7,034 bases of DNA from Planctomycetota bacterium. Lineage in GTDB: Bacteria; Planctomycetota; Phycisphaerae; Sedimentisphaerales; SM23-30. The stretch covers positions 1-7,034 of the forward strand of contig JAKQBU010000002.1 in the NCBI GenBank assembly GCA_029573975.1, written 5' to 3'. Both the position numbers and the translations under genes were made by a program. Under the pieces are notes generated by a model. It was not told the DNA's origin. It made no database searches and was given only the letters and a program-made list of their open reading frames with translations. Shown in pieces: positions 1 to 7,034 of this stretch (positions are counted from its first letter, which is position 1; each line of letters opens with the position of its first letter).

Positions 1-116
1 TACCGCCGGCCCGCCAGCCCCTCCTGCTGCAGGCGAATGGCCCGATAGCCCAGCCCGCTCAGCCCGCACAGGCTGAGGAAAATAAGAATCGATACGATTA
101 TCAAACGCCGGTACAT
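1..116 (-). CDS. Probable sensor histidine kinase, N-terminal fragment (cut by window edge)
   Basis: An open frame begins with ATG at 116 and runs off the left edge without a stop (38 complete codons). It starts MYRRLIIVSILIFLSLC, a short basic N-terminus followed by a hydrophobic segment (about residues 5-24), then an Arg/Gln/Glu-rich stretch. This fits an uncleaved first membrane helix. It starts 12 nt after the response regulator stop on the same strand, so the two are almost certainly cotranscribed. In OmpR/PhoB-type operons the next gene is usually the cognate membrane-bound histidine kinase, which is why this is proposed. No kinase domain (H-box, N-, G-boxes) is visible because it would lie outside the window. 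The ribosome binding site is weak, so the exact start is uncertain. It could also be another membrane protein. Confidence 0.55.
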   Translation of the reverse strand, partial: MYRRLIIVSILIFLSLCGLSGLGYRAIRLQQEGLAGRR

Positions 117-128
117 ACCAAACAGGTC

Positions 129-824
129 CTACTCATTTTCATATTTATAACCGGCGCCGCGCACGGTTTTAATGATTTGCGGCTCGGTGGTGTCCTTCTC
201 GATCTTTGCCCGCAGTTTGGCGATGTGCATATCCACGGTCCGCGTCCCCAGCTCCGTCATGCTCTCGCCCCAAACCTTCTCGTACAGCTCGTCCCGGCTG
301 ATAATCCGGTGGGGGTGTGCGGCGAAATACTGAATGATCTGGGCCTCGCGGGCGGTAAGCTCCACGCTGCGGCTGTGGTTCTTCACGGTCAGGGCGGAAA
401 TGTCTGCCTCCCAGCCGCCAAAAGAAAACCTCTGGCCGACCGCCCGGCCCGGACTCATCCGCCGCAATACCGCCAGGATCCGCGCCAGCAGTTCCTCCAG
501 CGAAAAAGGCTTGGTCAGGTAATCATCGGCCCCCAGATTCAGCCCGCTGATCTTCTCCTGCTCCTGCCCCTTGGCCGTCAGCATGATAATCGGCGTCTGC
601 AAACCGCTCTGCCGCCACTGTTGACACAATTGCTCCCCGCTGATCTTCGGCAGCATCAGGTCCAGCAGGATCAGATCGAACCGCCGCTCCGCCGCCAGCC
701 GCTGCGCCTCCAGGCCGTCCACCGCTTCATCTGCCGCAAAATCATGATACTCCAGAAAATCCTTCAATCCCTGCCGGATCTTCGGCTCATCTTCCACGAT
801 CAATATGTTTATTTTTGTCTGCAT
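129..824 (-). CDS. OmpR/PhoB-family two-component response regulator
   Basis: A 231-residue DNA-binding response regulator of normal length for the family. The receiver domain (about 5-120) has the acidic pair E11/D12, phosphoacceptor D55 in LLDLMLP, switch T83 and Y102, and K105 in the LTKPF motif. The C-terminal winged helix (about 130-229) has ELTAREAQII, a recognition helix around 194-208 (TRTVDMHIAKLRAKIE) and the closing VRGAGYKY. The RTVDMHI..LR recognition helix resembles PhoB-type regulators. The open frame extends upstream to 932, but the start at 824 is preferred. GGATGG lies 6 nt before it, the protein then begins directly before the first beta strand (MQTKINILIVEDE), and a longer form would run through the promoter and operator. 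ATG at 830 is the alternative. A probable sensor kinase gene follows 12 nt downstream. Likely autoregulated through the operator at 890-937 (inference). The signal sensed is unknown. Confidence 0.95.
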   Translation of the reverse strand: MQTKINILIVEDEPKIRQGLKDFLEYHDFAADEAVDGLEAQRLAAERRFDLILLDLMLPKISGEQLCQQWRQSGLQTPIIMLTAKGQEQEKISGLNLGADDYLTKPFSLEELLARILAVLRRMSPGRAVGQRFSFGGWEADISALTVKNHSRSVELTAREAQIIQYFAAHPHRIISRDELYEKVWGESMTELGTRTVDMHIAKLRAKIEKDTTEPQIIKTVRGAGYKYENE

Positions 825-830
825 AGGCAT

Positions 831-836
831 CCATCC
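831..836 (-). promoter_or_regulatory. Ribosome binding site deciding the response regulator start
   Basis: On the minus strand GGATGG lies 6 nt before the ATG at 824, a usable Shine-Dalgarno distance, whereas it directly abuts the alternative ATG at 830. This favours initiation at 824. Confidence 0.5.
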
Positions 837-860
837 AAAATACGGATATTCCGCTGCTCT

Positions 861-889
861 ATTATACCGTATCTCGTGCCCGCCGGTAT
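861..889 (-). promoter_or_regulatory. Promoter of the response regulator operon
   Basis: A perfect TATAAT -10 hexamer lies at 866-861 on the minus strand, about 37 nt upstream of the regulator's ATG at 824. With a 17-bp spacer the -35 hexamer would be 889-884 (ATACCG), which is poor. The bipartite operator half abuts this position. A strong -10 with a poor -35 next to an activator site is the usual form of a PhoB/OmpR-activated promoter. The leader would be roughly 30 nt. Confidence 0.6.
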
Positions 890-937
890 GTAAATGTTCT
901 GTAAAAAAAGATGGTCCGGATTTTACATCCAATTTAC
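890..937. promoter_or_regulatory. Mirror-image PhoB/OmpR-like operator serving two divergent promoters
   Basis: Two copies of a bipartite element stand back to back. The left copy on the plus strand is GTAAAT (890-895), four bases, then TGTAAAA (900-906). The right copy is its reverse complement: TTTTACA (921-927), four bases, ATTTAC (932-937). Within each copy the GTAAA cores repeat every 11 bp, the half-site spacing known for PhoB/OmpR-family dimers bound head to tail. The dyad centre is 913.5, and the two -10 hexamers (861-866 and 961-966) are symmetric around the same point. The regulator encoded next door is the obvious candidate to bind here. Binding itself is inferred. Confidence 0.65.
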
Positions 938-966
938 TTGGAGTTCAAGGATTTTGATTTCATAAT
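938..966 (+). promoter_or_regulatory. Promoter of the VWA-DUF4139 genes
   Basis: A -10 like hexamer CATAAT (961-966, five of six consensus bases) lies exactly 23 bp after the right operator copy, as on the opposite side. The -35 position at 17-bp spacing is TTGGAG (938-943), weak apart from TTG, which suggests activator dependence. A second possibility is TTGATT (954-959), 16 bp, GATAAT (976-981). That is a better sigma70-like pair and may be an additional or the actual start. The leader would be about 30-45 nt. Confidence 0.5.
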
Positions 967-1017
967 TCAGGTAGTGATAATGTCCGATTTCTGGCAATAC
1001 CTTGAAAGGAGCATACC

Positions 1018-2355
1018 ATGAAAATCCGATCCAAATGCACAAAAGCAGTCCTGGTTCTAACCGTTTCCCTTTTAGGGATAAATACCGCCTGGGGCAAATC
1101 CCTTCCTTCTCCCATCGTCTTTGATCTGTCGCTGGACAAGCCTGTACTCCACGCCGATCAGCCGCAGACAGCCTATCTGCGGATCGCCCTCAAGGGACTA
1201 TGCATCGAACGCGAGCAAACCCGCCCGCCCGTCAATATCGCCATTGTGATCGACAAGTCCGGCTCGATGGGCGGCGAAAAGATCGCCGAAGCCCGCAAAG
1301 CCGCCATTATGGCCATCCAGCGTCTCAACTCTGACGACATTCTTTCCGTCGTAACCTACGATTCCAATGTCAACGTGCTGATTCCCGCGACCAAAGTCTC
1401 CGACCGGGACGCAATGGAGCGGCTGATTCAATCGATCCAGGCCGGAGGCAGTACCGCCTTATACGCCGGCGTCAGCCAGGGTGGGCGGGAACTGAAAAAA
1501 TTTCTGGAGCCGGGCCGGGTCAACCGGATGCTGCTGCTCTCCGATGGTCTGGCCAACGTCGGGCCGCAAACCCCCGACGAATTGGGCCGCTTGGGCGGCT
1601 CTCTCATCGAAGAAGGCATCTCCGTCACCACCATCGGGCTGGGACTGGGATATAACGAGGACCTCATGACCCAACTGGCTTATAAGAGTGACGGCAGCCA
1701 TTACTTTGCCGAACAGGCAACCGACCTGGCGGGTGTGTTCAACAGCGAATTTAACCGCGCCCTGGCGGTCGTCGCCCAGGAGATTCAGATCGAGATCGTC
1801 TGTCCGGCAGGGATCCGCCCCGTTCGGCTGCTGGGTCGCCAGGGCCAGATTCAGGGGCAGAACGTCAAGGCCTATATCAACCAGCTCTTCAGCCAGAGCG
1901 AGAAATATCTGCTGCTGGAAATGGAAGTGCCCCCGATGGCCGGCGATACCGCCCGGACCGTAGCTACCGTGCGGATAAATTATGGGGATATGAACACCCA
2001 TACCACGCAGGAATGGATCGGCAGCTCGGGAGTCACATTTTCCGCCGATGAAAAACGGATCGAAGCGAATACGAATACCCGGGTGACGGTCGATGTCGTG
2101 GAGCAGATCGCCATCGAACGCAATAAAATGGCCCTGCAGCTCCGGGATCGGGGAGAAACAAAAAAGGCCGAAGAAATGCTGAAGAGCAACGCCAGCTATT
2201 TAAAAGAATATGGCGCGAAGTATCAATCCAGCAAGCTGGACGAGTATGCCGAAGACAATCGCAACGACGCCGACAATCTGGATGAAAACAACTGGACCCG
2301 GCAGCGAAAGTCCATGCGCGCCTCCCAGTTCCAGCGCGAAACCCAGCAAAAATAG
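1018..2355 (+). CDS. Secreted von Willebrand factor type A (VWA) domain protein
   Basis: A 445-residue exported protein. Residues 1-26 form a Sec-type signal peptide (basic MKIRSK, hydrophobic VLVLTVSLLG core, likely cleavage after AWG). A beta-rich segment (about 30-70) precedes a VWA domain (about 72-250) with a complete metal-ion-dependent adhesion site: D79-K-S81-G-S83, T146 in GGSTALYAG, and D176 in LLLSDG. The rest is a beta-rich region (about 255-345) and a polar helical tail (about 360-445) rich in Lys, Glu, Asn and Gln. No membrane anchor or lipobox is seen, so it is probably periplasmic. It belongs to the broad YfbK/COG2304-like class. VWA domains bind protein partners through the metal, but the partner here is unknown. 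AAAGGAG (1005-1011) lies 6 nt before the ATG and fixes the start. It is the first gene of a pair with the DUF4139 gene 85 nt downstream, and is probably controlled by the divergent response regulator. Confidence 0.9.
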   Translation: MKIRSKCTKAVLVLTVSLLGINTAWGKSLPSPIVFDLSLDKPVLHADQPQTAYLRIALKGLCIEREQTRPPVNIAIVIDKSGSMGGEKIAEARKAAIMAIQRLNSDDILSVVTYDSNVNVLIPATKVSDRDAMERLIQSIQAGGSTALYAGVSQGGRELKKFLEPGRVNRMLLLSDGLANVGPQTPDELGRLGGSLIEEGISVTTIGLGLGYNEDLMTQLAYKSDGSHYFAEQATDLAGVFNSEFNRALAVVAQEIQIEIVCPAGIRPVRLLGRQGQIQGQNVKAYINQLFSQSEKYLLLEMEVPPMAGDTARTVATVRINYGDMNTHTTQEWIGSSGVTFSADEKRIEANTNTRVTVDVVEQIAIERNKMALQLRDRGETKKAEEMLKSNASYLKEYGAKYQSSKLDEYAEDNRNDADNLDENNWTRQRKSMRASQFQRETQQK

Positions 2356-2369
2356 AATTTTCAGGTAGG

Positions 2370-2402
2370 GTGTGTCCCGATATATATATCGGGATTGCAC
2401 AC
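2370..2402. repeat. AT-cored palindrome (hairpin) between the VWA and DUF4139 genes
   Basis: A perfect 20-bp palindrome (2375-2394, half TCCCGATATA) is flanked by GTGTG (2370-2374) and, after a 3-nt bulge, CACAC (2398-2402). As RNA it would form a long hairpin starting 14 nt after the VWA stop. No T-run follows, so it is not a standard intrinsic terminator. It may be an mRNA processing or stability element between two cotranscribed genes, an attenuator, or one copy of a dispersed REP-like palindrome. Confidence 0.7.
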
Positions 2403-2440
2403 GCGGTTCAAATAATATAACTTAAATAAAGGAACCCATT

Positions 2441-4243
2441 ATGAAAAAAACCATCGCATTACTGATTCTTGTCCTGCTATCAACAACATATCAACTCACC
2501 TTCGCCAACGCCGCCACCACCACGGGGGCCATCTCCGAGGTTACGGTCTATCGCGGCCAGGCCCTGGTGACCCGTTCCCTCGATCTGGAGGTCCCCGCCG
2601 GCAGTTCCGAGATCGTCGTTACCGGCCTGCCCCACCAGATTGTATCCGAAAGCCTCTATGCCCAGGCCTCCGGGGACGCGATGGTTCTCAGCGTCCGCTA
2701 TCGGGAGCAGGCGGTTGAGGAGGATACCCGCGAAGAGGTCAAGCAGCTCGATGCCAAAATCGAAGACATGAATCGCCAGATCAAACATACCCAGAAAAAC
2801 CTGGAACACGGCGGCAATTTGCGGGGCCGCTATGAACCATTCTGGAACCTCTCGACGACCACCGCCAACCACGATTTCGACCGGGCTTTACTGCAATATG
2901 AACCCATCGAAAAATTGACCGGCTATCTGGAAGGGAAAATGACCCAACTCCATGAAAATGCCCTGAATCTGGAAGATCAACTGGAAGATTTGCAAAAGGA
3001 ATTGAATCTGCTGCAGCGCCAGCGGGAAGAACTGGCCGCCGGCCGTTCCCGCACCGAACGGGAAGCCGTGCTGAATATTCACAAGACCGATGACAAGAAA
3101 ACCGCCATCCAATTGAGTTACCTGGTGAATGATGCCAACTGGCTGCCCCAGTACAATCTGCGGGCCGATGCCGAACAAACCAAAGTCCAGGTGGAGTATA
3201 ACGCCATCATCCATCAGGCCAGCGGCGAAAACTGGGACGGCGTCACCCTGCGCCTTTCCACCGCCGAACCAAGCATGGCGGCCTTCGCCCCGGCCCTGGA
3301 CCCCATGAAAGTGCTGCTGGGAGCCGGTGTTTTGGGAGGCGACCGATCCAGCCAGGAGGCGAATAAGGATTCGCAGCCGGTTGCTCAGCAGTTGGAAAAC
3401 GCCCCTTCTTCGTCCTATCTGGACTTAAGCGGGCAATTCGGCAGCATTCAGCAGAATCGCCGCGTAGCCGCCGGGAAAGGGAAAGTCGCCCAGCAGGAGC
3501 TTAACCAACTGGCCACGCTAAATCAGGCCATCGAATTGCAGGTGGATGATAAAGCCCTGGGCCTGATTCAAAAGCAGGCCCAGGAGTTTGCCCGCAAAGA
3601 AGGCGTGAGTGTTTCCTATCAACTGGCCGGCAAACTCTCGCTGCCCAGCCGCAGCGACCAGCAACTGGTCACCATCGCCCGCATCGACGCCGGCGCTGCC
3701 TTTTGTTTTGTCGCCACCCCCCTGCTGACCGATTATGTCTATCTGCAGGCCGAGATGGTCAACGACAGCGATACCATCCTGCTGCCCGGCCCAGCCAGCC
3801 TGTACCGCGGCAGCGATTTTGTCGGCAAGGGTGAGATGCCCCTGGTCACCATGGGCGAAAAGTTCACCGCCGGCTTCGGCGTGGATTCCCAGATTCAGGT
3901 CACCCGCGAATTCAAGGACAAAAAGATCGAAACCCTCTGGGGCAACCGCGTCGATACCTACCATTACCGGATTGCCCTTCAAAACTACAAAAAGACCCCG
4001 GTCCCGCTGCGGCTGCTGGAACGGCTGCCCTATACCGAAGATGAAACGCTGGCCATCAGCGATCTGGAAAGCAGTGTGCCTTTGAGTAACAATGCCGAGT
4101 ATGCCGCCCACCTGAAGGACAAGGGCATCCTCCGCTGGGACCTCACCCTAGCACCCGATACCACCGGCGAAAAGGCCACCGTCGTCACCTACAGCTATAC
4201 CATGAAATACGACAATGACATGCACGTAATTTCCGCTCAATAA
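2441..4243 (+). CDS. Exported DUF4140/DUF4139 (MuiA-like) envelope protein
   Basis: A 600-residue protein of the family often annotated mucoidy inhibitor MuiA or DUF4139. A signal peptide covers about residues 1-24 (MKKTIALLILVLLSTTY..., likely cleavage near ANA). A DUF4140-like N-terminal domain follows (about 30-130: ISEVTVYRGQALVTRSLDLEV). Long charged helices typical of coiled coils lie at about 92-122 and 165-205. The DUF4139 domain (about 220-598) has WLPQYNLRAD (234-243) and GENWDGVTLRLSTAEP (262-277). It is interrupted by a polar Gln/Ser/Ala-rich insert at about 300-390, then resumes and ends with a beta-rich part (YTMKYDNDMHV). The molecular function of the family is not established; an envelope or polysaccharide-related role is only suggested by its name. 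AAAGGA lies 7 nt before the ATG. It is the second gene after the VWA gene, separated by a hairpin, and is followed by a strong terminator, so the pair looks like one transcription unit. Confidence 0.9.
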   Translation: MKKTIALLILVLLSTTYQLTFANAATTTGAISEVTVYRGQALVTRSLDLEVPAGSSEIVVTGLPHQIVSESLYAQASGDAMVLSVRYREQAVEEDTREEVKQLDAKIEDMNRQIKHTQKNLEHGGNLRGRYEPFWNLSTTTANHDFDRALLQYEPIEKLTGYLEGKMTQLHENALNLEDQLEDLQKELNLLQRQREELAAGRSRTEREAVLNIHKTDDKKTAIQLSYLVNDANWLPQYNLRADAEQTKVQVEYNAIIHQASGENWDGVTLRLSTAEPSMAAFAPALDPMKVLLGAGVLGGDRSSQEANKDSQPVAQQLENAPSSSYLDLSGQFGSIQQNRRVAAGKGKVAQQELNQLATLNQAIELQVDDKALGLIQKQAQEFARKEGVSVSYQLAGKLSLPSRSDQQLVTIARIDAGAAFCFVATPLLTDYVYLQAEMVNDSDTILLPGPASLYRGSDFVGKGEMPLVTMGEKFTAGFGVDSQIQVTREFKDKKIETLWGNRVDTYHYRIALQNYKKTPVPLRLLERLPYTEDETLAISDLESSVPLSNNAEYAAHLKDKGILRWDLTLAPDTTGEKATVVTYSYTMKYDNDMHVISAQ

Positions 4244-4269
4244 AGTAAAACCGTGAAAACTATGTCTGC

Positions 4270-4303
4270 GGGGTAGATAGTTCTTGCTATCTACCCCTTT
4301 TTT
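4270..4303 (+). terminator. Strong rho-independent terminator after the DUF4139 gene
   Basis: A perfect 11-bp stem, GGGGTAGATAG (4270-4280) with CTATCTACCCC (4287-4297), has a 6-nt loop TTCTTG and is followed by six T (4298-4303). It begins 26 nt after the stop codon. The opposite strand has no T-run after the stem, so it acts in the plus direction and closes the VWA-DUF4139 unit. Confidence 0.95.
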
Positions 4304-4364
4304 GTTTATATGGGCCAGAGTAATTTGATATATTTCGAAAGTGCTTTAAAAAACGTCAGCAGCA

Positions 4365-4369
4365 GAGGG
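4365..4369 (+). promoter_or_regulatory. Ribosome binding site deciding the oxidoreductase start
   Basis: GAGGG lies 6 nt before the ATG at 4376. The alternative in-frame ATG at 4397, just before the twin-arginine motif, has no such sequence in front, so the longer form is preferred. Confidence 0.65.
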
Positions 4370-4375
4370 TAAAAT

Positions 4376-5623
4376 ATGAATCAGACCGAATATATCATGA
4401 ATCGCAGGAGTTTTTTGACCGGCATAGCCGCCGCCGGGACCGCAATTACAGCCGGGCCGCTCTTAAAGGCCCAGGACGCCCCAGCCGCCGTCCCACTGGA
4501 CCATAAAATCAAGGCCGGTATCATCGGCTGCGGCGGACGCGGGGCCTGGATCGCCGGCCTGTTTAAGCAGCACGGCGGGTATGAATTCATCGCCGCCGCG
4601 GACTACTTCCAGGACCGGGCCGATAAGGCCGGCGCCGCCCTGGGTGTCGATAAATCCCGCTGTTTTTCGGGTCTTTCCGCCTATCAGCGGGTCATCGATT
4701 CCGGTGTGGAGGCCGTCATCCTGGAAACCCCGCCCTATTTTTTCCCCGAACATGCCGCCGCCGCCGTGCAGGCTGGCCTGCACGTGTATATGGCCAAGCC
4801 CGTCGCCGTCGATGTCCCCGGCGTCTTGAAAATCAGCGAACTGGGCAAGACCTCCGCCCAGCAGAAACGCGTCTTTCACATCGATTATCAGATGCCCACC
4901 GACCCGATAAACATCGAAGTCTATAACCGCCTCCGGCAGGGCGCTCTGGGGGATCTGCAAATGGTTTTCTCGGTCGGCAGCAGCGGGGGAGATGGAATCT
5001 CCAACGACCCGCCGTTCCGGGACACCATCGAAGACCGGCTCGTCGATTTGATCTGGGTCAACGACGACGCCCTGAGCTGCGGCTACATCGGCAATTTCGA
5101 TATCCACATTATTGACACCATCATCTGGGCCTTGGGCCGCCGTCCCGTCGGTGCCTATTCCAAAGGCAGCCGCTGCCGCAAAGACCCCCACGGCGATGCC
5201 CTGGATACCTATTTCATCACCTACACCTTTGAAGACGGCCTGGTCTGGAATCATCACAGTGCCGCCGGCCCCACCCACGACTGGCTCAAACAAGGCTCAC
5301 TGGAAGGAGCCATCCAGGGCGTTCTGGCCAACGCCCGCTTTTCCTACTGGGACAAGGCCTATGTACGCGGCGGCCCCCAGCACTTTTCCGGCGGCCCGGT
5401 GAGCGACCTCTATGAATCCGGTGCCAAACGCAATATCGCTGCCTTTTACAACGCCATCCTGGCCGGTAACTGCGCCAATGAATCGGTTGTCCGTTCTGTC
5501 GATTGCACCCTCACCTGTATCCTCGGGCGGGAAGTCGCCCACCGCGGCTGCCTCCTTACCATGGACGAACTAATCCGGGAGAACCGCCGTCTGCAACCCA
5601 ATCTCAAAGGCCTGAAAGCATAA
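4376..5623 (+). CDS. Tat-exported Gfo/Idh/MocA family oxidoreductase
   Basis: A 415-residue NAD(P)-dependent oxidoreductase of the glucose-fructose oxidoreductase/inositol dehydrogenase family. A twin-arginine signal (about 8-32: N9-R10-R11-S-F-L, then a small-residue hydrophobic stretch) implies folded export with bound cofactor. A Rossmann fold follows, with KAGIIGCGGRG (46-56). The usual EKP motif reads AKP here (M139-A-K141-P142), keeping the catalytic lysine but not the glutamate. A C-terminal substrate domain contains the conserved His/Asp region NFDIHIIDTIIW (240-251, H244 and D247 being candidate catalytic residues) and WNHHSAAGPTHDW (291-303). The substrate is probably a sugar or sugar derivative, by family analogy; it cannot be named. 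Many planctomycetes and relatives carry large numbers of such exported paralogues. The gene stands alone between two terminators, with no clear promoter seen in 4304-4364. Confidence 0.9.
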   Translation: MNQTEYIMNRRSFLTGIAAAGTAITAGPLLKAQDAPAAVPLDHKIKAGIIGCGGRGAWIAGLFKQHGGYEFIAAADYFQDRADKAGAALGVDKSRCFSGLSAYQRVIDSGVEAVILETPPYFFPEHAAAAVQAGLHVYMAKPVAVDVPGVLKISELGKTSAQQKRVFHIDYQMPTDPINIEVYNRLRQGALGDLQMVFSVGSSGGDGISNDPPFRDTIEDRLVDLIWVNDDALSCGYIGNFDIHIIDTIIWALGRRPVGAYSKGSRCRKDPHGDALDTYFITYTFEDGLVWNHHSAAGPTHDWLKQGSLEGAIQGVLANARFSYWDKAYVRGGPQHFSGGPVSDLYESGAKRNIAAFYNAILAGNCANESVVRSVDCTLTCILGREVAHRGCLLTMDELIRENRRLQPNLKGLKA

Positions 5624-5630
5624 AAATATC

Positions 5631-5657
5631 ATCGCCGCCGGCGATACCGCATTTTTT
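5631..5657 (+). terminator. Probable terminator after the oxidoreductase gene
   Basis: ATCGCC (5631-5636) and GGCGAT (5640-5645) form a GC-rich 6-bp stem with a GCC loop, starting 7 nt after the stop codon. A run of six T (5652-5657) begins six bases after the stem, followed by more T-rich sequence. The gap between stem and T-run makes it imperfect. The rest of the convergent interval to 5761 shows no gene. Confidence 0.6.
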
Positions 5658-5761
5658 ATCTTTTATTGGACGGAAACGCCAAAAAGTCGATAGTTACATC
5701 CAAAACCGGCTCTGGCTCCCCAATACAAGGGATCGAAGAGCTTCTGACGCTGGCGTCTGCC

Positions 5762-6511
5762 TTACCACATTTCCCGTTCATCGGCGAAGGGACCGGCGGA
5801 TCCTTTGGTTTTTTTCGCCTTATCGCGGGCTTTCAGGATCGCCCCGGCAATCGCGATATCCTCCTCGCTGGTGATCTTGATATTGCTGGTAGTCCCCTCA
5901 ACCACCTGGACCGGAATCCCCAGCGCCTCCACCAGTTGCGCATCGTCGGTAATCTTCTCCTTCACCGACTCGATATTTTCATACGCCCGGCGAATAATCT
6001 CCGGCTTGAACACCTGCGGCGTCTGCGCCTCCCACATTTCCGTCCGGTCCATGGTTTTGGCGATAATATTTTGGTCGCCCACCCGCTTGATCGTGCCCAC
6101 CAGCCGGTGCGCCAGAATCGCGGCCCCGCTCTGGGCGGCCGCGGCAAAGACCGCGTCAATCTGCTCCGCCGTCACACACGGCCGCACCGCATCATGCAGG
6201 GCAATCAGGTTCACGCCTTCTTTTACTTCCGCCAGCAGCTTCCGAACCGTTTTATACCGCTCGGCGTCACCCAGAATCACCTTCACCCCGTGAAACCCGA
6301 CACTGGCCCCCCACTTGATCTGAAACAGCTCTTCCTCGTCCGCCGGGATTGCCAGCACCACCTGGCCCACATCCTCCCGGTCGGCAAACCGTTCCACCGT
6401 CCGCAAAAAAACCGCCCGCCCGTCTATATCGCAGAACTGCTTCTTCCGTTTCCCCTTGAACCGGGTACTGGCCCCCGCCGCCGGAATCAATACCGCTACT
6501 TTATTCGCCAT
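5762..6511 (-). CDS. ispD: 2-C-methyl-D-erythritol 4-phosphate cytidylyltransferase
   Basis: A 249-residue enzyme of the MEP (non-mevalonate) isoprenoid pathway, transferring CMP from CTP to methylerythritol phosphate in the cytoplasm. The nucleotide-binding N-terminus is VAVLIPAAGASTRF (5-18, with R17), then KKQF with K24 in place of the usual PKQF. Further family motifs are LHDAVRP (105-111), DRTEMWEAQTPQVF (155-168, with R156), ITDDAQLVE (187-195) and GTTSNIKITSEEDI (206-219, with K212). The residues matching the CTP-binding Arg/Lys and the substrate-binding Arg and Lys are present. The region usually reading R-x-x-S-V is AERYKTV (83-89), so this is a divergent member. A charged tail of about 30 residues follows the last motif. 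The start at 6511 places the first beta strand at residue 4; the ribosome binding site is weak. ispF and other MEP genes are not adjacent in this window. It is convergent with the oxidoreductase gene. Confidence 0.93.
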   Translation of the reverse strand: MANKVAVLIPAAGASTRFKGKRKKQFCDIDGRAVFLRTVERFADREDVGQVVLAIPADEEELFQIKWGASVGFHGVKVILGDAERYKTVRKLLAEVKEGVNLIALHDAVRPCVTAEQIDAVFAAAAQSGAAILAHRLVGTIKRVGDQNIIAKTMDRTEMWEAQTPQVFKPEIIRRAYENIESVKEKITDDAQLVEALGIPVQVVEGTTSNIKITSEEDIAIAGAILKARDKAKKTKGSAGPFADEREMW

Positions 6512-6567
6512 AACTACTTCTTACTTCAAATTTTATAATCTTAACGCCAACAACAAACATTACTTCT

Positions 6568-6595
6568 ATCTTACCTCCAACCCCCTGTCTGTCAA
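6568..6595 (-). promoter_or_regulatory. Candidate sigma70-like promoter of ispD
   Basis: On the minus strand a perfect TTGACA -35 (6595-6590) is followed after 16 bp by TAAGAT (6573-6568), a four-of-six -10. The start would give a leader of about 50 nt before ispD. It lies in the 180-nt gap behind the CcdA-like gene, so ispD may be transcribed independently of it. The rest of the gap is AT-rich with no gene seen. Confidence 0.45.
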
Positions 6596-6691
6596 GCTTT
6601 ATCATTTCCCCCTATTGGGAAGGTCAGGAAACATCGTACCCCCCTAAGACAGATCCAATATATGACGGATCAACACTACAAAAAGAAAAAA

Positions 6692-7034
6692 TTAAGAAAG
6701 GGCGGGGGCGGTGTAGATGAGGTAGAGGCCGGCCAGGAGGATCAGGACTCCACAGGCCTTTTTCAGGATCAAGGCGCCTTTAGATTTTTCGTTCCAGTTG
6801 AGATAACGCTGGACTACTTCTGTAAATGTTCCAGCAAAAACAATTACCGAACAATGGCCCAGGCCGTAGAGCAGCAGGAGCAGGATGCCGTACCCTGGCT
6901 GGGAGGAAGCCAATCGGAAAGTGACGCCCAGCATGGGGGCCATAAAGGCGAAGGTGCAGGGACCCAGGGCAATGCCGAACACCAGGCCCAGAATAAAGGC
7001 GGCCAGGGGGCCTTTGCGTTTCATGCCGACCTGG
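6692..7034 (-). CDS. CcdA/DsbD-like membrane protein, C-terminal part (cut by window edge)
   Basis: An open frame of 113 residues enters from the right edge and ends at TAA 6694-6692. The ATG at 7024 is in frame with upstream sequence and is probably internal. The segment has three hydrophobic helices, roughly residues 9-32, 43-66 and 88-106 counted from that methionine. The first carries GIALGPCTFAFMAPML, with C23 at the position of the fourth-helix redox cysteine of the CcdA/DsbD transmembrane fold (compare SPCTTAPL in DsbD). The second carries LYGLGHCSVIVFAGT, with an additional cysteine. In this family such proteins carry electrons across the membrane to extracytoplasmic thioredoxin-like partners, for example in cytochrome c maturation. 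A CcdA-like transporter (for example the ArsG type, which I recall as having a similar GHCSVIV segment) is an alternative. The N-terminal half with the first cysteine is outside the window. Confidence 0.8.
   Translation of the reverse strand, partial: QVGMKRKGPLAAFILGLVFGIALGPCTFAFMAPMLGVTFRLASSQPGYGILLLLLYGLGHCSVIVFAGTFTEVVQRYLNWNEKSKGALILKKACGVLILLAGLYLIYTAPALS

Follow-up and report, generated by a model that had tools for sequence, protein, structure and literature searches.

The region between a response regulator gene and a divergently transcribed gene for a von Willebrand factor A (VWA) domain protein raises the question of whether one two-component regulator drives transcription in both directions. 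The DNA analysed here, which we call the window, is 7034 nucleotides long. On its minus strand it encodes a 231-residue response regulator (129..824, ATG at 824-822) with receiver and winged-helix domains, for which Pfam profiles PF00072 and PF00486 both scored above their cut-offs, confirming that a regulator of the PhoB/OmpR type is encoded next door. Beyond it lies the start of a sensor histidine kinase gene (1..116, minus strand), recognized from its sequence and cut by the window end; Pfam gave no match to this very short piece, and a kinase-like frame follows the regulator gene on its 3′ side in the near-identical locus L001. That locus comes from a Planctomycetota metagenome-assembled genome (MAG), the closest genome among those fetched, and its regulator is 98% identical to that of the window.

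The plus strand encodes a 445-residue VWA-domain protein with a signal-like start (1018..2355, PF00092), preceded by the ribosome site AAGGAG at 1006-1011, and then a 600-residue DUF4140-DUF4139 protein of the MuiA family, also with a signal-like start (2441..4243, PF13598 and PF13600), which scored above the cut-off of NCBIfam TIGR02231. The four proteins closest to the VWA protein are 88-92% identical to it, one of them being named Planctomycetes bacterium ADurb.Bin412, and some sources name VWA proteins ‘Ca-activated chloride channel family’. The gap that separates the VWA gene from the DUF4139 gene contains a strong hairpin (2369-2402; z of −3.1 for 2356-2440), and its sequence differs in the close relative L001. 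A second strong hairpin (4270-4297), followed by a T run and resembling an intrinsic terminator (4270..4303, plus strand), stands 3′ of the DUF4139 gene, and the Gfo/Idh/MocA oxidoreductase gene on its far side (4376-5623, plus strand, PF01408, with an RRSFL export-type start) is therefore probably outside the operon. Two further minus-strand frames were recognized by eye, an IspD-like cytidylyltransferase (5762-6511) and a truncated CcdA-like membrane protein (6692-7034).

Mirrored operators and promoter type

The sequence-only reading of this gap had described two outward-facing copies of the 17-mer TTTTACA-N4-ATTTAC, and both are exactly as described: a putative regulator-side operator on the minus strand (890..906, read from 906 to 890) and a putative VWA-side operator on the plus strand (921..937). 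Each is followed by 23 bp and a −10 hexamer, TATAAT for the regulator promoter (861..866, minus strand) and CATAAT for the promoter of the VWA operon (961..966, plus strand), correct to the base, and operators and hexamers share the symmetry centre 913.5. The half-site period of 11 bp, also as claimed, is found in the window and in its relatives, and corresponds to the direct repeats expected of OmpR/PhoB-type regulators. The plus strand at the regulator-side repeat reads TGTAAA-N5-TGTAAA (889-905), equivalent to GTAAA-N6-GTAAA, from which the VWA-side copy differs at one base. With up to two mismatches allowed, TTTTACANNNNATTTAC occurs nowhere in the 7034 bases but at the two operators; in 200 shuffles of the window it occurred on average 0.06 times, and never twice.

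The poor −35 sequences noted on both sides were borne out: at a 17-bp spacer the hexamers are ATACCG on the minus strand and TTGGAG on the plus strand. Among relatives, matches to TTGACA at this spacer averaged 1.3 of six positions in 50 loci for the regulator side and 2.3 of six in 32 loci for the target side, where about 1.5 of six would be expected by chance. A generic promoter scan of the window listed neither divergent promoter, as is expected where the −35 is missing; it did give weak matches at 954-981 and 948-920. The distance from the end of the operator to the −10 hexamer, in turn, is held at 22-23 bp. Among 86 sites fetched regardless of spacing, a set that includes the regulator and VWA loci, a near-consensus −10 lay at 22 bp in nine and at 23 bp in 22, and no more than four fell at any one of the other distances between 0 and 59. 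On the target side, three of 32 hexamers at 23 bp were not −10-like (GTAAGC, GTATTC and ATAGTT). Activators that bind immediately 5′ of the −35 region have this geometry, and regulators bound there usually activate. Both promoters appear to be of the activator type, with a good −10 and no recognizable −35, the operator position being suggestive of activation rather than proof of it.

We consider it highly probable that the gap serves a two-component system as its common control region, in which the phosphorylated product of the neighbouring regulator gene would bind both sites and activate its own operon together with the VWA-DUF4139 operon. The adjacent kinase would phosphorylate the response regulator (824-129), presumably on an envelope signal, and the phosphorylated regulator would bind each TTTTACA-N4-(A/T)TTTAC site as a head-to-tail dimer. 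Centred at about −44, just upstream of the −35 region, each dimer would recruit RNA polymerase to a promoter with a good −10 and no −35, the regulator-side site driving the regulator-kinase operon in positive autoregulation and the other driving the VWA-DUF4139 operon in the opposite direction. Because 31 bp, or about three helical turns, separate the site centres and the gap is nearly fixed, the two dimers probably lie on one face of the DNA, where they may bind cooperatively.

The sign of regulation is read here from the position of the sites, and a gap this tight would also suit a repression complex; the regulator might bind both sites and repress, or activate on one side and repress on the other. 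We regard this as unlikely, because the sites lie upstream of the −35 region and not over the −10 or the transcription start, and because the −35 is poor on both sides, as it is at promoters that depend on an activator.

Conservation of the regulator-side site

Aligning orthologous loci, as the sequence-only reading had proposed, showed that the repeats, their spacing and the −10 are kept while the intervening DNA diverges. We searched the 161 available genomes of the order to which locus L002 belongs, by the record titles of L004-L006 the Sedimentisphaerales, for the regulator at E ≤ 1e-90 and found it in 54. One of these loci (L227), with only 13 bp of upstream DNA, was set aside; in 52 of the remaining 53 the regulator-side site and −10 are present with at most two mismatches in total, the spacing being exactly 23 bp in 51 and 22 bp in one (L220). 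The exception, L228, lacks the site within its 236 bp of upstream DNA. In 1080 dinucleotide-preserving shuffles the best result was three mismatches, reached twice, and two or fewer were never reached. Mean pairwise identity over 50 aligned loci is 0.965 for the 13 specified bases of the site and 0.974 for the −10, as against 0.447 for the 23-bp spacer and 0.343 for the 14 bp beyond the site, common descent accounting for part of this conservation in loci that all come from one order and are in many cases related. The −10 of the regulator gene is TATAAT in 46 of these 50.

The loci were also approached from the other side, by a profile search for the VWA protein, from which the best 80 of 566 confirmed loci were taken. 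In eight of these 80 a regulator at least 64% identical to that of the window lies on the opposite strand no more than 2.1 kb upstream (the match in L030 being to a 128-residue piece), and on inspection all eight carry the mirrored sites. In three of them (L005, L006 and L030) a gene for another exported protein separates the VWA gene from the site; Pfam gave no match for this protein (its copy in L110 was scanned), and a likeness to DUF4139 was seen by eye.

Whether the neighbouring regulator, rather than another member of its family, owns the sites bears on the whole reading. Paralogues of the OmpR family are many and bind similar repeats, and promoter-linked sites are also found in 22 of the 107 genomes of the order in which this regulator was not found, so that the neighbouring gene might be merely a target of a different regulator. 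Yet the regulator carries the site in its own promoter in 52 of the 53 usable loci, and promoter-linked sites occur in 52 of the 54 genomes in which it was found, as against those 22 of 107, a count in which the strict cut of E ≤ 1e-90 must be allowed for, since at least four of the 22 (G008, G184, G189 and G226) show a regulator gene behind the site. MAG contigs and their titles may also carry binning errors. On this evidence we judge ownership by a different regulator to be quite improbable, and the assignment of the sites to the neighbouring one is retained below.

The opposing site and the divergent gene

The opposing site was sought over 73 bp in 52 loci, a set from which the window, L227 and L228 were left out. 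With up to two mismatches it was found at a gap of 13-15 bp in 31 (14 bp in 27, 13 bp in two and 15 bp in two) and at a 48-bp gap in one more, L213, which has a DUF4139 gene; in the other 20 it was absent within the 73 bp. Among the 31, tblastn (E ≤ 1e-5) matched a VWA, DUF4139 or other exported gene on that side in 29; three of these matches (L176, L179 and L189) were weak and covered about 114 residues of a VWA domain, the proteins concerned being of the VIT/VWA kind by clustering and L250 being the same place as L189. The remaining two have an ECF sigma gene (L182) and a gene for an exported protein with no Pfam match (L197). For the 20 loci lacking the opposing site, tblastn of usually about 1.5 kb matched none of the VWA, DUF4139 or other exported genes, which is weak evidence for the absence of a divergent gene in the two with less than 500 bp upstream (L191 and L218).

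The opposing site thus tracks a gene of the VWA/DUF4139 type, from which it follows that the regulator keeps its own site whatever its neighbour and that the second site, to judge from this co-occurrence, belongs to the divergent gene. Together with the conserved site, spacing and −10, the co-occurrence supports the proposal, made from the window by itself, that one regulator serves its own operon and the VWA-DUF4139 genes.

Candidate regulon across the order

Scanning genomes with the motif, another proposal of the sequence-only reading, showed the site 5′ of further, unlinked genes as well, which encode exported proteins or ECF sigma factors. The plain pattern TTTTACAN4TTTTAC occurs in 94 of the 161 Sedimentisphaerales genomes and, in a sample of 120 from the class, in 13. 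The full architecture, site plus −10 at 22-23 bp, was found at 184 sites in 74 of the 161 genomes, as against five for the reversed pattern. In the close genome G001 the plain TTTTACAN4WTTTAC occurs six times against two for the reversed pattern, modestly above the control at the level of a single genome; the six are the two mirrored operators and four others, which lie before genes for an ECF-like sigma factor, a HEAT-like protein and a CheX-like protein (the latter two recognized by eye) and, in one case, before no open reading frame. The A/T-rich half-sites do lie where promoter UP elements lie, but the chance that they are such elements, or chance repeats with no dedicated regulator, is negligible given 13 bases at 0.965 identity between flanks at 0.34-0.45, shuffles that never reach the match and the excess of 184 sites over five reversed.

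Among the sites listed, at least 146 are distinct and 140 have an open reading frame behind them, which is the regulator itself in 47 and another gene in 93. These 93 targets, the clusters of which were assigned with Pfam from one representative each, include a cluster of 25 VIT/VWA and VWA proteins, DUF4139 protein clusters of six and two (the second below the Pfam cut-off), 11 copies of an unnamed exported protein and 10 ECF sigma factors, together with TPR, SIMPL, trypsin-PDZ (HtrA-like), HEAT-repeat and ARPP-1 proteins. A signal-like N terminus was found in 77 of the 83 targets, again among the sites listed, that are neither regulator nor ECF sigma factor, compared with 179 of 321 other open reading frames, by a crude rule with a high background. 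Since these positions predict that the site drives genes of both kinds, those of exported proteins and those of ECF sigma factors, the system is most likely a regulator of envelope homeostasis.

At eight of the ECF sigma genes (L098, L105, L131, L142, L297, L301, L302 and L304) a shared TGTCAACC element stands between the site and the −10, about 7 bp from the latter. A reading of CTGTCAACC in the ECF promoters as a −35 was rejected, since 7 bp is too close to the −10. In G003 the repeat also stands 5′ of genes for a phosphatidylserine decarboxylase and a CDP-alcohol transferase, as it does for their likenesses in G002; these repeats (L107 at 3479; L108 at 17 374 and 17 819), which occur twice in one genome, have no −10 at 22-23 bp.

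Comparison with known systems

No description of this motif for this gene set was found among the open-licence titles and abstract openings searched, in agreement with the sequence-only reading. Those found for DUF4139/DUF4140 concern eukaryotic parasites, and none joins DUF4139 with von Willebrand. Comparisons were made with better-known members of the OmpR family. PhoB is the top NCBIfam match of the window regulator, at 215.3 bits against a cut-off of 296.2. The half-sites of PhoB share the 11-bp period but read TGTCA, in contrast to TTTAC here, and no phosphate genes were recognized among the target representatives scanned with Pfam; PhoB of the phosphate regulon was dropped, the regulator scoring below its cut-off.

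The layout resembles that of cpxRA-cpxP in Escherichia coli, where a regulator-kinase operon likewise diverges from the gene for an exported protein, and where the Cpx regulon is concerned with the envelope. In the cpxRA-cpxP gap the TTTAC repeat reads toward cpxP as the VWA-side site does toward the VWA gene, but that gap has one perfect TTTAC-N5-TTTAC with a 10-bp period, whereas the window has two mirrored copies with N6 and an 11-bp period, and the divergent genes here encode VWA and DUF4139 proteins rather than CpxP. The window regulator is 38% identical to E. coli CpxR and scored 133.9 against the CpxR NCBIfam cut-off of 341. Identity of the site with the CpxR box itself was rejected, a scan with the N5 spacer giving two to three mismatches in all eight site-bearing loci. 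That box is GTAAA-N5-GTAAA, searched with spacers of N4-8, in PMC12802237; the N6 of the window departs from the box but falls within the range searched.

For WalR/VicR (YycF) of the Firmicutes, PMC4168254 gives the box TGTWAH-N5-TGTWAH, which the regulator-side site (889-905) matches exactly and the VWA-side site with one mismatch. The WalR regulon is one of the cell envelope, like the regulon suggested here. The gene surroundings of WalR/VicR are unlike those of the window, and the regulator scored 165 against the YycF cut-off of 340. Finally, in the dedicated sortase system of proteobacteria (TIGR03787 and TIGR03788), too, a VIT/VWA-type protein has a response regulator of its own. Against TIGR03788 (cut-off 551.65) the target representative L300 scored 221.4 bits and the VWA protein of the window 49.7, both below, and the sortase-system regulator TIGR03787 was rejected, the regulators of three VWA-kinase-regulator operons (L012, L024 and L027) scoring 112.6-144.8 against 335.7.

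Being below the PhoB, YycF and CpxR cut-offs, the window regulator would work like these proteins and, as tested, is a member of none of their families. What the sequences describe is a two-component operator laid out like that of cpxRA-cpxP, with a predicted envelope regulon and probable autoregulation.

VWA-kinase-regulator operons in other phyla

The remaining 72 of the best 80 VWA loci (within L007-L080) are arranged differently; their record titles name gamma- and deltaproteobacteria, Myxococcota, Verrucomicrobia, Nitrospinaceae, other Planctomycetes and more. Downstream DNA of 2.6 kb or more was available for 60 of them, and in 46 of these a kinase gene and a regulator gene share the strand of the VWA gene, the regulator lying no more than 3 kb away. 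In the stretch that begins 450 bp before the VWA gene and ends 60 bp into it, TTTACA-N5-TTTACA was found with no, one and two mismatches in 14, 20 and 16 of the 72 loci, respectively, all 34 instances with at most one mismatch being on the VWA strand. The 50 of 72 with at most two mismatches compare with 71 of 1440 shuffles, 12 of 72 for the reversed pattern and eight of 637 random segments of the loci. By context, the repeat was present in 36 of the 46 loci with kinase and regulator, in five of the 14 without and in nine of the 12 without room. Alignment of the 46 non-redundant among these 50 revealed four half-sites in an 11-bp register (TTTACA, TTTACA, a weak TNTNAC and tCTgAC), with TAnAnT about 21 bp past the last.

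In 48 regulators from the other-phyla loci the recognition helix has SRx(L/I)DQ (L in 47, I in one) where the window regulator has TRTVDMH, both kinds retaining R..D.HI..LR or something near it, and the window regulator is 33-41% identical to regulators of other phyla over at least 218 residues, no closer a likeness than the 38% it shows to E. coli CpxR. We advance only tentatively, at somewhat less than even chances, the account that the VWA protein and a two-component pair of the PhoB/OmpR type make up an ancient module for surveillance of the envelope, present across many phyla and with TTTACA-N5-TTTACA as its operator. In Proteobacteria, Myxococcota, Verrucomicrobia, Nitrospinota and others, four half-sites would stand in tandem 5′ of VWA-kinase-regulator operons; in the Sedimentisphaerales they would have been rearranged to two pairs in mirror orientation, which fire a regulator operon that diverges; and the VWA/DUF4139 proteins might act back on the kinase in the way that CpxP acts on CpxA. 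The distribution may reflect one ancient module or repeated recruitment, both of which remain candidate accounts.

For an order of Planctomycetes represented here mainly by metagenome assemblies, these results give a regulator, its candidate binding site and a promoter rule. They would place the VWA and DUF4139/MuiA families, exported proteins of unknown role, under a two-component system of the envelope type, and, through the element found across phyla, the role of the VWA gene could be tested in marine bacteria in culture, for example Marinobacterium or Neptuniibacter (L027, L050).
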